A program made the position numbers and the translations under genes. This document shows, piece by piece, positions 1 to 64,000 of a stretch of DNA of 64,000 bases. The stretch's first letter is position 1. Each line of letters begins with the position of its first letter. Source of the DNA: Bacteroidota bacterium (GTDB lineage: Bacteria > Bacteroidota > Ignavibacteria > UBA10030); assembly GCA_025454835.1 (NCBI GenBank), contig JALONQ010000007.1, forward strand, positions 1-64,000. The letters run 5' to 3'. Below the pieces are notes generated by a model. The model made no database searches and was not told the origin of the DNA. It was given only the letters and a program-made list of their open reading frames with translations.

Positions 1-1353
1 CCAGACCGTGAACCAGGTCACGCCGAGGCCAACGAGCGCGCCCAGCCATGGGGACGGAAAGAACGCGGTCAGGAGAGGGCCCAAGCCCGTCAAAGCCAGG
101 ATCGGCCGCGTGAAATTGTTGATCGCCGCATACGCGACAAGCGGGTTCTGTCCCCCTTCGATCAGGATGCGAGACCCTCTTCGTACCTCAAACACATCGA
201 GCAGGATCCACAACCCCACCAGCACGTGGGTCGCCAGACCTCCTGTGAGTGCATAGTAACTCAGGGTCGAATGGTCCTTCTTGATCCCGCCTTCGAACGC
301 TTCGAGACAGAGGCCAACCACGAGCAGATACGAACCCAAGGTCACAACCCGTTGAACGGTCTGTTCCATGGCCGACCCAGGCCGACGGAAGATCCACCAG
401 AGCACCCCGACCGCGAAGAGCTCAACGAACAGGGTTCCGACGAGCCACCGCAGGTAGAGACCCACGACCGCGACGGCCGTCGTCGCGAACAGGAACGGGA
501 CCGCCGCCGCCCATGTCGCTTCCGACCAGGTGCGGACCTCCGACTCGTGACGTTTCTGCATCCAAGCCAGGACGTGGTCTCCCACGATGCTGCCGGGCAC
601 AACAATGAACAGATACTTCAGGAAGTCGAAACGGAACAACTCCGGGATCGGCGAGCTGTTCCACAGATCCTTGACCCAACCCTCAGTGCCTGTGGACAGC
701 CGAAGCGCCAGCAAGAGCCCCAGCACAGCCCAACGAACAAGATGAGATTCTCTCGTCGTCAGCCAGATCACGCCACCCGCCACAGCCATATTCGACAACA
801 CAAGGATGATGATGTCGCTCCGTCGCAGAAGGAATCCAGTCCCGTCGGGATACTCAACAAGGGCCATGAAGGTGATCGCCGCAAGCCAACCGAGTCCGCG
901 TACGAGTCGCTGACGAAGCGGTGACCATGACGCCGGGAGGGCGGCATACATCGGGAAGAGCAAGAAGAAGCCCCCGAGGGCCAGCCACCACGTGGCAGCG
1001 TCCGGCGACGAGCTCAGACGATAGGGACGGATGTGCTCATCGAACAACGCAAACGAAGCAAGCAGGAGGCCTCGAACGAATAAGGACCGCACGATCTTCC
1101 ATTCCGGTTCACCACGCGCGACGCGGCGATGCATCGCGAACGGAATCGCCCCGCCCATGGTGAAGAGAAAGAACGGAAACACGAGGTCGACCCAGGTGAT
1201 GCCCGGAATGTTCGGGACGAACGTGTGCGCTGGCGGAGGCACTTGGGCATGATACATCCAGGCGGGCAGAACGCCGAACGGAATGGCGCTCGAGAGGATC
1301 ATCAGAAAGATAGACCAGCCCCGAAGCGCATCGAGCGGTAGGAATCGTTGCAT
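1..1353 (-). CDS. DUF5009/heparan-N-acetyltransferase-like membrane protein (3' partial)
   Basis: This frame stays open from an ATG at 1353 to the window edge, giving 451 codons with the C-terminus missing. The N-terminus reads RFLPLDALRGWSIFLMI and is followed by a WVDLVFPFFLFTMGG segment, the signature of the DUF5009/COG4299 family related to lysosomal heparan-alpha-glucosaminide N-acetyltransferase and bacterial NagX. It is very hydrophobic, with roughly ten membrane segments. Family members are thought to move an acyl group across the inner membrane to a glycan, but the substrate here is unknown. GAGG seven bases before the ATG at 1353 favours that start over the ATG at 1359. The gene follows the HhH-barrel gene by 19 bases, so co-transcription is likely. 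Confidence 0.8.
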   Translation of the reverse strand, partial: MQRFLPLDALRGWSIFLMILSSAIPFGVLPAWMYHAQVPPPAHTFVPNIPGITWVDLVFPFFLFTMGGAIPFAMHRRVARGEPEWKIVRSLFVRGLLLASFALFDEHIRPYRLSSSPDAATWWLALGGFFLLFPMYAALPASWSPLRQRLVRGLGWLAAITFMALVEYPDGTGFLLRRSDIIILVLSNMAVAGGVIWLTTRESHLVRWAVLGLLLALRLSTGTEGWVKDLWNSSPIPELFRFDFLKYLFIVVPGSIVGDHVLAWMQKRHESEVRTWSEATWAAAVPFLFATTAVAVVGLYLRWLVGTLFVELFAVGVLWWIFRRPGSAMEQTVQRVVTLGSYLLVVGLCLEAFEGGIKKDHSTLSYYALTGGLATHVLVGLWILLDVFEVRRGSRILIEGGQNPLVAYAAINNFTRPILALTGLGPLLTAFFPSPWLGALVGLGVTWFTVW

Positions 1354-1372
1354 AGGCATGTCCTCGACGAAA

Positions 1373-3031
1373 TTATAGTTGAATTTCGACACGAATGCTC
1401 GACCGCACGGCTCCAGCTGGCCCATAGCGCCAGGCTATAGACGCTCCGAAGTCGACACCATGCATTGGCTGCCCTGTGGCGACCAATTGAAGCTGGGAGG
1501 ATCGCCCCGACAGCCGTTGCAGTCCGCTCAGGCTCGCAGGTCCCGGTCCCATGACCCAGAATCCTACGGAGGGATCGCCGTCGACACGCATCCACCGCAG
1601 ATCCATCGTCAGTACGGTCCCCTTCCAGCTCAGCGATGTCTGCGAGATCCGTCCCACGACACGCCCGCCCAGGAAATCGTTCTCGACACGCCGGGTCGTC
1701 GAAAGCTGCACCATAAGCCGCTGCGAGAGCTGTTGGCGGACCTGGCTCGTCCATCGCGTGGACCCGCTCCTGCCGGTACGTGAGGCCGCCCACTCTACTC
1801 CAACGTTCGTTCGGTCCGCGAGAACGGCCCGGCACCCGACACCGAAAGAGGACATCGCTTCCCACGATACGACATGGTCGTCAGTATCACTCTCTCTTCC
1901 CACATCGCCTACGAGATGGAAGCGCATGACCCGGCCGGGAGAGGTCCGAACGGCCATTGAGAATGCGTCCTCGAGAGTGGAGCGTCCTCCGGCCCTTGGA
2001 ACTCCGGCCGCTGGAACACCGCGAAGTCTCCGGAGAACCCACCGGATCTCGGTCTGACGCCCAACGCTCCGCCCGATGCTGGCCGTATGCGATGGTGTCG
2101 TGTTGGCGTACGCACCCTCAAGAGCGATCTGCCAGCTCGGGGAGCGATACGACATCCGAACGGCGGTCAGCCCCGAACCGATCATGCGCACACAATGGGT
2201 TTCAAGGCCATCGAACCACTCCTCACTCCAGGCAAGGATCGCCGTTCTCTCTGCGTTGTCCCGTTCTGTCATCGAGATCAGGATCGATCTCTCGACGCCC
2301 AACATCTCGAGAGAGAGACCACGGCGGGCTGCGCCCGCGTCGTACCCCGGATGAACCTTGATGTCCTCGTTCGAACGGCGGTCCCAGTCAGACGGCCGCA
2401 GCACGCTCGTTCTCCTGCCTGCGTCAAGCAATGACGAGCCGCTTCGCACGTTCAGGTCGCCGATACATAACGACCAGGCACCCGTTGGCGAAGGGATCCG
2501 CGCGAAGGTGAACCAAGATGGTTCGGGGGACCCCGTCCGACGGACCTCCCAACGAGAAGGATCCCGGCCGATGATGTCGGCCCGTTGTTCAAGCCGAACA
2601 TCCACTCGCTCACGTACAAACTCCGTGTGGCCTCTTTCGCGCTTGACCGTGGCCTGTGAACGGACGTGGGTCGTCACCGGATTCGAGGGCACACTGGCGC
2701 CCAACGTGACGTACGGAATCAGCCGTTCAACGGTTCCTGGCCGCACGCCATGCAACAGATCGACCGAACGCCACTCTGCGATCTTGCCCGACCTGACCGC
2801 CTGAACGATGATCGCGGCCTCTCGGCGATGCACGCCGGGGACCTGCAGGAGTTCCTCGACCGTCGCTGTTCGCAGGTCGATCGGTGAGCGTCGGAATCGT
2901 TCCAAGGACTCTTCCAGAGCGACCTGCTCAGCCCCCGAATCTCCGTCGTGGTCCAACTCGCTCGATTGTGTCCAGAGTAGCTCAGGGACGCAGATGAGAA
3001 CGATCATGACATATGATGAGATCCCCTGCAT
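1373..3031 (-). CDS. Secreted helix-hairpin-helix protein with C-terminal outer-membrane-barrel-like region
   Basis: The protein has 552 residues. The ATG at 3031 has a strong GGAGGTGACC site directly upstream, so longer frames are not used. A hydrophobic signal (residues 1-22) is followed by an acidic stretch and a tandem helix-hairpin-helix pair at about 53-109 (LLQVPGVHRREA, LLHGVRPGTVERL), as in ComEA-type DNA-binding proteins. The remaining 430 residues consist of alternating amphipathic strands ending in a hydrophobic last residue, which suggests a beta barrel. HhH domains bind the DNA backbone. An outer-membrane role in DNA binding or uptake is inference. The gene starts two bases after the stop of the upstream small outer-membrane protein (TGAccATG), so the two are translationally coupled. 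Confidence 0.7.
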   Translation of the reverse strand: MQGISSYVMIVLICVPELLWTQSSELDHDGDSGAEQVALEESLERFRRSPIDLRTATVEELLQVPGVHRREAAIIVQAVRSGKIAEWRSVDLLHGVRPGTVERLIPYVTLGASVPSNPVTTHVRSQATVKRERGHTEFVRERVDVRLEQRADIIGRDPSRWEVRRTGSPEPSWFTFARIPSPTGAWSLCIGDLNVRSGSSLLDAGRRTSVLRPSDWDRRSNEDIKVHPGYDAGAARRGLSLEMLGVERSILISMTERDNAERTAILAWSEEWFDGLETHCVRMIGSGLTAVRMSYRSPSWQIALEGAYANTTPSHTASIGRSVGRQTEIRWVLRRLRGVPAAGVPRAGGRSTLEDAFSMAVRTSPGRVMRFHLVGDVGRESDTDDHVVSWEAMSSFGVGCRAVLADRTNVGVEWAASRTGRSGSTRWTSQVRQQLSQRLMVQLSTTRRVENDFLGGRVVGRISQTSLSWKGTVLTMDLRWMRVDGDPSVGFWVMGPGPASLSGLQRLSGRSSQLQLVATGQPMHGVDFGASIAWRYGPAGAVRSSIRVEIQL

Positions 3032-3033
3032 GG

Positions 3034-3810
3034 TCACCTCCACACGCGACCCAACGTGACCCCGTGTGTCCAGCCAAGGATCGGATGCCACCGGACCGCC
3101 GTCAACAACTGCCACCAGCCCACGGTGATCTCGCATCCACCTCCAACAGAGCTCGTTCCGTCCGACCACGACAGAATGAACGACATCTCCTCGATCACCC
3201 TCACGCGCGTGCCCGTCTGGACCTCCAGACGCTCACCTTCGGCGACCTCCGCGATCGCCATGACCGCTTCCGAAAGTCTCACCTCTCCACCGACGATGAC
3301 GCGCATGCGATCGGCTGAGAACGGACGTCCTTCCTGGCCGCGCGCCGTCACCTGTATCCCCGTCGTCATCTGGTCCGATCGCAGCTGCACGCCGATCGCT
3401 CCCTCCCACTCCAGCAGCGGCGTGTAGCGCGGGAACGACCATCGACCGATCGTGCCGCCAACACCAAAGGCGAATCCCGAGACAAGTTCCACGCCCAATC
3501 CCGCTTTTCCCCGCAGGAAGCGGACTGGCCCTGCCTCCAACATCGACGCTGAGACCCCATAACCGTATCCGCCGCGGCCGACGGCCACTCCGGCAGCTCC
3601 GGACCGCAGCCCCCCCATGCCGTGGATCGACGGCACGACTGACAACGCGAACATGGAAGGCATCTCCCGAGCCAGCGACGCCGGCTGCCATGGACCAAGC
3701 GCGCTGGCCTCGCCGGCGGCTTCGCCCACTCCCGACCACGCCAGCCAGCCGGCATCCTCTTGGGCATGAGACAACGACACGATGACGATCGCACACCATG
3801 CGTACCGCAT
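3034..3810 (-). CDS. Hypothetical secreted/outer-membrane protein
   Basis: The protein has 258 residues and I do not recognise a family. The N-terminus MRYAWCAIVIVSLSHAQ is a clear signal peptide with cleavage around residue 16. The remainder is rich in Gly, Val and aromatic residues in short alternating strands, with glycine turns such as GVAVGRGGYGYG, as in small outer-membrane beta barrels. A GGGGGG/GGTGAG run precedes the ATG at 3810. It lies first in a unit with the HhH-barrel gene (two-base gap) and then the DUF5009 gene, and is divergent from the DUF4835 gene. A plausible role is as partner of the HhH-barrel protein, but that is inferred from position only. Confidence 0.6.
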   Translation of the reverse strand: MRYAWCAIVIVSLSHAQEDAGWLAWSGVGEAAGEASALGPWQPASLAREMPSMFALSVVPSIHGMGGLRSGAAGVAVGRGGYGYGVSASMLEAGPVRFLRGKAGLGVELVSGFAFGVGGTIGRWSFPRYTPLLEWEGAIGVQLRSDQMTTGIQVTARGQEGRPFSADRMRVIVGGEVRLSEAVMAIAEVAEGERLEVQTGTRVRVIEEMSFILSWSDGTSSVGGGCEITVGWWQLLTAVRWHPILGWTHGVTLGRVWR

Positions 3811-3812
3811 GC

Positions 3813-3841
3813 TTGCTCACCCCCCCTTCTTTGTCTATCTT
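3813..3841 (+). promoter_or_regulatory. Promoter of the DUF4835 gene (leaderless candidate)
   Basis: TTGCTC, 17-base spacer, TATCTT, followed by TG to give TATCTTTG, an exact TAnnTTTG box. The start codon GTG 3848 begins only six bases after the -10 box. Confidence 0.65.
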
Positions 3842-3847
3842 TGTTAT

Positions 3848-4768
3848 GTGATCCAACACACCCGCCCACGACTGCTCGCCGTCGCCCTGGCTTTGGTGCT
3901 GGCCTGGTCAACGACAGCCGCTCAGGAGCTTCGCTGTGACGTCACCGTGAACACGGAAGCGTTGCCGAGCGCCGTACGAGATCTGTTGCGCGACTTTGAA
4001 TCAGACGTCGAACGTTACCTCAATGGCACGCGCTACACCGACGAAGAGATGCTCGGAGACAGGATCACGTGCACGTTCGACATCTTCTTCCGTACCTCAC
4101 CGAGCGAGAACCGCTACACGGCCCAGGTCTTCATCGGCAGCCAGCGTACGGTGTACGCGAACAACGAGCCGACGCAACGGACGACGCCCGTGCTTCGGAT
4201 CATGGATGAGAAATGGGAGTTCATCTATGCGCCCGGCCAGCGGATGCGGTACGACGAGTTCTCGGCCGATCCACTGACGGACTTTCTGGACTTCTATGCG
4301 TACCTGATCATCGGCATGGACCTAGAGTCCTACGAGCCCGCATCAGGCGACCCCTCATTTCGAAAAGCCCTCAACATCTGTAACGGCGCCTCAGCCCTTT
4401 CAGTCGGGGCTGGCGAGTATCAGTTCGTGGCCGGAGCCTTCAGCCGATTCGGCATGGCCGAGGAGTTGACGAACGCCCGCTACGCTCCGATCCGCGAAGC
4501 CATCAACGTCTACCACATGGAAGGGCTCGATGAGCTCGCGACGAAGGAATTCGACGCCCTCGACGCCATGCTCCGCGCGATCGCCACGATCGATCGGGTG
4601 CGACAAGTGCAGAACCCGACGAGCGTTCTCGTGAAACAGTTCTTCAACGCGAAGAATCGCGAGATCGCCGACGCCTTTCAACGCTACCCCGACCCTTCTG
4701 TCTATGACCGGCTCGGCGAGTACGATCCCGAGCATCTCACGGTCTATCGCGAACGCGCCCCACGCTGA
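3848..4768 (+). CDS. DUF4835 family protein (PorD-like)
   Basis: The protein has 306 residues when started at the GTG at 3848: a signal peptide (LLAVALALVLAWSTTAAQ) and then the DUF4835 body. Recognisable family stretches are the beginning QELRCDVTVN, the FIGSQRTVY segment, and the DPLTDFLDFYAYLIIGMDLE motif. The family is widespread in Bacteroidota and has been linked to the type IX secretion apparatus under the name PorD. I treat that link as family knowledge, not as shown here. The frame is also open to ATGs at 3809 and 3782, but those would add a second odd hydrophobic stretch and run into the divergent gene. A promoter -10 box ends six bases before this GTG, which suggests a leaderless message. 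The 3' end overlaps the convergent cyclophilin gene by 25 bases. Confidence 0.78.
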   Translation: MIQHTRPRLLAVALALVLAWSTTAAQELRCDVTVNTEALPSAVRDLLRDFESDVERYLNGTRYTDEEMLGDRITCTFDIFFRTSPSENRYTAQVFIGSQRTVYANNEPTQRTTPVLRIMDEKWEFIYAPGQRMRYDEFSADPLTDFLDFYAYLIIGMDLESYEPASGDPSFRKALNICNGASALSVGAGEYQFVAGAFSRFGMAEELTNARYAPIREAINVYHMEGLDELATKEFDALDAMLRAIATIDRVRQVQNPTSVLVKQFFNAKNREIADAFQRYPDPSVYDRLGEYDPEHLTVYRERAPR

Positions 4769-6903
4769 GCGGCCGGAATGATCCGCACCTCGCGGATCAC
4801 GTCACCCACCTGCCATCGATCCACGGTCTCGATGCCTTGTCGAACGCGGGCAAAGATCGTGTACCGTCCATCCAGATGCGGAGTCGGAAGATGTGTGAAG
4901 AAGAACTGCGAGCCTTCGGTATCGCGGCCGGCGCTCGCCATACCGACAGAACCCCTCTCGTAGGCACGTGCCGTGACCTCTGTCCGCAGCGAATAGCCGG
5001 GCCCACCCCAGCCGTCACCTCTCGGATCTCCGCCTTGCACTACGAAATTCGGTACGACACGGTGAAAAGTCAAGCCATCAAAGAAACGCTTGCGTGCTAG
5101 ACGGACGAAGCTCAGCACGGTGAAGGGGGCCTCCTCCGGGAGCAGGTCCACCGTAACTTCACCGCGATCAGTGACGAAGACCGCTGAGCCTCCAAGCGAT
5201 CGGATGGTGTTCCAGTCGTAGTCGGTGTGATCGGGTCCGTCCGTTGGCACCGGCGCCACGATGTCGGTTCTTCCGGAAGCGCGCAGAGCGGCGACCGCCG
5301 CATCTACCACTGACCGGTCCGAGCTGAGGAGCATTCGTTCGACCGCTGACGAAGCCGCCACACCGCCGAACGCTCCCAACGCCTGGATCGTCGCCTGCAT
5401 GGCTTCCACGTCATCAGGAATACGCATCGTGGCGAGCGCCTCCGAGAGTGTTTCCACCGCGCGTTCTCGGTGGCCGCCGCTGTCGATCAGAGCGATGACC
5501 GACGAGTCGCCAAGCAGCGTCGCGACGACCGTGGAGATGCCCATGTCGCGCCTTCCAAGGGCCGCCTCGGCTTCGTCCGTCACAAAGCGGCTGAGTTCTT
5601 GCCGGCTCATGATCTCCGGCACGATCGCGCCGATCCCCGGCGCACGCAGGAAGCGCCGGGAATGGTCCCACGCCGCCATGGCAACCGAAGGAGTCGCGTC
5701 CTGCCAGGCGGACGATGTCGCTTTCCATCCGGACGCTGTCGGAGCCGTCGAAAACGCCTCGAGCGCTTTCGCCCTCAGACGAGGCTTGAGCAGGTTCCGC
5801 TCGACGAACGACTGCAGGTCTTCAATGTCCGAAGGACTGAAGCGTGCCAGAGCCACCATGGCCTCACCGGTCACCAGCGGTGCACGCGCCTCGCCGGCCG
5901 GGATCAGCGACCACAAGGCCGTGCGGATGGAATCGCGCACATCCATGCCGCGCATCGAAGGCGCATCGGCCGGCAACGCCATCGCCGAGGCGACTGCCAC
6001 ATGATCGTTCTCGTCCGTCAGGCCTCGGACGAGGATCCTGCCCATCGTCGGGTCCGAACGGAGCTGCGTTCCCGCCGACCGTACCACCTGCACCAACACC
6101 CTCCAATCGCGGTCTCGTCGCCTGAATTCGCGTCCCGCCAGTTTCGTCAGCACATCGCGCGCTTCGGGGACGTCGACCCGCGCCAGCATCGTCGCGAGAT
6201 TCAGCCGAACATCGGCTGACCGGTCGGCGACGAGCCGCTCGAAGACATCGCGATGCGAAGCCAGCTCTGTCGGGATGAGGGCGTGTGGAGAGGAACGGCC
6301 CAAGACGTACAATGCCCGCCAGCGGACCTCCGCGTCGCCGTCCTGAAGGCTCTTCGAGGCATACCAGATGATCTGAGGCTCCTTCAGCCCCTTGACGGCC
6401 GAACGCATCATGGCGATCAACACGTCCTGCCGGCGTGCACCCCGTTCATCCTTGGCCAAGGCCGCCAGCGAATCCACGTCATTGCGGGCGGCGATCCTGC
6501 CGAAGGCATCGAACATCGAGCGCCTGGCTGACGCATCGCCTTCCTTCATCGCCAAGCGCAGCAGCGACATCGCGTGCTGAGACGTCAGGCGTTGGCCCGC
6601 CGCAAAGGCCGCCATACCCCGCACCCCGGGATTTTCATCACGCACGCCTTCAAGGATCACTGACGCCGATCCGCTGTCGGACCGATGCGCCACAGCACGA
6701 AACGCGGCCTGCCTCGCCTCGGCGGCTGGCGAGCGGGTCAGCTCGACCAATCTGCCCCATCCGCCGACGCGTTGGTCCTGCCAATACCACGCTTCGCGCA
6801 CGACCGAATCCTGGGCCTGCGCTTGCAGCGCCGAGCTCGTCAGGCTGACACTCACAATGAGGAACCACAGAGAGGTTCGGACAGATCGCATGGTCATGAG
6901 CAT
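4744..6903 (-). CDS. Secreted HEAT-repeat protein with C-terminal cyclophilin peptidyl-prolyl isomerase domain
   Basis: The protein has 719 residues. A signal peptide (residues about 1-30, ending LQAQAQ) is followed by roughly 500 residues of alpha-helical HEAT-type repeats (for example NPGVRGMAAFAAGQRL). A cyclophilin domain occupies about 573-707, with FFDGLTFHRVVPNFVVQGGD and GSQFFFTHLPTPHLDGRYT, covering the conserved Arg-Phe-Gln active-site surroundings. The product probably acts in the periplasm as a prolyl isomerase with a helical scaffold for binding client proteins. Possible starts are 6903, 6897 and 6891, with no clear ribosome site to decide. It lies 28 bases after tatD and its 3' end overlaps the convergent DUF4835 gene. 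Confidence 0.9.
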   Translation of the reverse strand: MLMTMRSVRTSLWFLIVSVSLTSSALQAQAQDSVVREAWYWQDQRVGGWGRLVELTRSPAAEARQAAFRAVAHRSDSGSASVILEGVRDENPGVRGMAAFAAGQRLTSQHAMSLLRLAMKEGDASARRSMFDAFGRIAARNDVDSLAALAKDERGARRQDVLIAMMRSAVKGLKEPQIIWYASKSLQDGDAEVRWRALYVLGRSSPHALIPTELASHRDVFERLVADRSADVRLNLATMLARVDVPEARDVLTKLAGREFRRRDRDWRVLVQVVRSAGTQLRSDPTMGRILVRGLTDENDHVAVASAMALPADAPSMRGMDVRDSIRTALWSLIPAGEARAPLVTGEAMVALARFSPSDIEDLQSFVERNLLKPRLRAKALEAFSTAPTASGWKATSSAWQDATPSVAMAAWDHSRRFLRAPGIGAIVPEIMSRQELSRFVTDEAEAALGRRDMGISTVVATLLGDSSVIALIDSGGHRERAVETLSEALATMRIPDDVEAMQATIQALGAFGGVAASSAVERMLLSSDRSVVDAAVAALRASGRTDIVAPVPTDGPDHTDYDWNTIRSLGGSAVFVTDRGEVTVDLLPEEAPFTVLSFVRLARKRFFDGLTFHRVVPNFVVQGGDPRGDGWGGPGYSLRTEVTARAYERGSVGMASAGRDTEGSQFFFTHLPTPHLDGRYTIFARVRQGIETVDRWQVGDVIREVRIIPAAQRGARSR

Positions 6904-6931
6904 TCAGAAAGACGGGCAAAGCGTGAACGGA

Positions 6932-7750
6932 TCAGGTCGCACTTTGGGTGGACGGAAAGCGGAACACTGCATCAGCGTTGGCCGATGTGCGGTGGGCCAC
7001 TTCCTCCGGTGTGATGCCGAGAAGCGCTGCTATCGCATTCGCCACAAGGGAGACGTACGCCGGCTCATTTCGTTTTCCGCGATGAGGCACCGGTGTCAGG
7101 TATGGCGCATCGGTCTCGATCATCACCCGGTCTAACCCGAGGCGGGGGATGAGGGCTCCGACCGGGCTCTTCTTGAATGTGACGATGCCTGGAAACGACA
7201 CATAGTACCCGGCGGAGAACAGGCGGCGCGCATGGTCTTCCGTTCCCGTGAAGCAATGAAAGACGCCGCGGTGTGCCACTCCATCGGTCACACGCCATTG
7301 CGGGGCGCCTTCCGCCACCTCGATCGCAATGTCGACCGCCTCATCCATCGAATCGCGCGTGTGAACGATCACCGGAAGGTCGCGTTCAACCGCCCACGAC
7401 AGCTGTCGACGAAAGAGCCCGACCTGCACATCGCGGGGGGCGAAGTCGTAGAAGTAGTCGAGCCCGATCTCCCCGATCGCCACAACGCCCGTCGTCGACG
7501 CGAGTGCGTGAACGACTCCGATCTCCCCGTCGCCTACGCGGCCGGCTTCGTGGGGATGGATCCCGACGGCGGCAAAGAGCCACGGATGCGCCGCCGCCAG
7601 GGCGATCGCCTGTCGAGCGGTCTCCTCTCCCGTCGCCGGGATCACGATGCGGGTTACGCCGGCCTGGCGTGCACGGTCGAGCACCGACAGCAGATCGTCC
7701 GCGAATTCCTCGGAGAACAAGTGAGCATGCGAATCGGTGAGTCCGGGCAT
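6932..7750 (-). CDS. tatD: TatD family metal-dependent deoxyribonuclease
   Basis: The protein has 272 residues, the normal TatD length. All metal ligands of the TIM-barrel fold are visible: H8 and H10 in DSHAHLF, E94 in GEIGLDYFYD, H130 in VIVHTRD, H165 in VFHCFTG, and D214 in METDAPYLTP-type context (IETDAPYLTP). TatD enzymes are cytosolic 3'-5' exonucleases linked to DNA repair and turnover, and to trimming of D-aminoacyl ends in some reports. The ATG lies two bases after the stop of the TonB receptor gene (TGAcgATG), indicating translational coupling, although the functions look unrelated. Confidence 0.95.
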   Translation of the reverse strand: MPGLTDSHAHLFSEEFADDLLSVLDRARQAGVTRIVIPATGEETARQAIALAAAHPWLFAAVGIHPHEAGRVGDGEIGVVHALASTTGVVAIGEIGLDYFYDFAPRDVQVGLFRRQLSWAVERDLPVIVHTRDSMDEAVDIAIEVAEGAPQWRVTDGVAHRGVFHCFTGTEDHARRLFSAGYYVSFPGIVTFKKSPVGALIPRLGLDRVMIETDAPYLTPVPHRGKRNEPAYVSLVANAIAALLGITPEEVAHRTSANADAVFRFPSTQSAT

Positions 7751-7752
7751 CG

Positions 7753-9939
7753 TCAGAACACAAGATCGAGCGTGAGGAGGATCGTTCGCGGAGGCGCCAG
7801 ATTTCCGACCAACTCGACATACTGGTAGTTGAGGGCGTTCTTGATCGTGATCCCGGGCCGGAGGGGAATGCCTGCCAGGTCAACGTCCATCGCTGCCCGA
7901 AGGTCCATGACATGAATCGGCACTCGCATCGCGCCATCCTCGATGTCCGCGATCGCCACGAGGTCCTCGTCGATCGCCTCCTGCCGGCTGGCGTATCGGT
8001 AGTCAGCCCCGAGCCGGAGACCTCTTGCCTTCAGTTCCAAAGACGACGTCGCGAGGAATCGGGGACGGAATTTCAATGGACCGTTCCTCACCAGGTCGCG
8101 AGGCTCCATGGCCGTCAGTCCGATCCGGGTCGCCAGCACTCCGTCCCACCACTCTTGCCCGGCCGAGATTTCGAGGCCCATGATACGGGCCCGGGCCACA
8201 TTGTTGAAGCGAATAACGAACAGCAGCGGGTCGACGCCGGCTTCAATGAGTTGACGATACTCTGAGAGGAAGAGGGCCGCATCGACAAATCCCCGTTCAC
8301 CCACGATCTGGTGCACTCCGCCTTCGACCGACATGCTGCGTTCAGGCTGCAGGTCGGGATTCGGAACGACGTTCACCGAACCGAAGCCGGTCGTGACGGA
8401 CGTATACAGCTCCCCGATCGAAGGATATCGAAAGCCCGTTCCCCAGGAGGCCCGGACCGTCGTCAACGGAGTCACGCGAGCCGTCAACGAGAGGCGTGGG
8501 TCAACCTGCGAAGCTGCTGTCAGCACAGAGACCTTCTGTCGATCCCAACGGATCCCGGCGCTGACCGTGACCTCATCGGTGGCGCGGAACTCCGCCTGCG
8601 TGAAGGCGGCGAGACCCACGCCCGGATGCGTCCCGAAGATGTTCGACGTGACGCGGTCGACATGTCCGGCGGTACCGACGATGAAGAGCGCACGCTCCGA
8701 AAGACCCCGCATGAGCTGTGCGTCGATCGCCACCCGACCCGACGTCGATCGATTGCCGATCTCATCCCGGATGCGGTCGTACCAATCGTTTCCATAGTAC
8801 TGCAAACGAACGACCAAGCCCCAACCGTCACCGACCGTGCGACGGTGTTCGACGCCCAGCGACCCGCGCGTGGATTCGACCCACCGTTGCTGTTGGTCGT
8901 CCGGCGGCAGAGCCGGGTCGAACAAACTCTTCCACCAGAAGTAGTTGCCGTTGAGTCGCTGGACGATGTTACCCGTGGCCTCCCACGAGGTCCCCTCCTG
9001 CCCGTCCCAGTGCAGCTTGCCATACAGACCATAGCGATGAGCAACATCGTTTTGACGATAACTCTCGTCCATCGTCTGATGGGCCTGAATGAGCACACCG
9101 ACACCGGCAGGACGGCCCGAGACGGTGGCGGAGATGCCGCTGATGCGGCGTCTTCGCTCGCTCCAATTCCATCGTTCATGAGGGAACCGGTCGTACACTC
9201 CGCCGAACGATCGCACGACGGTCCGGGTCTCCTCTGGCACGCCGCGTGTGATGATATTCACGACGCCGCCCAGCGCGCTCGACCCGTACAGCGCGGAGCC
9301 TGCGCCCTTCACCACCTCGATGCGCTCGATCTGCTGAACGGGGATCGACTCCCAATTGATCTCCCCCGTGTCGCCTGTGAGCAACGGAACGCCGTCCAAC
9401 AAGAGCAGGACCCGGGAACCCACACCCCGACTGTAACCCGAAGAGCCGCGGATGCTGATCTGGTCGTCCACCATGGAAACGCCCGAGACGGCGCGAAGCA
9501 CTTCGTCGGCGTTCACGGGCACGCGCGAGGCGATCTCCTCAGCCTCGAGCACCGCCATGCTCACCGGCGCATCCTCGAGGTATTGCGTTCGCCGAGAGGC
9601 TGTCACGATCACGGGACCAGCCGTGACAGCGTCCTCCGTCAATAGAATGGCCATCGTCGTATCAGCGCTGGCGGCACGCCGGAGGGCGGTGAATCGTACG
9701 GTCCGATATCCCACGTGAGAGACGACCAGATCGAAAGTGCCCGCGTCGACCTGAAACACGAAGGCCCCCGACGTGTCGGTCGAGGTTCCGAACGGACTCT
9801 CGGGTATCCGAACGATGGCGCCGGCCAGCGGGTCACGAGTCGAAGCGTCGCGCACCGTGCCTCGAACAGTAGTTCGTTGAGCCTGGAGCAGCCCGACCAG
9901 GATCAACATCGCAACGAAGACAGACCGGAGCGTGGTCAT
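7753..9939 (-). CDS. TonB-dependent outer-membrane receptor with carboxypeptidase-regulatory-like domain
   Basis: The protein has 728 residues. A signal peptide ends near residue 20 (LLQAQ). A carboxypeptidase-regulatory-like beta sandwich spans about 23-100 (VRGTVRDASTRDPLAGAIV), the plug domain about 110-225 (RVLLLLDGVPLL, VVKGAGSALYGSSALGGVVN), and a 22-strand barrel continues to the terminal phenylalanine (LLTLDLVF). Such receptors import large or scarce ligands using TonB energy. The ligand is unknown: the plug resembles siderophore/cobalamin receptors more than SusC. Its ATG overlaps the stop of an upstream lipoprotein gene (ATGA at 9936-9939), so the two are made together. Confidence 0.93.
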   Translation of the reverse strand: MTTLRSVFVAMLILVGLLQAQRTTVRGTVRDASTRDPLAGAIVRIPESPFGTSTDTSGAFVFQVDAGTFDLVVSHVGYRTVRFTALRRAASADTTMAILLTEDAVTAGPVIVTASRRTQYLEDAPVSMAVLEAEEIASRVPVNADEVLRAVSGVSMVDDQISIRGSSGYSRGVGSRVLLLLDGVPLLTGDTGEINWESIPVQQIERIEVVKGAGSALYGSSALGGVVNIITRGVPEETRTVVRSFGGVYDRFPHERWNWSERRRRISGISATVSGRPAGVGVLIQAHQTMDESYRQNDVAHRYGLYGKLHWDGQEGTSWEATGNIVQRLNGNYFWWKSLFDPALPPDDQQQRWVESTRGSLGVEHRRTVGDGWGLVVRLQYYGNDWYDRIRDEIGNRSTSGRVAIDAQLMRGLSERALFIVGTAGHVDRVTSNIFGTHPGVGLAAFTQAEFRATDEVTVSAGIRWDRQKVSVLTAASQVDPRLSLTARVTPLTTVRASWGTGFRYPSIGELYTSVTTGFGSVNVVPNPDLQPERSMSVEGGVHQIVGERGFVDAALFLSEYRQLIEAGVDPLLFVIRFNNVARARIMGLEISAGQEWWDGVLATRIGLTAMEPRDLVRNGPLKFRPRFLATSSLELKARGLRLGADYRYASRQEAIDEDLVAIADIEDGAMRVPIHVMDLRAAMDVDLAGIPLRPGITIKNALNYQYVELVGNLAPPRTILLTLDLVF

Positions 9940-10454
9940 GGAAATGCTGCGAACGGTTGGGGGGGCAACGTGCCGAAGTCGAGGACGATCCTAAGGCCTT
10001 CAACGAGCTTGCCTTCTCTCACGGTGGCCGACAGTGGCTGTCCTGGGTTCGAAGGATCCTCGAGCATGGCGACGACGCGGAAGTTCTGGACAAGGAGCTC
10101 AGGCCTCAGCTGCTGGATCACGCCGACATAAGGATAGGTGCCCGGCGGCAGCGTGAACCGAAAGGCCAAAGAGTCGGCCCCGTAGGGAAGCGACTCCCCC
10201 AACGAAGGATACAAGAAGATGGTCCGGGGCTCGATCAAGACCCCGCTGATCACCTTCGTGGAATCAAGCGGGTACTGGAGCGAGGCGAACAGCCAGAGTC
10301 CCTCCACGCTGTCGGCGGGAGGCCAACTCGAGGCCGGATCGACGATGATGCTCCCGGCCAGGCCCGGTTCCACGGTTGGCGGGGCGAGGCCATGATCGCA
10401 GGCGCCGAACCCGAAGGCGAAGATGCACAGGGCGATGCTGAGGAAGGGTCGCAT
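9936..10454 (-). CDS. Small lipoprotein coupled to TonB-dependent receptor
   Basis: The protein has 172 residues and starts at the ATG at 10454. The N-terminus MRPFLSIALCIFAFGFGAC is a lipoprotein signal with cleavage before Cys19. The mature part begins DHGLAPP, is rich in Pro and beta-forming residues (FTLPPGTYPYVGVIQQ) and ends LPPQPF. I do not recognise a named family. The longer open frame reaching 10697 would run through the divergent promoter region and into menG and is not used. The stop overlaps the ATG of the TonB receptor. A -10 box (TAGATT) ends only seven bases before the ATG, so the message is predicted to be leaderless. A surface or periplasmic accessory to the receptor is the simplest inference. 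Confidence 0.75.
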   Translation of the reverse strand: MRPFLSIALCIFAFGFGACDHGLAPPTVEPGLAGSIIVDPASSWPPADSVEGLWLFASLQYPLDSTKVISGVLIEPRTIFLYPSLGESLPYGADSLAFRFTLPPGTYPYVGVIQQLRPELLVQNFRVVAMLEDPSNPGQPLSATVREGKLVEGLRIVLDFGTLPPQPFAAFP

Positions 10455-10461
10455 GTTGCTG

Positions 10462-10490
10462 AATCTACTTGTTGGCACGTGGAGAATCAA
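10462..10490 (-). promoter_or_regulatory. Promoter of the lipoprotein/TonB receptor unit (leaderless candidate)
   Basis: On the minus strand TTGATT, 17-base spacer, TAGATT. The ATG at 10454 begins seven bases after the -10 box. It stands back to back with the menG promoter. Confidence 0.6.
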
Positions 10491-10495
10491 TCGCA

Positions 10496-10524
10496 TTGGA
10501 ATTCGGATGACCGTTCGGTATATT
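10496..10524 (+). promoter_or_regulatory. Promoter of menG
   Basis: TTGGAA, 17-base spacer, TATATT. The predicted transcript start is about 17 bases before the menG ATG at 10548. It is divergent from the lipoprotein promoter, with the two -35 boxes 5 bases apart. Confidence 0.65.
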
Positions 10525-10547
10525 GACCGCCGTCCTGACCCGCATCG

Positions 10548-11267
10548 ATGCTCGTGGCCGCCAATCGAGAAGAAGCACGCCGAATGTTCGACGCGATCGC
10601 GCCGACCTACGACGTCCTCAACCGGGTCCTGAGCTTCGGCGTTGACGCCCTGTGGCGGCGGCGCTTGATCCGGACGCTGCAACCGCTCGCAGGACAAAGG
10701 ATCCTGGATGTCGCCTGTGGAACGGGAGACCTCCTGATCGGGCTCTCGCAGGAAATGCCCGGCTCGTTGGTGGGGCTGGATCTGGCACCCGAAATGCTCC
10801 AGATCGCGGCACGGCGGTTGCGCAAAGCTGGGGTCGATGGGAGCCTCGTCCGCGGCGCAGCCGAGTGCCTTCCGTTCGCCTCGGCGTCATTCGACGTCGT
10901 CTCGGTCGCATTCGGTATTAGGAACTTCGAAGACCTCTCAGCCGGTCTTCGTGAGATGCATCGCGTCTTGCGCCCCGGCGGTCAGTTGCGGATCCTCGAA
11001 TTCTCCAGGCCGCGTCGCGGTCTGTGGGGCTCACTCTTCACGTGGTATTTTGTCGCCGTCGTCCCAAAGATCGGACGGTGGATCTCAGGCCATCCGGAAG
11101 CGTACACGTATCTTCCGACGTCCGTTGCCGCATTCCACGACTCGGATTCGCTCGACCAGATCCTGCGCACCGCCGGTCTGAAGGTCTCGGCTTCGATCCC
11201 CCTCACCGGTGGTATCGCAACGCTGACTGTCGCTGAACGACCCCCTTCTGTGCTCATGGCTTCATGA
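10548..11267 (+). CDS. menG: Demethylmenaquinone methyltransferase
   Basis: The protein has 239 residues and belongs to the UbiE/MenG family. Visible hallmarks are MFDAIAPTYDVLNRVLSFG at the N-terminus, the SAM-binding motif ILDVACGTGDLL (about 52-63), FGIRNFEDL, MHRVLRPGGQLRILEFS, and the C-terminal TGGIATLTVAERP. It transfers a methyl group from SAM to demethylmenaquinone in the last step of menaquinone synthesis at the inner face of the membrane. Because Bacteroidota-type bacteria usually use menaquinone, menG is the better name than ubiE (inference). It is the first gene of a two-gene plus-strand unit, with its promoter at 10496-10524. Confidence 0.94.
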   Translation: MLVAANREEARRMFDAIAPTYDVLNRVLSFGVDALWRRRLIRTLQPLAGQRILDVACGTGDLLIGLSQEMPGSLVGLDLAPEMLQIAARRLRKAGVDGSLVRGAAECLPFASASFDVVSVAFGIRNFEDLSAGLREMHRVLRPGGQLRILEFSRPRRGLWGSLFTWYFVAVVPKIGRWISGHPEAYTYLPTSVAAFHDSDSLDQILRTAGLKVSASIPLTGGIATLTVAERPPSVLMAS

Positions 11268-12193
11268 TCGGACTGTTCAAAATATTCGACGCCCACGTTC
11301 ACTTCTACTCGAACAGCTTCTTCAAGTATCTGGTCAAGCAGAAGCCGAACCGCGCGGACATCAACACTGAACTCCGCGGCCTCGCCTCGAAAGGCCATAT
11401 CGAGATCCCCGGTGAGGACCCCGTCCAACTGGCTAAGCGTTGGATCGACATCATCGACAAGTGGAAACTCGAGCGCCTGATGCTCTTCGGCTCTATGCCC
11501 GGCGACGAGGACGCCGTCGTCAAGGCCGTTCAAGCCTGCCCCACTCGCTTCAGCGGCATGTTCGCGGTCGACCCGAACTCGAACGTGCTTATGGAGAACG
11601 CCGAGAAGCGACTGAAACAGGACAAGCTCAAGGGCGTACTCCTGTATCCTTCGCTGTATCAGATCAGCGCCAATGACGAATGGCTGTACCCTCTTTACAA
11701 CCTCCTGCAAGAGGTCAAAGGGATCGCGTTCGTCCATTTCGGCAAGCTCATCATGAGGCCCCGGGAGTACGCCGGCGTTCCGCTCGTGACCAACGACCAT
11801 TTCGCCAATCCGCTCGACCTGGCACCGGTCGCCAAGAAATTCACCGGCATTCGATTCATCGTCCCCAACTTCGGAGCCGGTCGGTTTGACGAAGTTCTCG
11901 AACTCGGGAAGCAATGCCCAAATGTCTACATCGATACTGCCGGGTCGAACTCATGGACCCAGGAGCATCCTTCCAAGCCTGACCTGCGCAAGGTGTTCCA
12001 GCGCACCCTCGAGGCCTACACGTCCAGTCGCATCCTGTTCGGATCCGACTCCGGCATGCTTCCCCGTGGCTATCGATATGATATCGTCGACAATCAGCTC
12101 AAGTTGGTCCAAGAGATGCGGATCCCGATCGCCGATATCAAGAAGATCTTCTTCGAGAACATGGCGGCGCTGGTCGACGGTGCCAACCCGTAG
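11264..12193 (+). CDS. Amidohydrolase family (TIM-barrel) protein
   Basis: The protein has 309 residues. It has the amidohydrolase-2 layout: an N-terminal metal motif IFDAHVHFYS (His12, His14 of the frame), a middle histidine in GIAFVHFGKL, and a C-terminal aspartate in ILFGSDSGML. Family members hydrolyse or decarboxylate small carboxylate or amide substrates. The exact substrate cannot be read here. The ATG overlaps the menG stop (ATGA), so the two are translationally coupled, and the pair ends at a strong terminator at 12219-12250. A link to quinone metabolism is suggested only by this coupling. Confidence 0.8.
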   Translation: MIGLFKIFDAHVHFYSNSFFKYLVKQKPNRADINTELRGLASKGHIEIPGEDPVQLAKRWIDIIDKWKLERLMLFGSMPGDEDAVVKAVQACPTRFSGMFAVDPNSNVLMENAEKRLKQDKLKGVLLYPSLYQISANDEWLYPLYNLLQEVKGIAFVHFGKLIMRPREYAGVPLVTNDHFANPLDLAPVAKKFTGIRFIVPNFGAGRFDEVLELGKQCPNVYIDTAGSNSWTQEHPSKPDLRKVFQRTLEAYTSSRILFGSDSGMLPRGYRYDIVDNQLKLVQEMRIPIADIKKIFFENMAALVDGANP

Positions 12194-12218
12194 GTTTCTT
12201 CGTGCCGCGAAAAACCGA

Positions 12219-12250
12219 AACGGCGCCTTGGTGGCGCCGTTGCTTTTTTT
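12219..12250. terminator. Bidirectional intrinsic terminator between the amidohydrolase and TIR-like genes
   Basis: A perfect nine-base-pair stem (AACGGCGCC / GGCGCCGTT) with a five-base loop is followed on the plus strand by GC and seven T. On the minus strand the stem is followed by TCGGTTTTT, so it can also end the convergent TIR-like gene. Confidence 0.85.
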
Positions 12251-12270
12251 ATCCCATCGAGATGACCGTC

Positions 12271-13128
12271 CTAGAGGCTGATCTTGTATCCTGACGATTT
12301 CAATTCTCTCATGATCGCCAGACTGGCCTCTTCAAGCTTCACGACGATCGGCTTGACGCTGATCCCTGGGACGTTCTTCGGGAAGGCGACGTCGCTCATG
12401 TGAAGCACCGAAACGCGTCCTTGACCCAGCTTTCCGAGGAAATGCCCGAGTTCGAACATCGCATAGGCCAGGTCGTCTGAGGTGAACACAAAGAAGGCAT
12501 ACTTGACGTCCGGCTCGTGCACGAAGGTATCCAAGGCCAACATCTGGCCATGGATCCGAGGAACGACGATCTCTTCCAAACCGATCTCGGTCAGGAACTG
12601 CGCCAATTGGAGGCGCAATGGCTCGTTCTCTTCGCCGATCACATATACTCGGGACCCAGCAGCCGTTACCGCCGGAGTGGCTGGCGGAGTCGGCGCAGGC
12701 GCCGGCGGTGGTGCGACGGCGGTCGCCGGCTTCGGAGGTGGTCGCAGAACGCGCGTGCCGGCCGCTGCCTCCGTGGCTCCTGTCGCAGGAGGAGCCGCAG
12801 GCGGGGCGGCAGTCGCCAGGTCGGGAGAGCTTTTCAGCTTCTCATACAGCTCTTTGACGCAGTTCTGGATGAGCTGAGCCGAGGCTTGATAGAAGAACCC
12901 TCCGTTCGGATCTCCCAAAACCTTCGTCTTGTACGGAAAGGCGATCGGTCCCGCCTGCTCGAGCGTCTCGAGGCATTGCTTTCGCCACTCGAGGTACTTC
13001 GCCTGCAATCGCGCGTTGTAGCCCGAAAACTCAAAGCCGCCCAGCGGCACGAGTTGCGTGCCGGTGTCGACGAGCGTTCCCAGTTTTTCGACGATCGCGG
13101 CGGACATGGAAGGGTGATGACTGGACAT
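12271..13128 (-). CDS. Stand-alone TIR-like (PF10137-type) nucleotide-binding-domain protein
   Basis: The protein has 285 residues. An N-terminal helical region (about 1-100, including YLEWRKQCLETL and LIQNCVKELYEKL) is followed by a Pro/Ala-rich hinge (about 105-160) and a C-terminal TIR-like domain (about 161-285). The latter begins RVYVIGEENEPLRLQLAQFL and carries the family signature MFELGHFLGKLG followed by RVSVLHMSD. PF10137-type TIR-like domains occur in CBASS/Pycsar effectors and in uncharacterised stand-alone proteins. Many TIR domains cleave NAD+. Activity here is not shown. No cyclase or other defence gene is nearby. It has its own promoter (13180-13208) and ends at the shared terminator, so it is a one-gene unit. 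Confidence 0.75.
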   Translation of the reverse strand: MSSHHPSMSAAIVEKLGTLVDTGTQLVPLGGFEFSGYNARLQAKYLEWRKQCLETLEQAGPIAFPYKTKVLGDPNGGFFYQASAQLIQNCVKELYEKLKSSPDLATAAPPAAPPATGATEAAAGTRVLRPPPKPATAVAPPPAPAPTPPATPAVTAAGSRVYVIGEENEPLRLQLAQFLTEIGLEEIVVPRIHGQMLALDTFVHEPDVKYAFFVFTSDDLAYAMFELGHFLGKLGQGRVSVLHMSDVAFPKNVPGISVKPIVVKLEEASLAIMRELKSSGYKISL

Positions 13129-13179
13129 GATCCGTCCAGCCTGCGCAGGCAGAGCCGGACATGAACACCTTAGACGGTA

Positions 13180-13208
13180 AATATACGGCTTGATCGCGAG
13201 GGAAGCAA
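13180..13208 (-). promoter_or_regulatory. Promoter of the TIR-like gene
   Basis: Minus-strand TTGCTT, 17-base spacer, TATATT, located in the gap after metG. It gives the TIR-like gene transcription independent of the metG run, with a leader of about 45 bases. Confidence 0.65.
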
Positions 13209-13218
13209 AGAAGGGTGC

Positions 13219-15279
13219 CTAACGAACCACCGCTCCCGACGCGATCGGCCCCTCGACCGTGATGATCTTGAGCGTGCCATCGTCGGCGTTCGCCGCGAGC
13301 AACATGCCGCGCGACTCCTGCCCCATCAGTTTGGCCGGCTGCAGATTCGCAACGACGACAACCTGTTTGCCGACCAGCTGCTCCGGTGAGTAGTGCTTCG
13401 CGATCCCGGCAAGGACCTGACGCTCTTCCCCGCCGATGGACACGATCAAGCGAAGCAGTTTCTCCGATTTCGGGACAGCTTCGGCCGACACGACGGTGGC
13501 GATGCGGAGGGCGATCTTCTTGAAATCATCGATGCTGATCAACCCTTCAGGCATCGGCGCTGGCGCTGCCGACGGCGACGTGAGACTCAATTCACTCATC
13601 ATCTTCTCGATGGCTTGGTCTTCGATCTTGCTCACAAGGATCTCGGGCGTCGGCAGCGCTCGTCCCGCCGGCAGCGGCTGATCGCCGGCCGTATCCCATG
13701 CAACGGCTTCCTCCGTATCGCCGATCTGCCTCGCCATACCTGACGCGATGGACGGAAGGACAGGCCTGAACAGTATGCTCAAAGACCTTACCGTCTGCAG
13801 GGAGATCGCGATCGTGGTCGCGCACGCCGGACGATCTGATCGGACCGTCTTCCACGGCTCGCTATCGTTGAAGTACTTGTTCGCAGCCCGCGCCACGGCC
13901 ACGGTTTCTGTCAGAGCGTCTCGGAAATGATATGATTCGTACATCTCACCGATCCGAGTCGGGGCTTGCTGAAGGAGCAGAAGCATCTCACGGTCACGTG
14001 CATTCAACGGTCCGCGATCGGGCACGACGCCGTCAAAGGACCGCGCGGTGAATGCCAGCGTGCGGTTCACGAAATTGCCGACGATGTCAGCCAATTCGTT
14101 GTTGATCCTTGACTGGAAGTCCTTCAACGAGAAGTCGCTGTCCTTCGTCTCCGGCAGGGTCGACGCAAGGGCGAACCGAACATAGTCTGCCGGAAAGAAC
14201 CTCAGGAAGTCGCGAAGATCGATGCCCCATCCACGGCTCTTGGAGAACTTCGCCCCTTCCAGGTTCAGAAACTCGTTGGCGGGAACGTTCTCCGGAAGCA
14301 CGTACTGATCGGCCTGATGATCGTTCCAGGCCATCAGCATCGCCGGAAAGACGATACAATGGAAGACGACGTTGTCCTTGCCGATGAACGCCACGTACTT
14401 CGTCGCATCGTCCTGCCAGTAGGCCTTCCAGGCCTCCGGAGTACCCCGATCGCGCGCCCATTCACGACCTGCCGTGATGTAGCCGAGGACGGCATCGAAC
14501 CAGACATAGATGACCTTGTGGCCGTAGCCTTCGACGGGGACAGGAACGCCCCATGACAGGTCGCGCGTGACCGCCCGGTCCTGCAGTCCCTCGCGGAACC
14601 AGCTGTCACAATATCGCTTGACCGTCTCGCGCCAGCCGTCGCGACGGTCCCGTTCGGCGATGTATTCCTGCAACCGTGCTTGGTACCGCCCCAGCGGGAA
14701 GTACCAATGAGAGGTCAACCGCACCTCAGGAGTCGCGCCGCAGAGCTTGCAGCGCGGGTCGATCACGTCCACCTGATTGAGCCAGCTGCCGCATTGTTCA
14801 CACTGATCGCCCCGCGCCTTGTCGTACTTGCAGACCGGGCAGGTCCCTTCCACGTACCGGTCTGCCAGGAACATGCTGTCCTTCGGGCAATACAGCTGTC
14901 GTTCTTCTTTCTCGCGGAGAATGCCGGCCCGGTGGAAGGCGGCAAAGAACTCACGGGCGGTCGCGTGATGGTATGGACGCGACGTCCTGGAATACGTGTC
15001 GAAACTCATCCCGAAGCGACGGAAAGCCTCCTCATTGTCCGGGTGGTACCGATCGATGATCGCCGTCGGCGTGGTCTTTTCCTGTTCGGCGCTGACCGTG
15101 ATCGCGACGCCATGTTCGTCCGAGCCGCACAGGAAGAGCACATCTCGTCCTTTCAGCCGTTGGTAGCGTACGTACATATCGGCTGGCAGGTACGCCCCCG
15201 CCAGATGGCCGAGATGAATGTAGCCATTGGCGTACGGCAAGGCCGATGTCACGAGGATTCGGGTAGCTTGACGCGTCAT
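13219..15279 (-). CDS. metG: Methionyl-tRNA synthetase
   Basis: The protein has 686 residues. The HIGH-type motif is YANGYIHLGHLAG and the KMSKS-type motif is AKFSKSRG. A zinc-binding insert has paired cysteines (CPVCKYD, CEQCGSW, CKLCGA), the MetG form with a double knuckle. After the anticodon-binding helices, a C-terminal tRNA-binding OB domain (about 580-686, IDDFKKIALRIATVV ... GMLLAANAD) provides dimerisation. It charges initiator and elongator tRNA-Met. Its ATG overlaps the holB stop (ATGA), a gene order found in many bacteria where holB and metG are neighbours. Confidence 0.97.
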   Translation of the reverse strand: MTRQATRILVTSALPYANGYIHLGHLAGAYLPADMYVRYQRLKGRDVLFLCGSDEHGVAITVSAEQEKTTPTAIIDRYHPDNEEAFRRFGMSFDTYSRTSRPYHHATAREFFAAFHRAGILREKEERQLYCPKDSMFLADRYVEGTCPVCKYDKARGDQCEQCGSWLNQVDVIDPRCKLCGATPEVRLTSHWYFPLGRYQARLQEYIAERDRRDGWRETVKRYCDSWFREGLQDRAVTRDLSWGVPVPVEGYGHKVIYVWFDAVLGYITAGREWARDRGTPEAWKAYWQDDATKYVAFIGKDNVVFHCIVFPAMLMAWNDHQADQYVLPENVPANEFLNLEGAKFSKSRGWGIDLRDFLRFFPADYVRFALASTLPETKDSDFSLKDFQSRINNELADIVGNFVNRTLAFTARSFDGVVPDRGPLNARDREMLLLLQQAPTRIGEMYESYHFRDALTETVAVARAANKYFNDSEPWKTVRSDRPACATTIAISLQTVRSLSILFRPVLPSIASGMARQIGDTEEAVAWDTAGDQPLPAGRALPTPEILVSKIEDQAIEKMMSELSLTSPSAAPAPMPEGLISIDDFKKIALRIATVVSAEAVPKSEKLLRLIVSIGGEERQVLAGIAKHYSPEQLVGKQVVVVANLQPAKLMGQESRGMLLAANADDGTLKIITVEGPIASGAVVR

Positions 15280-16400
15280 GTCGATCGGGTGGGGCTGGCG
15301 ATGAGGCTGCGCAGAGAGAACGCAAGCGTGGTCAGAACGAGTGGAAGATAGACATTCTTGCGAAGATCGGCAATCGACCGCTGGACCGCTTCGAGCGCCT
15401 CGGGCAGGCGCCCACCGGGGAACCGCTTGACGAATGTCACCATCGGTTCGTCGCGTCGATGGTCGGGCACCTCGACGCCCGAATGAAGGAACATGGCATC
15501 ACGGAGCCATGACGCAAGCACACCCAACCACGATTCCACGTGACCCTTCTCCTTCGCGGCTAATCGCTCCAATTCAGCCGACAACTCGAGCGTCTTTGCC
15601 CCCAGAACGAGCCTCAGGAATTGCACGACCTCGGCCCGTTCGCCTGCCACGTCGGTCCCAATGAGCTGTCGCGCGCGGCGATAACTGCCGTCGGCCATCA
15701 AGGCGATCGTGGCGGCTTCTCCTTCGGCGACGTCGTCGCGGATCCGAAGGGCTTCGCTGACCTCATCGTCGCTGAGCGGGCTGCACTCGATCTGTTGGAC
15801 GCGTGACAGAACAGTCTGAGACAGGCGCTCGCGGTACGCGCTTGTCAAGAGCAGCACGGCGTTCGGCAGCGGCTCCTCGAGTGTCTTGAGGAGTGCGTTG
15901 GACGCTTCGGCGTTCATGTCCTCGGCGTTCAGGATCAAGAAGACCTTGTATCGGCCCTCGACCGGGGAGAGCGACGCTTCGCGCTTCAGATCGCGCACGC
16001 TGTTGATCTTGATGAAGTTCGCCTTCGGGATCTCGATCTCTTGGTACGGATCACGCCCTTTGGCCCGGAGTTGCGCGCGCACCTGTTCGACCGCCTCTTC
16101 CGGCAGTTTCTCCAGAGGATCGTCGCCGGGATCCTCGCCCTTTCCCACGGGCAGCGCCATGATGACGCGGATATCCGGGTGCACCAGGTCGTTCGTCCGC
16201 GCACAGCTTGGGCAGACGCCGCACGCCTCCGTCCCGGTTTCACGGCATTGCAGCGTCTTCGCAAACTCGATCGCCAAGGCGTCCTTGCCGACCCCCTCGG
16301 GCCCAAAGAACAGGTACGCGTGGGCGACCGAGCGCCGCTCGATCGCACGTTGCAGGAGCTGCTTGACCCGGGCTTGACCTATGATCGAATCCCACGCCAT
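15276..16400 (-). CDS. holB: DNA polymerase III delta' subunit
   Basis: The protein has 374 residues from the ATG at 16400 (MAWDSIIGQARVKQLL), which sits one base after the stop of the upstream bamA-like gene. The longer frame to 16445 would overlap that gene. It has a Walker-A-like GPEGVGKD, a zinc module (CRETG...CGVC..C), and the NALLKTLEEP motif of clamp-loader AAA+ subunits. The product is part of the clamp loader that places the beta clamp on DNA. DnaX/tau is excluded because the protein lacks the long C-terminal domains. The stop overlaps the metG start. Confidence 0.92.
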   Translation of the reverse strand: MAWDSIIGQARVKQLLQRAIERRSVAHAYLFFGPEGVGKDALAIEFAKTLQCRETGTEACGVCPSCARTNDLVHPDIRVIMALPVGKGEDPGDDPLEKLPEEAVEQVRAQLRAKGRDPYQEIEIPKANFIKINSVRDLKREASLSPVEGRYKVFLILNAEDMNAEASNALLKTLEEPLPNAVLLLTSAYRERLSQTVLSRVQQIECSPLSDDEVSEALRIRDDVAEGEAATIALMADGSYRRARQLIGTDVAGERAEVVQFLRLVLGAKTLELSAELERLAAKEKGHVESWLGVLASWLRDAMFLHSGVEVPDHRRDEPMVTFVKRFPGGRLPEALEAVQRSIADLRKNVYLPLVLTTLAFSLRSLIASPTRST

Positions 16401-16401
16401 G

Positions 16402-18426
16402 TCAGAACGCCTGTCCGATGCCAAGGTGAATGATGCCGCCGGCAAACGTCTCGGGGAAGAAGCGCTTGTCGGAGATCCAGCGGTTCTGTGCTGCTTGCGG
16501 ATCGTAGACCTTCATCCCGAAGTCGAGGCGGATGGGTCCAGCCACCGTGTCATAGCGAATGCCAAATCCCGCCGCCATGGCCACTTCACTCCCCCGAACA
16601 CTTCGTCCACGAGTCCAGACATTCCCCGCATCGCCGAACAGAACGAACGACATCTTCCGAAGATCGAGGAACAGGAATTCGCCTGCATCGTCGAGTGGAC
16701 GCAGGCGGGCTTCGATGCTGGCTTCCACGAGCGCATTGCCCCCCTTGGCTGGGTCGAGCACGGCACCCAACTCGCGAGCCTTCCAGCCGCGGATGCTGTT
16801 GCTGCCGCCGCCGAAGAACTTCCGGTAGATCGGGACGTCCGCCGGCGAGCGACCGTACAACTCCGCAGCTCCGACCCGAACCCTCGCCGCCCAGACCGTC
16901 CCGCGCGGCTCACCCGGGTCCAAATAGTATTGGCCGACCAGAATCAGGCGGACGTATTGCGAGAACGGCACTTGCGTATCGAGCAATCCGCGAAACAACC
17001 GCGGCAATTGTCCGGCCTCTTCCAGCGTGATCGATTGGAAGGATCCCGCCGTTGGCGCAAACAGATCGTTGCGCCGATCGCTTTGGAGGGTGAGCGTCAG
17101 GATCGAGTTGAACTGCCGTTCGTACAGGTCGGGCAGGCTCGTGTCCTGTTGGGTCACGACACTGCGCGGGTCGCTCCATTCCAGGTTCCAGTCGGCAAAG
17201 AGCCGAGTGTACGTGGCGGTCTGCGCCGTTACGCCCATCTTGGTCCGGAGGACGGGAACGTAGTACTCCTTCTGCTTGTCCCAGATCCCCGACAAGGACG
17301 CCGTCAGGCTCACTTTGTTGCTGAAGAAGTAGGGCTGGATCAGCTGGGTGGTGACCTCGGCTTTGGCGACGAGGTTGCGATCACGGGTCGCGTCGGCGCT
17401 GAAGAGTTTCTGAAGGCTGACGCGGGAAAATGATCGCAGCGAGAGACGGAACGCAGTCGTGAGATTCCGCGCGTCTCCCAGGAAGTTCCGATGCTGGTAG
17501 CCAAGACCGGCGAGAAGATTGAGGACGTTGTCCTCGTCGTTGATGCCGATCTCAGGAGCCAGTTCCTGGAACGATCGGGTCCGCACCGTGACGCGCGTTG
17601 GAATGGCAACGCGACCGGTCGATTCCGCCGGCGCCGCGTTCTCGATGCGTGAGGCATCAAAGATCCCGAGTCGGTTCAGAAGCCGCTCACTCTCGATCTT
17701 CCTGGACTCGCTGTAGAGATCGCCCTCCTGGAAATCCAAATGGCGCCGCACGACGGCCGGATCGACGGGTTCAAGCGAGTTCGTATCCGCCACCACCTCG
17801 ACAGGCCCAAAGAGGTACTGAGGGCCCGGTTCGAAATCGAACCGCACGACGAAACGATTGAGCGCCGGCAGCTCGACGGCCTCTTTGGCGACCGCATTGA
17901 CGTTCACATAGCCATAGTCGGAGTACAATCCGATCAGACGCCGGAACTCCGCTTCTACCTTCGAGAGGACGAGGGGCTGACCGGGAGCAATCAACGCCCC
18001 CGACCGGACCTCCTCGCGAAGGGCCGGAGAGGCATCACTCGTGCCGGTAACGTGGACAGAATCGATGATCGCCCGCGGTCCTTCCACGACCCGAAAGAGC
18101 ACCGCCACACGGTCGTCGGTGAATGTCAGACTTGTGTCGATCGAGACCCGATGGAAACCCTGGTCATCGTAGAACCGTCTCAGCGACCAGAGGTCGGCTT
18201 CGAGTACGAGCGGGTCGAAATACTGCGGGGGACTCCCGATCTCGGCGTTGATGGAGTTGAGCCACTTCCAAAGCGCCCAAGGGGTCTCTTGCGACTGGAT
18301 GACCGCGCGCAACTCCTCTTTGCTGAATGTCAGTGCCCCATCGAAGCCGATCGAGCCGATCTCGCGCTGGGCGAGAACAGGCGGCGACAGCACGAGGAAC
18401 AACGCACAAACGCGGAGAAAGGTCAT
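16402..18426 (-). CDS. BamA/TamA family outer-membrane assembly protein
   Basis: The protein has 674 residues from the ATG at 18426. The signal peptide is MTFLRVCALFLVLSPPVLAQ. POTRA-like repeats follow (about 20-330, beginning IGSIGFDGALTFSKEEL), then an Omp85 barrel. The barrel carries the conserved loop-6 motif NSIRGWKARELG (the R-G-W element) and ends in the beta-signal HLGIGQAF. The product inserts beta-barrel proteins into the outer membrane. It is shorter than canonical five-POTRA BamA, so a TamA-like or accessory member is possible. The in-frame TTG at 18462 lies inside a hairpin and is less likely as a start. holB follows after one base. Confidence 0.88.
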   Translation of the reverse strand: MTFLRVCALFLVLSPPVLAQREIGSIGFDGALTFSKEELRAVIQSQETPWALWKWLNSINAEIGSPPQYFDPLVLEADLWSLRRFYDDQGFHRVSIDTSLTFTDDRVAVLFRVVEGPRAIIDSVHVTGTSDASPALREEVRSGALIAPGQPLVLSKVEAEFRRLIGLYSDYGYVNVNAVAKEAVELPALNRFVVRFDFEPGPQYLFGPVEVVADTNSLEPVDPAVVRRHLDFQEGDLYSESRKIESERLLNRLGIFDASRIENAAPAESTGRVAIPTRVTVRTRSFQELAPEIGINDEDNVLNLLAGLGYQHRNFLGDARNLTTAFRLSLRSFSRVSLQKLFSADATRDRNLVAKAEVTTQLIQPYFFSNKVSLTASLSGIWDKQKEYYVPVLRTKMGVTAQTATYTRLFADWNLEWSDPRSVVTQQDTSLPDLYERQFNSILTLTLQSDRRNDLFAPTAGSFQSITLEEAGQLPRLFRGLLDTQVPFSQYVRLILVGQYYLDPGEPRGTVWAARVRVGAAELYGRSPADVPIYRKFFGGGSNSIRGWKARELGAVLDPAKGGNALVEASIEARLRPLDDAGEFLFLDLRKMSFVLFGDAGNVWTRGRSVRGSEVAMAAGFGIRYDTVAGPIRLDFGMKVYDPQAAQNRWISDKRFFPETFAGGIIHLGIGQAF

Positions 18427-18450
18427 GGGAGGAATGCCAGAAACAACAAT

Positions 18451-18471
18451 GCCCAGCGCCAATCGCTGGGC
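18451..18471 (-). terminator. Hairpin with T-rich tail before the BamA/TamA gene
   Basis: A perfect eight-base-pair stem (GCCCAGCG / CGCTGGGC) with a five-base loop is followed on the minus strand by ATTGTTGTTT. It could be a leaky terminator or attenuator after the DUF2795 gene; no other promoter for the bamA-like gene is apparent. Confidence 0.45.
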
Positions 18472-18494
18472 ACGGAACTCGTAACCGACGATGC

Positions 18495-18518
18495 CGCTGC
18501 CGCACAGCGGTGGCAGCG
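18495..18518 (-). promoter_or_regulatory. Second hairpin between DUF2795 and BamA/TamA genes
   Basis: A seven-base-pair stem (CGCTGCC / GGCAGCG) with a ten-base loop starts two bases after the DUF2795 stop. Together with the hairpin at 18451-18471 it makes a structured 90-base intergenic leader for the bamA-like gene. Confidence 0.4.
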
Positions 18519-18519
18519 A

Positions 18520-18744
18520 TCAGTATTCCTTGTCGTCCTCGAAGAAGAAGTCTTCGTCGGTCGGGTAATCCGGCCAGATCTCTTCGATGCTCTCGTACGG
18601 CTCATCCGTGTCTTCGAGCTCCTCCAAGTTCGACACGACCTGGGTCGGAGCCCCCGTACGAACCGCGTAGTCGATCAATTCGTCTTTCGTCGCTGGCCAC
18701 GGCGCATCGTCCAGGTAGGCGGCCAGTTCAATATTCCAGATCAT
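18520..18744 (-). CDS. DUF2795 domain protein
   Basis: The protein has 74 residues, starting at the ATG at 18744 (MIWNIELAAYLDDAPWPATK), which is preceded by GGAGACGGAGGA. The N-terminal 50 residues match the small DUF2795 fold, in which the Y-L-x(4)-P-A-T-K-x-E-L-I-x-Y-A motif is conserved. The tail is strongly acidic (EEIWPDYPTDEDFFFEDD). The function of the family is unknown. It follows the LytM peptidase by 13 bases and is followed by two hairpins before bamA. Confidence 0.8.
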   Translation of the reverse strand: MIWNIELAAYLDDAPWPATKDELIDYAVRTGAPTQVVSNLEELEDTDEPYESIEEIWPDYPTDEDFFFEDDKEY

Positions 18745-18757
18745 GTCCTCCGTCTCC

Positions 18758-19726
18758 TCATTCGCGTTCCGTCCGAGCGGACGGCCCGCTGAGAACGCCG
18801 GCGAGGTCATCCTCGTAAGGAACATCGTCGAGGAAGTACTCCAGGGGATTCTGGGCGATCCCGTTCAATCGCACTTCATAGTGCAGATGCGGTCCGCTCG
18901 ACAAGCCGGTGTTCCCCGACCGAGCGATCACATCGCCTCGCTTCACCCGCTGTCCCTCACGGACGAGGACCTTGGAAAGATGCCCGTAGACCGTGTGATA
19001 CGAGAACCCGTGGTCCACTTCTACCATGATCCCGAGCCCGCCCGACCTACCGGCGAAGCTGACGACCCCATCCCCCGTCGCATGGACCTGCGTGCCCACA
19101 TCGTTGGCGATATCGAGCCCCTCATGCGGACGGTAGTAGTTGAGGATCGGATGCAGCCGAAGGCCGATGCCCCGGCGCGAGTAGTATCCTTCCATGGGTC
19201 GGATCGCGGGCAAATGCGCGAAGCGTGCCTTGTTTGTCTCGAACTTCGCCGACATGTCCCGGTAGCTCGTTACCTGGAGCGAAAGCTCCCGCTCGGCCGA
19301 AGCAACCGAATTCCGCAGGCGGTTCAGCAGTGTGCTGACGTCGGGACTCGTGGCAAAATCTACTTCGTCCACAGCGCCACCGACACCTGCCTGACGCTCG
19401 TCTTCGGAGATCGTCGGGAGATCGGCCAGAAGGCGGAGGTGGTTGCCATGGTCGTTCAACTCGGCCAGGCGACCTTCCAACTGCTGGATCCGGTGGGTCA
19501 CCATTTGTAGCTGTTGACGCAAGACCCGGTTCTCTTGTTTCATCAGGTTCGTGCGCGTGAACCCAAGCGACCACCGGTCACCCGTCCGTTGGTTGATCTC
19601 CAACGCCCCCAGCAGCAGGGCAATGCCCGCGACGAGTCCCCACGCCAGCAGGCGTGTGCGGCCCCACTTCAGCTCCTGGAACGTGAGCGTGTCGCGGGAG
19701 AAGGTATAGAGGCGGAATCGTTTCAC
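18758..19726 (-). CDS. M23 (LytM-type) peptidase with N-terminal membrane anchor
   Basis: The protein has 322 residues and starts at the GTG at 19726. One transmembrane segment (about 26-45, LLAWGLVAGIALLLGALEI) is followed by a coiled coil (about 60-105) and a C-terminal LytM domain (about 180-290). Zinc ligands are visible in RPHEGLDIA (H..D) and GPHLHYE (HxH). It probably cleaves peptidoglycan crosslinks in the periplasm, or acts as an activator or scaffold in cell-wall remodelling. It has a strong promoter at 19790-19818 and a hairpin in its leader (19746-19772). Confidence 0.9.
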   Translation of the reverse strand: MKRFRLYTFSRDTLTFQELKWGRTRLLAWGLVAGIALLLGALEINQRTGDRWSLGFTRTNLMKQENRVLRQQLQMVTHRIQQLEGRLAELNDHGNHLRLLADLPTISEDERQAGVGGAVDEVDFATSPDVSTLLNRLRNSVASAERELSLQVTSYRDMSAKFETNKARFAHLPAIRPMEGYYSRRGIGLRLHPILNYYRPHEGLDIANDVGTQVHATGDGVVSFAGRSGGLGIMVEVDHGFSYHTVYGHLSKVLVREGQRVKRGDVIARSGNTGLSSGPHLHYEVRLNGIAQNPLEYFLDDVPYEDDLAGVLSGPSARTERE

Positions 19727-19745
19727 GATAACGGTTTAGAGACCG

Positions 19746-19772
19746 GGCGCAGTTCGCCATTGGCGAAGCGCC
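19746..19772 (-). promoter_or_regulatory. Hairpin in the leader of the LytM peptidase gene
   Basis: The stem TTCGCC / GGCGAA with a three-base loop is extended by GGCGC / GCGCC across a two-base bulge, giving 11 pairs. It lies between the predicted transcript start (about 19783) and the GTG start, so it could act on translation or as an operator. Confidence 0.45.
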
Positions 19773-19789
19773 TGATTTTGATTTTGCTG

Positions 19790-19818
19790 AAAATACCTAC
19801 GATTTCAGCCTTTGTCAA
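19790..19818 (-). promoter_or_regulatory. Promoter of the LytM peptidase unit
   Basis: Minus-strand TTGACA (perfect sigma-70 type -35), 17-base spacer, TATTTT. It starts the run LytM-DUF2795 and possibly bamA-holB-metG. Confidence 0.7.
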
Positions 19819-19832
19819 GCCTTAGAGGCCTC

Positions 19833-19852
19833 AAAAAGGCTGAATAAGCCTC
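19833..19852 (-). terminator. Weak terminator after hprK
   Basis: Minus strand GAGGCT, five-base loop, AGCCTT then TTTT. The stem is only five to six pairs. The surrounding 40 bases repeat AGCCT and AGGCT several times in both directions, so other folds are possible. Confidence 0.4.
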
Positions 19853-19900
19853 GGAATACGGCTGATGCCGCCTCGAAACTAGGATCTCCTTTCGGACGGA

Positions 19901-20908
19901 TCATTCGAAGTCATGCTCAAAGTAGTCGATCGCACGCTTCCCCTTTGATCGCTCCTGGATCGCAGAATCAAGCCGCTTGGAGAACTCCTTTGCAGCGTCG
20001 TATCCGTAGTGTTTCAGCAAATAGTCCATCGCGATCACTTCCACGATCACTGTGATATTCTTGCCTGGGAAGATAGGCAGTCGGATATATGGGGTCTCCA
20101 CTCCAATGACCTGAACATGCTGATGATCCAGCCCGGTCCGAGTGTACTCTGCGTCCTTCTGCCATTCTTCCAGCTCCACGATCAGCTCGACCCTCTTTTG
20201 GAACCGGATAGAGCGGATACCGAAGATGGAGCGAATATCCACCAGACCGAGGCCCCTGATCTCCATGAAGTGCTTCACGACATCGGAGCCGGAGCCCATG
20301 AGGATCCCCTCCCCCTTTCGGGTGACCATCACGACGTCATCTGCCACAAGTCGATGGCCTCGTTCGATGAGGTCCAGGGCGACCTCGCTCTTGCCGATGC
20401 CTGAACGCCCGGTCAGCAAGACGCCGATCCCGTAGACATCGATGAAGGAGCCATGAACGGCCGTTTGCGGGGCGAACTGATCGTCCAGAAAGTCGCTCAG
20501 GAAGTAGACGAACTTGGTCGTTTCGAAGGGCGTTTGGAGCACGGAGACGCCGTTCTCCTTGGCGAGATGCAAAAGCTCCTGGTCCAGCGAATTGCCATTC
20601 GTGACGACGATGCACGGCACATCGAACTGCAGAAGCGTGCGAAAGGCCTTCCGGCGTTCTTCGAGCGAGAGATGTTTCAGGTAGCGGATCTCGGTGTTGC
20701 CGAAGATCTGTACGCGGTTATAAGTGAACAGCTCGACATACCCCGCCAGCGCAAGACCGGGTCGGTGCACATTCTTATCGATGACCTCACGCTCCACGCC
20801 GGCGTCACCGTTCAGCTGTTGCAGATGCAACCGCGTACGGTTGGCTTCGTAGAGAAATCCGACGGTGATGCTCTTCTTCCGGGTTTCTTTGAGGTGTTCC
20901 AGGGGCAT
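19901..20908 (-). CDS. hprK: HPr kinase/phosphorylase
   Basis: The protein has 335 residues from the ATG at 20908. GGAG lies at proper spacing to that ATG, while an in-frame GTG at 20914 is possible. The N-terminal regulatory domain is followed by a kinase domain with Walker A GRSGIGKSE (about 167-175) preceded by TAVHGSFIDVYG. The RGHRLVADDVV motif and the conserved MEIRGLGLVDIRSIFG segment are also present. It phosphorylates and dephosphorylates HPr on serine. No PTS gene occurs in the window, so the target is elsewhere. hpf precedes it by 12 bases, as in proteobacterial rpoN-hpf-ptsN clusters. Confidence 0.94.
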   Translation of the reverse strand: MPLEHLKETRKKSITVGFLYEANRTRLHLQQLNGDAGVEREVIDKNVHRPGLALAGYVELFTYNRVQIFGNTEIRYLKHLSLEERRKAFRTLLQFDVPCIVVTNGNSLDQELLHLAKENGVSVLQTPFETTKFVYFLSDFLDDQFAPQTAVHGSFIDVYGIGVLLTGRSGIGKSEVALDLIERGHRLVADDVVMVTRKGEGILMGSGSDVVKHFMEIRGLGLVDIRSIFGIRSIRFQKRVELIVELEEWQKDAEYTRTGLDHQHVQVIGVETPYIRLPIFPGKNITVIVEVIAMDYLLKHYGYDAAKEFSKRLDSAIQERSKGKRAIDYFEHDFE

Positions 20909-20920
20909 GGTCACTCCGGG

Positions 20921-21253
20921 TTAGAGTTTCTCCCGGACGCGGCGAACCTTCGCCCGGTCGCGACGATGGAGACGTTCCTTGTACTTCTTGAGCTGCGTGG
21001 TCAGCCGGGCAGCGGCGGCGTCGATCGACTTGAAGAAATCAGAGGTCGATCCTTCGCCGGTCAAGACGGCATTGTAGACGGACAAGTTGATCTCGGCCAG
21101 TTTGGCGCTGTTCCGGGCCTTCTCGAAATGCAGGATGACCTCGGCCTTCAGAATGCCGTCGTAGTACCGCGCAAGGTGCTCGACGGCCTCCTCGGCATAG
21201 GCGTTCAGAGATGCGTGCGCTTTGAAGTGACGCGAGGTTACGGTGACCTTCAT
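20921..21253 (-). CDS. hpf: Ribosome hibernation-promoting factor (HPF/RaiA family)
   Basis: The protein has 110 residues, the short HPF form without the C-terminal dimerisation domain. The start MKVTVTSRHFKAHASLNAYAE, the central EVILHFEKARNSAKLAEINL and a basic tail (KKYKERLHRRDRAKVRR) match the family, which binds the 30S decoding region to store inactive ribosomes. A strong AAAGGAG precedes the ATG at 21253. It is co-oriented with hprK, 12 bases apart. I see no promoter in the 45-base gap to xerC. Confidence 0.92.
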   Translation of the reverse strand: MKVTVTSRHFKAHASLNAYAEEAVEHLARYYDGILKAEVILHFEKARNSAKLAEINLSVYNAVLTGEGSTSDFFKSIDAAAARLTTQLKKYKERLHRRDRAKVRRVREKL

Positions 21254-21298
21254 GACTGGCTCCTTTGTGAACGATGAGCGGCCATGGATGACAACTGA

Positions 21299-22201
21299 TC
21301 AGGCCTTTGGATGTGCCTGATGGTACACCCTCTTCAACTGCGCCGAGGAGACATGCGTATAGACCTGCGTGGTCGACAGACTGGCATGCCCAAGCAGCTC
21401 CTTGACCGCCCGCAGATCGGCCCCACGATTCAGCAGATGCGTGGCCACGGTGTGGCGAAGCACATGGGGGCTCTGGCGGCCGACCTCTGACACGGCCCGG
21501 ATACGCGCGGCGACCATCCGCTGCACGTAGCGAGCATTCATGGGCCGACCCCGGTCTGTGACAAACGCCAGCTCACGAGCCTCGGGCGCAGGTGACAGTT
21601 CCGTTCGAAGATGCAGATACGCCTTGAAAGCTGCAACGGCTGCGCGACCCACCGGGACGATGCGATGCTTACGCCCCTTTCCGAGGACTTTGATCGTCCC
21701 ATCCCCGAGGTCGACGTCCCTGATCTTCAACTGCAGCAGCTCCTGAAGACGGATACCACCGCCGTACAGCACCTCCAACATCGCGCGATCACGCGCACCC
21801 GATGCCGTTGACACTTCCATCGCTGTCAACATCGCGGCAACGGCCTGTTCTTCCACTACGGCCGGAAGACGACGGCTCCTTCGAGGTTGTGTCAGTGTGG
21901 CGGCAGGGTTGGCGGAGAGCACGCCGCGGCGAACAAGGAAGCGGAAGAATGAACGGATGGCGGCAATGTGGCGGGCCACGGTGGCTGTGGCGCGGCCTCG
22001 GTCATACAGATCTGCGACATACGTACGAAGATACGGACGGTCGACCGTGGACAGGTCGCGCCCACAGGATCGCATGTGACCGACAAAGTCATGCAGGTCG
22101 GCCGAGTAGGCAGAGACGGTGTGCACTGAGGCACTCCGTTCCCCCTCGAGATACGACAGAAAGCCCCTCAGGTGACCTTCGAGGCCGGGCCCGACGCTCA
22201 C
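21299..22201 (-). CDS. xerC: Tyrosine recombinase XerC-like
   Basis: The protein has 300 residues, starting at a GTG whose last two bases form the start of the topA stop (GTGA, 22198-22201). The longer frame to 22318 would overlap topA. The N-terminal SAM-like DNA-binding domain (about 5-95) and catalytic domain follow XerC/D length. The catalytic set is complete: R151 (GGGIRLQELL), K175 (GKGRKHR), H246 and R249 (HVLRHTVATH), H272 (LLGHASLSTTQ), and the nucleophile Y281 (VYTHVS). It resolves chromosome dimers at dif with its partner XerD. Nothing nearby suggests an integron or phage origin. Confidence 0.92.
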   Translation of the reverse strand: MSVGPGLEGHLRGFLSYLEGERSASVHTVSAYSADLHDFVGHMRSCGRDLSTVDRPYLRTYVADLYDRGRATATVARHIAAIRSFFRFLVRRGVLSANPAATLTQPRRSRRLPAVVEEQAVAAMLTAMEVSTASGARDRAMLEVLYGGGIRLQELLQLKIRDVDLGDGTIKVLGKGRKHRIVPVGRAAVAAFKAYLHLRTELSPAPEARELAFVTDRGRPMNARYVQRMVAARIRAVSEVGRQSPHVLRHTVATHLLNRGADLRAVKELLGHASLSTTQVYTHVSSAQLKRVYHQAHPKA

Positions 22202-24459
22202 GCCGGAACCGCGAGGTCCTGCGATTCGCGAACGGTCTTGCATGACGGACATATGATCTGCGCCCCCTTGGACTGGGTGAACTTCTCCACCAGATATGGG
22301 TTGCCGCAGGCCGGACACGGTTCATTCACCGGCTTGTCCCAAGAAGCAAAATCGCATTCGGGGTACTTCGTACATCCGTAGAAGGTCCGTTTTCCCTTCT
22401 TTGTCTTACGCTCGAGCAGGTCGCCTTTGCCGCATTTCGGGCACTTGATCCCCGTCGTGATCGGCTTGGTGTTCTTGCAGCTAGGATAGTTTGAGCATCC
22501 AAGGAACGTGCCAAACCTTCCGCCCTTCACGACCATGTCCCCGCCGCACAATTCGCACTTTTCACCCGTAACGTGCTGCATCCGTTCCTGTTCTTCGGCA
22601 AGCGGCTTCGTGGTTTTGCAGGTCGGATAACCGGTACAGGCCATGAAGCGACCATTTCGGCCCCATTTGATGATCAAGGGCTTCCCGCAGTTCTCACACA
22701 CCACGTCGGTCTTTTCCTGGAGCGATTTCTTGATCGACGTGGCCAGGGCCGATGCCTTCTCGAGCGCTGTGCTGAATGGCTCGTAGAAGTCCCGCATGAC
22801 GGTCAGGTAGTCGTTCTTGCCCGTGGCGATCGTGTCGAGCTCCTTCTCCATCTGCGCCGTGAACCGCACATTGAAGACGTTCGGGAAATGCTCGACGAGG
22901 ATCTTGTTGACCTGCATGCCGAGGTCGGTCGCGAACAGGCGCCGTTCCTTCTGGTCGACGTACTTCCGGTCGATGACGGTCGAAACGATGAGCGCATAGG
23001 TGCTCGGACGCCCGATCCCCAGCGACTCCAGTTCCTTCACGAGGCTGCTCTCCGTGAACCGGGCCGGCGGCTTTGTGAAGTGCTGGCGCGGCTGAAGACC
23101 TGCAACGGCCGTGGCCAAGCCTTCCGTCAAACCCTCCGGTAGTTTTGAGGTCGGGTCGGTCTCGTCTGGCGACGGAGTGTCCTCGTCGACCGTATCGTCG
23201 AAGACCGTCAAGAATCCCCGGAAGACCGGAAGCTGATCGGTCGCGCGGAAGACCAGCGTTCCGTCAGACACGTCCACCGAGATCGCTTCGAACTCGGCGG
23301 GCGCCATCTGGCAGGCCAGGAACCGGTTCCAGATCAGCTCGTAGAGCGCGAAGAGGTCCTTGTCAAGATGCTTCTTGACCGCCTTCGGTGTGTGCTTGAC
23401 GCTCGTCGGCCGGATCGCTTCGTGAGCGTCTTGCGTGGCCTTGCCCTTCTTGAAGTGCCTCGGTTCTTTCGGCAAGTACTCTTTGCCGTAGTTCTCGTAG
23501 ATGTATTCGCGCACGCCGGCGATCGCCTCGTCGCTCAGGCGCGTCGAGTCGGTACGCATGTAGGTGATCAAGCCCGTGAGGCCCTCTTCTCCGCCAAGAT
23601 CGATGCCCTCATACAGCTTCTGGGCGAGCGTCATCGTTCGCTTGGCCGAGAACCGAAGTCTTCGGGCCGCCTCTTGCTGCAAGGTACTCGTGATAAAAGG
23701 AGGGGGAGCGTTCCGTTTGACCGGACGTTTCTGGACCGACGTGATGGCGAACGAGGCGTTGCGGACACGCTCCAAGAGCGTCTTCGCTGCTTCTTCATCC
23801 GGGATCTCCGGCTCTGCACCGCCGACTTTCGCCAGCTTGGCAAGGAATCGGTCGCCTTTCGGGGTCTCGAACTCCCCGATCAGGGACCAATACTCCTCAG
23901 GAACGAAGGCGCGGATCGCCTCCTCACGTTCGCAGATCAGACGGAGGGCGACCGATTGGACGCGGCCGGCCGACAGCCCATAGAACACAGTCTTCCACAC
24001 GAACGGCGAGATCTTGTAGCCGACGATGCGGTCCATGGCCCGACGCGCCTGCTGCGACATGACCATATTTCGGTGCAGCGGACGCGGGTGGGACATCCCC
24101 TCCTGAATGCCCGTCTCGGTGATCTCGTGAAACAAGACGCGCTTGATCCGGCTGTTGACCTCCTCGAGCTCATCGGCGATGTGGGAGGCAATGGCCTCGC
24201 CTTCGCGATCAGGGTCGGTCGCTATGAAGACCTCCTTGGCCTTCTCGGCATGTTTCCGAAGGCGCTCGACGACGTCCTTCTTTCCTTCCATCGTCTCGTA
24301 GACGACCTCGAATTCCTTCTCGATGTCGACGCTGAGCTTGCTCTTCGGAAGATTCTTGATGTGTCCGACGGAGGCCTCGACAAGAAAGTCCTTGCCCAGA
24401 TACTTGTTGATCGTCTTGGCCTTCGAGGGAGATTCTACGATAACGAGGGACTTCGCCAT
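22198..24459 (-). CDS. topA: DNA topoisomerase I
   Basis: The protein has 753 residues. The Toprim domain shows SLVIVESPSKAKTI at the N-terminus and TDPDREGEAIA (81-91). The active-site tyrosine is Y300 in GLITYMRTDSTRLS. The C-terminus carries three Cys4 zinc ribbons (CENCGKPL...CTGYPTC, CELCGGDM...CSNYPSC, CPKCGKGD...CTKYPEC) and a fourth partial one (CPACGNPY...CPSC). It relaxes negative supercoils. It starts three bases after the smg stop, and smg-topA proximity is also known from proteobacteria. Confidence 0.98.
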   Translation of the reverse strand: MAKSLVIVESPSKAKTINKYLGKDFLVEASVGHIKNLPKSKLSVDIEKEFEVVYETMEGKKDVVERLRKHAEKAKEVFIATDPDREGEAIASHIADELEEVNSRIKRVLFHEITETGIQEGMSHPRPLHRNMVMSQQARRAMDRIVGYKISPFVWKTVFYGLSAGRVQSVALRLICEREEAIRAFVPEEYWSLIGEFETPKGDRFLAKLAKVGGAEPEIPDEEAAKTLLERVRNASFAITSVQKRPVKRNAPPPFITSTLQQEAARRLRFSAKRTMTLAQKLYEGIDLGGEEGLTGLITYMRTDSTRLSDEAIAGVREYIYENYGKEYLPKEPRHFKKGKATQDAHEAIRPTSVKHTPKAVKKHLDKDLFALYELIWNRFLACQMAPAEFEAISVDVSDGTLVFRATDQLPVFRGFLTVFDDTVDEDTPSPDETDPTSKLPEGLTEGLATAVAGLQPRQHFTKPPARFTESSLVKELESLGIGRPSTYALIVSTVIDRKYVDQKERRLFATDLGMQVNKILVEHFPNVFNVRFTAQMEKELDTIATGKNDYLTVMRDFYEPFSTALEKASALATSIKKSLQEKTDVVCENCGKPLIIKWGRNGRFMACTGYPTCKTTKPLAEEQERMQHVTGEKCELCGGDMVVKGGRFGTFLGCSNYPSCKNTKPITTGIKCPKCGKGDLLERKTKKGKRTFYGCTKYPECDFASWDKPVNEPCPACGNPYLVEKFTQSKGAQIICPSCKTVRESQDLAVPA

Positions 24460-24462
24460 ACG

Positions 24463-24903
24463 CTAGTGAATGGTGTCTGTCGGGCTTCCGCCCGTGGATC
24501 GATCGGAATCGAACAACATGCCGGCCACCAGCGTCTTGACCTCCTGAGCGCCCGCCGTCGAGAAACCGGCCATCATGGCGCGTTCGATGATCGTCTCGAC
24601 GTCTTCGGACGAAAGAAGGCCCAACTGGTGGCACTGGAGCAGATATCCGTATCCGTCGGTCGAGATGACCGCCTGCTCCGCCGGGTGCAACATACGCACG
24701 GACGACTCTGATGCCGGCCGGAACCGTTCAGGGGCCGGCTGGCCCCCTTCGAGCCGGTCGAAGAGCCATGAGAAGGCCGATGAGATCTCCGTGGGCGTGT
24801 ATCCGTGTCGCGCTAGAGACGCAACGTCGATGTCCCCCAGGCGCTTCTTTTCCTGGAGTTCATCCATCAACATCATCAGGATCTCGACGATACGTTCGTG
24901 CAT
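24463..24903 (-). CDS. smg: Smg/DUF494 family protein
   Basis: The protein has 146 residues from the ATG at 24903 (an in-frame TTG at 24907-24909 is less likely). It matches the DUF494/Smg family: MHERIVEILMMLMDEL at the start, YTPTEISSAFSWLFDRL, GYLLQCHQLGLLSS and VIERAM-like helix ETIIERAMMAG, all helical. The molecular function is not established. In many genomes smg lies near dprA and topA, and here it directly precedes topA, so the pairing is conserved. Confidence 0.88.
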   Translation of the reverse strand: MHERIVEILMMLMDELQEKKRLGDIDVASLARHGYTPTEISSAFSWLFDRLEGGQPAPERFRPASESSVRMLHPAEQAVISTDGYGYLLQCHQLGLLSSEDVETIIERAMMAGFSTAGAQEVKTLVAGMLFDSDRSTGGSPTDTIH

Positions 24904-24915
24904 GGACAACCAAGA

Positions 24916-25341
24916 TCACATTGTTCTGGAGCGTTGTGAAGGCAAGAGGTATCGGTCCTCCCGCCGCTGCATCCGTTCGCGCAACGTGGGGGTTCGATCG
25001 TCGTGTCCGGCAAGATGCAGACAGCCGTGGACGATCAAGCGACTGACCTCCAGCCGGTACGTCGTGCCGTACTCGGGAGATTGCCTCTTCGCCTGGTCGA
25101 GGTTCACGATGATCTCGCCTTCGAGCCGCCGACGGGTCCCATACGAGAATGAAAGCACATCCGTCGTCCGATCATGCCGAAGGTGACGACGGTTCAACTT
25201 CCGCATCGCGCGGTCGCCGACAAAGACGACGGTCACGTCGCCCACGCGGGCCCGTTCGCCCCGTGCGACGGCACGGATCAGGCGAACGGCTTCCGTGCTT
25301 GAGAATCGTCGTGAGGGGTGCTGTGTCCGAACGTCGATCAC
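24916..25341 (-). CDS. ybeY: Endoribonuclease YbeY (16S rRNA maturation)
   Basis: The protein has 141 residues and starts at the GTG at 25341. The LNRRHLRHDRTTDVLSFSYG segment and the metal site HGCLHLAGHDD (H105, H109) mark YbeY. The usual third histidine of HGxLHLxGYDH is an aspartate (D115) here, the form I know from Bacteroidota YbeY proteins. YbeY takes part in 3' processing of 16S rRNA and ribosome quality control. It lies 16 bases after an unknown gene and 12 bases before smg. Confidence 0.92.
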   Translation of the reverse strand: MIDVRTQHPSRRFSSTEAVRLIRAVARGERARVGDVTVVFVGDRAMRKLNRRHLRHDRTTDVLSFSYGTRRRLEGEIIVNLDQAKRQSPEYGTTYRLEVSRLIVHGCLHLAGHDDRTPTLRERMQRREDRYLLPSQRSRTM

Positions 25342-25357
25342 GTGGCGCAGACGGAGG

Positions 25358-25861
25358 CTATCGCACCTTCCGTCCCGCCCGGGTCCGGGGGCGGCGGGTG
25401 TTCGTCCGCTCTGTCCGAGCGGATGATTTCGACATGAGTTCCTCGGTCAGCGAGAGTGCCACGCCTGACAACATCACCTCGGGGCCGAGTTTTGTGAAGT
25501 CTCCGGAGAGCATTGACCGGTCCACGTTCGCGTACAGCGAACATCCGCCTTCCCGCTCCACCGTCAGGCCGGACAACTTGCCGTTCGACTCTCCGACGAA
25601 CGTGACCTCGCCCAGCAATTCGCTCGCCACGAACCCCGTACAGAAGTGGAGCTGGAGATGGGCGTTGGCGGTATAGACCGTCACGAGCGAGCCCTTCCGG
25701 TCGCCGATCGTGAGATGGGGATACACTTCCAAAGCCAACGTACGTCCCGGTTGGCCGGCGGCCACTTCGAACCGCACCGAATTGCCGCTGGTCTTGAGCG
25801 TCGCAGCGAGGACGCGCTGGATTTTCTTGAGGTCACGGGGTGCCAAGAGTGAGGTGGCCAT
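25358..25861 (-). CDS. Conserved-looking protein of unknown function
   Basis: The protein has 167 residues from the ATG at 25861 (MATSLLAPRDLKKIQRVL). I do not recognise a family. It has no signal peptide or membrane segment. The first 130 residues look like a compact alpha/beta domain with regular strands (SVRFEVAAG, LVTVYTANAHLQLHFCTGF, EVTFVGESNGKLSGLTVERE). The last 25 residues are basic and probably disordered (RTNTRRPRTRAGRKVR), which could contact nucleic acid. It lies between an MBL-fold hydrolase and ybeY in the long ctpA-to-xerC run. Confidence 0.6.
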   Translation of the reverse strand: MATSLLAPRDLKKIQRVLAATLKTSGNSVRFEVAAGQPGRTLALEVYPHLTIGDRKGSLVTVYTANAHLQLHFCTGFVASELLGEVTFVGESNGKLSGLTVEREGGCSLYANVDRSMLSGDFTKLGPEVMLSGVALSLTEELMSKSSARTERTNTRRPRTRAGRKVR

Positions 25862-25871
25862 CGTCCGGTCG

Positions 25872-26771
25872 TCAGATCGTGATCGTCGTATTCTCCACCG
25901 CCGCCTCGCATTCGAAGCGGTAGCCACGGCTCTTCACTTCCCTCTTTGATTTCATGAGGATGTCGTCGACCTTCTCGTCGCTGTGATTCTGGTCGTGGTG
26001 GAACAGGTACAGCCGCTTGACGTTCGCATCTGCCGCGATGCGAAGTGTGAACAGATAGTGCGAATGCCCCCAACCGACCCGGTCGAGATACTCTTCCGGC
26101 GTGTAGGTCGCATCGTGGATCAGGACGTCGGCATTCCGGCAGAAGTCGACGATCCGCTGATTCGGGTCGCCTTCGACCTTCATGAAGCGTTCCTTGACCG
26201 TGGCCTCGAAGTTCGTCAACGTCGCCGCGGCCTCCCGATCGAACGGCTCGTTGTCGCTGATGTACACAAGCACCTTGCCCTTGTATTCGACACGATAGCC
26301 GACCGTGAAGCCCGGGTGATTGACGTAGATGTAGCTCACCCGCGCCTCGTGGATCTGCAAGACACCTTCATCACGGATCGGCACGAACTTGATCTTCGCC
26401 TTCAAGTCGTGCAACTGCACGGGGAAGTAGATCCGGTTCATCTGCTCGGCGATGATCTCGCTGAGAGACTTCTCGATCCGCTCGGTCCCGACGATCGTCA
26501 ATTCGTTCCCAGAGATGAAGGCCGGTTTGAAGAACGGGAATCCCTGGATGTGGTCCCAGTGAGGGTGCGTGATCAACAGATGACCGTTGATCGACTCCCC
26601 CTTGCTTAGGACGTGGTCTCCGAAACTCCGGATCCCGGTACCTGCGTCGAACATGATGAGCCGGTCATCATCAAGGCGTAACTCGAGGCAGGGCGTGTTG
26701 CCGCCATACCGGACGGTATGCTTGCCTGGCGTGGGGATCGACCCCCGCACACCCCAGAAAGTCAGTTTCAT
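25872..26771 (-). CDS. Metallo-beta-lactamase-fold hydrolase (phosphodiesterase/RNase Z-like)
   Basis: The protein has 299 residues. The N-terminus MKLTFWGVRGSIPTPG with RYGGNTPCLEL is typical of the cAMP-phosphodiesterase/RNase Z-like MBL branch. Metal ligands are H69, H71, D73, H74 in THPHWDHIQGFPFF, with further ligands in VYISDNEPF, LIHDATYT and LFHHDQNHSD. Such enzymes cleave phosphodiesters, including cyclic nucleotides or tRNA 3' trailers. The substrate is uncertain because the RNase Z exosite arm is not evident. It follows the gamma carbonic anhydrase gene by four bases. Confidence 0.85.
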   Translation of the reverse strand: MKLTFWGVRGSIPTPGKHTVRYGGNTPCLELRLDDDRLIMFDAGTGIRSFGDHVLSKGESINGHLLITHPHWDHIQGFPFFKPAFISGNELTIVGTERIEKSLSEIIAEQMNRIYFPVQLHDLKAKIKFVPIRDEGVLQIHEARVSYIYVNHPGFTVGYRVEYKGKVLVYISDNEPFDREAAATLTNFEATVKERFMKVEGDPNQRIVDFCRNADVLIHDATYTPEEYLDRVGWGHSHYLFTLRIAADANVKRLYLFHHDQNHSDEKVDDILMKSKREVKSRGYRFECEAAVENTTITI

Positions 26772-26775
26772 GGCT

Positions 26776-27300
26776 CTATGGCTCCGTCAACAAGGCTCGG
26801 TGTTGTGCTGCCAGATGCTGATACTGTCGGGCGGTCTGACGATGGCGCTCACGTTCTTCCTGCCCCAGCAACCGCTTCACCTGCGCCGGAGCACCAGCGA
26901 CGAGGGTCCCCGGCGGAACGTGCATGCCGACGGGCACGAGCGCACCGGCCGCCACGAGCGCACCGGCGCCGATCTTCGCCCCATCCAGGACGATGGCCCC
27001 CATGCCGATGAGGCATTCGTCCTCTACCTCGCATCCATGGAGGATCGCACGGTGACCGACGGTCACATCAGAACCGATCTTCAACGGATGGGTCCCCGTC
27101 GAAACGTGCAGCACGGCATGGTCCTGAAGGTTCGTCCTCTCGCCGATCCGGATCCAATGAACATCTCCCCGGATCACCGAGCCATACCAGGCACTGCTAC
27201 CGGCGCCGATCGTCACATCGCCGATGACGACCGCATCAGGGGCGAGGAACACGTCGGGCGCGATGGACGGGGCCTTGCCGTTGAACGGCCGGATGATCAT
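26776..27300 (-). CDS. Gamma-class carbonic anhydrase-like hexapeptide-repeat protein
   Basis: The protein has 174 residues from the ATG at 27300, which overlaps the stop of the DUF3108 gene (ATGA). A left-handed beta helix is indicated by repeated hexapeptides (APDAVVIGDVTIGAGSSAWY). The conserved residues are VIRGDVHWIRIGERTNLQD, a histidine in THPLKIG and VTVGHRAILHGCEVED. These positions hold the metal-binding histidines of gamma carbonic anhydrases (YrdA/PaaY/CaiE group). Whether it hydrates CO2 or is an inactive homologue cannot be read from the sequence. Confidence 0.9.
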   Translation of the reverse strand: MIIRPFNGKAPSIAPDVFLAPDAVVIGDVTIGAGSSAWYGSVIRGDVHWIRIGERTNLQDHAVLHVSTGTHPLKIGSDVTVGHRAILHGCEVEDECLIGMGAIVLDGAKIGAGALVAAGALVPVGMHVPPGTLVAGAPAQVKRLLGQEERERHRQTARQYQHLAAQHRALLTEP

Positions 27301-28136
27301 CCCTTGCCCCGCGGCGGAGCCCAGGACCCGCGCTTCCACTTGATCAGCTCGACCTTCACGCTCCCAAGGATCACCTTGAGGCGGCCGACGATCGGAATGC
27401 GAGCCTCGTCATCGCTGAACCATGCTTCGAATCCGCCGGTCAGACCGAACACGCCGACAAACTTCGCCGTTCCGTCGAACCAGACCGTGCGAACAGGATA
27501 CTCGACCGCATCGATCTTGAGGTCCTCACGCTTGTCGCGGAAGAAGAACTCCGTAATGCCCTCGCGGTTGTCCACGAAAGTCGGTATCCGCCAGGTGCGC
27601 GGGTGTCTCGCGTTCTCACGCGCGAAGAACAACAAGGACATGCCGTCCACCGACCGGTCGCGTATCGGCACAGTATCGCGTCCGGCCACAATGTTACTGC
27701 CGCGATGGGGCCGCCGTCCCCAGGCATAGTACATTTTTCCCCGGGGATAGTCGAACTCCATGGTCCGGAAATCCACACCCGTCGAGGTGCTGTCCTCGCT
27801 CAGCCATGTGTACGAGAACGCCTCCCCGTCAATCGTGCCGCGAAAAAGCATATGCAGGTCGACCAGCCAGCTCAGTGCCGGGTCCGAGTCCATCAGGACT
27901 TCCGCCCGATAGATCACGCGCCCGTCACGCTCCCATCGATCGGTGACCTTCGTGCGGATGGTCCCGATGTGAAAGAACGAATAGCTGACACGATACTCCA
28001 ACTCCTCGCCCACCATCAGGACTGGCCGGCCTGTCGGATCGACCGATTTGGGTTGGGCCGAGGCGGCCGCGACGCACGCCGCGAGCCCCAAGGCCACGAC
28101 CCAGCGAGACACACCGCATTTCATGGACACACTCAT
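27297..28136 (-). CDS. DUF3108 domain secreted protein
   Basis: The protein has 279 residues. A signal peptide (ending AAASAQ, about residue 28) is followed by the DUF3108 body: VGEELEYRVSYSFFHIGTIRTKV, MLFRGTIDGEAFSY, and the C-terminal GGFEAWFSDDEARIPI near LIKWK. Family members are periplasmic or outer-membrane proteins of unknown role. ATGs at 28136 and 28124 are both possible, and neither has a convincing ribosome site. It starts a few bases after the ctpA stop and overlaps the gamma carbonic anhydrase start. Confidence 0.85.
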   Translation of the reverse strand: MSVSMKCGVSRWVVALGLAACVAAASAQPKSVDPTGRPVLMVGEELEYRVSYSFFHIGTIRTKVTDRWERDGRVIYRAEVLMDSDPALSWLVDLHMLFRGTIDGEAFSYTWLSEDSTSTGVDFRTMEFDYPRGKMYYAWGRRPHRGSNIVAGRDTVPIRDRSVDGMSLLFFARENARHPRTWRIPTFVDNREGITEFFFRDKREDLKIDAVEYPVRTVWFDGTAKFVGVFGLTGGFEAWFSDDEARIPIVGRLKVILGSVKVELIKWKRGSWAPPRGKG

Positions 28137-28143
28137 TGTCGAG

Positions 28144-29775
28144 TTAGCGCAGACCGGCGATCTTCTCAGCCTCGGGGAACAAGGTCAACGCCTTCTGGAA
28201 CTGCGCATCGACATCGAGCATGACGGCGATCCAGCCCTCGAATCCGAACAGGGTTTGTGCGATCGTCGCCTTCAAGCGCGCGACGATATACGAACGGTCC
28301 TGCTCGAATTCCTTTTCGTTGAACTCCACACCTTTCGCTGCGACAAACGTTCTGAATTCCGAAAGCACAGAAGCCGGAAGCTCATACGTCGAGGTGAAGG
28401 CCTGCATCCCTGACGACCCGTACATGGTCCGCAGACCAAGACCGCGGCCTTCCATGAACTCCTTCGTGAAGTCGAAGAAGAGATTGCGTCGGGCCATGGT
28501 CGAGAACAGCGCCGTGACGTTGCCCGGCTTCACGATGTAGTCGGGCGTGATGCCGCCGCCTCCGCGAACCGTCCGTCCGGACGAGGTCTTGAACATTGGC
28601 GCCGCGGAATCGGCTTTGGCATCGACGCCGTGGTTCAGGTTCTCGCCTTCTTCCTCCTCGCGCATGAAGGCCTCGCGTTGATACTCGTCCTTCGCCTTGC
28701 CCTCGTACGGACGCTGGATCAACCGGCCGCTGGGCGTATAGTACTTCGCGATCGTCAACCGGAAGGCAGATCCGTCCGCCAACTTCCACTGTCGTTGGAC
28801 GAGCCCCTTACCGAACGTCGTCTCGCCGATGACAAGGCCGCGGTCCCAGTCCTGGACGGCCCCCGCCACGATCTCGCTGGCGCTGGCCGATCCGTTGTCG
28901 ACCAGGATGACCAACGGCAGCCGTTCGTACGGGTCGCCATTGCGGGCGTGGTGTGTCTCTTCGTTCTCGGGACGGCGAGCCTTCGTATAGACGATCATCC
29001 GCGGGGCCCCTGGTGCTCCTCCGTCGAGGAACTGGTCCGCCATGCGGTATGCCTGGTCAAGATAGCCGCCTCCATTCATGCGCAGGTCCAGGACCAGGCG
29101 CTTCATGCCGGAGGCTGACAACCGCGTCAACGCCTTGTCCATCTCGCCGGCCGTCGTTTCTTTGAACTGGTTCACGCGAACGTAGCCTACATCCTTGCCG
29201 ACGACAAAGGCCGCATCGACGCTGTTGAGCGGTATCTCATCCCGGATGATCTCGTAGTCCAGGATCTCCTTCGACCCCGGCCGAAGGATGGACACCTTGA
29301 CCTTCGTACCTCTTGGCCCACGGAGGGTGCGCATGACCTTGTTATCGTCGAACCCAACGGCGGTGCTGTCGTTGATCTTGACGATGCGGTCGTTCGAGAG
29401 AATGCCGAGGCGGGCCGAAGGACCTCCTCCGACCGGTTCAATGACCGTGATCGTATCGTTGATGACCCTGAACGAGACCCCGATGCCTTCAAATTTGCCG
29501 CGGAACTCCTCCGTCACGCGCTCAAACTGCTTTGGCGGGATGTACACGGAGTGCGGATCGAGCGTGTTCAGCATCCCGGTGATCGCGGCCTCAGACAGCT
29601 TCTTGATGTCCACGTCCTCGACGTAGTTCTTCTCCGTGAGGCTCAGGACATCCTTGATCTTTGAGAGCTGCTCAAAGACGTTGTCCGCAGAAACGAGCCG
29701 GTTGATCCCCATGCCTGTGACCAGGCTGGCGACGACCAGGGCAACCACGCTCCACAATGAGAATGTCCGCTTCAT
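28144..29775 (-). CDS. ctpA: C-terminal processing peptidase (S41 family)
   Basis: The protein has 543 residues from the ATG at 29775, preceded by AAGGAAGG. An N-terminal membrane anchor (LWSVVALVVASLVTGMG), a PDZ domain (about 85-165, GIGVSFRVINDTITVIEP) and the S41 protease core follow. The catalytic serine is in VDNGSASASEIVAGA and the lysine in GETTFGKGLVQRQW. It degrades or processes periplasmic and envelope proteins from their C-termini. The approximately 130-residue C-terminal extension (EFMEGRGLGLR...) is typical of Bacteroidota members. It is probably the first gene of a run reaching xerC, with a promoter and inverted repeat upstream (29838-29865). Confidence 0.94.
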   Translation of the reverse strand: MKRTFSLWSVVALVVASLVTGMGINRLVSADNVFEQLSKIKDVLSLTEKNYVEDVDIKKLSEAAITGMLNTLDPHSVYIPPKQFERVTEEFRGKFEGIGVSFRVINDTITVIEPVGGGPSARLGILSNDRIVKINDSTAVGFDDNKVMRTLRGPRGTKVKVSILRPGSKEILDYEIIRDEIPLNSVDAAFVVGKDVGYVRVNQFKETTAGEMDKALTRLSASGMKRLVLDLRMNGGGYLDQAYRMADQFLDGGAPGAPRMIVYTKARRPENEETHHARNGDPYERLPLVILVDNGSASASEIVAGAVQDWDRGLVIGETTFGKGLVQRQWKLADGSAFRLTIAKYYTPSGRLIQRPYEGKAKDEYQREAFMREEEEGENLNHGVDAKADSAAPMFKTSSGRTVRGGGGITPDYIVKPGNVTALFSTMARRNLFFDFTKEFMEGRGLGLRTMYGSSGMQAFTSTYELPASVLSEFRTFVAAKGVEFNEKEFEQDRSYIVARLKATIAQTLFGFEGWIAVMLDVDAQFQKALTLFPEAEKIAGLR

Positions 29776-29837
29776 GTTGCCTTCCTTGTGCGCCGAGAGG
29801 CTGGGTTCCAAGCTGCTTTTTCGGGGTTCAGAATGTT

Positions 29838-29865
29838 AAAGTAACGGTTTTCCGTTGAAATCCAA
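29838..29865 (-). promoter_or_regulatory. Candidate promoter of ctpA with internal inverted repeat
   Basis: Minus-strand TTGGAT, 16-base spacer, TACTTT (or TTTGGA with a 17-base spacer). The spacer holds AACGG-AAAA-CCGTT (29843-29856), an inverted repeat that could be a repressor site. Confidence 0.45.
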
Positions 29866-29874
29866 ACGATTGCA

Positions 29875-32427
29875 TCACAACCTCATTTCGAGACCGATCC
29901 GAACCCGGCGGGGGTCGTAGGTGGCCGAGGGATCGCCCAATTCACCGCCGACCCGGCCGTTGGAGTCCATCCAACGAACGTTGGAACGGCCAAGGATGTT
30001 GCGCCCGTCGGCGAAGAGCGTCAGCATTCCCTGGGAATTGATCGGGAAGTCCAGAGAAGCCTTGAAGTTGATGAACCAAACGTGCCCCATCCGTCGATTG
30101 TTCGGTAGGAAGGCCTTCGTTGTATCGAGTTGCTGGTAACCGTCGCGCGTCGGATAATAGGTGTAAGGTCGTGGCGAGTTGTACAGGAGAACCGCATTGA
30201 GATGCAGGCGGTTCCACAACGACCATTCGGCATCGGCCTTGATCGTATGTCGCTGATCCCAGCTCAGAGCGTACGACTCTGCGGCCACGGGGAAGCCCCA
30301 TTGCGCATAGTTGATCCCTTGTTCTGCCGCTTCTGTCACGCCCTCGGTGAACATGAGGGTGTACGAGAGACTGCCGCGAAGGCGCTCACCCGATTCGCGT
30401 GTCATGATCACCTCCACTCCCTCTGCCTTGGCCTCCGCATTGTTGACATACGCCGCGAATCCGTAGTCTCCCGCCGACTTACTGTCGAACGGGATCAGCG
30501 TCTTGGCGTCGAGTTGATTCGTCATCCGCTTCCTGTAGTAGGTGACGGAACCCACGGTCATGTCATCGAGGCTCACCTTCAGACCCAGCTCCCAGGCCAC
30601 TGTTCGCTCTGGTTGCAGGTCGGGATTCCCCGCGGAAACATTCTTGGAACTGCCGGCGATGACCTCGGGTCGAAGTCCGGCATACAGCTGGTCGAAGAGC
30701 GGGAACTGAAAGTAGTGTCCCACATTCATGAACACGAAGACACGAGGGCCGACGGGAGCCGTATATGAGAGCCGCGGACTGATCTGTTGCTTGAAGGTCG
30801 CCGGCGCATCGCCGACGACCATTTGCCGGTATTCACCCGGCATCGTTGGAATGAACTCGACGATCGGTCGGCACGCGAGCGGATCCAGAAAGTCCCATCG
30901 GATCCCCGCCGTCAGGATCGAACCTTCGCTCTCCACCTGCGCTTTGTCCTGCACGTAGACCGAACCGGACCGTGGCCGATAAGAGTACCCGTTGCTGAAA
31001 TTCAACAGCGGAGCCCCGACGATCGGCTTTCCGAAGTAGGTCCTCTGGGGCTCGACCTTCTGAAGGTCCGACCGCAGGTCGTACTGGTGCAACTCCGCGC
31101 CGATCTTCCACATCTGGTCCTTCCAGCCGTCATAGACCGCCTCGACCCTGGCGGTCCACACGAACTGCCGAGCATCGGACCACCAGTGCCGCTTCCCACG
31201 CACGATGTAGCGAAGGAAGAAATCGTATTCGTAGGCGGTCGGCTGGCCGCCGATCCGCTCGTCACCGATCTTCGATTGTTGGGCATAGAGGCTCGCCGTC
31301 CCCTTGACCGTCAGGCCCATGGCCGGCGAGGTGACATACTGCACGGTGCCGCGGCCGGCACGTCGTTCCCGCTCCGGGAGACCCGCAAGGTTGAAACGCC
31401 AGCTGAACTCGTAGTCTCTCCAGCGGCGCCACGAATAGATCGCCTGCAGCGACAGTCGATCGGACGACCCGACGTCCCACTCGAGCTTCGAGATCCCGCT
31501 AAACTCTGTCACGACCGGCGCCGACACCTGGCGTTGGAAGTCCTGCCACCAGCGTGTCTCGTCGGTGTGCAACACGTTGGCCGTGAAGAAGTGCAGCCGA
31601 TCGCCTATGAGCGGGCCCGATCCAGCCACCTCCGTCTCGATCCAGCCCGAGTGTTCGTCGTTCAGTCCGCCCACCCAGTTGTCACGCTCGTGGCGGACAA
31701 CCCAGCGCGTCGTGCGACTGGGGGCACGAGTCACGATGTTGACGACACCCGATTGCGCGTTGCCGTACTCGGCATCGAAGCCCCCCGTCTGCAACGTGAT
31801 GCCCGTGATAGCACTCCGCGGAACGGAGGCCGACGCACCGCCGCCGAGCACATCCATGACGGGAAGGCCGTCGATCAGGAACACGACGTCGGTCGTCTTT
31901 CCGCCGCGCACATTCCCTTCCGCGGTCGTGCCCGGCTGGAGGGCCAGAACGTCGTTGACGGTCGAGACCGGCAGAAGCGCCATCTTCTCCGATCCCACCA
32001 TGAACGCCGTAGCGGCCAGGTCACGCTGAATGAGCGGCCGCACCGCTCGGACCTCGACCGCTTCCATCTCCACGGACGACGGCTCGAGCTCAGCGTTCAG
32101 GGTCGTCCGCAGGTCCGCCAGCACGCGGACCGCCCGCACGACGGTCGCCCGGTAGCCGATGTAGGTGAATCGTACGTCGTACTGGCCGGCTCTCACCGGA
32201 CTGATGCGGTACCGGCCTTGGAGATCTGTCACCGTACCGACGGAAGTGCCGAGGATCGTGACGACCGCGCCGACGATGGGCTCACCCGTCACCCTATCGC
32301 GCACCACCCCCTCGATCAAGCCGTCGGTCCCAGCCTGCAGCAACGCTGCCAGCGTCACGGCCAGGGCCACGACCCGCATCGCCCTGGGCGGCCACCAGGT
32401 TCGCCCGATCGCGTATGCTATGGACAC
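29875..32427 (-). CDS. TonB-dependent receptor with carboxypeptidase-regulatory-like domain
   Basis: The protein has 850 residues. A signal peptide (VVALAVTLAALLQAG) is followed by a carboxypeptidase-regulatory-like domain (about 38-115, IEGVVRDRVTGEPIVGAVV), a plug (about 145-255, VVFLIDGLPVMD, GGFDAEYGNAQSGVVNIVTR), and a long barrel ending VRIGLEMRL. The plug lacks SusC hallmarks, and the protein resembles the large TonB receptors of Ignavibacteria-type genomes. The start is uncertain: the GTG at 32427 has GGAG at good spacing and overlaps the upstream lipoprotein gene by ten bases, while the ATG at 32379 gives a more compact signal peptide. The ligand is unknown. Confidence 0.9.
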   Translation of the reverse strand: MSIAYAIGRTWWPPRAMRVVALAVTLAALLQAGTDGLIEGVVRDRVTGEPIVGAVVTILGTSVGTVTDLQGRYRISPVRAGQYDVRFTYIGYRATVVRAVRVLADLRTTLNAELEPSSVEMEAVEVRAVRPLIQRDLAATAFMVGSEKMALLPVSTVNDVLALQPGTTAEGNVRGGKTTDVVFLIDGLPVMDVLGGGASASVPRSAITGITLQTGGFDAEYGNAQSGVVNIVTRAPSRTTRWVVRHERDNWVGGLNDEHSGWIETEVAGSGPLIGDRLHFFTANVLHTDETRWWQDFQRQVSAPVVTEFSGISKLEWDVGSSDRLSLQAIYSWRRWRDYEFSWRFNLAGLPERERRAGRGTVQYVTSPAMGLTVKGTASLYAQQSKIGDERIGGQPTAYEYDFFLRYIVRGKRHWWSDARQFVWTARVEAVYDGWKDQMWKIGAELHQYDLRSDLQKVEPQRTYFGKPIVGAPLLNFSNGYSYRPRSGSVYVQDKAQVESEGSILTAGIRWDFLDPLACRPIVEFIPTMPGEYRQMVVGDAPATFKQQISPRLSYTAPVGPRVFVFMNVGHYFQFPLFDQLYAGLRPEVIAGSSKNVSAGNPDLQPERTVAWELGLKVSLDDMTVGSVTYYRKRMTNQLDAKTLIPFDSKSAGDYGFAAYVNNAEAKAEGVEVIMTRESGERLRGSLSYTLMFTEGVTEAAEQGINYAQWGFPVAAESYALSWDQRHTIKADAEWSLWNRLHLNAVLLYNSPRPYTYYPTRDGYQQLDTTKAFLPNNRRMGHVWFINFKASLDFPINSQGMLTLFADGRNILGRSNVRWMDSNGRVGGELGDPSATYDPRRVRIGLEMRL

Positions 32428-33068
32428 AGAGCGGTCTCCGGATGATCGCCTTTGGGTCCCAGACAGACCCTATCATCCACGAACGGCACCGGCAGACACA
32501 GAACATACGACAACGGAGGTGCGACGGTGAACTGCGTTCGGGGAAACAGGCGGACCGACGCCCGAATGTCATAGATCTCCGGGCCGGTGACCGCGCGACT
32601 CGGGCAGGACGGATCTTGGCGGAGCTCCAGGTACGACGCAATGAGATCGCGGCCGGAATCGTCGCGAAAATCGTATCGCACCTGCAGCGTGACCGATTCA
32701 CCCGGATCGAGGCGGAGACGCTTTGAAACGGGCTCATACCCTCTGGCGCTCAGGTGGGTCGCATCGAGCACGAACGTGCGGACCGTCGAAGGATCCCGCA
32801 AGAGCGACACGCTGATCGTCCCGTCCACATCGGCGATGCCGTCGAGCGTTTCATCAAATCGGTTCACGAGCACGAATGACACGTAGATGGCCGTCTGGTC
32901 GGACCGATACACCAGCGCGGCCAGAACCTTCGGCGAAAAGAGGTTCGTGGGTTCTTCGTAGGCGGGCAGGTGCTCACGGCATGAGAGTGCCGTCAGCAAC
33001 ACGGCGCATGCGACTGCGGCGGTCGGCTGACACGGTCGGATCGACGTGAAAGCCGCAAACTCGGTCAT
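32418..33068 (-). CDS. Lipoprotein upstream of TonB-dependent receptor
   Basis: The protein has 216 residues from the ATG at 33068. The N-terminus has a hydrophobic stretch and lipobox (AVLLTALSC, cleavage before Cys at about residue 30). The mature part looks like a beta sandwich (VYRSDQTAIYVSFVLVNRF, GESVTLQVRYDFRDD) with five further cysteines near or in the second half. I do not recognise a family. An upstream GTG at 33101 overlaps the lysS stop (GTGA) and is an alternative start. The 3' end overlaps the TonB receptor start, repeating the lipoprotein-receptor order seen at 9936-10454. Confidence 0.7.
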   Translation of the reverse strand: MTEFAAFTSIRPCQPTAAVACAVLLTALSCREHLPAYEEPTNLFSPKVLAALVYRSDQTAIYVSFVLVNRFDETLDGIADVDGTISVSLLRDPSTVRTFVLDATHLSARGYEPVSKRLRLDPGESVTLQVRYDFRDDSGRDLIASYLELRQDPSCPSRAVTGPEIYDIRASVRLFPRTQFTVAPPLSYVLCLPVPFVDDRVCLGPKGDHPETALCP

Positions 33069-33097
33069 CGTCGGTATCCGGAGGATGGGGCCTCCGA

Positions 33098-34633
33098 TCA
33101 CGTGCCGGCGCGTTCCGGCTTCATCTGTGGGAACAAGATGACGTCGCGGATGGAATCCTGACCGGTCAGAAGCATCGTCAACCGATCAATGCCGATCCCG
33201 AGACCCGCCGTCGGCGGCATCCCATATTCCAAGGCCCTCAGATAGTCTTCGTCCAAGACCTGCGCTTCTTCATCGCCACGCGCACGAAGGCCCATCTGGT
33301 CTTCGAAGCGGGCCCGTTGATCGAGCGGATCGTTCAGCTCGGAAAAGGCGTTGCAGATCTCCTTCCCGAGAACGATGGCCTCGAAGCGTTCCACGACTCC
33401 CGGAGCGGTACGATGACGCTTCGCCAGAGGGGACATCGAAAGCGGATAGTCGGTGATGAACGTGGGCTGCACGAGATGCGGCTCGACACGTTCGCCGAAG
33501 ATCTCGTCGATAATGGCCCCCGCACCCAGAGCCGGATCGACCTCGACGCCGAGCCGCTTGGCGACGGCCCTGAGCCCGGCCTCGTCGAGGCCCGAGAGGT
33601 CCTCGCCCGTGCGTTCCTTGATGGCGTCGAACATGGTGACGCGACGCCAGGGCGGCGTGAAGTCGATGACCGTCTCCCCCACGTTCGCCTGCGGCGATCC
33701 GTTGAGTTCAATGGCGACGCGGCTGATCATCTCTTCAACGAGCGACATCATCCACACGTAGTCGCGATAGGCAACGTAGAGCTCGAGCATCGTGAACTCG
33801 GGGTTGTGCGTCTTATCCATCCCCTCATTCCGGAAGTCCTTCGAGATCTCATACACCGCATCGAAGCCGCCGACGATGAGGCGTTTGAGGTAGAGTTCGT
33901 CCGCGATGCGCAGGTAGAGGTCGACATCCAGGGCATTGTGGTGCGTCTTGAACGGGCGGGCCGACGCCCCACCGTAGAGTGGCTGCAAGACCGGAGTCTC
34001 AACCTCCAAACAGCCTCGTTCATCCAGGTAGCGGCGCATCGTGCTGATGATCTTCGCCCGCTTCACGAAGACCTCGCGCACCGTCGGATTCACCATGAGG
34101 TCCACATAACGCTGGCGGTAGCGGATCTCCTTGTCCGATAGCGGGTCGAACACGATCTTTGTGCCGTCGGGCTGTACCTGCTCCTTCGCGATCGGGACCG
34201 GCCGGATGGATTTGGAGAGGAGTTCGAACGAAACGACGTGGACCGACACCTCGCCCGTACGCGTGCGGAAGACATATCCGCGGACGCCGATGATGTCACC
34301 CAGGTCCATCAGCCGGAAGTGGTCATACGCATCTCCCAGATCGTCCCGCTTCAAGTAGACCTGAAGCCGCCCCGTAGAGTCCTGCAGATGGCAGAACGAC
34401 GCCTTCCCCATCCGGCGGATGGACATGATGCGGCCGGCGATGGCGACATCCAACCGCGGTCCGTCATCCTTGAAGGTCGCGAGGATCTCCGCGGCATTCG
34501 ATGTGCTATCGAACGCGTACGGGTACGGATCGATCCCCTTGGCGCGGAGTTCCTGGAGCTCTTCTCGACGGCGGACCATCTGGTCGTTCAGATCGTCGAG
34601 CGGATGCGGGGTCGTCGGTTCGGTCGAACTCAT
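33098..34633 (-). CDS. lysS: Lysyl-tRNA synthetase, class II
   Basis: The protein has 511 residues. The N-terminal anticodon-binding OB fold ([22 protein letters not shown]) and the class II core are clear. Motif 2 is [18 protein letters not shown] and motif 3 is [12 protein letters not shown], with the class II signature [15 protein letters not shown] between. The product charges tRNA-Lys. It follows malQ by 18 bases and precedes the lipoprotein gene. Confidence 0.98.
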
Positions 34634-34651
34634 GGTGTCTTCATGCCTCGG

Positions 34652-36193
34652 TCAGGGCTGGACGCGGCCCGAGGGATACGGCGGAAGCGTCAGACGGTCC
34701 GGAGGACAGCGATGTGCCAGGGCCGTCCATTCGTACAAGCTGTCAGCGTGCTTTGGACCGACCTGCGACCAAGAGAATCGCCATTCCCAGTTGCCGTCGG
34801 TCGTTCCCGGCAGATTCATGCGGTGTTCGGTGCCCAATTCAAGCACGTCTTGGAATGGCACGACGGCGAGGTCCGCGACGGAATTGAGGGCGGCGCGGAT
34901 CATCGCGCGAGTCGTCGATGGCCCGTCGACGCCAAGGTACCGGTGGACGAACTCGCGTTCCCGGTCGGTCGCTGTCCGTTCCCAGCCCGCCGTGGTGTCG
35001 TTGTCGTGCGTCCCTGTATAGACGACGAAATGCGGGCCGTAGTTGTGAGGCAGGAAGGCGTTCTCCGGTCCCGCGGCGAAGGCGAACTGCAGCACCTTCA
35101 TGCCGGGAAGCTCGAAACCGTCACGCAGCGCGGTCACCTCAGGCGTGATGACGCCCAGATCCTCGGCGATGATCGGCAGGTCCTTCAACCGCTTCTGTAG
35201 GGTGCGGAACAGCGCCTCGCCGGGCGCCTTGACCCAACGCCCCTTGACGGCGGTCTTCTCCGACGCGGGGATCTCCCAGTAGGCTTCGAAACCGCGGAAA
35301 TGGTCCACGCGCACAATGTCGAAGATGGCCAGGGACGCACGAAAACGCTCGACCCACCACTTGAACTTCTTCTGCTCCATGACGTCCCACCGGTACAGCG
35401 GATTACCCCAACGCTGTCCCGTCTTGCTGAAATAGTCGGGTGGGACCCCCGCGACCACGGTTGGATCTCCGTTCTTCTTGAGGTGGAACAGGTCCTGGTG
35501 CGACCAGACGTCCGAACTGTGGTGAGCGACGAAAATGGGGATGTCGCCGACCAGCGCGACCTTTCGTTCGTTCGCATAGCGCTTGAGCGCATCCCATTGC
35601 CATCGGAAGCACCATTGAAGGAACTGATGATGGCGGAAGCGCTCGTCATGCTCCTGGCGCGCCGCTCGGAGCGACGCCGGATCTCGATGCACCAACGCCT
35701 GTGGCCACGATGTCCACAGGACCTGGCCGTGCGCTTCGTTGAGCGCCTGAAAGAGGGCGTAGTCTTCGAGCCACGACCGTTCGGTGGCACAGAAGCTTTC
35801 GAAGGCGGCGCGATCGGCGGATGTGGACGCGCTGAAGAATCGGCGCGAGGCGGTCCAAAGCGCGCTCGTGCGGAACGCGATCGCAGCGGCGTAGTCGACG
35901 CGTTCGTCGGGGAACTTTGGAGCTCCGGCCAGGTCGGACTCTGTCAGCCAACCATGGCGCTTCAGCTCCTCCAGATCGACGACGAGCGGATTGCCGGCGA
36001 AAGCCGACAACGCCATGTAGGGCGAGTTGGCCAGTCCTCCCGGACCGAGGGGCAGCATCTGCCAGAGCCGCTGTCCCGCCAGAACGAGCCAGTCGACGAA
36101 ATGATAAGCCGAAGATCCGAGGTCACCGTTGCCGTACGGTCCCGGCAATGAGGTGGGGTGAAGAAGGATCCCAGATGATCGAGGAAATCGCAT
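34652..36193 (-). CDS. malQ: 4-alpha-glucanotransferase (amylomaltase)
   Basis: The protein has 513 residues, the usual GH77 length. The beginning RSSGILLHPTSLPGPYGNGDLG, substrate-binding QMLPLGPGGLANSPY, the nucleophile region IVRVDHFRGFEAYWEIPA (catalytic Asp in RVDHF), the acid/base AEDLGVITPEV, and YTGTHDNDTTAGW are all present. The enzyme transfers alpha-1,4 glucan segments in glycogen or maltodextrin metabolism in the cytosol. It begins three bases after the rluB stop. Other glycogen genes are not in the window. Confidence 0.96.
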   Translation of the reverse strand: MRFPRSSGILLHPTSLPGPYGNGDLGSSAYHFVDWLVLAGQRLWQMLPLGPGGLANSPYMALSAFAGNPLVVDLEELKRHGWLTESDLAGAPKFPDERVDYAAAIAFRTSALWTASRRFFSASTSADRAAFESFCATERSWLEDYALFQALNEAHGQVLWTSWPQALVHRDPASLRAARQEHDERFRHHQFLQWCFRWQWDALKRYANERKVALVGDIPIFVAHHSSDVWSHQDLFHLKKNGDPTVVAGVPPDYFSKTGQRWGNPLYRWDVMEQKKFKWWVERFRASLAIFDIVRVDHFRGFEAYWEIPASEKTAVKGRWVKAPGEALFRTLQKRLKDLPIIAEDLGVITPEVTALRDGFELPGMKVLQFAFAAGPENAFLPHNYGPHFVVYTGTHDNDTTAGWERTATDREREFVHRYLGVDGPSTTRAMIRAALNSVADLAVVPFQDVLELGTEHRMNLPGTTDGNWEWRFSWSQVGPKHADSLYEWTALAHRCPPDRLTLPPYPSGRVQP

Positions 36194-36196
36194 AGT

Positions 36197-36982
36197 TCAT
36201 CCTTGCCGTTGCCGCCGCCGATCACCCGTCCGGGTCTCTTGTCCCGTCTGGCGTCGCAGCCATTGCACTTCGTCTTTTGTCAGGAACCGCCAGTTTCCGC
36301 GAGGCACCCCAAGTGGCGTCAAGCCCGCATATGACACGCGGTCCAGTTGCCGCACGTCATGGCCGAGGACCTCGAACATGCGCCGCACTTCACGATTGCG
36401 CCCTTCACCGATCGAGAGGAGCACTTTTTTTCGCTTGCTCCCTTCCACGATCTCCACCTCCTGCGCCTTCGCCAGCCCATCTTCGAGTCGAACGCCGCGG
36501 CGAAGCTTGGCCACCTCGTCGTCCTGCACGGGCCTCGCCGTCGTCACGCGATAGACGCGCTCGATCTCGAACTTCGGATGCAGAAGGGCGTGGGCCAGCA
36601 CGCCATCGTTCGTGAGCAGGAGCACGCCCGTCGTATTCCGGTCGAGCCGACCGACCGGGAACACCCGTTGCCGGACGCGAACATAATCCATGACCGTGCG
36701 CCGGTCGCGTTCGTCGCTGACCGTCGTAATGGCGTCCTTCGGCTTGTTGAGGAGGATGTAGACGGGCTTCTCAGCGAGACCCACCATGCGGCCTTCGACC
36801 ATGACGCGGTCGCGCACGGGATCGACACGAACGCCGAGTGAGGTGACCGGCTTTCCGTTGATCGTGACCGCCCCTTCCGCGATGAGCGCATCCATCTTGC
36901 GGCGGGAACCGAGACCGGCCATCGCCAGGTAGCGGTTCAGTCGAACAGGCGCTTGATGAAGCCCGAGATCTTTTCTTTCCAC
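36197..36982 (-). CDS. rluB: Pseudouridine synthase, RluB/RsuA family
   Basis: The protein has 261 residues. An S4 domain at the N-terminus (VRLNRYLAMAGLGSRRKMDALI) is followed by the catalytic domain with the RsuA-type motif VGRLDRNTTGVLLLTNDG, in which the aspartate is the nucleophile, and later YRVTTARPV and NREVRRMFEVLGH. It modifies uridine in 23S rRNA. The listed GTG start at 36982 lies inside scpB (46-base overlap). A shorter start would remove part of the S4 domain, so the overlap is probably real. This scpA-scpB-rluB order is common in bacteria. Confidence 0.92.
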   Translation of the reverse strand: MERKDLGLHQAPVRLNRYLAMAGLGSRRKMDALIAEGAVTINGKPVTSLGVRVDPVRDRVMVEGRMVGLAEKPVYILLNKPKDAITTVSDERDRRTVMDYVRVRQRVFPVGRLDRNTTGVLLLTNDGVLAHALLHPKFEIERVYRVTTARPVQDDEVAKLRRGVRLEDGLAKAQEVEIVEGSKRKKVLLSIGEGRNREVRRMFEVLGHDVRQLDRVSYAGLTPLGVPRGNWRFLTKDEVQWLRRQTGQETRTGDRRRQRQG

Positions 36983-38034
36983 GATTTCCAGCGGTTACGA
37001 GGATGTGCATCCGTTGCATCAGTGCCGGGCGCCGGCGACGGTTTCACGCCGAGGTCTGGGGGCTCTGGCGTCTGAGTCCGGGTGAAGGAAGTCTCGGGCG
37101 CTGGCGTGTGTTCCGCCGCCTCGGCGGCTTCGGCCTGGTCGGACGGTTCCGCGATCCGGGCCGCTTCTTCCGACGGTTCGATCGCCGGCGAGACCTCCGT
37201 CGGCGCTTCGAACGGGAGTTCCGTCGTCGAACGGGTCTTCAATTCGCGCTTCGAGATGCGCGGAACGATCTCGACCGCCGATTGCTCGAGATCGGCGCGC
37301 TTTTTCGGGATGTGCGGAAGTCGGGACTTGAAATCCTCGTCCGTCTTGGCCTTTTCCGCGGCGGCTTGCGCCTCGAGCATACGACGTTCCGTCTCGAACT
37401 GCGTCTCCCCGAGGATCTCCTCGATCTCGCGGGGACGCGGCAGGTCGGTGATCTCGTTGAGGCCGAAGTGCTTCAGGAAATCGCGCGTCGTGCCGTACAG
37501 GAGCGGACGCCCGACGGTCTCGGCCCGTCCGGTGACCGTGACGAGTTCTTTCTCGAGCAGGGTCTTGAGTACGTAGTCGCAGTTGACGCCACGGATCGAT
37601 TCAAGCTCGCCCTTCGAGATGGGCTGTTTGTACGCGACGATCGCCAGCGTCTCGACCCCGGATTGCGAGAGCTTGCGTCGCCCCTGCTCGCGACGCAGCT
37701 TTCCGAGCCAATCGGCGTACTCCTTGTGCGTGGCGAACTGGAACCCACCTGCGATCGGCATGATCCGGTACGGTCGTCCCGCCGAACGGTATTCATCATT
37801 CAGCTCTTTGACGATGGCGCGGATAGCGTCTGCTTCGATCTTCCGCTCTTCGCCGCTGCCCGGGGGAGCGCTGTATTCGTAGATCGCCTTGAGCTGCTTG
37901 ACCGACAATGGCTCTTCGGCCGCAAAGATGAGGGCTTCGATCAGGGCCTTCATCGTCGTCGGTACGGCCAGTGCCGCGGGGGCGACCGGCGCCGTTCCTT
38001 CCGATGTCGTCGGTATAGGATCGTCCTGGCTCAC
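36937..38034 (-). CDS. scpB: Segregation and condensation protein B
   Basis: The protein has 365 residues, longer than the usual 180-220. Residues about 27-200 contain the two winged-helix domains of ScpB (ALIEALIFAAEEPLSVKQLK, VETLAIVAYKQPISKGELE, RGVNCDYVLKTLLEKELV, GRPLLYGTTRDFLKHFGL). The remaining 150 residues are charged and low-complexity, probably disordered, ending in a short basic helix (WKEKISGFIKRLFD). ScpB works with ScpA and SMC in chromosome segregation. Its GTG start overlaps the scpA stop (GTGA). Confidence 0.95.
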   Translation of the reverse strand: MSQDDPIPTTSEGTAPVAPAALAVPTTMKALIEALIFAAEEPLSVKQLKAIYEYSAPPGSGEERKIEADAIRAIVKELNDEYRSAGRPYRIMPIAGGFQFATHKEYADWLGKLRREQGRRKLSQSGVETLAIVAYKQPISKGELESIRGVNCDYVLKTLLEKELVTVTGRAETVGRPLLYGTTRDFLKHFGLNEITDLPRPREIEEILGETQFETERRMLEAQAAAEKAKTDEDFKSRLPHIPKKRADLEQSAVEIVPRISKRELKTRSTTELPFEAPTEVSPAIEPSEEAARIAEPSDQAEAAEAAEHTPAPETSFTRTQTPEPPDLGVKPSPAPGTDATDAHPRNRWKSWKEKISGFIKRLFD

Positions 38035-38756
38035 GCCACGTTCCGCACGATAAAGAGGTCACCGAAGGGATCAACCTGCCGAACGACCACCTGCCGCGCG
38101 CGGATCACTTCAAGAAGGGCCAGGAACGTCACGACGATCCGGATGCGCTCATGCATCTCTCGAATGAGGTCGAAGAAGGTCCCTTCTGAACGCCGGCTGA
38201 AGAAATCCACGATGAACGCCATCTGCTCTTCGATCGTCACGTTGACGCGCACGATCTCGTGGACGGTCCGTTTCGGCACCCGGTCCATGGCGAACTGGAA
38301 CGATGCAATGAGATCGAACAGGCTCACGTCACGGACAAGGTCGTCTGCCGTTTCGACGGGCATTTCGACCGGGTCGGATTCACGGTAGCCGCGAGGCGAG
38401 AGGAGCATCGCCTCCGCTTCCAGGCCGCGCATCTGCTCCGCGACCTCCTTGAAACGCTTGTACTCAACGAGCCGCTTGACAAGACCGGCGCGCGGGTCCT
38501 CTTCGTCCGCCTCGGCTCCCGGCTCAGGCGGGAGGAGCATACGCACCTTGATCTGCATCAGCTCAGCCGCCATGACGACGAACTCACCGGCGATCTCGAG
38601 GTCGAGCTGCTGCAGGTAGTGGATGTAGCTGAGGAATTCCTTCGTGATCCGCGCGATCGGAATGTCGTAGATATCCAGCTCATCTCGCTTGATGAAGAAC
38701 AGCAGCAAGTCGAGCGGACCTTCGAAATCTTGGATCTTGACGGCGTACGTGTTCAT
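38031..38756 (-). CDS. scpA: Segregation and condensation protein A
   Basis: The protein has 241 residues with the kleisin pattern of ScpA: FEGPLDLLLFFIKRDELDIYDIPIARI at the N-terminus and AELMQIKVRMLLPPE. The C-terminal winged helix contains FFDLIREMHERIRIVVTFLALLEVIRAR. It bridges SMC heads with ScpB. It starts 15 bases after trpS and its stop overlaps the scpB start, ensuring balanced synthesis. Confidence 0.96.
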   Translation of the reverse strand: MNTYAVKIQDFEGPLDLLLFFIKRDELDIYDIPIARITKEFLSYIHYLQQLDLEIAGEFVVMAAELMQIKVRMLLPPEPGAEADEEDPRAGLVKRLVEYKRFKEVAEQMRGLEAEAMLLSPRGYRESDPVEMPVETADDLVRDVSLFDLIASFQFAMDRVPKRTVHEIVRVNVTIEEQMAFIVDFFSRRSEGTFFDLIREMHERIRIVVTFLALLEVIRARQVVVRQVDPFGDLFIVRNVA

Positions 38757-38770
38757 GGGAGCGAGGGCGA

Positions 38771-39802
38771 TCAGCCGAGGTGCATCACCTGATGGACACG
38801 GTCCATTGTCTCGGAGGCCACGACCCGGGCGCGAGCTTCTCCTTCGCGGAGGATCGCCCGCACCTCATCGGGCTTCGATGCATAGTCAGCACGGCGCTCA
38901 CGGATGGGGGCCGTCGCCTCGACGATCTTTGCGGCGCACCGGAGTTTGCAATCGACGCAGCCCAACTGGCCCGACTCGCATCCCTTCCGGATCTCGGCCA
39001 CTTCGCCGGGGTTGAACTTGTGATGATACGAGAAGACCAGGCAAACGTCGGGGCGTCCCGGGTCGTTGCGGCGAACCTTCTGCGGATCGGTAACGGCCGT
39101 CCGCATCTTCTTCGCGATCTCCTCGGCGCTGTCCGAGAGCAGGATCGAATTGCCCAGCGACTTGCTCATTTTCTTGCCGTCCAGGCCCGGAAGACGGGGG
39201 AATTTCGTGACGCGTCCCTCCGGCGCGGGGAACACCTCGCCATACTGAGCGTTGAAGCGCCGGGCCAGCTCGCGCGTGATCTCGATGTGGGGCAACTGGT
39301 CCTCGCCGACGGGAACGACCTCGCCGCGATAGAGCAGGATATCGGCCGCCTGGAGTACGGGATACCCAAGATGGCCGTACGCCACCGTCTCGAGTTCCAG
39401 GTCACGGACCTGTTCTTTCAGACTTGGATTGCGCTCCAACCTGGCCGTCGTGATCAGCATCGAGAAGATGAGGTGCAATTCGGAGTGTTGCTTCACCTGC
39501 GATTGTCGGAACATCGGGCTCCGCGCGGGATCGATGCCGGCGGCAAGCCAGTCGACGACCATCTCGAACGAATTCGCTTCGAGCGAACGCGAGTCGGGGT
39601 CGGTGGTCAGCGCATGGTAGTCGGCGATGAGATGGTAATTCTGGAACTCGTCCTGCAAGGCGACCCAGTTCTCCAGGGCACCTACGAGATGGCCGAGATG
39701 CAGTTGGCCCGTCGGGCGCATCCCGCTCAGAATTACCCGCTTGCTGGATGGTGTCAGAGGACTGATACTCCTTGAGTGGAACCCGGCGACGGATCGCCTC
39801 AC
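38771..39802 (-). CDS. trpS: Tryptophanyl-tRNA synthetase
   Basis: The protein has 343 residues from the GTG at 39802, and the core begins at SGMRPTGQLHLGHLVGAL (HIGH motif). The KMSKS motif is DGKKMSKSLGNSILLSD. Residues such as GEDQLPHIEITRELARRFN match class Ic enzymes. A C-terminal pair of cysteines (GCVDCKLRCA) is seen in TrpS branches with an Fe-S or zinc site. The N-terminal 22 residues before the core are unusual, and no ribosome site is evident for the GTG, so the exact start is uncertain. Confidence 0.94.
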   Translation of the reverse strand: MRRSVAGFHSRSISPLTPSSKRVILSGMRPTGQLHLGHLVGALENWVALQDEFQNYHLIADYHALTTDPDSRSLEANSFEMVVDWLAAGIDPARSPMFRQSQVKQHSELHLIFSMLITTARLERNPSLKEQVRDLELETVAYGHLGYPVLQAADILLYRGEVVPVGEDQLPHIEITRELARRFNAQYGEVFPAPEGRVTKFPRLPGLDGKKMSKSLGNSILLSDSAEEIAKKMRTAVTDPQKVRRNDPGRPDVCLVFSYHHKFNPGEVAEIRKGCESGQLGCVDCKLRCAAKIVEATAPIRERRADYASKPDEVRAILREGEARARVVASETMDRVHQVMHLG

Positions 39803-39824
39803 GGCGGCCGGCGACGGCGATGTG

Positions 39825-40388
39825 TCAATTCATGAAGAGGTACGGCCTCCAGTGATCGTCGACCGAGCCGACGAAGTGCCGGAGGAACATCACGTGGTTT
39901 GGCCGGATCGGCCTTCGCTTGAGGACCATGTTGGCCTCATGCGGCGTGCGGTCCCCCTTCCTGTTGTTGCAGCCCACGCAGGCCGCGACCAGGTTCTCCC
40001 ACGAATCAGATCCCCCGCGGGCCCGAGGAATGATGTGGTCGACCGTCAACGTTTGATCCGTGCGTCCGCAGTATTGGCACACATGCCCGTCACGACGGAG
40101 GACATTCTTACGGGAGAGCACGATCTTTTTGTAGGGGACGCGGACGAAGACCCCCAAACGCACCACGCTGGGGAACGGCATCGATGACGAGACCGACCGT
40201 AGCCTCTTCCCGTCCGAGGCGGCGATCAGTTCAGCCTTCCCTAGCCAGAGCAGGCCAATGGCCTTCCTGACGTTGCAGACACTGAGGGGCTCGTAGTTGT
40301 GGTTGAGAACCAGAACCTTGCTACCTGAAAGCCCAACCCCACGATGTATCTCGTATTTTGTGCTGAAGACCCGTCTCCTCTGATTCAG
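39825..40388 (-). CDS. HNH endonuclease family protein, start codon non-canonical
   Basis: The HNH core is CQYCGRTDQTLTVDHIIPRARGG...NLVAACVGCNNRKG, with both zinc CxxC pairs and the H-N-H residues. The ATG at 40181 would give only 118 residues, but the same frame continues upstream with sequence of the Bacteroidota family N-terminus (KVLVLNHNYEPLSVCNVRKA, from about 40319). No ATG, GTG or TTG occurs between the in-frame TGA at 40404-40406 and 40181. Candidate starts are CTG at 40388 or ATA at 40349, or the start has been altered. I set the 5' limit at CTG 40388 provisionally (187 residues). The role of the family is unknown. A clear promoter lies at 40443-40471, 20 bases before trpS ends the gap. 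Confidence 0.7.
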   Translation of the reverse strand: MNQRRRVFSTKYEIHRGVGLSGSKVLVLNHNYEPLSVCNVRKAIGLLWLGKAELIAASDGKRLRSVSSSMPFPSVVRLGVFVRVPYKKIVLSRKNVLRRDGHVCQYCGRTDQTLTVDHIIPRARGGSDSWENLVAACVGCNNRKGDRTPHEANMVLKRRPIRPNHVMFLRHFVGSVDDHWRPYLFMN

Positions 40389-40442
40389 GTTAGAGAACTC
40401 TGCTCAAACACTGCTTGAGGAACAGTCTGATTGCTGGCCAAA

Positions 40443-40471
40443 AATATAGCCGATTCACGCCCAAGAGTCAA
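40443..40471 (-). promoter_or_regulatory. Promoter of the HNH-trpS-scpAB run
   Basis: Minus-strand TTGACT, 17-base spacer, TATATT, continuing into TATTTTTG, an exact TAnnTTTG box. The -35 overlaps the stop codon of aroC. Confidence 0.68.
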
Positions 40472-41685
40472 GAATTCGTTGGGTTTTCGGAGCTTTTCCC
40501 ATTCTTGACAGCGCCAACGCGCCGATACCGCTCCCTGATCTCGGACAGAGAATCACCTCCGTACTTCTCGAGGAATGCGTTGGCCAATACTGGCGCAACA
40601 ATAGCCTCGGCAATAACGCCTGCCGCCGGAACTGCGCAGGCGTCCGAGCGTTCGTAGCGGCCCTTGGAAGCCTTGCCTGTTCTGATGTTGATGGAGGGAA
40701 GCGGAACAGCGAGTGTTGCGATCGGCTTCATGGCTCCGCGGATGATGATCGGTTCTCCGTTCGTCACCCCCCCCTCGATCCCACCCGCCCTGTTGGTCGA
40801 TCGGCCGACCTTCCCGCCCCGGACAACGAAGGCATCGTGAACGTGCGAACCGGGCTTCCGGGCATTCGCAAATCCATCTCCGAACTCGACGCCTTTGATG
40901 GCCGGGATCGCCATGACCGCCTGAGCGATCGCGCCATCGAGCTTTCGGTCGGCCTGCACGTAGCTTCCGAGGCCGATCGGCACGCCTGTCACGATCACCT
41001 CGAAGATCCCGCCGAGCGTATCGCCAGCCTTGCGGGCCCGCCGGATCGCGGCGATGGCTTTGGAGGCGGCTCCTGGATCCAACATGCGCACCTCCGAGAG
41101 GTCGGCCTCTTCCGTCACCTTGTAGGCACCGCACGATGCTTTGGTGTATCTCGCGATCTTCCGGTCGACGGTCGATCGGTCTCCATATCCCACCGGTCCG
41201 ATCGCCGTCACGTGGCTTCCGACAAAGATGCCGACATCCTCGAGGAATTTTCTAACGACCGTCGCGCAAGCGACCCTGATGGCTGTCTCCCGGGCGCTCG
41301 CCCGCTCGATCACATTTCGGATGTCCGAATGACGGTACTTCACGACCCCGACGTAGTCTGAATGCCCTGGTCGCGGAACCAACACCGGATCGACCCCGGC
41401 TCCATCGCCATCGACCGCCATGACCTTGAGCCAGTGCTCATGATCGATATTCCGGACCTGCAGGACGATAGGTGCACCGGTGGTGCGGCCGTACCGCACC
41501 CCTCCCACGATGTCGACTGCGTCCGATTCGATCCGCATGCGCCCGCCACGGCCGTAGCCCTGTTGACGGCGACGTAGCTGATGGTCGACATAGCTCTTCG
41601 CGATGTCAACGCCCGCCGGCACGCCTTCGATGATGCCGGTCAGCACACGTCCGTGCGACTCGCCGGCAGTCAGGATTCGGATCAT
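40468..41685 (-). CDS. aroC: Chorismate synthase
   Basis: The protein has 405 residues. Recognisable are the start LTAGESHGRVLTGIIEGVPAG, the second signature RPGHSDYVGVVKYRHSDIRNV, and the third, containing RASARETAIRVA. The enzyme converts EPSP to chorismate with reduced FMN, the last shared step of aromatic synthesis. GGAG lies eight bases before the ATG at 41685. It has its own promoter (41753-41781), and its 3' end contains the -35 box of the HNH promoter. Confidence 0.97.
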   Translation of the reverse strand: MIRILTAGESHGRVLTGIIEGVPAGVDIAKSYVDHQLRRRQQGYGRGGRMRIESDAVDIVGGVRYGRTTGAPIVLQVRNIDHEHWLKVMAVDGDGAGVDPVLVPRPGHSDYVGVVKYRHSDIRNVIERASARETAIRVACATVVRKFLEDVGIFVGSHVTAIGPVGYGDRSTVDRKIARYTKASCGAYKVTEEADLSEVRMLDPGAASKAIAAIRRARKAGDTLGGIFEVIVTGVPIGLGSYVQADRKLDGAIAQAVMAIPAIKGVEFGDGFANARKPGSHVHDAFVVRGGKVGRSTNRAGGIEGGVTNGEPIIIRGAMKPIATLAVPLPSINIRTGKASKGRYERSDACAVPAAGVIAEAIVAPVLANAFLEKYGGDSLSEIRERYRRVGAVKNGKSSENPTNS

Positions 41686-41752
41686 CGTTCAGTTCTCCAA
41701 CGACATTCGTTCCGGTGGAACGCAGGTTGGTCTGCCTTCCACGTATTGGCGT

Positions 41753-41781
41753 AACATACCCCGAATTCCACGCAGTGGCAA
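41753..41781 (-). promoter_or_regulatory. Promoter of aroC
   Basis: Minus-strand TTGCCA, 17-base spacer, TATGTT, giving a leader of about 60 bases before the aroC ATG at 41685. Confidence 0.62.
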
Positions 41782-41796
41782 TGGAGGGTACAAGGA

Positions 41797-41826
41797 AAGG
41801 CGCCCCAGCCCGGGCCGGAGCGCCTT
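41797..41826 (-). terminator. Hairpin terminator after degP
   Basis: A stem AAGGCGC / GCGCCTT with a GC-rich interior lies 52 bases after the degP stop. The following TCCTTGT is a poor U-tract, so termination may be partial. Confidence 0.45.
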
Positions 41827-41877
41827 CGTTCACCATGGTGATCCGCGCCTCGTCGCGCGAGACCGCCTCACCACATC

Positions 41878-43416
41878 CTATCGAGGTTTCTCGACGGCAA
41901 CGTAACGCACGCGCTTGTCCGACCCCTTGACGCGGAGCATGACAGCATCGCCGGCCTCAAGGCGATCGACCTCCGCCCTGAATTCCGACGGGGACTGCAT
42001 GGGCCGATCGCCGACAGAGATGATGACATCCCCCTTCACGAGACCGCGAGAATTGGCCGGCCCGAAGGGTTCAACCTCTTCGACCAACACGCCGCGCTCG
42101 ACGTCGTTGGCCTTCCGGGTTCGGTCGTCAAGGCCACGCACCTTCAGCCCGAGAGACGAAATGTCCTCGACCGCCGCCTTTTCGTCGCTCGGCGTCGGCC
42201 GGCGTGACGCCGGCGCGTCGTTGGCTGCGACCGTCGTCTCTTCGTCGTCCCTCGGTTTCAGCGTGACCTTCTTCTCGATCATCTTCTTGTTCCGGTAGAC
42301 CTTCAGCGAGACCGTCTCGCCCGGATAGCGGCTTGCCACCACGCTCTGGAGTGCGTTGGCGGTGTTCACTTCCACCCCGTCAACCGACAGGATGATGTCT
42401 CCCAGCTGCAATCCGGCCCCCTCGCCGGCGCTGTTCTTGTTGATCCCCTGAACGATCACGCCGCGGGCTTTCTCAAGCCCGGCCGCCTTTGCCGTCACCG
42501 CATCGACGTTCTGGATCTGCACGCCGATGAAGCCACGACGGACCTTGCCGTACTTGATCAGGTCGGTCGCGACCTTCTTCGCAAGATTCATGGGAATGGC
42601 GAAGCTGTACCCTTGGTAGCGCGCATTCGTGGTGGCGATGGCCGTGTTGATGCCGATGACCGTACCGTTGATGTCCACGAGAGCTCCGCCGCTGTTGCCC
42701 GGGTTCACGGCGGCATCGGTCTGGATGAAGTTCTCGATGCCATAGCCCGTGTTCTGGTCGTCGATGATGCGGATCTGGCGTCCGAGCGCGCTCACGATCC
42801 CCTGTGTCATGGTCGAGGAAAGACCGAGAGGATTGCCGAACGCAAAGACGACGTGGCCGACCTCGACCTGGTCCGAATTTCCGAGCATGGCCACCGGGAG
42901 ATCGGTCGCCTGAACCTTGATCACCGCGAGGTCTGTGTACTGGTCGCTCCCGATCAGCCGGGCTTGGAATTCCCGGGTGTCGGGCAATCGGACGGTGATG
43001 CCGTTGGACGCCGCGTTCTCAACGACGTGGTGATTGGTCAGGACATAGCCGTCCGTGGACAAAACGACACCCGATCCCGCGCCGAGCTCTGGACCACGAC
43101 GAGGCATCCTGAACTCCGGGCCGAAGAACCGGTGGAAGAACTGTCCTCCCTCTTCGGTTCCCTCCTTCGCTTCCGGGTCCGTCTTGACCGTGATGTAGAC
43201 GACGGTCGGATTCACATTCCGCGCGATCTCCTGATAGGCCTCGTTCAGGGCCTTCAGGGTCGCATTTGCCTTCGGCGGGGCTTTCTGACTGCCGATCGTG
43301 ACGTCTTGCACGGCGAAGGACACTCCGACGCCTTTGAGGCCTGACACGAGGATGACACCAAAGACGATCCCGAGCGAAACGAGCACCACCGCCAGGATCA
43401 CAGAACGGGTCGACAT
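41878..43416 (-). CDS. degP: DegP/HtrA-type periplasmic serine protease
   Basis: The protein has 512 residues. It has one membrane or signal segment (about 5-30), a trypsin-like domain with catalytic triad H130 (LTNHHVV), D162 (YTDLAVIKV) and S242 (VNPGNSGGALVD), and two PDZ domains (about 300-395 and 430-510). It degrades or refolds damaged envelope proteins. AAGGAGGT stands at ideal distance before the ATG, and recO ends ten bases upstream. A linker with Ala/Thr-rich sequence connects the PDZ domains. Confidence 0.95.
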   Translation of the reverse strand: MSTRSVILAVVLVSLGIVFGVILVSGLKGVGVSFAVQDVTIGSQKAPPKANATLKALNEAYQEIARNVNPTVVYITVKTDPEAKEGTEEGGQFFHRFFGPEFRMPRRGPELGAGSGVVLSTDGYVLTNHHVVENAASNGITVRLPDTREFQARLIGSDQYTDLAVIKVQATDLPVAMLGNSDQVEVGHVVFAFGNPLGLSSTMTQGIVSALGRQIRIIDDQNTGYGIENFIQTDAAVNPGNSGGALVDINGTVIGINTAIATTNARYQGYSFAIPMNLAKKVATDLIKYGKVRRGFIGVQIQNVDAVTAKAAGLEKARGVIVQGINKNSAGEGAGLQLGDIILSVDGVEVNTANALQSVVASRYPGETVSLKVYRNKKMIEKKVTLKPRDDEETTVAANDAPASRRPTPSDEKAAVEDISSLGLKVRGLDDRTRKANDVERGVLVEEVEPFGPANSRGLVKGDVIISVGDRPMQSPSEFRAEVDRLEAGDAVMLRVKGSDKRVRYVAVEKPR

Positions 43417-43426
43417 ACCTACCTCC

Positions 43427-44236
43427 TTAATGGGAACGGATCACTTCACGCACCAGATCGGACGTCCTCAGGGGTGTCCGTTGTTCCAAATGGAACCTCT
43501 CGTATAAACGCAGGACCGACTCCATTTCGTTCCTCACCTCATTGGAGACCGGCCTCGAGCCAGCGTCCACCAACGGTCCCGACTGCAGGCGTTGCAGGCC
43601 CTCCAGCGCCTCGGTCGAAACGAGCGTTTCAGACCAATGGTCCCTTCCGCCGGCACGGCTCGGCAATGAGATCACCGCCTGTTCACACTCCGAGCACAGG
43701 GGGCCACCCTTCCCGACATGATAGCGGAGCCGCGTCGGCTCGCCTGGAATGACCTCTTTCGCGCAGCGGACGCAGCGAACGAACGACGGCTCAAACCCCA
43801 GCGCGCCGATCGTCTTCCACCGGAACGCGATCAGCACATCGGCAAGGCCGTCATCCCGCCGGTCGGCCGCGCGCAAGCCGGCGGCCAGAAGCTCGTAGAG
43901 GTCCTGATGCGGCTCGCCAGGTTGCGTCAGCACATTCACCACCTCGACCATCTGCATCATGGCCGTCGTGGCCGCCAGTGATGATGAGAGCCTCCGATGG
44001 CGTTCAAGCACGTCGGCCTGCGTGAGCGTTTGCACCTCGCGCGATACTCGGGCATGATAGACGACCTCAAGATGCGCGCCGGCATCCAAGGCCGAGCCGA
44101 AACGCGCTCGAGCTGAACGGGCCCCCTTGGCAACGACCGCCACTTTGCCATGGTCCCTCGTGAACAGCGTAACGATCTTGCTCGTGTCGCCGTAGCGTAT
44201 CGTGCGGAGCACGATGGCAGATGTTTTGACGATCAT
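43427..44236 (-). CDS. recO: DNA repair protein RecO
   Basis: The protein has 269 residues. An N-terminal OB fold (SAIVLRTIRYGDTSKIVTLFT, KVAVVAKGARS) is followed by a helical region and a zinc module (CVRCAKE ... CSECEQ), as in RecO. It loads RecA on SSB-coated single strands together with RecR. Its ATG overlaps the mtnA stop (ATGA) and degP follows, so it belongs to the pfkB-mtnA-recO-degP run. Confidence 0.93.
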   Translation of the reverse strand: MIVKTSAIVLRTIRYGDTSKIVTLFTRDHGKVAVVAKGARSARARFGSALDAGAHLEVVYHARVSREVQTLTQADVLERHRRLSSSLAATTAMMQMVEVVNVLTQPGEPHQDLYELLAAGLRAADRRDDGLADVLIAFRWKTIGALGFEPSFVRCVRCAKEVIPGEPTRLRYHVGKGGPLCSECEQAVISLPSRAGGRDHWSETLVSTEALEGLQRLQSGPLVDAGSRPVSNEVRNEMESVLRLYERFHLEQRTPLRTSDLVREVIRSH

Positions 44237-45267
44237 GCCGGCTTCCTCGTTCCCGTCAACGCCGCGATGGTGTCGACCCCCGGAGGCTGCGCGATCCCTC
44301 GGTCGGTGATGACCGCCGAGACAAGCCTCGCCGGAACCAGGTCGAAGGCCGGATTGAAGACCCTGCTCTCAACGGGGGCTACCTCCCGACCGCCGCACAC
44401 AACGACCTCCCGTGCGCTTCGTTCCTCGATCGGGATCTGAGCGCCCTCAGCCGTGCTCAGGTCGATCGTTGAAACGGGCGCCGCGACAAAGAACGGAAGT
44501 CGGTGCGCTTGAGAAAGCACGGCGAGACCGTACGAGCCGACCTTGTTGGCAACGTCGCCGTTCCGAGCGATACGGTCCGCACCGACGATCACCGATCGCA
44601 CGATGCCGCGCTGCATCAGCACAGCGGCCATTGAATCGGTGATGAGGGTATACGGGATCTGGAGGGAGCTCAACTCCCACGCGGTGAGTCGGGCTCCCTG
44701 CAAGAGCGGCCGGGTTTCGCCCACGTACACATGCGTGCAACGTCCCGCTTCCCAAGCCTTTCGGATCACTCCGAGCGCCGTACCGATGCCGCCCGTGGCG
44801 AGCATTCCGGTGTTGCAGTGTGTCAACACCGCAGCTTGATCGGGCAAGAGCGCGGAGCCATGGGCGGCGATCCGCTCGCACGCCTCACGGTCCTCCTGGT
44901 GGATCGCCGTGGCTTCGCGTTCAAGTGCCGTCACATCCATACGCGAAACCAAACCCGACAGTTGCACCACCTTCCGCATCCGGTCGATTGCCCACATGAG
45001 GTTGACCGCTGTCGGACGCGCGCTGCCAATCGCATCCCACTGAAGGCGAACGAATTCCCATGACCGGCCGAGGTGGCGTTGTGCGGCGAGCACGGCGGCG
45101 TACGCCCCGGCGATCCCGATGAGCGGCGCTCCTCGGATCGCCAATTCCCGGATCGCGCCAATGACCACGGATGGATCATCGGTTTCGATCAGGGCCGTCT
45201 CGTGCGGCAGGCGTGTTTGGTCGAGGAACAGGAGTCGTCCGTCATGCCATTGGATCGGTTCGATCAT
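44233..45267 (-). CDS. mtnA: S-methyl-5-thioribose-1-phosphate isomerase (MtnA)
   Basis: The protein has 344 residues. The RGAPLIGIAGAYA, HCNTGMLATGGIGTALG, and VGADRIARNGDVANKVGSY motifs define the MtnA/eIF2B-like isomerase: Cys in HCNTG and Asp in GADRIA are the catalytic pair. It isomerises methylthioribose 1-phosphate in methionine salvage. The upstream neighbour is a PfkB sugar kinase. Other salvage genes are absent here. A stable nested hairpin lies in the 98-base gap upstream (45300-45336). Confidence 0.94.
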   Translation of the reverse strand: MIEPIQWHDGRLLFLDQTRLPHETALIETDDPSVVIGAIRELAIRGAPLIGIAGAYAAVLAAQRHLGRSWEFVRLQWDAIGSARPTAVNLMWAIDRMRKVVQLSGLVSRMDVTALEREATAIHQEDREACERIAAHGSALLPDQAAVLTHCNTGMLATGGIGTALGVIRKAWEAGRCTHVYVGETRPLLQGARLTAWELSSLQIPYTLITDSMAAVLMQRGIVRSVIVGADRIARNGDVANKVGSYGLAVLSQAHRLPFFVAAPVSTIDLSTAEGAQIPIEERSAREVVVCGGREVAPVESRVFNPAFDLVPARLVSAVITDRGIAQPPGVDTIAALTGTRKPA

Positions 45268-45299
45268 TGCGAGGTCGGCTCTGATGGCCCTGACATTGC

Positions 45300-45336
45300 A
45301 CCGGCCATCCTCCGGGTGACCCGGTGAACGGCCGGT
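45300..45336 (-). promoter_or_regulatory. Nested hairpin in the pfkB-mtnA gap
   Basis: The outer stem ACCGGCC / GGCCGGT (seven pairs) encloses an inner perfect stem CCGGG / CCCGG with a three-base loop. No U-tract follows, so it is more likely a leader structure or mRNA processing/stability element than a simple terminator. Confidence 0.45.
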
Positions 45337-45365
45337 CGTGAACGACGCACAGGCATGGACGAGGG

Positions 45366-46280
45366 TCAGGCCTCGTCGAACCGCGACAGGTCCATGAACG
45401 CCCTGAAACGGTCCTGGATCTTGAGGGGGGACAGGTCACGAAGACCTTCGACGCTAAAGCGCTCGACGCAGAAGGAAGCGAGTGTGCTTCCATAGATGAC
45501 GGCCCGCTTCAAGTTGGCGTCGGACAGGTCGTCCGTTTTCGCCAGCCAGCCGATGAACCCGCCTGCGAACGAGTCCCCCGCGCCCGTGGGATCATAGAGG
45601 TTCTCGAGCGGATACGCCGGCGCCGAGAAGATCGTCTCCTCGGTCACGAGTAACGCCCCATGCTCTCCCTTCTTGATGATCACGATCCGAGGTCCCATGC
45701 CCCGAATAACGCGGGCCGCCTTTGTCAGATTCGGTTCGCGCGTCAACAACCGCGCCTCGGAATCGTTCAAGATGAGCACATCGATGACCTTGAGGGTCTC
45801 GACCAGCTCTTGTGGCGTCGACTCGATCCAGTAATTCATCGTATCGCCGACCACAAGCCGGGGCTTGCTGATTTGGTCCAGGACCTTTCGTTGAAGGCCT
45901 GGATGGATGTTACCGAGGCAGACGTACGCGCTGCGGCGATAGTTGTCCGGGATCTTCGGGTCGAACGCGGAGAAGACATTCAACTCCGTCAGGAGCGTGT
46001 CACGATTGTTCAGGTCGTAGTGATAGCGTCCGGCCCACCGAAACGTCCGTCCTTCCTTCACGACCTGCAGACCGTCGAGGTCGATACCGTGTTCCTCCAG
46101 GAAGCGCAAGTGCTCTTGGGGAAAATCACCGCCGACGACGCCGACGCACCGGATCGGTTTGGTGAAATAGCTGGCCGCCGTTGAAATGTAGACGGCCGAC
46201 CCTCCGAGCGCGTTCTCCACGCGTCCGAATGGCGTTTCGACAGAATCCAGTGCCACTGAACCGACAACCAGCAGACTCAC
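45366..46280 (-). CDS. PfkB family sugar/nucleoside kinase
   Basis: The protein has 304 residues, starting at the GTG at 46280 with AAGGATT before it. PfkB signatures are GGSAVYISTAASYF (about 27-40) and the anion-hole motif DPTGAGDSFAGGFIG (230-244, catalytic Asp236). The substrate is not certain. Its position directly before mtnA suggests a nucleoside- or ribose-type sugar linked to methionine salvage, but this is inference. The only promoter candidate upstream (TTGGGG-17-TTTGAT) is weak. Confidence 0.87.
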   Translation of the reverse strand: MSLLVVGSVALDSVETPFGRVENALGGSAVYISTAASYFTKPIRCVGVVGGDFPQEHLRFLEEHGIDLDGLQVVKEGRTFRWAGRYHYDLNNRDTLLTELNVFSAFDPKIPDNYRRSAYVCLGNIHPGLQRKVLDQISKPRLVVGDTMNYWIESTPQELVETLKVIDVLILNDSEARLLTREPNLTKAARVIRGMGPRIVIIKKGEHGALLVTEETIFSAPAYPLENLYDPTGAGDSFAGGFIGWLAKTDDLSDANLKRAVIYGSTLASFCVERFSVEGLRDLSPLKIQDRFRAFMDLSRFDEA

Positions 46281-46405
46281 GGGGAATCCTTTCGAACGAG
46301 ATCAAACCTGAACGACCGGTGCGCCCCAAGATGCCCGGACCAGACCCTTCTGCACCCTGCGCGTTCGTGCCACCTGCGTCCCCGCGAAGCGGCCACGTTC
46401 TTCGA

Positions 46406-46876
46406 CTACGACGCAGCCAATCGGGTGCGTTCCGCCAGTTCGGGATGGGTCAACAACTCCTGCTCGAGATAGTCGATCAATCTCCTGTTGGCCGGCCACA
46501 AGACCCGAGCCCGCGCATCGTCGGGCAACAGCCAACGCGCATCCTGGTGTTCCGTCGACAGCACGACCTCCGACGACGATTCGGCCTCGGCCACGAACTG
46601 CGGCGTCAGGTGGACCGTGTCTGTGAGCGCACCGTAGAAACCGTTGATCCCAGGAACGACCCACAACGCACGCACTCGAAGACCGGTCTCCTCCCGCACC
46701 TCTCGTCGCGCGGCTTCGACCGCCGACTCACCGTCGCGGATCTTGCCCGTCACGAACTGCCACAAGCCCGGGTAGAGGCGTTCCTGCGCCGCCCGCTGGA
46801 CGAGCAGGATCTCAAGCCGGGCCCCGCGCTGACGGAACACGGCGACTTCGACGAACGACGACGCGATCAAGGGCAT
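46406..46876 (-). CDS. NUDIX hydrolase
   Basis: The protein has 156 residues. The Nudix box runs from G44 to about residue 66 (GKIRDGESAVEAARREVREE), with the REVREETG glutamates that bind the metal. The N-terminus (FVEVAVFRQRGARLEILLVQR) and size are close to dihydroneopterin-triphosphate pyrophosphatase-type members, but the substrate cannot be assigned with confidence. It has its own promoter (46956-46984) with a leader of about 70 bases, and ends 125 bases before pfkB. Confidence 0.88.
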   Translation of the reverse strand: MPLIASSFVEVAVFRQRGARLEILLVQRAAQERLYPGLWQFVTGKIRDGESAVEAARREVREETGLRVRALWVVPGINGFYGALTDTVHLTPQFVAEAESSSEVVLSTEHQDARWLLPDDARARVLWPANRRLIDYLEQELLTHPELAERTRLAAS

Positions 46877-46955
46877 GAAACGCGAGAATGTTTGCCGTCC
46901 GCCCGTCGTTCATTCCCGCAAAGCTCCGAACGAACCGCACGGACAACGGCCTCAA

Positions 46956-46984
46956 AGATAGCCGAAAAACGAGCCGAATCCAAT
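46956..46984 (-). promoter_or_regulatory. Promoter of the NUDIX hydrolase gene
   Basis: Minus-strand TTGGAT, 17-base spacer, TATCTT followed by TG, an exact TAnnTTTG box. It lies in the 120-base gap after the P1 peptidase gene. Confidence 0.68.
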
Positions 46985-46996
46985 GGAAGGCGCGGA

Positions 46997-47944
46997 TCAG
47001 GGGCCAGAGACCGATGGGACCCCAAAGGCGCTTGTGGCATGCCGTACGGCGTTTCGAATGGCTTCTCCTGCCAAGTGAGCGCCACATTCCGCCACAAGGT
47101 CCAGGTCGGCCGATTCGCCGCCGCAGGAGAGCGCGAACGAAACGTCGCCGTCGTACGAGCTGTGGACCGGAACGATGGCGCGCGCAAGTCCGTCGTGCAT
47201 CCGCTGGGACACGCGCAGGCATTCCACCTTGGTGAAGCGCGCATTCGTGAGAAGGACCATGAGGGTGGTATTCGTCTGGTCAAGTACCCGGCTTCGGGCG
47301 AAGGGGCGGAGCGGATGTCGATCGGCCGTCCAAGACTGGTCGGGTTCTCGCGCCCCGGCGATGATCGTTCCGCGCTCGTCGAGCACATCACCGACCGCAT
47401 TCACCGCTGCCAGGACCTGGACCACGACCGTTCCCTGTCGCCATTCAGCCGCGCCGAACCCTCCGCGCATGCGTCCCTCCAGCCCATTCCACTTTCCGAC
47501 CGTTGCGCCGGTCCCGACGCCGATCGAACCTTGGCTGCTGATGAACGGCTCGGCCGACTCGCATGCAAGGCGCCCTTGCTCCGGGCCGGGACGGATACTC
47601 CAGGACCCCACGTTCAGGTCGAAGATCACGGCCGCGGGGACGATCGGGACCACGCCCCATGGAGTGCGGTAGCCGATGCCACGTTCCTCGAGCCAACGCA
47701 TCACTCCATCGGCCGCAGCCAGACCGTACGCGCTGCCGCCCGTCAACAGAATGGCATGCACCTGGTCCATCTTCTTGTCGACGGCGAGGAGCGTCATCTC
47801 GCGCGATCCCGGCGAGCTCCCCCGCACTTCGGCGCTGGCCATGGTCCCGGGCGGACACAGGAGGACCGTGCAACCCGTTCCATGCACGGCATCAGTCCAG
47901 TGACCGAGCCGGAAACCGTCGAGCAGTCGTATCGTGTCAGGCAT
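46997..47944 (-). CDS. P1 family peptidase (DmpA/S58 type)
   Basis: The protein has 315 residues from the ATG at 47944, which lies just inside the end of the TrmH gene (8-base overlap) and is preceded by GGAGCAG. The longer frame to 48370 runs through that gene and is rejected. Family segments are LTGGSAYGLAAADGVMRWLE, GSIGVGTGATVGKWNG, and the autoproteolysis/nucleophile region QTNTTLMVLLTNA, where a threonine takes the place of the DmpA serine. The fold is Ntn-like: the precursor cleaves itself and acts as an aminopeptidase or amidase. Substrate unknown. Confidence 0.88.
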   Translation of the reverse strand: MPDTIRLLDGFRLGHWTDAVHGTGCTVLLCPPGTMASAEVRGSSPGSREMTLLAVDKKMDQVHAILLTGGSAYGLAAADGVMRWLEERGIGYRTPWGVVPIVPAAVIFDLNVGSWSIRPGPEQGRLACESAEPFISSQGSIGVGTGATVGKWNGLEGRMRGGFGAAEWRQGTVVVQVLAAVNAVGDVLDERGTIIAGAREPDQSWTADRHPLRPFARSRVLDQTNTTLMVLLTNARFTKVECLRVSQRMHDGLARAIVPVHSSYDGDVSFALSCGGESADLDLVAECGAHLAGEAIRNAVRHATSAFGVPSVSGP

Positions 47945-48740
47945 GGCGCTGCTCCGAGAGCGACGAGAGGAGGATCGCACCGGCTGCCGCAACGTTGAGC
48001 GATTCTGCGCGACCGCTTCGTGGTATGGAGACCCGCCGGGAGGCGACGCTACGCACCTCAGGACTGATGCCGTGCGCCTCACTTCCGAGGATGAGCGCCA
48101 CCCGCCCCTGAGGCACCCACCGCGGCCACGTACCGCCGTCGACTTCGGCGGTGACGAGCGTGACCCCCGCATCAGCCAACGCGCGGCAAGCCCCTGCCAG
48201 GTCTTTGACCTCGATGGCGTGAAGATGGAAGAGGGAACCCATCGTGGAGCGAAGGACCTTCGGACTATCAACGGAGGCAGATCCAGCACCGAGCACGACC
48301 GCCGAGACTCCGAACCAATCAGCCGTCCTGATGAGCGTGCCGACATTTCCGGGGTCGGCCACGCCGTCAAGGACGAGGAGGTCGCCTGCGGCGGGCAGAT
48401 CGCTCAATCCAAATGTGGGAAGGAGGGCCACGGCAACGATGCCCTGGTCTTCGCGCACATCGCTGACGGCTCGCAGATCGGCCGCTGTGCCGGAGCGAAG
48501 GACGATCGCCCGGTCGGCGCATCTCTGGAGCACAGACACACCCTGCGGCGGCACGCGCTGCAGGTCCACGACCACCGACTCGACCCTCCAACGCGAAGCG
48601 AGCAGTTCATCGACCGCCTTCCACCCTTCCACCAAGACATGGCCCGCCTCCTCGCGCCCCTTCTTGGTCGTGAGCGAGCGGAGGTACTTCACTTCTCCCT
48701 TGGTGAGAGGACGCGCGGGTGTGGTCAGAGGTCGGGCCAT
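47937..48740 (-). CDS. TrmH (SpoU) family RNA 2'-O-methyltransferase
   Basis: The protein has 267 residues. After an N-terminal substrate-binding region (EEAGHVLVEGWKAVDELL), the SPOUT core shows all three motifs: DPGNVGTLIRTADWFG, ALILGSEAHGIS and IPRSGRAESLNVAAAGAILL. It methylates a ribose in rRNA or tRNA using SAM bound in the trefoil knot. The precise site is not readable. The T9SS-sorted protein gene lies 23 bases upstream and the P1 peptidase gene overlaps its end. Confidence 0.92.
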   Translation of the reverse strand: MARPLTTPARPLTKGEVKYLRSLTTKKGREEAGHVLVEGWKAVDELLASRWRVESVVVDLQRVPPQGVSVLQRCADRAIVLRSGTAADLRAVSDVREDQGIVAVALLPTFGLSDLPAAGDLLVLDGVADPGNVGTLIRTADWFGVSAVVLGAGSASVDSPKVLRSTMGSLFHLHAIEVKDLAGACRALADAGVTLVTAEVDGGTWPRWVPQGRVALILGSEAHGISPEVRSVASRRVSIPRSGRAESLNVAAAGAILLSSLSEQRHA

Positions 48741-48763
48741 CGTTCGTTCAGGATATGCCGAGA

Positions 48764-50626
48764 CTAGCGGACGAGCACCATCTTCTTGGTGCTCACAAAA
48801 TCGCGCGCTTGGGAGTTGTCGATGGGATGCGCTTCCAACTTGAAGAGATAGACACCGCTGGCCAGCGGTCCGGCATCGTACGCGGTCTCGTACTGACCGG
48901 GCGCCCGTTCGCCGCTGACGATCGTCTCCACGCGCTCGCCGAGCATGGTATAGATAGCGATATCGACGTTGCTCCGGTTCGTGAGCGCATATCGGATGAT
49001 TGTTTGCCCGCTGTTCGGATTGGACGTCGGCTGCTCAAGCGAGAACATTCGAGGAGCCAGCGCTTCCGGTTCGCGGGACGGTACGGTCGCCACCGGGGCA
49101 TCGATCAGGCGGAACGAGCCTGTATCTGGACTCCAGATCTCGGCCAGTCCGTCGCTCACGCCTGTCGTCCACGCATACACGTGATCGGGGCTCATTCGTC
49201 CGCGGCCGAACAGGGCGATGCTGGTATCGGCGATGCCGACGAGGCTCGTGTCCAATCCGCCACCCCACAGACGCAGGGTGTACCGCAGCGCGTCATTTCC
49301 GTCGGGATCATGGGCCCCCCACCAGCTGAGGTCGATCATCCGGCCGTACGGAATTCGGACGGTGTCGCGACGATGAGCATGGGGCTGGTAGGCCGGCGTT
49401 CGGTTGCGGTCGAGTACGGTGACGCGAACGACCGCTTCAGAAGCATAGTCGTCGTCGCCGGCCGACACGATGATCACATAGCTGCCCGCCTGCTCGTAGG
49501 ACGGCGTCCATCGGAGGAGTCCCTCCTGTCCGAAGCTCACGCCTTCTGGAGCAAGGTCAAGGCGAAACCGCACCGTGTCGCCGTCAGGGTCTTCCGCCGA
49601 CAGGTCGGCCACCAGCGGTTCCATCTCGTAGACGACGGTGTCGCTCAGAACGCGGGCGAAGACGGGAGCACGGTTCGTCTCGTCCACCGTGATCTGAAAT
49701 CGATTCGACGTATCCGCGACCCGGCCATCTGAGACGACGACCACGCAGGAGTATGTCCCCGCTGACTGATAGCCCGGCGTCCATTCGAACGCCCCGGTCC
49801 TCGAGAACAGGCGGAAGCGGTACGAAGATTCGATGAGCGAGAACGTCAGCGAATCGCGGTCGGGGTCTTCGGCCGGCAACGCCACGACCGTCGGGCGACC
49901 CTCGACCGTTCTCAGATCGGGAGCTGTTCGCGTGATCCGCGGAGGCCGGTTGACATGCAGCACGCGCACGCGCCCCCGCTTCATGGTGATCTCCTCGCGC
50001 CCGTCGGAGACGGCGACCTCGATAGGATAGGTCCCCGCGTCCTCGTAGCCGGGCAGATACGTCACATATCCTGTCAACGGCTCGATGGTGGCTCCAGGGG
50101 GCGCCTCGACCAATCGGTAGCGCAGTGTGTCGCCGTCCTCGTCCGTGGCCAACACACGCCAGCGAAGCGACTGCCGTTCAACGATCGTCGTATCGGGAAA
50201 TATGCGTCGAACGTGCGGCACGTGGTTCCGATACAGCAGGACGCGCGACACCCCAGCTTGCTGTGGCGAAGCGCCGCGATACACCAGAGGGCCGCCGACG
50301 ATGCGCGCCTCGAACGAATCCCGTCGCGACAACACCACACGGAAACGCAGCGCCTCTCCGTCCGTAAGCGCCTCCTGCAGACCCAACCGGACTCCGAACT
50401 GCGAAGGATTTGAGGGATAGTGACTCACGCTGCGCACGATCGTCCCATCGTCCCTCAGGATCCGGACGATCGTTCCGTTCGGCACAGGCGCTCCGTCGAG
50501 CTGGACACTCCCTTCGATCACCATTCGGGGGAGCTGGGCGTGAGCCGCGATCGCGAGAAGACCGAGCGCCGCCGACACCAGCGACCCGCGGAACCAGAAG
50601 GACCCATATGGACGGGGTCTGATCAC
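48764..50626 (-). CDS. Secreted Ig/cadherin-like repeat protein with type IX sorting domain
   Basis: The protein has 620 residues from the GTG at 50626 (GAGG five bases upstream). A signal peptide (ALGLLAIAAHAQ) is followed by at least three Ig/cadherin-like repeats at about 140-220, 235-320 and 335-420. Each carries a D-x-D-x-D-x-L core and a WxPxYxxAGxYxxxVxVSDG-type end. The last about 90 residues (FSLEQPTSNPNSGQTIIRYA, then IYTMLGERV, GVYLFKLEA, and a final KKMVLVR) form a type-A T9SS C-terminal domain. The protein is therefore expected on the cell surface or in the medium. The binding partner is unknown. Confidence 0.9.
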   Translation of the reverse strand: MIRPRPYGSFWFRGSLVSAALGLLAIAAHAQLPRMVIEGSVQLDGAPVPNGTIVRILRDDGTIVRSVSHYPSNPSQFGVRLGLQEALTDGEALRFRVVLSRRDSFEARIVGGPLVYRGASPQQAGVSRVLLYRNHVPHVRRIFPDTTIVERQSLRWRVLATDEDGDTLRYRLVEAPPGATIEPLTGYVTYLPGYEDAGTYPIEVAVSDGREEITMKRGRVRVLHVNRPPRITRTAPDLRTVEGRPTVVALPAEDPDRDSLTFSLIESSYRFRLFSRTGAFEWTPGYQSAGTYSCVVVVSDGRVADTSNRFQITVDETNRAPVFARVLSDTVVYEMEPLVADLSAEDPDGDTVRFRLDLAPEGVSFGQEGLLRWTPSYEQAGSYVIIVSAGDDDYASEAVVRVTVLDRNRTPAYQPHAHRRDTVRIPYGRMIDLSWWGAHDPDGNDALRYTLRLWGGGLDTSLVGIADTSIALFGRGRMSPDHVYAWTTGVSDGLAEIWSPDTGSFRLIDAPVATVPSREPEALAPRMFSLEQPTSNPNSGQTIIRYALTNRSNVDIAIYTMLGERVETIVSGERAPGQYETAYDAGPLASGVYLFKLEAHPIDNSQARDFVSTKKMVLVR

Positions 50627-50646
50627 ATGCGCCTCGACGTTGCGGC

Positions 50647-52302
50647 TCAGCGACCTTCGTACTCTCCCCAGACGGACCGCAACACGTCGGAGATCTCTCC
50701 GACCGTGGCCTCAGCCTCGACCGCCGCCAGGATCGGCGGCATGAGATTGCGTTGTTCGACCGCCGCCGAGCGGATGCCGGCCAAGCCACGCTGCACCGCA
50801 GAAGCATCTCGCCGCTCTCGTATCGCCCGGAGGACCTCGATCTGACGTGCGCGCGCGCCTTCGTCGACCTTCAAGGTCTCGGGCCTGACCGTCTCTTCCT
50901 GCACGAATTTGTTCACGCCGACGATCACCTTGTCGCCTCGTTCGATCGCCTGCTGGTAGGCGTACGCGCTCGCGGCGATCTCCGACTGCATGTAGCCTTG
51001 TTCGATCGCGCGCGCCGCGCCGCCCATCGATTCGATACGGTCCATGTACTCCCGCGCTTTCGACTCGATCTGGTCGGTCAACGACTCGACATAGAAAGAG
51101 CCGCCCAGCGGATCGGGCGTCTCTGTCACACCCGATTCATAGCCCAGCACCTGTTGCGTGCGCAGCGCTAAACGCGCCGCATCGGCCGTGGGCAGGGCCA
51201 GCGCCTCGTCGCGGCCGTTCGTATGAAGGGACTGGCATCCCCCCACGATGGCGGCCAGCGCCTGCACGGTCACGCGGACGACATTCGTGTCGATCTGCCG
51301 GGCGGCCAGCGTTGCCCCGCCGGTCTGCGCATGGAAGCGAAGACGCTGGCTCTCCGCCAGCTTGGCGCCGAAGCGATCACGCATCAGAAGCGCCCAGAGC
51401 CGCCGCGCGGCGCGGAACTTGGCCACCTCCTCGAAGAAATTGTTGTGGGCGTTGAAGAAGAACGAGATCTGCGGCGCGATGTCGTCGACCGCCAGTCCCC
51501 GGTCGACGGCCGCCTGCACATACGCCACGGCATTCGCGAGGGTGAAGGCGAGCTCCTGGACGGCCGTCGAGCCAGCTTCGCGGATGTGATATCCGCTGAT
51601 CGAGATCGTGTTCCACTTGGGAAGCTCGCTGCGGCACCATGCCATCAGGTCGGTCACAAGCCGGATGGACGGCTCCGGGGGATAGATGTACGTGCCCCGC
51701 GCGGCGTACTCCTTCAGGATATCGTTCTGCACCGTCCCGGAGATCCTGGCGAGATCGGCCCCCTGCTCCTTTGCCACGGCAACATACAGGGCCAGCAGCG
51801 TCGAAGCGGTCGCATTGATCGTCATGGACGTCGAGACATCCTGAAGACGGATGCCCTTGAACAGCGTGCGCATGTCCTCGATCGAGTCGATCGCGACACC
51901 GACCTTTCCGACCTCGCCCTCCGCCATGGCATGGTCTGAATCGTAGCCGATCTGGGTCGGAAGGTCGAACGCCACCGAGAGCCCGGTCGTCCCGCTCTGG
52001 ATCAAGTAGCGATAGCGTTCGTTCGACTCCTCCGCCGTGCCGAAGCCGGCGTACTGCCGCATCGTCCAGAGTCGAGTCCGATACATCGTCGGATAGACGC
52101 CTCGCGTGAAGGGAAACTCACCCGGGAATCCGAGCGCGTCGCGGTAGGAGATCTCGCTGTCAACGTAGACCGGATCGATCGGGATGCCTGAGTCGGTCGC
52201 AAACGCGGGCCGGCGTTCGCCTCCTCGTTTCATGGATGGTCCGCGCGTCTCGCGCTCCCACCGATCGAGGTCCTGAGTCGTGATCTTGTCGATACCACTC
52301 AT
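50647..52302 (-). CDS. Methylmalonyl-CoA mutase family protein, large (substrate-binding) subunit only
   Basis: The protein has 551 residues from the ATG at 52302. The TIM-barrel mutase core is clear: [86 protein letters not shown], and [16 protein letters not shown]. The C-terminal adenosylcobalamin-binding domain (DxHxxG) is absent, so a separate B12 subunit must be supplied from elsewhere. It is probably part of propionate/succinate interconversion, although a mutase for another acyl-CoA is possible. comEC precedes it by 16 bases and AAGGAA lies upstream of the ATG. Confidence 0.92.
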
Positions 52303-52318
52303 AGCCAGGGTTCCTTCG

Positions 52319-54655
52319 TCAATGTCCAGGTTGGCTCCAGGCCTCTCGACTCCAGCGACCGCCGTCCGTTGTGAACCACACCGCACCCGCTTCCATCGTC
52401 ATGGCGACATCGATGCGGCGATCACGGAGCTGCGAGATGCGATGCGGATCGGGGTGTCCGAACGAATTGCCCCGACCGACGGAAATGATGGCATGCTCCG
52501 GACGGACGGCGTCCAACCAGCGCGCCGACGTCCCCGTGTTGCTTCCATGGTGTGCCACCTTCAGCAGGTCCGACCGGACGAATCCGCCGTACCGCGACAG
52601 AACCTCTTCCTCCCCGTCGTCTTCCAGGTCACCGGTCAGCAGTATGGAGGCGCTGCCTGCCATCAGGCGGACCAGCACCGATCGATCGTTCGCCGAACGG
52701 CTGACGGGATCCGGCCCGGGATGAAGCACGTAGCAACGGACGGCCGGATCCAGCGTCAGGCGGTCACCTCGGCGGGCGATCCGTACCGTGACGCCCCTCG
52801 CCTTGGCCAGATGATGGACCTCAGGGCGGACGGCGGTGCTGTCGCACAACGTCAATGTACGCACCGGAAGATGGTCGAGCAACCGCGTCAGTCCGCCCGT
52901 ATGGTCGCGATGTCCGTGAGTGATGATCACTTCGTCCAGGGCGCGAATACCCAGTCGCTGCAGCAACGGGAGGATGGTCCTCTCAGAGGTGAACTCTGAC
53001 GGACCGGCATCGACGAGGGCCGTCGCCCCATGGAACGTGCGGATAAGGTGCGCATCCCCCTGGCCGACGTCGATCGTGATGATCTCCGCCAACGGTCGTC
53101 TTTCCGTCACCACCGGTCGCCACACAGCGACCACGGCGAGCAGACATCCAGCCATGACGAAGGTGCGCCGAACGCCCGGGAGCGAGCCTGCGGCCACGGC
53201 CGCCAGGAAGGAGTACAGCGCCGCCAGCGTCCATCCATCGGGCCTCACCGCTTCGACGGCGGCGAGCGGCAGCGAAGCCCCGACGCGGACCGAGCCGAGC
53301 AACAGGTCCATGAGCACGTCATTCACGCCGGCATACACCGAACCGATCCACGGCAGAACGGGCATGAAGAGCAATTCGACGACGCCGAGCACCAAGATCA
53401 CACCCGAAAGCGGTACGACCACCAGATTCGCGACGACCGACACCAGCGACACCTGGCCGAACACCGACATCGTCAAGGGCAGCGTGCCGATCTGCGCCGC
53501 CGCGGAAACGGCCAGCAACTGAACGGTCGCGCGAACGAACTCATGATCGTGAAACTCCTCAGGCAGTCGCCGCAGAAGCGGTTCCAGCATCGGCGAACCG
53601 ATCACGATCGCCAGGACCGAGATGAACGAAAGCTGAAATCCGACATCGAACAACGAGCGTGGATCGCGGAGGAACAGAATGATCGCCGCGATGGCCAGCG
53701 ATTGGAACACGTCAGCGCGGCGGCCTGCGACCCCGGCTGTCAGCACCACGATCGCCATCACACTCGCCCTCACGACCGACGGGCTCGACCCGGTGACCCA
53801 GAGATAGAACAGAATTCCCACGACGGCCATCCCAAAAGCCGCGCGCCTCCGCAGCCGCAACAGGCCGGCGACGACAAGCGCCACCAGCGCGATCAACGCC
53901 ACGTTCCCACCCGACACGGCAAGAATATGAACGGTCCCCGTGGCCAGGAAGGCATCCTTCAGATCTTCCCCCAACTCCGCCCGGTACCCCAGAATGACCC
54001 CCTTCAGAAAAGCCGCTCGTTCTCCGGCGTGCAGTTGGTCGATCCAGCCGTACAACACCGATTGCAGGACGCCCAGCCACGTTCGATGATCAAAACCGGG
54101 CGGCGCGTGCACGCGTGTGGCGGAACGTGCGCGGACCACGGCATCGATACCGGCGAGCGAAAGCATCGCGCCATAGTCCATTTCGCCAGGATTCCTCGGT
54201 CGAGGGAACGGCTCGACCGAGCCTGTCAGAAGCCATACGTCACCGGCGCGGGGCTCAGGGATGGGTTCTTTGTTGAACGGGCGGGGCATGCTCACCCGGC
54301 TCCGCACGATTTTTCTCCCACCGCACACCGTGTCCGGCATGTGAACGTCCGCGACAAACGTCCATGTTCGCTCATGCCGCGTCGGCGGATCGACGATCCG
54401 TGCTGTGAACGGAAGCAATGTGTTGGGGTCGGTTGGCGGCACCCGCGCGGCGGACCCAGACTCGAGAACGAGCGCATGCCACGACATGCCCGCGAACAAC
54501 AGACCTATGAGCAGGAAGGCGTCGGCGACAATGATGCTCTGACGGCGAATAGCCAGCGCGGCGGCGAAGCAGAGAACGAGGAGGGCGTACGAAAGGGGCG
54601 GCGGCCATCCGAGCGCGTCGGAGGCTGCGATCCCAGCGGCGAGCGCCAACGCCAT
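52319..54655 (-). CDS. comEC: ComEC/Rec2 family DNA-uptake channel protein
   Basis: The protein has 778 residues from the ATG at 54655. An N-terminal membrane and OB-like region (DUF4131) is followed by the competence core with many membrane segments ([67 protein letters not shown]). The C-terminal MBL domain (about 540-770) shows [28 protein letters not shown] and [12 protein letters not shown]. It imports single-stranded DNA across the inner membrane and its MBL domain may degrade the other strand. No other com or pilus gene is adjacent. Confidence 0.95.
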
Positions 54656-54687
54656 GCGAACAGCCGGGCGAGGCGCGAGCCATCCCC

Positions 54688-55599
54688 CTAGGGTGCGATG
54701 TTCAGCAGTTCGAGGACACACGGTGCCACGTGTGTCAGATTGCGGATACGGTCGGCACACCGCTCATGACCATGCCCAAGCGCGATGCACGGCACGGGAT
54801 TGCGGGTGTGCATCTTGGTGCTCAGATCCTCGATGTTCCCATGGTCGCTGACGGCGAGGATCAACGTCGAGCGGAGGTCCGTTCCCTCGACGACGCCGCC
54901 GAGGAATGCGTCGAGCCGCTCCAGGGAGGTCACGGCCTTCGACATTTCTTGGGCATGTCCGGCGTGGTCGGTGATCCAGTAGTCGAAGACGGTCAGGTCG
55001 TGTTCGGCCATGATCTCTGCGCAGTGTCGGCCGGCGAGGTGCGGCGTCACCGGCTCGACCTGGGCATGCCCCATCTCTTTCCAGCGATCTCGAACGAAGT
55101 CGGCGGAGATCGCGCGACCAGCCGCCAGGTCGTCGGCCGTCTTCAACGGGATGCCGGCCATGATCGACGCCATCGTCGGGACGTTGAGCCGACGCGTCCC
55201 GGATGCGGTGTAGTCGAAGAATCGTTGCGGGAAAGCGTTCGCCAGCACGGCCCGCTTCCCTGCATCACGGACCCGGCGAAAGAGGCTGCGCTCGGCGATG
55301 AACGGTCGCAGACTGGTGGGAGGATAAGGACCGAAGTGCCGGCCGAAGCGCCGGGCACCGTTGATGCCCGTAAAGATCGCCGTCTGTCCGGTACCGCTCT
55401 GCGGGAGGCCGGGAACGCGCAGGTTTGCATCCACGGGATGCAGCGTCGCACGACCTGTCGTCAGCCGGCGCCTTCGCAGATGGGGGATATCGCCGAGGAG
55501 CGAACGAAGTACGGGGAGGTGCGCAACGAAGAAAGGATTCTTCGCGGGGTCAGCCGGACCGATGCCGACGCCGTCGAGGAAGAGCAGGAAGACCCTCAA
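54688..55599 (-). CDS. Alkaline-phosphatase-superfamily metalloenzyme (phosphomutase-like)
   Basis: The protein has 303 residues from the TTG at 55599, which forms a TTGA overlap with the dtd stop; the in-frame GTG at 55623 is an alternative. The metal-binding pattern of the superfamily is visible: [11 protein letters not shown] at the start, the nucleophile region [37 protein letters not shown], and [14 protein letters not shown]. Relatives include phosphopentomutase and independent phosphoglycerate mutase, but the protein is shorter than both. The substrate is unknown. Confidence 0.82.
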
Positions 55600-56060
55600 C
55601 CGCGTCCTCCGCCCGGCAAGCACTCGAGTTGCACTGTGACGGGACCGTCGTTCACCAGATCCACCTTCATCATTGCGCCAAACACGCCCGAAGGGACCGG
55701 GCGGCCGCGCAGTTCCCGGCTGAGCGCTGACTTGAAGCTCTCGTACAGCCGTTCCGCCAAGTCCGGCGGAGCGGCATCGGTGTAGCTCGGACGCGTGCCG
55801 CGGCGGGTGTCGGCATAGAGGGTGAACTGAGAGACGACCAGCGCTTCACCGTTGACCTCCCGCAGGGATCGGTTCATTTTTCCGTCGGCATCCGGAAAGA
55901 TGCGCAGGACGGCACAGCGCGCGGCGAGGTCATCGGCGGCGGCGGGGTGATCGTCGCGATGGACGCCGAGCAGGATCAGGAGCCCCGGGCCGATCGCGCC
56001 AACGACAGCACCATCGACCGAGACGGATGCGCGAGACACCCTCTGGATGAGCGCTTTCAT
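55596..56060 (-). CDS. dtd: D-aminoacyl-tRNA deacylase
   Basis: The protein has 154 residues from the ATG at 56060, which overlaps the prmC stop (ATGA). The family start [17 protein letters not shown], the active-site region [20 protein letters not shown] and the C-terminal [10 protein letters not shown] (gly-cis-pro region typical of Dtd) are present. It removes D-amino acids from mischarged tRNA. The longer frame to 56159 runs inside prmC and is not used. Confidence 0.95.
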
Positions 56061-56962
56061 GTGCGGACCGTCCGGGGTTCGAACCACGCCGTCACGACCC
56101 GCTCGACCTGTTGCAGGTCGAGATGCGCCTCGACCTTCGCCGCTCCGGCATCCCGACACAACCGCTTCACGTCGGCCGATTGGTCATGGCCCACTTCCAT
56201 GACCAGCGGTCCCGGCGCTCGCAGCAGCTCAGGCACGACCTCAATGATCCTTCGAACGCACTTCAGCCCGTCGCCCCCGTCGGTGAGCGCCCGTTGCGGC
56301 TCCTGGTTCCGAACGTGCGGCTCAAGCGTCTCCCATTCCACCAACGGGATATAGGGTGGATTGCTGGCCACGATATCGAACCTCGCCCGCAGCCACTCGG
56401 GCGGAGGTTCGAACATGTCCCACTCGATCATCTCGACCTTGTCCGACAGGCCGTGATCGTTGACGTTTCCCCGCGCAACTTCGAGCGAGCCGGGATGAAC
56501 GTCGACGCCGATCGCCCGTAGATTCTTGATGTACTTTCCCGTCGCTACGGCGATGTTGCCGCTCCCGGTACCGATGTCGAGCAGCTGGAGGGGCATGTCA
56601 CCCGACCTGTCCTTGGCCCACAGCATGATCCACTCTACGAGCGTTTCGGTCTCCGGCCGGGGTATAAGCACCCGCGGATCCACGCGAAGGGCAATGCCCA
56701 TGAAGTGGGCCGAACCGACGATGTATTGGACGGGCTCTCCGCGCAGGCGTCGCAGGAGGACATGCCGAAACGCTTCCAGCTCGGCCGGCTGAACGGGAAG
56801 TTCAAACCCGGTGTAGAGCTCGATGCGCGGGCGCCGGAGCACGTGTGCGAGCAACAGTTCGACCGTCAGGCGCGCCTCTTCGAGGCCCCGCTGCTGCAGG
56901 TGGTCGATGGTCACTCGCATGAGCTCCCGCACCGTCCATGAACGGGTGGAAGTGTCGAACAT
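56057..56962 (-). CDS. prmC: Peptide chain release factor N5-glutamine methyltransferase
   Basis: The protein has 301 residues. The N-terminal helical domain ([21 protein letters not shown]), the conserved [12 protein letters not shown], the SAM loop [16 protein letters not shown] and the catalytic [12 protein letters not shown] (NPPY) all match PrmC/HemK. It methylates the GGQ glutamine of release factors. It starts five bases before the stop of the upstream unknown gene (57-base region) and overlaps dtd. Confidence 0.95.
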
Positions 56963-56967
56963 GCGGA

Positions 56968-57426
56968 TCAGCGTTTGCGCCGCTTTGAAGGCCGGGATGC
57001 CGGCTTCCGAGCGGTCGTCTTTCCCCTCGACGGTCGGTCAGCTCCGTTCGTGCCCCGCGTGGAGGCAACGGCACGCGTCTCCGAGAGATGTCGCAGCGGC
57101 AGACTCGGCATCTCGTCGACGTCGTCCTCCGCCGGCCTCGCCTTGCGCCGGAGAGATACGTTCCAAGCCGACCAGATGCCCATCTTCACCAGGTCTTCGT
57201 CCCGTTCCTCATCGGAACCGTCCTCGTTGCCTGCTCCGTCCAACCGGTCGACGTGAAACCGCGGGTCGCACTCAAGCATCGCTGCAAAATCGGCAAGGCT
57301 GCACAACTCGAATCCCTTGGCGCGGGATTGCTTCGAGACCGACTCCCACAGAGAGCGGAGCGGGACGGGGGACGACGACTCGGCGGCGAGCACCTGAGCC
57401 GCGACATGGAGAGTGCGTTCAAACAC
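56968..57426 (-). CDS. Unknown protein with possible N-terminal winged-helix
   Basis: The protein has 152 residues if started at the GTG at 57426. It is not a family I recognise. The N-terminal 70 residues (FERTLHVAAQVLAAES, VPLRSLWESVSKQS, FELCSLADFAAMLECDPRFHVDR) have the helix spacing of a HARE-HTH or other winged-helix domain, which is inference. The second half is charged and basic (TTARKPASRPSKRRKR at the end) and may bind nucleic acid. A TTG at 57495 overlapping the MFS stop (TTGA) could also start the frame, but a promoter at 57467-57495 places the likely transcript start after it. It precedes prmC. Confidence 0.5.
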   Translation of the reverse strand: MFERTLHVAAQVLAAESSSPVPLRSLWESVSKQSRAKGFELCSLADFAAMLECDPRFHVDRLDGAGNEDGSDEERDEDLVKMGIWSAWNVSLRRKARPAEDDVDEMPSLPLRHLSETRAVASTRGTNGADRPSRGKTTARKPASRPSKRRKR

Positions 57427-57466
57427 AGGGCTGGCGGGCAGGACGAAAGGGTCCGGGCCGCACAAA

Positions 57467-57495
57467 AAGGTAGGAGTTCTGCGATGAACTGTCAA
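57467..57495 (-). promoter_or_regulatory. Promoter of the wHTH-prmC-dtd run
   Basis: Minus-strand TTGACA, 17-base spacer, TACCTT. The TTG of the -35 box is also the TTGA stop/start junction of the MFS gene, so the promoter sits at the very end of that gene. Confidence 0.55.
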
Positions 57496-58712
57496 GCGAC
57501 CGCGATCGCCGGAACGCGACGCAACAAGATGACGCCGATCAAGATCGAAACGATCGCCGATACGAACACCGTCGGATAGCCCCATCGGTCCACGCCGAAT
57601 CCGGCCGCAACGCTCAGGGCCTGCCACGGCGCGAGACAGACATTCATGAGACCGATATACAGGGCACGCTCACCGGCCGAGGAGGCTTCGGCCGCGAAGC
57701 TGTAGCGAGCCATCATCTCGGCGCCCAGAGGAATGCCGAGGGCGATGAACGCGGCGACCATCATGCCGGGAGTATCGGCCAACGTCGCGATCCCAAGCGC
57801 CAAGGCTGAGCTGATCGCACAGATGATCAGCGGCAAGTTCGACCCCCGGCGATCTGTCAGCCATCCCAGCCATCCGCCGCCGAACATTTGCGCGGCCACC
57901 AGCACCATGGTGTAGATCCCGACGGAGGCCGGGTCCGACCCGAACTTCGCGGTCGCCGCCGGAAGGATAAAAACGCCCGCGCTCGCACCCGAGGTCACAA
58001 AGCCAGACGCGAGGAGAAAACGGCGCATGCGTCGATCGGTCCGGAGGATACGGATGATGTCCGATCCGCGGTGCCGACCGGCTTCTGCCGGCAGTGTCGC
58101 GAACTCAGACTCAACGACCTTACGCTGGACCATCCACGAGGAGGCCTGGAACGCGAACGCCACGGCGATCGCCGCCGCAATGCCCCAGCTGAATCCGAAC
58201 AGCGCCAGAGCGGCTGTCAACACGAAGGAATTGAGGAACGAGAGGCAGGCACCCCCCGCGGACCGCCAGCCGAGCAATCGCCCTCGCTCGTGAACCGACG
58301 TGGTACGCGTGAAGAAATCGAACCAGAGCGGAGACACCAGCCCTGCCCAAAGCTGGTTCAGCGCGAGCAGAAGCAGGAAGAGCGTCAACGGCCACCCGTC
58401 GACGCCTGAAGCGGCAAGCGCCAGCACGGCTGCCATGGCCAGGATATGAAGGCGCTGGATCATCCCTCCCCTAAGCACCCAGGGCTTCAAAGCCGTGAAG
58501 GTTCGGGCGTGGAGCGCTGAGAAAAGCTGAGGAGCGTAGAAGGCGAAGTAGATGATGACGGGCAGGGCACCGATGTGGGTGGTTGAGCCGCCCAAATGCA
58601 GGACGATCGCCGGGACCACCGTAGGGCCGGCGATGAAGGCGCCGCTTCCGATGTAGAGCGCGCCTTCGACGAGGTGGACTCGGAAGTTACGACGACGGGT
58701 GGCGGGGTCCAT
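57492..58712 (-). CDS. MFS transporter
   Basis: The protein has 406 residues with about twelve hydrophobic segments. The loop motif RGRLLGWRSAGGACLSFLNS and the mid-chain GWLTDRRGSNLPLII (the D-R-x-G loop between segments) fit the major facilitator superfamily. The substrate is unknown. Its ATG lies only six bases past the U-tract of a terminator-like hairpin (58719-58745), so its expression may depend on read-through from the receiver gene or on attenuation. The product sits in the inner membrane. Confidence 0.88.
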   Translation of the reverse strand: MDPATRRRNFRVHLVEGALYIGSGAFIAGPTVVPAIVLHLGGSTTHIGALPVIIYFAFYAPQLFSALHARTFTALKPWVLRGGMIQRLHILAMAAVLALAASGVDGWPLTLFLLLLALNQLWAGLVSPLWFDFFTRTTSVHERGRLLGWRSAGGACLSFLNSFVLTAALALFGFSWGIAAAIAVAFAFQASSWMVQRKVVESEFATLPAEAGRHRGSDIIRILRTDRRMRRFLLASGFVTSGASAGVFILPAATAKFGSDPASVGIYTMVLVAAQMFGGGWLGWLTDRRGSNLPLIICAISSALALGIATLADTPGMMVAAFIALGIPLGAEMMARYSFAAEASSAGERALYIGLMNVCLAPWQALSVAAGFGVDRWGYPTVFVSAIVSILIGVILLRRVPAIAVA

Positions 58713-58718
58713 GGGACA

Positions 58719-58745
58719 AGAAAAAAGGCCGCCGGAGGCGACCTT
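58719..58745 (-). terminator. Intrinsic terminator between the receiver gene and the MFS gene
   Basis: A nine-base-pair stem with one G-T pair (AAGGTCGCC / GGCGGCCTT), three-base loop, followed by a run of T. The MFS ATG at 58712 comes just six bases after the T-run. Confidence 0.75.
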
Positions 58746-58769
58746 GGTTCAACCGTGCTGCGACCACGG

Positions 58770-59177
58770 TCATTTCTTCTTCAGGTTGTCGGCGAAGAGT
58801 TGCGCCACCTTCTCGATGTCGTAGCCGACCTTCGGGAGATAGTGTCCGCCGTACTTCTCGACCATGGCCTTCAGCGTGTCGTAGGCATCCGCACTGCAGA
58901 AGAACGTGGGCGTTCCGCGGTTCGGGCCCTCCTTCTTCGCCAGCTGAAGCAGCGCGATCCCTGGCAGGTGACCCTTGAGGTTCGTGTCCTTGAAGTCGTT
59001 GTCGAGGATAATGAGGTGGAATTGCTCGGCCTTGATCTTCGCCCACGTCTCGACGCTCGTTGCGGTCTCCGTGATGGCGATCTCATCCTCAATGATCGCC
59101 GTGGCGACTTCAAGAGCGAAGCCGTGCGACTTGCGTTGTCCTTCGTCGTCGTCGGCGATGAGAACTTTGTAGGGCAT
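58770..59177 (-). CDS. Stand-alone response regulator receiver domain protein
   Basis: The protein has 135 residues, a single receiver domain without output domain. The acidic cluster D9-D11 (VLIADDDEG), phosphoacceptor D59 (LIILDNDFKD), S95 (FFCSAD) and K116 (YLPKVGY) form the phosphorylation site. A slightly long loop (DFKDTNLKGHLPGIALL) follows the phosphoacceptor. It probably signals by protein interaction. No histidine kinase is nearby. It has its own promoter (59207-59235) and a strong terminator, so it may be a one-gene unit. Confidence 0.88.
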   Translation of the reverse strand: MPYKVLIADDDEGQRKSHGFALEVATAIIEDEIAITETATSVETWAKIKAEQFHLIILDNDFKDTNLKGHLPGIALLQLAKKEGPNRGTPTFFCSADAYDTLKAMVEKYGGHYLPKVGYDIEKVAQLFADNLKKK

Positions 59178-59206
59178 GGTCGTGGAACTTCAATTCGGAC
59201 GGAATG

Positions 59207-59235
59207 AACCTACGACAAAATGGGTGCAAATACAA
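59207..59235 (-). promoter_or_regulatory. Promoter of the response regulator gene
   Basis: Minus-strand TTGTAT, 17-base spacer, TAGGTT, with the ATG 29 bases downstream of the -10 box. Confidence 0.55.
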
Positions 59236-59276
59236 ACCAACGACGCGCGACGCCGCAGGACCTCTTTCGAGGATGC

Positions 59277-61025
59277 TTACGGGCGCGCGTAGACTTTTCG
59301 GCCACCGATGTATGTCGCCTCGACCGTCGTCGTCAGGATCCGCTCGGGGGCCTGTTCGTCGAAGGCATCCGACAGCACGATGAAATCCGCCAGTTTCCCG
59401 GAGGTGAGACTACCCTTCAACGCCTCTTCGAACCCCGCCGTTGCCGCCCATGTGGTATAGCCTTTCAGCACCTCCAGAAGCGTCATGCGCTCGTTCGCGT
59501 ACCATCCGCCGTCGAACGCTGCTGGGTCGACAATGCCGGCGGATGACAGATCGAACAGCTCACGGGTCAGGTCCGCTGCCGAGCGGGGCTTGCCGTCCGC
59601 ATCTCGGCGAGTGACGGCAGCGTACACACCCAGCAATGGATTTGGCTGTTCGACGGGGAAATCGGAGCCGCATGGAATGATGACGCCCGTCGACAGCAAC
59701 GACCGCCAGGCATACGCGCCTTTGATGCGCTCCGGACCCAGGCGCGATTCCGCCCAGTACATGTCGGACGTGCAATGCGTTGGCTGCATCGACGGCAGGA
59801 CCTTTAACCGCGCGAAACGCCCGATATCGTCCGGATGCAGGATCTGCGCATGTTCCACCCGAAGTCGATGGTCGTGGGCTTTCGTCGCCTCGATCGCCCT
59901 TTCGTACACGTCGAGCACGATGGCGTTGGCCCGATCGCCGATGGCGTGCGTGCAGACCTGGAACCCGTGTTGAAGCGCCTCGGAAACTGACATCGCCAGT
60001 TCCTGTTCGCCCGTCACGGTCAGCCCGCGGTTCGTTGGATCGTCCGAGTACGGTTCGATGAGGGCAGCACCGCGCGAGCCGAGCGCCCCGTCGGCGTAGA
60101 GCTTGAGCGCTCGAACCGTCAGCCGATGGTCGCCGAAGCCGATCATCGGCCCCTCCTTTTTGAAACGTTCCCAGGTGGGACCGGGACCTCCGACTGCGGC
60201 GTAGATCCGCATCTTGAGACGGTCGTCTTCGATGAGCCGTCGATATGCGGCAAGGTCGGTCGAGTCAACGCCCATGTCATGGACGCCGGTCAGGCCAAGC
60301 GACAGGCATTCCTGCTGGGCCGTCAGCATCGCCTCTTCCAGCTCTGCATCGCTCGGAGGAGGAACGTGCGGTGCCACGAGGAGCTCAGCGTTGTCGACGA
60401 GGACGCCCGTCGGCTCGCCGTGCGCATCCCGTATGATCTTCCCCCCTTCCGGGTCGGGCGTTGCCCTCGTGATACCGGCGATCTCCAGAGCCTTCTTGTT
60501 GACCCACAGCGCGTGACCATCGATGCGGCTCAGGACCACCGGATGGTCCAGCGCCACCTTGTCGAGTACTCGATGATGCGGAAAGGCCTTGGTCGACCAG
60601 AGGTTCTGGTTCCATCCCCTGCCACGGATCCACTGTCCCGGCGTGGAGCGCTTCACGCGCTCTGCCACACGCTCTGCCGCCGCCTCGGCGCTGGGTGCGC
60701 CGACGAGGTCGACGGTCATGCGCGCGATCCCGAGCGAGACAAAATGAGCGTGCGCATCGATGAGGCCCGGGAGCATGGTCTTGCCCTTCAGGTCGATTTC
60801 GACGGGAGCCGTGAATCTGTGCCTGATCTCCGATGTGGAGCCGACGGCAACGATCCGGTCGCCTACCACGGCAAGGGCTTCGGCCTCCGGCTGGTCGTCA
60901 TCCATCGTGAGCAGCCGGCCATTGAGGTAGATCGCGTCAGCATCCCTCGGGAGCCACCACCAGAGCGCCGCGCCGACGAGAGCCAGTGAGAGGACGATCA
61001 GCAGGATGCGGTTCCGTTGTTTCAT
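59277..61025 (-). CDS. YtcJ-like amidohydrolase with N-terminal signal/anchor
   Basis: The protein has 582 residues. An N-terminal hydrophobic segment (ILLIVLSLALVGAALWWWL) is followed by an amidohydrolase-3 domain: MLPGLIDAHAHFVSLG (metal HxH), a lysine-type segment RALKLYADGALGSRGA, CTHAIGDRANAIVLD, VEHAQILHPDDI and IPCGSDFPVEQPNPL (metal Asp). YtcJ-type enzymes act on N-acyl or similar amide substrates. This one is probably periplasmic or membrane-attached. The symporter gene ends 43 bases upstream, suggesting uptake and hydrolysis are linked. Confidence 0.88.
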   Translation of the reverse strand: MKQRNRILLIVLSLALVGAALWWWLPRDADAIYLNGRLLTMDDDQPEAEALAVVGDRIVAVGSTSEIRHRFTAPVEIDLKGKTMLPGLIDAHAHFVSLGIARMTVDLVGAPSAEAAAERVAERVKRSTPGQWIRGRGWNQNLWSTKAFPHHRVLDKVALDHPVVLSRIDGHALWVNKKALEIAGITRATPDPEGGKIIRDAHGEPTGVLVDNAELLVAPHVPPPSDAELEEAMLTAQQECLSLGLTGVHDMGVDSTDLAAYRRLIEDDRLKMRIYAAVGGPGPTWERFKKEGPMIGFGDHRLTVRALKLYADGALGSRGAALIEPYSDDPTNRGLTVTGEQELAMSVSEALQHGFQVCTHAIGDRANAIVLDVYERAIEATKAHDHRLRVEHAQILHPDDIGRFARLKVLPSMQPTHCTSDMYWAESRLGPERIKGAYAWRSLLSTGVIIPCGSDFPVEQPNPLLGVYAAVTRRDADGKPRSAADLTRELFDLSSAGIVDPAAFDGGWYANERMTLLEVLKGYTTWAATAGFEEALKGSLTSGKLADFIVLSDAFDEQAPERILTTTVEATYIGGRKVYARP

Positions 61026-61068
61026 TGCGTGTGTCGGATGTTGAACAGGGTAAGGAGTGAAGCGCCGG

Positions 61069-62820
<1,752 letters not shown>

Positions 62821-62898
62821 GGGTGTATGCTAAATCGTCAGGACGGAAAGGGCGGAAGGAGTTCGAGGTGAGTCAGGCTCAGCCGAAGACACCGCCCG

Positions 62899-62927
62899 AA
62901 TGTACATGATGGCGCTCCAACAAGCAA
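62899..62927 (-). promoter_or_regulatory. Promoter of the sodium:solute symporter gene
   Basis: Minus-strand TTGCTT, 17-base spacer, TACATT, in the divergent gap to the alpha-mannosidase gene. Confidence 0.5.
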
Positions 62928-62952
62928 TGCGCCGTTCTGCTCAAGTTCTTTC

Positions 62953-62981
62953 TTGCCCATCAGCGATGAATTCCTTATCTT
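62953..62981 (+). promoter_or_regulatory. Promoter of the alpha-mannosidase gene
   Basis: TTGCCC, 17-base spacer, TATCTT, with the ATG at 63021, giving a short leader of about 33 bases. Confidence 0.65.
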
Positions 62982-63020
62982 CCCAACACTTTTTCCCGAA
63001 GACCGTCATCCACTGACAAA

Positions 63021-64000
63021 ATGGCAATCGAACTCCTCGACCAGATCCTCGGCCATGTGCGGAATGCGATCCATCGCCAGCGCTATCCGCTGCTCGATTG
63101 GCGCATGAAAGAGGGATTGATCTCCGGCGCTGAACGACCCGATTTCAAGGAAAAGGGATGGACCGATATTCGCGTGCCATTCGAATGGGGCCGGTATGAC
63201 AAGACGGTATGGTTTCGGAGCGTCTGGACCGTTCCCGAGACATCGGTCGGCAAGGCCGTGGGTGTGCGTCTCTCCTTTCCCGAAGGTCAGCTCTATGTGA
63301 ATGGCGAGCCATACCATGGACTCGACGTGCATCATTGTGAGGTGCTGCTCACCGAGAAGGCCCGGCGCCATCAGAAGTTCCATCTGGCCGTGGAGGCCTA
63401 CAGCGGTCGCTCGGACCAGCATCACCAGTTCTCTACGGCAGAGTGCGTCGAGGTCGACACGACGGCCCGCTCCCTCTACTACGGCCTCAAGTTACTCCAG
63501 GAGCTGACAAAGACCCTCGACCATAACGGGGAGGAATTCGCGGCCGTCAAGGAGTTGATCCGTCGTACTCTCATCTTCCTCAAGTACTTCGCGCCTGACG
63601 GCGAAGAATATCCCAACGCCATCGGGCGAGCGTTGCACTTCCTGCAGAATGCGATCGGCACAGAGTTCCGGACCGACATGACCGGGCTCATTCATCTCGT
63701 CGGTCAGTCGCACATCGATGTCGTCTGGTTGTGGAAGCTCGCGGAAACGGAGCGGAAGAACGGCCGCACGTTTTCGACCATGCTTCGCCTGCTCGAGCAA
63801 CACCGCTCCTTCACGTATGCCCAAAGCCAGCCGTTCTTGTACCAACAGGTCAAGCGGCGGACGCCGCGCCTGTTCAACGAGATCAAGGCACACGTCTCGA
63901 CCGGCCGCTGGGAAGCCGTCGGACCCATGTGGGTCGAACCCGATTGCAACATCCCGTCGGGCGAGTCCCTTGTGCGTCAGGTCATCCACGGCAGTCGATT
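63021..64000 (+). CDS. Alpha-mannosidase, GH38 (3' partial)
   Basis: The frame is open from the ATG at 63021 to the window end, 326 codons. An N-terminal beta domain (about 1-150) leads into the GH38 catalytic region: LVGQSHIDVVWLWKLAETER with the zinc ligands H231 and D233, RTFSTMLRLLEQ, FTYAQSQPFLY and WVEPDCNIPSGESLVRQ. The rest, including the nucleophile region, lies beyond the window. It removes alpha-mannose from glycans in a retaining reaction. It is a plus-strand head gene with a promoter at 62953-62981. Confidence 0.9.
   Translation, partial: MAIELLDQILGHVRNAIHRQRYPLLDWRMKEGLISGAERPDFKEKGWTDIRVPFEWGRYDKTVWFRSVWTVPETSVGKAVGVRLSFPEGQLYVNGEPYHGLDVHHCEVLLTEKARRHQKFHLAVEAYSGRSDQHHQFSTAECVEVDTTARSLYYGLKLLQELTKTLDHNGEEFAAVKELIRRTLIFLKYFAPDGEEYPNAIGRALHFLQNAIGTEFRTDMTGLIHLVGQSHIDVVWLWKLAETERKNGRTFSTMLRLLEQHRSFTYAQSQPFLYQQVKRRTPRLFNEIKAHVSTGRWEAVGPMWVEPDCNIPSGESLVRQVIHGSR

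Follow-up and report, generated by a model that had tools for sequence, protein, structure and literature searches.

The window, by which we mean the whole stretch of 64,000 nucleotides analyzed here, carries near its start two adjoining genes on the reverse strand, which we call U and H (Table 1). The initial annotation had described them as a helix-hairpin-helix (HhH) domain fused to about 430 residues of barrel-like sequence, with a small outer-membrane protein encoded upstream, and had proposed that the two could form an outer-membrane DNA-binding or uptake device. The open frame of H extends to a GTG at 3169, which would give a protein of 598 aa. The ATG at 3031 (552 aa) is nevertheless the likely start, since 2 nt separate it from the TGA of U. 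For the DUF5009 gene downstream of H, we make no claim of membership in the U-H system. On the other side, porD is divergent from U, and the start of its open reading frame overlaps U; the true porD start probably lies further inside the frame. Beyond porD there is a gene for a HEAT-repeat/cyclophilin fusion, followed by TatD. The window also contains comEC, as had been noted at the outset, and ComEC is the suggested functional partner of U-H. A distance of 49 kb is by itself weak, and we did not accept the proximity of comEC in the window as evidence for competence. On other single contigs H and comEC lay hundreds of kb apart in several cases, and therefore distance was used as evidence only in the family f26 (here and below, f26, f30, f38, f44 and f47 are anonymous family labels, g189 is a genus label, and G and L numbers denote genomes and loci).

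Table 1. Coordinates of the features in the window.
Feature	Position	Strand	Basis and remarks
DUF5009 gene	1..1359	(-)	PF16401, 244.9 bits; 13 nt downstream of H; cut off by the contig start
H, HhH-barrel protein, 552 aa	1373..3031	(-)	ATG at 3031; longer GTG frame reaches 3169
Predicted outer-membrane barrel of H, residues 121-551, ~22-24 strands	1379..2671	(-)	AlphaFold2 model and structure searches
ComEA-type HhH domain of H, residues 51-110	2702..2881	(-)	Pfam match and model
U, 258 aa, predicted 14-strand FadL/PorV-like outer-membrane barrel	3034..3810	(-)	Stop codon 2 nt before the H start
porD (T9SS protein PorD, DUF4835)	3782..4768	(+)	NF052317, 190.2 bits (cut-off 170); PF16119, 196.5 bits
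comEC, inner-membrane DNA channel	52319..54655	(-)	PF03772, 205.1 bits; DUF4131; Lactamase_B; 49 kb from H

In the H protein of the window, Pfam HHH_3 matched residues 50-108 with 19.2 bits against a curated cut-off of 27, and TIGR01259 scored 13.4 bits against a cut-off of 152.35. Among the homologues, L030 (51.3 bits), L076 (66.1) and L080 (34.1) passed the HHH_3 cut-off and L085 (17.8) stayed below it, while the TIGR01259 cut-off was passed by none of the four H homologues scanned, the best score being 48.1. When the family profile of H was compared with known structures, the top match was human EEPD1 (9yi2, E=4.8e-24), followed by ComEA (8dss, 'ComE operon protein 1', E=1.1e-15); the HhH-like domains of T2SS protein K and PsbU were matched as well. 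The barrel part of the profile found nothing convincing in this search. The AlphaFold2 model of H, based on an alignment of 51 sequences, showed helices at residues 33-104, where pLDDT blocks over residues 41-110 reached 79-93. Residues 121-551 formed roughly 22-24 strands; the model had a mean pLDDT of 71.6 and a pTM of 0.71, with parts below 50. All 50 matches shown in each of two structure searches with this model were outer-membrane or mitochondrial barrels: the first search returned porins, VDAC, ushers, TonB receptors and others at Z 12-14, and MOMP, FimD, AlgE and others were among the matches shown by Foldseek. The C-terminal region is thus predicted to be a barrel rather than a soluble fold, as the initial annotation had supposed. 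We rejected an assignment of this barrel to one family, because Z values of 12-14 were spread across several types and none was preferred. No PF00263 secretin domain was among the Pfam matches of H at E<=1. Signal peptides were judged by eye. Taken as a prediction from the model, the description of H as an HhH domain joined to an outer-membrane barrel stands.

The upstream partner had been expected to be a small outer-membrane protein, and its model bears this out. Predicted from 19 sequences, U folds into a 14-strand barrel (pLDDT 86.3, pTM 0.79), whose structure matches include FadL (2r88_A, Z 26.5), PorV (8gl6_F, Z 25.3) and a Bacteroidota BAM-complex chain (9n2d_B, Z 23.5). Neither Pfam nor NCBIfam matched the U protein of the window at E<=1. 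The PorV/PorQ model NF033709, with a cut-off of 90 bits, was passed by none of five U proteins; it had no hit in U of the window and scored best in L030 (75.4 bits). The profile of U matched PorV among known structures (6h3i_F, E=1.8e-6), and an N-terminal NPA motif is kept in many U homologues. By its predicted model, U shares the 14-strand FadL-like barrel fold with the PorV/FadL family; it differs from PorV/PorQ in staying under the NF033709 cut-off and in that its presence follows H, not SprA. Among the proteins scanned, the H barrel matched no family of Pfam or NCBIfam, and U matched none above its cut-off.

The distribution of H could hardly be judged from the window copy. Used alone as a query, it found 14 of 149 class genomes, its own included, and a contig scan of genomes with this sequence alone confirmed no match. 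H of the window is thus a divergent member, and a family profile was needed. The profile was built from 14 seeds taken from the class of the window, and H was counted as present at a best E<1e-20, a threshold that we set ourselves in a gap of values. Presence counts were read by hand; the SprA and secretin sets were re-added by script. In the class sample, H was matched in 148 of 149 genomes and passed the threshold in 139, and the other ten had weak ComEA-type matches or, in one genome, none. In the phylum sample, it was matched in 236 of 247 genomes and passed the threshold in 200 (81 percent), leaving 47 H-negative genomes, 36 with weak ComEA-type matches and 11 with none. Named relatives among the best 80 of 159 matches came from Ignavibacteria, Melioribacter, Stygiobacter, Balneolaceae, Fodinibius and Rubricoccaceae, with one KSB1 record. 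Together with the T9SS genes, these names point to Bacteroidota, broadly defined, as the phylum. At E<1e-25, U was found in none of the 47 H-negative genomes. At the same threshold, 45 of 54 genomes of f30 had H without U, which we counted against a role of the pair in competence.

Outside f26 we read 124 loci, namely 44 diverse loci from G-numbered genomes and 80 mainly ignavibacterial loci from the contig search; the latter lie on short contigs and include some repeats of one genome. U stood directly before H in 23 of the 44 and in 70 of the 80. Upstream of H on the opposite strand, porD was found in 20 and 65 loci respectively (85/124). Other neighbors of H vary: for example, TonB-receptor (SusC-like) genes lie behind it in L086, L229, L231 and L232, with a Pfam check in L229 and L232.

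A correlation between the presence of H and that of comEC, which the initial annotation had put forward as a check, appeared in both samples that we analyzed, in tests that ignore ancestry. ComEC was found in 243 of the 247 phylum genomes. Both proteins were present in 200 genomes, H without ComEC in 0, ComEC without H in 43, and neither in 4. These four ComEC-negative genomes, all without H, belong to the family f47. In a sample of 99 genomes from the order around f47, the corresponding numbers were 64, 1, 15 and 19, and H and ComEC were both absent from 16 of 16 genomes of f47. The sole genome of the order sample with H and without ComEC was G349, the assembly of which is split into about 530 contigs. 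Almost all ComEC-negative genomes belong to f47, and leaving this family out weakens the order test to p=0.03; independent losses were few and clustered in few lineages. Within f44, ComEC matched most strongly in the two H-bearing genomes (7.3e-54 and 1.8e-48, the second narrowly ahead of the rest), and the ComEC matches of the 15 genomes with ComEC and without H ranged from 9.5e-48 to 2.4e-31. Therefore, in statistics that ignore ancestry, H is co-inherited with ComEC. On the other side of the balance, ComEC was kept in 43 of the 47 H-negative genomes, a count that we held against a role in competence. In the comEC loci of eight H-negative genomes, read by eye, we recognized no replacement outer-membrane gene beside comEC.

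The strongest single fact for a link with competence is the gene order in f26, where H was found at E<=1e-20 in 51 of 61 genomes. Here we read the loci of the 30 best-scoring of the 51 H-positive genomes, together with G150 and G241; two more loci, L085 and L228, repeat two of the 30. Of these 30 loci, 27 have ComEC on the strand of H, with its start between -12 and +63 nt from the H stop codon. In G150, H and ComEC overlap by 9 nt, with no SprA match and no U match in that genome, and in G241 ComEC adjoins H in the same manner, which brings the genomes with ComEC abutting or overlapping H to 29 of 32, from 14 genera. U precedes H in 26 of the 30 loci. The ComEC proteins of L085, L226 and L197 were confirmed by Pfam. 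The loci without an adjoining ComEC (L207, L222 and L225) all come from one genus, g189. Downstream of H in L225 there is a glycerate kinase gene and then a truncated open reading frame that by eye resembles the start of ComEC and has no Pfam match. One further genome of the family, G312, has neither U nor H, and a MerR-family gene lies directly before its ComEC; in L085, a MerR-family gene precedes the U-H-ComEC series. It seems that in G312 the U-H pair dropped out of the site while ComEC remained, and we counted this genome against a role in competence. We did the same with the finding that ComEC stood beside H in none of the 124 loci outside f26. Among four f38 loci that were read, a NamZ/DUF1343 gene adjoins H in two genomes of one genus (279 and 281.8 bits). 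A DUF1343 gene is reported to be essential for transformation in Riemerella (PMC8459023).

The initial annotation had further considered DNA binding by the HhH motifs. The backbone glycines of HhH hairpins contact DNA in HhH proteins. In H of the window, whose HhH part has a net charge of +1, the hairpins read PGVH and HGVR, and the first glycine of each is kept and the second is not. The initial annotation had named the absence of these glycines from homologues as grounds for refuting it, and they were largely absent: over 51 H proteins, the two glycines were present in 15 and 4 for hairpin 1 and in 31 and 8 for hairpin 2, with a mean net charge of -1.1 for the HhH part. By comparison, 20 soluble ComEA-type controls of the phylum, hand-picked from weak profile matches, kept the four glycines in 9, 20, 20 and 19 proteins and had a mean charge of +2.2. 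In 30 H proteins of f26, the counts were 0, 0, 20 and 1, and the mean charge was -3.8. The hairpin positions are thus most degenerate in the very family that has the ComEC cluster, which we counted against a role in competence. Judged from sequence, H probably does not grip DNA with its HhH domain. Because the DNA-contact positions are degenerate, we prefer a docking or gating role for this domain. Of the proposed uptake or binding device, then, the link with uptake gained support from the co-occurrence with ComEC and the f26 cluster, both of them genome associations, and direct DNA binding lost it with the hairpin glycines.

A PF00263 secretin match was found in 120 of the 247 phylum genomes and in none of the remaining 127. 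Secretins occurred in 104 of the 200 genomes with H and in 16 of the 47 without, and were missing from 96 and 31 respectively. The 96 H-bearing genomes without a match were counted for a role in competence, and the observation that secretins are not rarer with H than without was counted against it. As there was no mutual exclusion (104 genomes with and 96 without a secretin among those with H), we rejected the idea that H is a mere stand-in for a missing secretin. The genome of the window itself has a secretin as well as an ordinary ComEA in a 149-aa frame, and both were counted against a role in competence.

With the pair, its predicted folds, its co-inheritance with ComEC and the f26 cluster established, we infer a role of the pair in DNA uptake, along with its orientation and the role of each part. 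On the grounds of the co-inheritance, the U-H-ComEC cluster, the combination of HhH and barrel folds and the NamZ neighbor, we propose that U-H belongs to the natural-competence (DNA import) machinery of Bacteroidota as an outer-membrane module, a proposal that in our judgment is about evenly poised between right and wrong. As the large barrel, H would let incoming DNA pass through the outer membrane or give it a place to dock there. The ComEA-like domain of H would face the periplasm and more probably dock to, or gate toward, partners there than grip DNA. U, the small FadL/PorV-type barrel, would stand beside H in the way that PorV accompanies SprA, and ComEC would then move single strands across the inner membrane. 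A bolder form of the proposal, which we put forward tentatively and consider rather doubtful, is that U-H is a secretin-independent outer-membrane DNA port, that is, a two-barrel translocon built on a SprA-PorV-like plan that hands DNA to ComEC in most of Bacteroidota. We know of no phenotype for the U-H pair.

In the main rival to a role in DNA import, U-H works as a general transporter or assembly factor of the outer membrane and takes no part in DNA uptake. The HhH-like domain would then be a protein-contact module and the ComEC cluster of f26 an inherited operon accident. This agrees with the degenerate hairpins and their negative mean charge, with the retention of ComEC in most H-negative genomes, with an adjacency to ComEC that is confined to f26, with otherwise varying neighbors such as the SusC-like genes, and with the likeness of the H profile to the HhH-like domains of T2SS protein K and PsbU. 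It fits poorly with the fact that none of the 200 phylum genomes with H lacks ComEC, with the joint absence of both from f47, and with the overlapping or abutting genes across 14 genera of f26. We regard this rival as a serious possibility that falls short of being probable.

Both remaining alternatives are less likely than either of these two readings. In the first, U-H assists the type IX secretion system as an accessory, with U as a relative of PorV, H as its companion barrel and porD adjoining. It is favored by porD, which lies upstream and on the opposite strand in 85 of the 124 loci outside f26, by the resemblance of U to PorV in fold and by the weak likeness of the two in sequence (NF033709 in L030; 6h3i_F). 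The distribution of SprA over the 247 phylum genomes speaks against it: H and SprA occurred together in 143 genomes, H without SprA in 57, SprA without H in 47, and neither in 0, where SprA-negative genomes are the complement of 190 listed positives. H was therefore rejected as a core part of the T9SS, being present in all 57 SprA-negative genomes, with SprA present in all 47 H-negative ones. The 47 H-negative genomes, in none of which U was detected at E<1e-25, all have SprA, and porD was found beside H in none of 34 f26 loci. A result reported for johnsoniae (PMC10994853) was also counted against such an accessory, though a lowered secretion efficiency is reported for P. gingivalis (PMC8754138). 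On this evidence, we consider a secretion accessory improbable. The literal version of the initial annotation, in which H acts as a ComEA anchored in the outer membrane and binds double-stranded DNA with its HhH hairpins, is very improbable: the HhH part is ComEA-like in sequence and fold, and the window copy keeps one glycine per hairpin and a positive HhH charge, but most homologues have lost the glycines and carry a negative mean charge, unlike the 20 controls and worst of all in f26, and a regular ComEA is encoded in the same genome.

We compared U-H, as a DNA-import module, with the systems that it resembles. ComEA is a small protein, periplasmic or membrane-tethered, without a barrel. 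H shares with it the HhH fold, a recognizable sequence and an association with ComEC across genomes; it differs in having 552 aa, with ~430 residues of predicted outer-membrane barrel, and in mostly lacking the hairpin glycines. In size, location and hairpins, H therefore lacks the defining features of ComEA. A PilQ-type secretin would have the proposed role in the outer membrane in common with H, which differs from it as a single-chain barrel without a PF00263 hit, present in 96 genomes where that domain was not matched. By analogy, the large barrel and FadL-type side partner of the SprA-PorV translocon of the T9SS (PMC10994853) resemble H and U, and the presence patterns of H and SprA are opposite. 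The transformation genes reported for Riemerella anatipestifer (PMC8459023) comprise those for the HhH protein RA0C_RS02645, the outer-membrane protein RA0C_RS04915 and a DUF1343 protein, all three essential, together with ComEC. This set recalls H and its neighbors, with the difference that the HhH protein (predicted to be periplasmic) and the outer-membrane protein are separate there and form one chain in H; RA0C_RS04915 is reported only from Flavobacteriaceae. The initial annotation knew the combination from no described system, and in the open-licence literature that we searched, we likewise found no description of an HhH-barrel protein or of the U-H pair. We rate U-H as a competence-associated outer-membrane module, the architecture of which we did not find described in that literature.

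In the phylum sample, comEC is present in 243 of 247 genomes, yet 127 show no secretin match. For the passage of DNA across the outer membrane in many of them, U-H offers a concrete candidate port, as H occurs in 81 percent of this sample, never there without ComEC, and abuts comEC in f26. Should the proposal be wrong, a function would still have to be found for an outer-membrane family that is large, conserved and without a name. Should it be true, an entry port that we have not found described would serve gene transfer in a large phylum.

In family f26, ComEC, the inner-membrane DNA channel, abuts H, the gene for a ComEA-type HhH domain and a predicted outer-membrane barrel, in 29 of 32 genomes. 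In one H-negative f26 genome (L248), a MerR-family gene immediately precedes ComEC, at the site that the pair of H and its upstream predicted barrel gene U occupies in the relative L085. The pair looks to have been cleanly lost from this place. None of the 16 genomes of family f47 (G275, G307, G313, G339 and 12 more) gave a ComEC match, and H was absent as well; nevertheless, SprA, the T9SS translocon, was present in all four f47 genomes tested. In family f44, the ComEC matches of the two genomes with H (7.3e-54 and 1.8e-48) were stronger than those of 15 genomes without it (9.5e-48 to 2.4e-31).

Features beside H, porD and ComEC, and a secretin-domain gene in the window's genome
Feature	Location	Strand	Remark
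DUF5009 gene	window 1-1359	(-)	start 13 nt behind H; cut by contig end
HEAT-repeat protein fused to cyclophilin-type peptidyl-prolyl isomerase	window 4744-6903	(-)	adjoins porD
NamZ (DUF1343) gene	L233 3831-5054		beside H; f38 genome
NamZ (DUF1343) gene	L234 4310-5545		beside H; f38 genome
MerR-family gene directly before ComEC	L248 8361-10852		H-negative f26 genome
Secretin-domain gene	G000:C25:27428-27904		window's genome; E=1.9e-23; open frame 444 aa

At the place corresponding to that of the HEAT-repeat gene beside the T9SS gene porD, four loci (L025, L028, L027 and L091) carry a cluster of mutually similar genes of 647-724 aa. Their kinship to the window gene was read from their position and, in the case of L025 and L028, from visual inspection as well.

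The genes adjoining H vary. TonB-receptor (SusC-like) genes lie 109-208 nt downstream of it at L086, L229, L231 and L232, an identity checked against Pfam for L229 and L232. Both f38 genomes with an adjoining NamZ gene belong to one genus; in Riemerella, transformation is reported to require a DUF1343 gene (PMC8459023).
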